Of a DNA stretch of 12,285 bases, positions 1 to 12,285 are shown in pieces. Where the stretch lies: contig JAGAHK010000110.1 of the NCBI GenBank assembly GCA_017627115.1, forward strand, positions 1 through 12,285. The letters are read 5' to 3'. The notes beneath the pieces are model-generated. The model was not told the DNA's origin, ran no database searches, and saw nothing but the letters and a program-made list of their open reading frames with translations. Position numbers and translations under genes: made by a program. The stretch comes from Bacillota bacterium (GTDB lineage: Bacteria; Bacillota; Clostridia; Lachnospirales; CAG-274). How positions within the stretch are numbered: position 1 is the first letter of the stretch; every line of letters begins with the position of its first letter.

Positions 1-46
1 AATTTAATCAGCGTTTCCCTTAATAAAAATTTCATAAATATTCATC

Positions 47-75
47 TTGCAATAAGTCGCACTTTGTCTTATAAT
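47..75 (+). promoter_or_regulatory. Promoter of the activase fusion gene
   Basis: A sigma-A-type promoter is visible: TTGCAA (47-52), a 17-bp spacer, and a perfect TATAAT (70-75). Transcription would start near 82, giving a leader of about 58 nt before the ATG at 140. I see no riboswitch-like fold in that leader. Upstream (1-46) is AT-rich with no recognisable gene. Confidence 0.65.
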
Positions 76-114
76 GTAATATGGTTTAAAATATAAATTT
101 TTTTAAGAAAATTG

Positions 115-135
115 TTCAGAGGTTTTCAGAGGTGA
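115..135 (+). promoter_or_regulatory. Duplicated ribosome-binding sequence before the activase gene
   Basis: The octamer TTCAGAGG occurs twice, at 115-122 and 125-132. The second copy continues as AGAGGTGA, ends 4 nt before the ATG at 140 and is the likely Shine-Dalgarno sequence. It supports 140 as the true start. The first copy is 10 bases further upstream and has no start codon at a useful distance. Confidence 0.5.
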
Positions 136-139
136 TTTA

Positions 140-3100
140 ATGAAAACATACAAAGTCGGCATAGACATCGGCTCTACCACGATAAAGCTTGTGGTCGTTG
201 ACGATGGCGGCGAAATACTTTTTAAGGATTATCAGAGACATTTATCGAATATTCAGGAGACCCTGCTTTCGCTTATCAAATCGGCGCGCGAGCAGCTTGG
301 CGATGTAAGCTTCAGCGCGATGATAACGGGCTCGGGCGGTCTTTCCATATCGGAATGGATAGGCATACCCTTTATTCAGGAGGTAGTTGCGGTCTCGGGC
401 GCAATAGACAGGCTTATACCCAAAACGGATGTCGCTATCGAGATAGGCGGCGAGGATGCAAAGATAATTTACATCACGGGCGGTCTTGAACAGCGTATGA
501 ACGGTATCTGCGCAGGCGGTACGGGCAGTTTTATCGACCAGATGGCTTCGCTTTTGCAGACCGATGCAATGGGTCTTAACGAGCTTGCAAAACAGCATAA
601 GGTCATCTACCCCATAGCCGCGCGCTGCGGTGTGTTTGCAAAAAGCGATATTCAGCCGCTTATCAACGAGGGTGCGGCAAAAGCCGACCTTGCGGTGTCC
701 ATTTTCCACGCAGTTGTTAACCAGACTATAAGCGGCCTTGCCTGCGGTAAACCGATAAGGGGTCATGTTGCTTTTCTCGGCGGTCCCCTGCACTTCCTTA
801 CCGAGCTTAAAGCACGTTTTGTGGATGTACTCGGCTTAAAGCCCGACGAGATAGTCGAAACGGATAATTCGCATCTGTTTGCAGCTATGGGTGCGGCTTT
901 TGCATCAAAGGACGACAAAATTTTCACTTTTGACAAGCTTATAAACAACCTTACGGGTGAAAAACACCTTACAATGGAGATATCGCGCCTCGATCCGCTT
1001 TTCGTGGACGAGGACGATTACAATAAATTCAAAGAACGCCATAAAAAAGCCGTTGTTGCAAAGGGCAATCTTTCGGAATACAGCGGCAATGTATTTCTTG
1101 GCATAGATGCAGGCTCCACAACAAGCAAGCTTGCACTTATCGACGACAAAGGCACGCTTTTGTATTCGTTCTATGCAGGCAACGAGGGCAACCCTCTTAA
1201 AATGGTAATGAATGCCTTAAAGCAGATATACCGTATGCTGCCCGAGGGCGTGAAGATAAAAAAGGCCTGTGTTACGGGCTACGGCGAGGGTCTTATAAAA
1301 GAGGCTCTTATGATAGACCTGGGCGAGATAGAGACTGTCGCACATTACAAGGCGGCTTCGTTCTTCGACCCCGAAGTTGATTTCATCCTCGATATAGGCG
1401 GTCAGGATATGAAGTGCATACGCATAAAGGACGGCGTTATCGACAATGTACTGCTTAACGAGGCTTGTTCGGCGGGCTGCGGCTCGTTCATAGAGACGTT
1501 TGCAAAAAGTCTCGGTCTGCCCGTGCAGGAGTTTGCGAAAGTTGCGCTTTTTGCAAAAAGCCCGATAGACCTCGGCTCACGCTGCACGGTGTTTATGAAT
1601 TCGCGTGTTAAGCAGGCGCAGAAAGAGGGTGCGGAAGTTGCCGATATTTCATCGGGTCTTGCGTATTCCGTTATCAAAAACGCCTTGCAGAAAGTTATCA
1701 AGATAACCGACCCGACCGAAATGGGCAAACACCTTGTTGTGCAGGGCGGTACTTTCTATAACGAGGCGGTTTTGCGTGCTTTTGAGAAAATTTCCACACG
1801 CGATGCCATACGTCCCGACATCAGCGGCATTATGGGCGCTTTCGGCGCAGCCATAATTGCGAAAAACAAATATATCGAGGGCGAGGAGTCCACTATCCTC
1901 TCACCCGAACAGCTGGAGGAGCTGGAGATAACCACCTCTCTTACACGCTGCAAGGGCTGTACGAACAACTGTCTTCTTACGATAAACAGGTTCAACGGCA
2001 ACCGCCGCTTTATCACGGGCAACCGCTGTGAAAGGGGTCTGGGCAAGGACCCGAACGCAAGCTGCGTGCCAAACCTGTTCGACTATAAATACGACCGTCT
2101 TTTCAGCTACAAGCCTATCGACCCCGACAAGGCAAAACGCGGCGTTGTGGGCATACCGCGCGTGCTGAATATGTACGAGGACTATCCGCTGTGGTACACC
2201 TTCTTTACGGAGCTGGGCTACAGTGTGCGCCTTACGCCAAAGACGAACCGCCGTATCTACGAGCTTGGCATAGAGAGCATCCCCAGCGAGTCTGTGTGCT
2301 ACCCCGCAAAGCTTGTTCACGGTCATGTGAAATTCCTTATCGACGAGGGCATAAAGTTTATTTTCTACCCCTGCATCGCCTACGAGCATCAGGAGATAAT
2401 GAGTGCGGACAGCTGCTTCAACTGCCCCATAGTTACCAGCTATCCCGAAAACATCAAAAACAACCTTGAAGAGATACGCACAAAAAATATAGATTTCCGC
2501 AACCCGTTTTTCAGCCTTGCAAAGCCCGAGCATTTTATAAAAAGGCTTCAGGAGGAGTTCCCCGATATAGACAGGGACGAGGTGGCAAAGGCGGCGCGCC
2601 TTGCTATCAAGGAGCAGCAGCGCTACCGTGAGGATATGCGCAAAAAGGGCGAGGAAACTTTAAGTTATCTTATAGAGAACGATATGACGGGTATTGTTGT
2701 GGCAGGCAGACCCTACCACACCGACCCCGAGATAAACCACGGCATACCCGAACTTATAACAAGCTACGGTGTTGCCGTACTCACCGAGGACAGTATCGCG
2801 CATCTGGGTGACGTACAAAGACCGCTGAATGTCCGCGACCAGTGGGCATATCATTCAAGGCTTTATGCGGCGGCTACCTATGTAGGCACACGCGACGACC
2901 TTGAACTTGTGCAGCTCAACAGCTTCGGCTGCGGTCTCGATGCCGTTACCACGGACGAGGTAAGCGATATTTTAAAGGCACACAACAAGGTTTATACCCT
3001 GCTTAAAATAGACGAGGTAAGCAATCTCGGCTCGGCAAGGATAAGGATACGTTCGCTTTTTGCCGCACTTGAAGAAAGACGTGCAAAGCGCATAACCGCA

Positions 3101-4396
3101 CGCGAAGCCGATACAGCAACAAAGCGTGTTGTCTTTACCAAAGAGATGAAGAAAAACCATACAATGATAATGCCGCAGATGTCGCCTTTCCACTTCGACC
3201 TTGCAAAAGAGGCTTTCAAGGCGGACGGCTTCAATATTGACGTTATGCCTGCCATAGACCGCGAATGTGTGGATATAGGGCTTAAATACGTTAACAATGA
3301 TGCCTGCTATCCTGCGCTCATTGTTGTGGGTCAGGTGCTTAAAGCACTGCAAAGCGGCAAGTACGACCTTGATAATGTTTCGGTCTTTATCAGCCAGACG
3401 GGCGGCGGCTGCCGTGCAAGCAACTATATCGGCTTTATCCGCCGTGCGCTCAAAAAGGCGGGTATGGAGAATATACCCGTTGTTTCGGTCAGCACGCAGG
3501 GTCTTGAAAAGAACCCCGGCTTTAAGATCTCGCCAAAGCTTGCTGTAGGTATGCTGCAAAGCGTGCTCTACGGCGACCTGCTTATGCGCCTTGTTTACCG
3601 CGTAAGACCGTATGAGCTTTTAAAAGGCTCGACGGATGCCCTTTACCGCAAGTGGAACGAGGTCTGCAAGGAGGCTGTAAAACGCTGCAAGTACGGCGAA
3701 TACAAGAAAAATATAGCTAAAATAATCGAGGAATTCGATAACCTGCCGATCGACGAAAACCTTGTGAAACCGCGTGTCGGCGTAGTCGGCGAGATACTTG
3801 TAAAATTCCACCCGACAGCCAACAACGATATAGTGGGGCTGCTTGAACGCGAGGGCGCGGAGGCTGTTGTGCCCGACCTGACGAACTTTTTGACCTACTG
3901 TTTCTATAACTCGACCTACAAGGAAAAGTATTTCGGTATGAAACACTCGGCGACTATCATTTCAAATATAGGCATACGTGTTGTCGAGGCGTACCGCAAG
4001 CCGATGAGCGACCTGCTGCGCAGGAGCAAGCGTTTTGAAGCGCCTGCGAACATTGCGGAGCTCGGCGAGATGGCAAAGGATATAGTCAGCCTGTGCAACC
4101 AGACGGGCGAGGGCTGGTTCCTTACCGCAGAGCTTGTGGAGCTTATCCGTTCGGGTGTGTATAACAATATCTGTACGCAGCCTTTTGCCTGCCTGCCGAA
4201 CCACGTTACGGGCAAGGGCATTATAAAGGAACTCAAACGCAGACATAAATACAGCAATATAGTTGCGGTGGATTATGACCCCGGCGCAAGCGAGGTAAAC
4301 CAGATAAACCGTATAAAACTTATGTTGAGTGTTGCGGAGAAGAATTTGCAGTATATAAACAGCGGCAAGGAAGATGCCGCTGCCGCAGCGGAGTAA
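140..4396 (+). CDS. Giant 2-hydroxyacyl-CoA dehydratase activase/dehydratase-like fusion (two BcrAD_BadFG ATPase domains + DUF2229 + HgdB-like region)
   Basis: This 1418-residue protein carries two tandem ASKHA-fold ATPase domains of the BadF/BadG/BcrA/BcrD (HgdC) family. Domain 1 (about 5-255) has GIDIGSTT (7-14), EIGGEDAK (101-108) and Cys124 and Cys163. Domain 2 (about 318-575) has [10 protein letters not shown] (321-330), DIGGQDMK (418-425) and Cys443, Cys447 and Cys482. HgdC is a homodimer that shares one [4Fe-4S] cluster from two cysteines per subunit, so the tandem domains probably form an internal pseudo-dimer. A cysteine cluster follows (C604, C607, C611, C630). Next come a DUF2229-like region (about 665-970; C720, C745, C759, C762, C931) and a C-terminal region resembling the dehydratase/COG3581 group (about 1000-1400) with NDACYPAL (C1056), [10 protein letters not shown] (C1091) and C1345/C1351. 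The family couples ATP hydrolysis to low-potential electron transfer. The substrate is unknown. It has its own promoter, and no dehydratase subunits or CoA-transferase are adjacent. Confidence 0.9.
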
Positions 4397-4425
4397 AAAA
4401 ACTGCGAAAGATTTTTAATACAAAC

Positions 4426-4480
4426 AAAAAAAGGGACTGTCGCATTAAGAATATGATAATATTCAATGTTTCAGTCCCTT
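4426..4480 (-). terminator. Hairpin plus T-tract, likely terminator of the parAB-serS operon
   Basis: Read on the minus strand, AAGGGACTG (4480-4472) pairs with CAGTCCCTT (4439-4431). Inside this, AATG/CATT and GAATAT/ATATTC add pairs around a 4-nt loop, about 19 pairs in all with a 3x3 internal loop and an AA bulge. The stem is followed by a T-tract down to 4426, the rho-independent pattern for minus-strand transcription. On the plus strand no T-tract follows, so it would serve the activase gene less well. The stem includes the left terminal repeat of the element. Confidence 0.6.
4433..4449 (+). repeat. Left terminal inverted repeat of the element
   Basis: The sequence GGGACTGTCGCATTAAG matches the complement of 4680-4696 at 15 of 17 positions; the 12-base core TGTCGCATTAAG is identical. 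The same core opens the second element copy at 12151. Confidence 0.65.
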
Positions 4481-4642
4481 ATATTGTCTATTCCCTGTTA
4501 AATGAAATTTTTTATTAATGTAATTTTGGCGCCGCAGGCTTTAATCCGCAGGCGGAAACCGCGTTTTCGCCGAGGAGCAGACGAAGTCTGCATACTCTAC
4601 AGACTTGCAAGTGTATCTTTGATGCACGCAGACAAGTCTGCT

Positions 4643-4696
4643 AATTGGCAAAAAACCTGTTTTTTGCCAGAGGGTGGAGCTTAATGCGACACCCCC
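4643..4696 (-). repeat. Conserved two-hairpin arm, copy 1
   Basis: This 54-bp block matches 12146-12199 at 51 of 54 positions. On the minus strand, stem I pairs GGGGGTG (4696-4690) with CACCCTC (4676-4670), including one G-U pair, and the terminal-repeat core forms most of the loop. Stem II pairs TGGCAAAAAAC (4669-4659) with GTTTTTTGCCA (4656-4646), 11 perfect pairs. It begins 9 nt after the serS stop codon and would be transcribed with serS. Confidence 0.7.
4680..4696 (-). repeat. Right terminal inverted repeat of the element
   Basis: On the minus strand this reads GGGGGTGTCGCATTAAG. It is the serS-proximal end and corresponds to the start of the second copy (GAGGGTGTCGCATTAAG, 12146-12162), with one difference. 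Confidence 0.65.
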
Positions 4697-4705
4697 AAAA
4701 AAACA

Positions 4706-5986
4706 TTACTGTAATTTTTCTTTGCCGCCCATGTAAGGTCTCAATACTTCGGGAATATTGACTGTGCCGTCTGCATTAAGATTGTTTTCAAGGAATGCTA
4801 TAAGCATACGAGGCGGTGCAACAACTGTATTGTTGAGTGTGTGTGCAAAATATTTCTTGCCGTCTTCGCCGTTTACACGTATTTTAAGTCTGCGTGCCTG
4901 TGCATCGCCGAGGTTGGAGCAGCTGCCGACTTCAAAATACTTCTTCTGTCTTGGTGACCATGCTTCAACATCGAAAGATTTAACTTTAAGGTCTGCAAGG
5001 TCGCCGGAGCAGCATTCAAGTGTACGAACGGGAATATCAAGGCTTCTGAACAGGTCAACTGTGTTCTGCCAGAGTTTGTCAAACCATATTTTGCTGTCCT
5101 CGGGTTTACATACAACTATCATTTCCTGCTTTTCAAATTGATGTATACGGTAAACACCGCGCTCCTCTATGCCGTGTGCGCCTTTTTCCTTACGGAAGCA
5201 GGGTGAATAGCTTGTAAGAGTGTAGGGGAGTTCAGCTTCGGGAATAATAGTGTCAATAAACTTGCCTATCATTGAGTGTTCGCTTGTACCGATAAGGAAA
5301 AGATCCTCACCTTCGATTTTATACATCATTGAATCCATTTCGGCAAAACTCATAACGCCAGTTACTACATTGCTTCTGATCATAAAAGGCGGTACACAGT
5401 AGGTGAAGCCTCTGTCTATCATAAAATCGCGTGCATAGCTGATAACTGCGGAATGCAGTCTTGCAATGTCGCCCATAAGATAATAGAAACCGTTGCCTGC
5501 AACTTTACCTGCACTGTCAAGGTCGATACCGTTAAAGCGTTTCATTATTTCGGTGTGATAAGGTATTTCAAAATCGGGAACAAGGGGTTCGCCGTATTTT
5601 GTTACCTCAACATTCTCGCTGTCGTCCTTGCCGATAGGTACGGAGGGGTCGATAATGTTGGGTATTACCATCATTATTTCTTTGACCTGTTCCTGAAGCT
5701 CTGTTTCAAGCTTTTCAAGTTCTTCAAGCCTTGCAGCCTGTGCATTAACCTGTGCTTTTACTTCTTCTGCTTTTTCTTTTTCGCCCTTGCCCATAAGTGC
5801 GCCAATCTGTTTTGAAAGGGTCTTTCTTTCCGCTCTTAAGCTGTCGGCTTCCTGCTGGGTAGCACGGCTTTTTGAATCAAGCTCGATAACCTTATCAACA
5901 AGTTCAAGCTTGCTGTCCTGGAATTTGTTTTTGATGTTCTGCTTAACTACATCGGGATTTTCTCTTACAAATTTAATGTCTAACAT
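4706..5986 (-). CDS. serS: Seryl-tRNA synthetase
   Basis: SerRS charges tRNA-Ser with serine in the cytoplasm in an ATP-dependent reaction. The 426-residue length is normal. An N-terminal tRNA-binding coiled coil (about 30-105) begins with the typical MLDIKFVRENPDVV. The class II core has a serine-recognition TSE (234-236), motif 2 PCFRKEKGAHGIEERG (262-277) with R265, FEVGSCSNLGDAQARR (351-366), and motif 3 with R393 and IPEVLRPYMGG near the C-terminus. Motif 3 reads NNTVVAPPRML rather than the commoner NGT/NGS-PRTL, and TSEH replaces TAEV, so it belongs to a divergent SerRS subgroup. The start is fixed by AGGAGG at 5998-6003, which lies inside the end of the HAD gene; the ATG comes 3 nt after the HAD stop. 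It is the last gene of the minus-strand operon, and the repeat element follows 9 nt after its TAA. Confidence 0.96.
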   Translation of the reverse strand: MLDIKFVRENPDVVKQNIKNKFQDSKLELVDKVIELDSKSRATQQEADSLRAERKTLSKQIGALMGKGEKEKAEEVKAQVNAQAARLEELEKLETELQEQVKEIMMVIPNIIDPSVPIGKDDSENVEVTKYGEPLVPDFEIPYHTEIMKRFNGIDLDSAGKVAGNGFYYLMGDIARLHSAVISYARDFMIDRGFTYCVPPFMIRSNVVTGVMSFAEMDSMMYKIEGEDLFLIGTSEHSMIGKFIDTIIPEAELPYTLTSYSPCFRKEKGAHGIEERGVYRIHQFEKQEMIVVCKPEDSKIWFDKLWQNTVDLFRSLDIPVRTLECCSGDLADLKVKSFDVEAWSPRQKKYFEVGSCSNLGDAQARRLKIRVNGEDGKKYFAHTLNNTVVAPPRMLIAFLENNLNADGTVNIPEVLRPYMGGKEKLQ

Positions 5987-5989
5987 TTT

Positions 5990-6790
5990 TTATTTTTCCT
6001 CCTGTAATACAAATTTTTTTATAATTTCGGCAATCGGGCTGTTATCGCAGGTACTTTCCGTAACATAATCGGCAATATCCATAAGTTCGGGTATTGCATT
6101 GCGCACGGCAACACCAAGCCCTGCCGCCTTTATCATATCAATGTCGTTTTCGTGGTCGCCCACTGCTATTACTTCTTCTATAGGTATTTCAAGAAGCTGC
6201 GCAAGCTCTGTCAGCGCCGAACCTTTGGTTATGTTCAGCGGATTGAATTCAAACAGATATTTATGTGAAAAAAAAGTGCAGCATCTCTGTCTTATGCTCT
6301 GCGGCATATTTTTTTCTATTTTGCGCAGTCTTCTGGGGCTTGCAAGAATAATTACTTTATTTATTTCATCCGTCAGATGATTTAAAAGACTATCGACTTT
6401 ATTTGCCTTGAAACCCTGCTTTTTGCAGTATTGGCGTGTAAAAAACGTAGTGCGGTCGATCCACAAACCGTTTTTTTGATAGATCTGCACATTTGTACGC
6501 ATTTTTTTACAATAGCGGATAATATCGCTTACAAGCTCCTTATCGAGATAGTGACAGGCAAGAACCTCGCTGTTACTATATATTATACCACCGTTATACC
6601 CAATTGTATAGCCTTTTATGCCAAGATAATCGTTAAATCTTTTAAGAGCCATGTTTGAACGTCCGCTGCATATCGCAACATTGCAGCCTTTTTCCATGGC
6701 GGCCTGAATAGCGGTCCTGTTTTCGTCACTGATTTTACCTTTGCTGTTCAACAGTGTATCGTCAAGATCCGTCAAAAGTAATCTATACAT
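5990..6790 (-). CDS. Cof-type HAD-IIB family phosphatase
   Basis: This is a 266-residue cytosolic hydrolase of the haloacid dehalogenase superfamily, Cof subfamily (IIB), whose members dephosphorylate sugar phosphates, nucleotides or cofactors such as PLP and FMN. All four motifs are visible: motif I DLDDTLL (8-14, nucleophile D8 and acid D10), motif II SGR (42-44), motif III K189 in NITKGSAL, and motif IV GDHENDIDM (211-219). A C2 cap fills about 85-185. The length is normal. The ATG lies 4 nt after the final stop of the DUF4446 frame, with GGGA upstream, and its own stop is 3 nt before serS, so it is tightly coupled on both sides. The substrate cannot be read from the sequence. It has no obvious functional link to segregation or tRNA charging. 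Confidence 0.9.
   Translation of the reverse strand: MYRLLLTDLDDTLLNSKGKISDENRTAIQAAMEKGCNVAICSGRSNMALKRFNDYLGIKGYTIGYNGGIIYSNSEVLACHYLDKELVSDIIRYCKKMRTNVQIYQKNGLWIDRTTFFTRQYCKKQGFKANKVDSLLNHLTDEINKVIILASPRRLRKIEKNMPQSIRQRCCTFFSHKYLFEFNPLNITKGSALTELAQLLEIPIEEVIAVGDHENDIDMIKAAGLGVAVRNAIPELMDIADYVTESTCDNSPIAEIIKKFVLQEEK
5998..6003 (-). promoter_or_regulatory. Ribosome-binding site of serS within the HAD coding end
   Basis: AGGAGG on the minus strand lies 11 nt before the serS ATG and overlaps the last codons of the HAD gene. It sets the serS start and implies translational coupling. No T-box leader can fit here, so serS expression depends on the upstream operon or on a promoter inside the HAD gene. 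Confidence 0.7.
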
Positions 6791-6794
6791 ATAT

Positions 6795-7367
6795 TTATCC
6801 CTTTTTGTTCTTTTGTTTTAACAGTTCTCTTTTACGTTTTTTAATTATCATTCGTTCTTTGAAAACAATATTGCTGTCGTTATTCCTTGCGGCTTTGATG
6901 GCATCGTTTTCCTCATCGCTTAAAGGTAAAAGACAATCGCCTGCAATTATTTGTTTTGCATAGGTGTAGCTGCCGTCTCTGTAATACAGGCTGTTGAGAA
7001 CAATACCCGAATCGTTCTGATCGAGCAGAGCAATTGCATATGATAATTCCCCGCCTATATCTTCGGCTGTATTGTACTTAACAATACCGATTTTTTATAT
7101 ACTTGTTTTAAGAACTTTTTTAACGTCTTCAAGATCTTCAAAAATACCGTCATTTTTTGCCTTGATATCTCTTACTTCATCAAGATATTCTTTAAGCTGA
7201 AGCTCAAGATTATGATTTTTACTGTTAGGGCGCATAAATCTGTCAAACTTGTTTTTAAGCTTTCTGACCTCGATCATTGCACCGATAAAAGCAAGAGTCA
7301 TAACTATCATCAAAACCAATAATATTGCAATTACAATAACGGTATTGGACTCAATAAAATCAAGCAT
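6795..7367 (-). pseudogene. DUF4446 family gene interrupted by an in-frame TAA
   Basis: The frame that starts at 7367 is interrupted by TAA at 7095-7097, then continues in the same frame for 99 more codons to a TAA at 6795-6797. The second part reads KIGIVKYNTAEDIGGELSY followed by AIALLDQNDSGIVLNSLYY and a lysine/arginine-rich tail. This is the conserved C-terminal half of DUF4446 proteins, which are encoded beside parAB in many Clostridia. As I recall family members, a Gln-Lys pair precedes this IGIVRYNAF-like segment, so TAA probably replaces a CAA Gln codon through one C-to-T change. There is no frameshift and no other decay. The downstream part has no start codon at its beginning. It may be a recent nonsense mutation, a readthrough gene or a sequencing error. 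The function of DUF4446 is unknown. Confidence 0.8.
7095..7367 (-). CDS. N-terminal fragment of the DUF4446 membrane protein (90 residues)
   Basis: This is the part translated if the TAA at 7095 acts as a stop. Residues about 9-31 form one hydrophobic membrane segment, followed by a basic stretch (EVRKLKNKF) and a charged helical region (about 55-86) that could be a coiled coil. AAAGGA at 7377-7382 lies 9 nt before the ATG. The fragment lacks the conserved IGIVKYN/IGGELSYA half, so it may not function. It is third in the minus-strand operon. Confidence 0.65.
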   Translation of the reverse strand: MLDFIESNTVIVIAILLVLMIVMTLAFIGAMIEVRKLKNKFDRFMRPNSKNHNLELQLKEYLDEVRDIKAKNDGIFEDLEDVKKVLKTSI

Positions 7368-7417
7368 TCAGTTCAATCCTTTCGCTTTGTGAAATGATCA
7401 CATTATTCTCATCCAAA

Positions 7418-7439
7418 AAATGTTTCACGTGAAACATTT
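7418..7439. promoter_or_regulatory. parS centromere site, parB-DUF4446 gap
   Basis: A perfect 22-bp palindrome contains TGTTTCACGTGAAACA (7421-7436), the standard parS consensus bound by the ParB/Spo0J helix-turn-helix. It sits 37 bp past the parB stop in the 108-bp gap before the DUF4446 gene. I see no convincing promoter in that gap. Confidence 0.93.
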
Positions 7440-7475
7440 ATAGTAAACGACTTTTAAAAACATCCTTTACTGTAA

Positions 7476-8363
7476 TTAATGTATTTGTCTTATCATTGTG
7501 ACGATACGGTCAAGATCTTCGTCCGAATAGTACTCTATTTCTATCCTGCCTTTTTTATTCTTTTTCGGCTTGATATTTACCTTTGTGCCTAAAATTGATT
7601 TAAGGTCTTTCATAAGGCTGATGTAAATACGTGCTTCCTCGGGATTTTTGATCGAGGGTTTCTTCACTTCTTCGGGTACAGCCTCATTTTTGGCTTTTAT
7701 AAGTTCTTCCGTCTGTCTTACGCTCAGACCTTCTTCGATTATAAGTTCTGCCGTTTCAAACTGCTCATCGTTATTTGGCAAGCCAAGAAGAGCACGACAA
7801 TGACCGCTTGAAAGTCTGTTTTCAACAAGAAATGTCTGCACACGCTTATCAAGATTTAAAAGACGAATGGAGTTTGCGACTGCGGCACGACTTTTGCCGA
7901 CCTTTTCCGCAATAGCTTCCTGATTTAAGTTGAATTCCTCTGCAAATTTTTTATATGTGAGTGCTTCTTCAAGAGGATTGAGGTCTTCACGCTGGATATT
8001 TTCAATAAGAGCTATTTCAAGTGCTTCAAGGTCTGAAATATCGTCGCGCACAATAACGGGAATTTCCGTTATTCCTGCTTTGCGTGCTGCGCGCCAACGT
8101 CTTTCGCCTGCGATTATCACATAATGGTCTTCATTTTTCTTAACGGTTATAGGCTGGATGACACCTATGCCCTTAATGCTTTCCGCAAGTTCTTCAAGGC
8201 TTTCCTCATCAAACTTTTTACGCGGCTGACTTTTATTCGGAGTTATTTTGTTTATATCTACCGAAAAAACCTTGCTCTGATCGTCGTTACTTACAACTGC
8301 AACGGGATCTTCTTTTATAAGAGCGCCAAGGCCTCTTCCTAAACCACCTTTTTTTGCTGCCAT
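7476..8363 (-). CDS. parB: Chromosome partitioning protein ParB (Spo0J), CTPase clamp
   Basis: ParB loads on parS, closes as a CTP-dependent clamp, spreads on neighbouring DNA and recruits ParA and SMC. The 295 residues show the N-terminal ParA-contacting LGRGLGALI (8-16), the ParB/Srx CTP-binding domain with GERRWRA (86-92) and ENIQR (121-125), and a helix-turn-helix (about 147-170, LNQEAIAEKVGKSRAAVANS) for parS recognition. A lysine-rich linker and a C-terminal dimerisation domain (about 240-295) follow. The length is normal and all key motifs are intact. A GGAAGGAAA ribosome site supports the ATG, which lies 18 bp after the parA stop. Consensus parS sites lie on both sides of the parAB pair, supporting a chromosomal rather than plasmid role. 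Confidence 0.96.
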   Translation of the reverse strand: MAAKKGGLGRGLGALIKEDPVAVVSNDDQSKVFSVDINKITPNKSQPRKKFDEESLEELAESIKGIGVIQPITVKKNEDHYVIIAGERRWRAARKAGITEIPVIVRDDISDLEALEIALIENIQREDLNPLEEALTYKKFAEEFNLNQEAIAEKVGKSRAAVANSIRLLNLDKRVQTFLVENRLSSGHCRALLGLPNNDEQFETAELIIEEGLSVRQTEELIKAKNEAVPEEVKKPSIKNPEEARIYISLMKDLKSILGTKVNIKPKKNKKGRIEIEYYSDEDLDRIVTMIRQIH

Positions 8364-8381
8364 TTTAATTTCCTTCCTTTA

Positions 8382-9155
8382 TTATTTGCCGTGTTCAATC
8401 ACCATATCTGCCAAAAGTTCGTATGCCTCCGCACCCTTTGATTTCGGGTCGTAAATATTTATCGGCATACCGTGGCTCGGTGCTTCACTTAATCTGACAT
8501 TACGCGGTATGATACATTTATATACGGATTCGTCAAAGTAATTTTTAACTTCTTCGACTACCTGTAATGATAAGTTCGTTCTGCCGTCATACATTGTAAA
8601 GACGATACCCTCGATTTTTATTTTATCGTTGAGTTTTGTTTTTACAATGTTGTATGTGTGTATAAACTGTGACAGACCTTCAAGTGCAAGAAATTCGCAT
8701 TGAAGCGGAATAAGCACGGAGTCTGCCGCAACAAGGGCATTGAGCGTCAGTATATTCAAAGACGGCGGACAGTCGATAATGATAAAATCGTATCTGTCGC
8801 GTAAAAAATACTTATCTATCGTGTTTTTTAATATATGGTTTGGCTTTTCGGTCTCAACAAGCTCTATTTCCGCACCTGCAAGGTTGATGTCGGTGGGGAG
8901 TATCTCCATTGAGTTGAAATGCTCAACACGTTTTTTAATGTCAAAAAAGTCGGCATTTTCGGTTAATAAGTCATAAAATGTTTGATCGCCGTTGTTCTTT
9001 TCAAGACCGAGCCCTGTTGTTGTATTGCCCTGCGGGTCAGAGTCGATAACCAGAACGCTTTTGTTTTTTGCCGCAAGATAAGCGGAAAGATTGATAGCTG
9101 TTGTTGTTTTTCCGACACCGCCTTTTTGGTTGGCAATTGCAATAACTCGTCCCAT
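8382..9155 (-). CDS. parA: Chromosome partitioning ATPase ParA (Soj)
   Basis: ParA is a MinD/ParA-family ATPase that binds DNA as an ATP dimer and positions ParB-parS complexes; in Bacillus, Soj also affects DnaA. The 257 residues carry the deviant Walker A KGGVGKTTT (11-19) with the signature lysine at K11, DSDPQGN (38-44), and a Walker B-type DFIIIDCPPSLNILTLNAL. The short N-terminus without an extra helix-turn-helix matches chromosomal Soj rather than the larger plasmid type Ia ParA. AAAAAGGAGG (9167-9176) before the ATG is a strong ribosome site. It is the first gene of the minus-strand operon, directly behind a promoter that overlaps parS. Confidence 0.96.
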   Translation of the reverse strand: MGRVIAIANQKGGVGKTTTAINLSAYLAAKNKSVLVIDSDPQGNTTTGLGLEKNNGDQTFYDLLTENADFFDIKKRVEHFNSMEILPTDINLAGAEIELVETEKPNHILKNTIDKYFLRDRYDFIIIDCPPSLNILTLNALVAADSVLIPLQCEFLALEGLSQFIHTYNIVKTKLNDKIKIEGIVFTMYDGRTNLSLQVVEEVKNYFDESVYKCIIPRNVRLSEAPSHGMPINIYDPKSKGAEAYELLADMVIEHGK

Positions 9156-9208
9156 TTTGTGTTTTACCTCCTTTTTGTCGAATTATTTAATTTTTTTACT
9201 ATGATTTA

Positions 9209-9237
9209 ATTATACCATAAAAATGTTTCACGTGAAA
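9209..9237 (-). promoter_or_regulatory. Promoter of the parA-parB operon
   Basis: On the minus strand a perfect TATAAT (9214-9209) is preceded by TGG, an extended -10. The -35 region (TTTCAC, 9237-9232, 17-bp spacer) is weak and lies inside parS. The extended -10 may make up for the poor -35. ParB bound at parS would cover this promoter, suggesting autoregulation. Confidence 0.6.
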
Positions 9238-9239
9238 CA
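9224..9239. promoter_or_regulatory. parS centromere site upstream of parA
   Basis: A second perfect TGTTTCACGTGAAACA palindrome lies about 1.8 kb from the first, so consensus parS sites bracket the parA-parB pair. This one overlaps the -35 and spacer of the parAB promoter. Confidence 0.93.
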
Positions 9240-9349
9240 AAAATATGATTTATTATTTAACAAAATTTGATAGTTAAAAAAATGATATTTTGTGTATTTT
9301 GTAATAGTTTTGTAACAATTTCCAAAAACTGCTATTTTTTAAAAAACTA

Positions 9350-9366
9350 TTCAATTAAGTATTGAA
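9350..9366. repeat. Inverted repeat overlapping the ABC gene promoter
   Basis: TTCAAT and ATTGAA (6-bp arms, 5-nt spacer) overlap the -35 hexamer of the plus-strand promoter. It could be an operator or a chance palindrome in AT-rich DNA. Confidence 0.3.
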
Positions 9367-9389
9367 TTTTTTGATTATTTTGTTATAAT
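9362..9389 (+). promoter_or_regulatory. Promoter of the ABC ATPase operon
   Basis: TTGAAT (9362-9367), a 16-bp spacer and TATAAT (9384-9389) with an upstream TGT extended -10 form a good sigma-A promoter. A second TATAAT follows at once (9390-9395) without a suitably spaced -35. Transcription would start near 9396. Confidence 0.65.
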
Positions 9390-9463
9390 TATAATAGAGG
9401 AAAATGGGGTCTTGTTGGAAAAACTATGTTTATACCGACGAGACGATCTTGAAAGGAAGAAAA

Positions 9464-10147
9464 ATGCTACGGCTTGAAAACATACATAAAAGCTACGGCA
9501 AGGCTAAAATACTTGACGGTGTGGGCTTTGAGATATACAAAGGCGACTGTATCGGGCTTATCGGCGGCAACGGCTGCGGCAAAACCACATTGATACAGAT
9601 ACTTTGCGGCACTTTAAAACCAAATAAAGGCAGCATACTTAACGGCGGTGAGCCTGTTGAGAGGGCAGACTACAAGCATCTTTTCGGCTATCTTCCGCAG
9701 AACGATCCTCTTATTGACGAGCTGACGGTCAAGGATAATCTGAAACTGTGGTTTTCGGCAATGGATATAAAGTTCAAGGGCAGCGATATTGTTGATAAAC
9801 TCGGCATTTCGGGCTATCTTAATAAGCCTGTGAATAAGCTTTCGGGCGGTATGAAACGCCGTGTGAGTCTGTGCATTGCAATGGCGAATAAGGCGCCGAT
9901 ACTTGTTATGGATGAGCCGACGACCGCACTTGACCTTGCGGCAAAAGGCGAAATATGGCAGCTTTTGAAGGATTTTATCACAAACGGCGGCACAATAGTT
10001 CTGAGTACGCACGATTATGATGAAATAAAGCGGTGCAGCCGTCTTATGCTGATGAAAAACGGCAAGCTGAAAGAAATAGATAAAAATACATCATATAATG
10101 AGATAATCGAGAGTATTATTGGAGGAGTAAATGAAGGACAACGATAA
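9464..10147 (+). CDS. ABC transporter ATP-binding protein
   Basis: This 227-residue nucleotide-binding domain binds and hydrolyses ATP for a membrane transporter. It shows Walker A GGNGCGKTT (34-42), Q-loop Q79, signature LSGGM (126-130), Walker B ILVMDEP (146-152) and H-loop H183. The profile (MLRLENIHKSYG start, YLPQNDPLIDELTVKDNL) resembles ATPases of CcmA/multidrug or exporter type. I chose the ATG at 9464: it has GGAAG about 5 nt upstream, and family members start here. An in-frame ATG at 9404 would add 20 residues, but its AGAGG is only 3 nt away. The end overlaps the next gene by 17 bp, so the two are coupled. No permease is recognisable nearby; its partner may be that membrane protein or may be encoded past the window. 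Confidence 0.88.
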   Translation: MLRLENIHKSYGKAKILDGVGFEIYKGDCIGLIGGNGCGKTTLIQILCGTLKPNKGSILNGGEPVERADYKHLFGYLPQNDPLIDELTVKDNLKLWFSAMDIKFKGSDIVDKLGISGYLNKPVNKLSGGMKRRVSLCIAMANKAPILVMDEPTTALDLAAKGEIWQLLKDFITNGGTIVLSTHDYDEIKRCSRLMLMKNGKLKEIDKNTSYNEIIESIIGGVNEGQR

Positions 10148-12137
10148 GCAAAGGCGGGGCAGAGTTGCTTCAAGGGAAGAATTGCTGAAAAAAAGTTCGC
10201 GCCGTGACCCGTCAAGGCGTGAGAGTACACGCAGGCAGACTTCCGAGGAAGAACCCGTAAAGAAAAAAACGGCATCGCAGGAGGCAAGGCAGAGGGCTGC
10301 GGAAAGACCGCACCATACAAGCGATGAACGCAGGCGGTCGGACGAACGCACTCCGCAGCAGACAACACAGCGTGTGACCTCACAGAAACAGGGCACAAAA
10401 AAGCGCAGAAAGAAAAAAAACAAGCTTAAAAGATATTACAGGCTGATAATTGTGATGATAATTTTCGTGCTTATTCTTGCAATACCTATAAGCGGAATAA
10501 TAAGGCTGTTTTCGGGCAGCAAGGGCAGTGTGCGCAGGGCATATGCAAAGACTGTGAGTATGTACGAGAAAAAGCCTTCGGTGACGGAAAAAATACTTGG
10601 CAAGGATGTCACAAAGCTGATGAAAACAGGCAATTACAGTCAGAATTTCAGACTTGGCGTTACCGATAACACGGCAGGCATACAGGGGCTTGGCATATCG
10701 GGCAGCATGAACAAAAATACCTCGGGCAAAACGGCTGATATTCAGCTTTCCGCAGGTTATTCCGATGCGGATGTCATAGGGCTTAAAATGTTTACGGACA
10801 ATAAGCAGATTCTTCTTTCGGCACCCGGTATCTACGATTCATGGCTCTCGATAGACTGTGATAAAAATGTTTCGCAGCTTTCGCAGTCGGCTCTCGGCAA
10901 AAAGATAGAGTTCTCCGATGAGCGTGATTTTCCGCTTAAACTTTTTGACGAACAGGATGACCAGGGCGAGATAATAGTCGGTCTCGGCGAGCAGTTTAAA
11001 ACCATTTTCACAAAGCAGGCCGACAGCCTTTCCAAAAAGGCAGCATATAAGAGAATAAAGGAAAAGAAGGTCGTACTTATCGACGGTGCGGAAAAACGTC
11101 TGCGCGGCTACGAGCTGACGATAAAGGGCGATGATTTCAAAAACTTCCTTGTAAATATCATCAGCGATGTGAGGAAAAACAAGAAGATAAAAGCCTATCT
11201 TACCAATTATGCAAAGATACAGTTTAAGGAATGGGGCTTTTTGAGCAAGCTTTACGACAGCCCCGATTATCTTGTGGATACCTATTACAAGCAGATAGAT
11301 GATACGATGGAGAAGATAAGAAACTCCGAATTCGTTGATACAAAGGCGGAAATTTATATCTATAAAGGCGTTATTGCCGATATACATTTCAGTACGGTCT
11401 ACACTATCGACCAGGATCAGATGAAGATTGACCTTACGGGCGGTATGTACGGCGGCAAAAAGCCTTATGAGGACCTTTCGCTCAATCTTTCGTTAAGTGA
11501 CGACAAGCGTGCTCTCAATATAGGCTACGCCGAGGAGACCGACAATATAGATTCCGCTTATACGCATAAGAGGTCTTTTGTGCTGGGTGACGGCAATGAA
11601 GATCTGACTGTTGATACAAAGGTGACTTACGATAAGTCAACGGGCGTGCTGAACGGTTCGGCAAACCTGAAAACACCGAGCGGCGGTTATATCGACCTGA
11701 ACGGTTCGGGCAGTCTTAACAAGGCAAACGGCATTACGCAGATAAATGCGCAGGAGATAAAGCTTGACTATAACAGCCTGTTTACGCTTATTATGGACGG
11801 CAGTTACGATATAGGCGCGCTTTCGGCAAAACCGCAGAAACCCGACGGCGAGGTGACAGACCTGTTTACTGCCGACGAAGCGCAGCTTAATGCCATACAG
11901 ACAACAGTAACGCAGAATATAGATGCGGTGTTCGGCAAAATAGATGAAGTACTGACAAAACTTATCGTTAAACCCGAGACACAGCCTGCGGACGGTCAGA
12001 CGACCGAAAACGGCGAGAATACCGAGGCTTCTTCCGAAAGTACGGAGGGTGCAGCCGAAGAGACCACCGAACAGGCGGAGACCACAGAACAGACGGAAAA
12101 CGCCGAAAACGCTGAAAATACGGACGAAGCGGCATAA
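10131..12137 (+). CDS. Unknown single-pass membrane protein with a large extracytoplasmic domain
   Basis: I do not recognise this 668-residue protein. Residues 1-103 are highly charged and probably disordered (many R/K with S, T and E, ending in KKRRKKKNKLKRYYR). One hydrophobic segment follows (about 104-127). The basic side before it predicts N-in topology with residues 128-668 outside. The outside part is rich in alternating strand-like segments and GG/GSG turns (about 165-245 and 405-560), so a beta-rich fold is likely, with a charged helical portion (about 295-400). There is one cysteine (C243), no sortase motif and no lipobox. The tail (about 614-668) is acidic low complexity built from TEQ and ENAEN units. 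GGAGGAG lies just before the ATG, and the start lies inside the ABC gene, so the pair is translationally coupled. It may be an accessory subunit of the ABC system, but it lacks the multiple membrane spans of a permease. Confidence 0.8.
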   Translation: MKDNDKQRRGRVASREELLKKSSRRDPSRRESTRRQTSEEEPVKKKTASQEARQRAAERPHHTSDERRRSDERTPQQTTQRVTSQKQGTKKRRKKKNKLKRYYRLIIVMIIFVLILAIPISGIIRLFSGSKGSVRRAYAKTVSMYEKKPSVTEKILGKDVTKLMKTGNYSQNFRLGVTDNTAGIQGLGISGSMNKNTSGKTADIQLSAGYSDADVIGLKMFTDNKQILLSAPGIYDSWLSIDCDKNVSQLSQSALGKKIEFSDERDFPLKLFDEQDDQGEIIVGLGEQFKTIFTKQADSLSKKAAYKRIKEKKVVLIDGAEKRLRGYELTIKGDDFKNFLVNIISDVRKNKKIKAYLTNYAKIQFKEWGFLSKLYDSPDYLVDTYYKQIDDTMEKIRNSEFVDTKAEIYIYKGVIADIHFSTVYTIDQDQMKIDLTGGMYGGKKPYEDLSLNLSLSDDKRALNIGYAEETDNIDSAYTHKRSFVLGDGNEDLTVDTKVTYDKSTGVLNGSANLKTPSGGYIDLNGSGSLNKANGITQINAQEIKLDYNSLFTLIMDGSYDIGALSAKPQKPDGEVTDLFTADEAQLNAIQTTVTQNIDAVFGKIDEVLTKLIVKPETQPADGQTTENGENTEASSESTEGAAEETTEQAETTEQTENAENAENTDEAA

Positions 12138-12145
12138 AAACAAAT

Positions 12146-12199
12146 GAGGGTGTCGCATTAAGCTCCACCCTCTGGCGAAAAACAGGTTTTTCGCCAATT
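12146..12199 (+). repeat. Conserved two-hairpin arm, copy 2
   Basis: Stem I pairs GAGGGTG (12146-12152) with CACCCTC (12166-12172), 7 perfect pairs around a 13-nt loop. Stem II pairs TGGCGAAAAAC (12173-12183) with GTTTTTCGCCA (12186-12196), 11 perfect pairs. There is no T-tract after either stem, so it is not a standard rho-independent terminator, although it is the first structure after the stop codon. Confidence 0.7.
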
Positions 12200-12285
12200 T
12201 TGCAGTCATACTGCGCGCCAGCAAGCTGTCACTTGATGCCTGTAAGGTTTGAAAAATCAAGTTTTTCTCCTCGGCGAAAACGCGG
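12146..12285 (+). mobile_element. Second copy of the repeat element, cut by the window end
   Basis: It begins 8 nt after the stop of the membrane protein gene with GAGGGTGTCGCATTAAG. The first 54 bp match copy 1 (4696-4643, minus strand) at 51 of 54 positions. Then 67 bp do not align by eye (12200-12266), and 19 bp (12267-12285) match 4577-4559 perfectly. The far end is outside the window. The variable middle carries GCAGT/ACTGC (12202-12214) and ACTTGAT/ATCAAGT (12231-12262) hairpins. It is in the same sense as the preceding gene, as copy 1 is with serS. Confidence 0.7.

Follow-up and report, generated by a model that had tools for sequence, protein, structure and literature searches.

The 54-bp repeat arm at positions 12146-12199 of the analysed window, a stretch of 12,285 nt that forms contig C63 of a draft genome (457 contigs, 86% complete), belongs to a dispersed, ~264-bp element with inverted ends, of which it is the right end, and is not a stand-alone 3' UTR RNA. 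Comparing copies, insertion sites and related families, we infer both transposition and termination: it is likely that these elements are IS1272-like, hairpin-targeting MITEs mobilised by an IS1182-type transposase, with end hairpins that would serve as replacement terminators. The first-pass annotation, made from the letters of the window and a list of its open reading frames, could not reveal that the arm belongs to a dispersed element.

The arm pair and its element

Direct comparison of 12146-12199 (+) with 4696-4643 (-) confirmed the agreement of 51 of 54 bases given in the first-pass annotation, as well as the three differences that it named. Going from copy 2 to copy 1, the arms differ at position 2, in stem I (A/G), and jointly at the two partners of a single stem II pair (G/A and C/T). 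Both arms are covered by an inverted repeat, I1 (55 nt, 95%), and their similarity extends past 12199: the final ~140 nt of the window are 77% identical to copy 1. The predicted fold of either arm is a pair of neighbouring hairpins (-26.8 kcal/mol, z -5.90, and -24.1 kcal/mol, z -4.16), and none of 200 shuffles is as stable. The opposite strands of the arms fold comparably (-30.6 and -24.0). The features of the two copies are as follows.

4433..4696, + strand: copy 1, a complete element of 264 bp (motif sites, two ends)
4431..4480, + strand: left-end hairpin AAGGGACTG ... CAGTCCCTT, with the left terminal inverted repeat inside it (fold)
4528..4576, + strand: core common to the sister family, GGCGCCGCAGGCTTTAATCCGCAGGCGGAAACCGCGTTTTCGCCGAGGAG (sequence searches)
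4643..4696, - strand: arm at the right end of copy 1, the counterpart of 12146-12199 (inverted repeat and fold)
12146..12285, - strand: copy 2, right part only, the contig ending inside the element, which reads left to right on the minus strand (146 nt matched elsewhere in the genome)
12146..12172, + strand: right-end stem I, GAGGGTG / CACCCTC, 12146-12152 pairing with 12166-12172; the right terminal inverted repeat forms the outer half of this stem (fold and alignment)
12173..12196, + strand: right-end stem II, TGGCGAAAAA / TTTTTCGCCA, loop CAGG, with the compensatory pair (fold and alignment)

The left-end hairpin of copy 1 has a predicted folding energy of -23.8 kcal/mol (z -8.17) on the + strand and -18.5 (z -4.72) on the - strand. 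The motif TGTCGCATTAAG occurs at 55 exact sites of the draft genome (24 forward, 31 reverse), and the reversed control gave 0. Five complete two-ended copies were identified in this genome (L013, L017, L022, L025 and L030, the last being window 4433-4696). Complete copies carry a left end of the type GGG[G/A]CTGTCGCATTA and, at the right, its inverse, and the inverted ends of the window-type element, GRGGSTGTCGCATTAAG, are ~17 bp long. Most two-ended copies measure 237-412 bp, and one is 88 bp. The elements are thus short, devoid of a transposase gene, bounded by terminal inverted repeats and present in many copies, as MITEs are. For copy 2, 146 nt are found at six further places in the genome with 94-99% identity.

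Beyond this genome, the pattern GGSTGTCGCATTAA was present in five of the eight related genomes searched, including four of the five other members of the genus. A blastn search with copy 1 matched 25 of 61 genomes, own genome counted, many of the matches being limited to the core. A wider pattern scan of contigs yielded six stretches in two assemblies of uncultured Eubacteriaceae bacterium, the own and near records perhaps being outside that scan. Rfam gave three matches to the window at E values up to 5, each far under its gathering score; a stand-alone regulatory RNA was therefore rejected. A tRNA-related repeat was also rejected, since the window contains no tRNA.

Several variants of the element were observed. 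In the core hairpin GGCGGAAAC CGC GTTTTCGCC (window 4551-4571), several of 38 pattern-matched copies vary in ways that preserve pairing, e.g. AAAT/ATTT and GCTG/TAGC. In the mosaic copies L011, L026, L063 and L067, the core is joined to a different left module with a CTCCCCT..AGGGGAG hairpin. Single-hairpin, terminator-like copies with TGTCGCATTAAG and matched stems (L043, L148, L161, L168 and L172) may be minimal elements or targets.

Pairing across copies and genomic setting

We counted base pairs in 40 copies with distinct flanks, representing 15 distinct arm sequences; the pattern used does not capture arms that a contig end truncates or that are too degenerate, such as L034, L056, L064, L072, L152, L154, L155 and L164. 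The two-hairpin fold is maintained, the stem II pair being A-T in 26 copies, G-C in 14 and mixed in none. In stem I, position 2 faces T and is A in 19 copies and G in 21, and at position 1, the outermost pair, A is opposite C in five of the 40. Position 5 is mismatched in one copy, where C faces C, and swapped from G-C to C-G in two same-genus copies. The earlier statement that no change breaks a pair thus holds for the two window copies, but not across the 40, six of which are mismatched in stem I.

An alignment of 19 rows (the 15 distinct arm sequences plus L056, L064, L154 and L164, with variant or degenerate arms) has 94.1% of its cells paired, compared with 47.2-62.3% when the structure is slid along the sequences. 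Two-sided changes affect eight cells (shuffled mean 2.3), a value reached in none of 500 shuffles; they fall in two of the 17 pairs, a number that 170 of the 500 shuffles reach. The end hairpins are conserved across copies.

The first-pass annotation had gone further and proposed selection on an RNA read in one sense. Over the five outer pairs of stem I (200 cells in the 40 copies), the strand it had chosen gives 21 G.U pairs and six mismatches, and the other strand five G.U pairs and 22 mismatches. This asymmetry comes from one base of the terminal repeat, and its outermost neighbour shows the reverse. As the two outermost pairs favour opposite strands and stem I is mismatched in six copies, strand-specific RNA selection is not supported: the alignment and counts indicate conserved hairpins, while the strand claim hangs on that one base. 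The compensatory changes would be due to the end hairpins being conserved for termination, as recognition sites of the transposase or for both reasons, and the data fit a constraint on RNA as well as on DNA. Changes in a repeat that preserve pairing thus do not necessarily imply a functional RNA.

The surroundings of the ends were determined next to open reading frames with a simple rule that counts ends rather than elements, tolerates one motif mismatch and requires enough flank. The nearby frame points toward the element at 79 of 105 ends and away from it at 19; seven ends have none. The tally also counts copies with a single hairpin, as well as L179 and L180, which are probably chance hits and both belong to the seven. 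At 96 ends, the 8 nt outside contain a mean of 4.9 A versus 2.6 further out, and 54 of the ends have AAAA within their outer 10 nt, versus 15 for the control stretch. These A-rich flanks behind genes match the surroundings typical of intrinsic terminators. A GC-rich hairpin followed by a T tract behind a gene is present, though not at every copy, and the end hairpins probably act as terminators. Copy 1 lies between convergent genes, 36 nt past the stop of the left gene and 9 nt past that of serS. It has an A tract on both flanks, the right one being A rather than T, which leaves one direction without a U tract.

Insertion sites, sister family and candidate transposase

Joined flanks of six sites (L017, L025, L151, L047, L140 and L111) and one flank of L014 were used as queries in relatives. 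Both flanks were found together for two of the six, L151 and L140; the four others and L014 gave one-sided matches only. The filled site G003 L151 and the empty site G005 L278 lie between orthologous convergent genes. The empty site carries a stem-loop, TGCCGATGT..ACATCGGCA, with an A tract on one side and a T tract on the other; at the filled site, A and T tracts enclose a 412-bp element. Likewise, the empty site G002 L308 has the hairpin AAAGATGTCTCGTTTTAAGGGGCATCTTTTTT, which is absent from G001 L140, filled by a 302-bp element. A terminator-like hairpin is thus present in the element-free allele and missing from the filled one at both two-sided sites, which are few and both between-species comparisons. 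These pairs resemble the hairpin replacement described for IS1272 (PMC5678879) and TnSha1 (PMC4923244).

In G001, G003 and G005, an ordinary hairpin with a T tract directly follows serS, but gene order differs among the relatives, so that these 3' ends give a one-sided comparison and were rejected as two-sided empty sites. In G001, G005, G003 and G002, no more than about 50 nt separate the gene before copy 2 (window 10131-12137) from a membrane-protein-like gene downstream. No strong hairpin is visible at that place in these four relatives, and copy 2 itself therefore does not support hairpin replacement. A search of the own draft genome (86% complete) for the membrane-protein-like gene gave no match; it may be lost, moved or in an assembly gap.

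For the window type, a direct flanking repeat was found only at L013 (13 bp). Flank-to-flank complementarity in 14 window-type elements (5.29 of 10 positions vs 5.14 after shuffling) does not exceed what A/T richness gives. A palindromic target duplication was also looked for in this type and not found.

The core is also part of sister elements ended by CAGACTGTCRA-like and TCGACAGCC-like sequences. Used as a query, one of these elements had matches in 27 of 48 genomes from the bacterial family, spread over seven of 11 genera. Among the matches listed, we sampled 37 copies from ten genomes with nearly full query coverage, chosen before their flanks were seen. In 35 of the 37, the flanking direct repeat scores at least at the 99th percentile of shuffled pairings. 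These duplications have a median length of 25 nt (16-35) and are exact in 21 of the 35; stems of at least six pairs are present in 33, and all 35 fold better than base shuffles, with z below -2. T is enriched after them (4.2 of 8 vs 2.7) and A before them (4.6 vs 3.1). Hairpin duplication was also seen in six sister copies known before the sampling. The folding of the duplications and their A and T tracts indicate that sister elements insert at terminator-like hairpins and duplicate them. At the sister element L269 (G010:C2), the flanking hairpins look mutually inverted, with loops TTATT and AATAA on the same stem, which may be informative about the mechanism.

PF13751 matches were found in 16 of the 48 family genomes and exceed the cut-off in 15. 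L186 is a complete IS of 1511 bp with a 475-residue frame containing PF13751. Its ends, CAGTCTGTCAATAAA and the inverse of CAGTCTGTCAAAAAA, are near-identical to those of the sister family; it is flanked by an exact 25-bp hairpin duplication, and a sister-type end is directly adjacent. L188 and L189 are IS with both ends and a hairpin at one side only. The ends of L185, L201 and L205 (GGGGCTGTTGCAAATTA and the like) resemble those of the window type, whose link to the transposase is thus a putative one, by similarity. No intact transposon with exactly window-type ends was found. The two PF13751 loci found in the own genome, L181 and L183, were rejected as the source since their ends are different, and by eye no transposase was recognised near L075 and L078, two fragments with the same left end. 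In L188 (G022:C52), the transposase frame extends past the right IS end and into flanking DNA, a feature also reported for IS1272 (PMC4923244).

Alternative explanations and known systems

In the mechanism that we favour, an IS1182-type (PF13751) transposase would recognise the ends of the element, themselves hairpins, and the same enzyme would recognise a target hairpin, usually a terminator. The element would then substitute for the target stem-loop, the A and T tracts of the target staying in place. The end hairpins and the leftover T tract would form a substitute terminator, so that insertions would do little harm and copies would accumulate.

A structured 3' UTR RNA selected in the sense of the upstream gene and spread by duplication, without transposition, as the first-pass annotation proposed, would account for the compensatory stem II pair, for two-sided cells in excess of all shuffles, for the majority of ends facing the 3' end of a gene and for the G.U at arm position 2 on the strand it had chosen. 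We consider it unlikely: the strand asymmetry stems from one base and is opposite at the next, the other strand folds equally, there is no Rfam family, and inverted ends with filled and empty sites suit a transposon. The existence of single hairpins with the motif and a T tract (e.g. L043, L168 and L172) would also agree with non-transpositional copying of an ordinary intrinsic terminator of stereotyped form, in which case the long elements would be terminators that acquired other repeats. The common core and two inverted ends of the long copies, the replacement seen at orthologous sites and the target duplications at sister copies make this account improbable. Finally, the pairing pattern might be a matter of chance between two related copies with neutral hairpins. 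The copies do share ancestry, and two-sided change affects only two of 17 pairs, as in many shuffles (170 of 500). However, such a coincidence is highly improbable given the proportion of paired cells (94.1%, the best slid structure reaching 62.3%), the eight two-sided cells against a mean of 2.3, never reached in 500 shuffles, and arm folds well below those of shuffled sequences.

Hairpin-directed insertion, the process that our favoured mechanism assumes, has already been described for IS1182-type elements, IS1272 above all. According to PMC5678879 and PMC4923244, IS1272 and TnSha1, IS1182-family elements of staphylococci, target hairpins of any sequence, often terminators; the target stem-loop is lost and no target duplication is left. 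The window type is similar in that a terminator-like hairpin is missing from both filled sites with an empty counterpart and a flanking duplication is rare. In contrast with these gene-bearing elements of staphylococci, those described here are gene-free, ~264 bp long and found in another bacterial group. The hairpin duplication of the sister family also differs from IS1272 and TnSha1, and corresponds to pathway b of the model presented in PMC5678879.

Compared by description with the account in PMC3049150, the elements are like SPRITE, BOX and RUP of pneumococcus in being small, many-copy, intergenic and folded, and like SPRITE in being terminator-like and near gene 3' ends. SPRITE is presented there as a single long duplex with AAAA/TTTT ends, for which target duplication could not be established; unlike it, our elements have ~17-bp inverted ends, a core, and filled and empty sites. 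They share with ordinary intrinsic terminators the A tract, the GC-rich stem, the T tract and the position behind genes, and differ from them in forming a sequence family that is dispersed, has inverted ends and shares a core. No account of these elements turned up in an open-licence library, though one may be in print elsewhere.

Dozens of natural insertions of gene-free relatives with many copies per genome follow the hairpin target rule here, and they illustrate how supplying the very signal that its insertion destroys may make a mobile element safe. The outcome, duplication or replacement, differs between families that share a core, which makes the published strand-transfer model testable. 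We give even chances to a broader reading, a guild of terminator-hunting MITEs across the bacterial family, with core-sharing lineages of which one duplicates the target terminator and the other replaces it with its own end hairpins. The duplicating lineage would then leave both neighbouring genes one terminator each, two of the pathways proposed for IS1182-type transposases would be realised side by side, and many host terminators would have been rewritten without loss of function.

Elsewhere in the window, two exact copies of TGTTTCACGTGAAACA (7421-7436 and 9224-9239) lie beside ParA- and ParB-type genes and are candidate parS sites.
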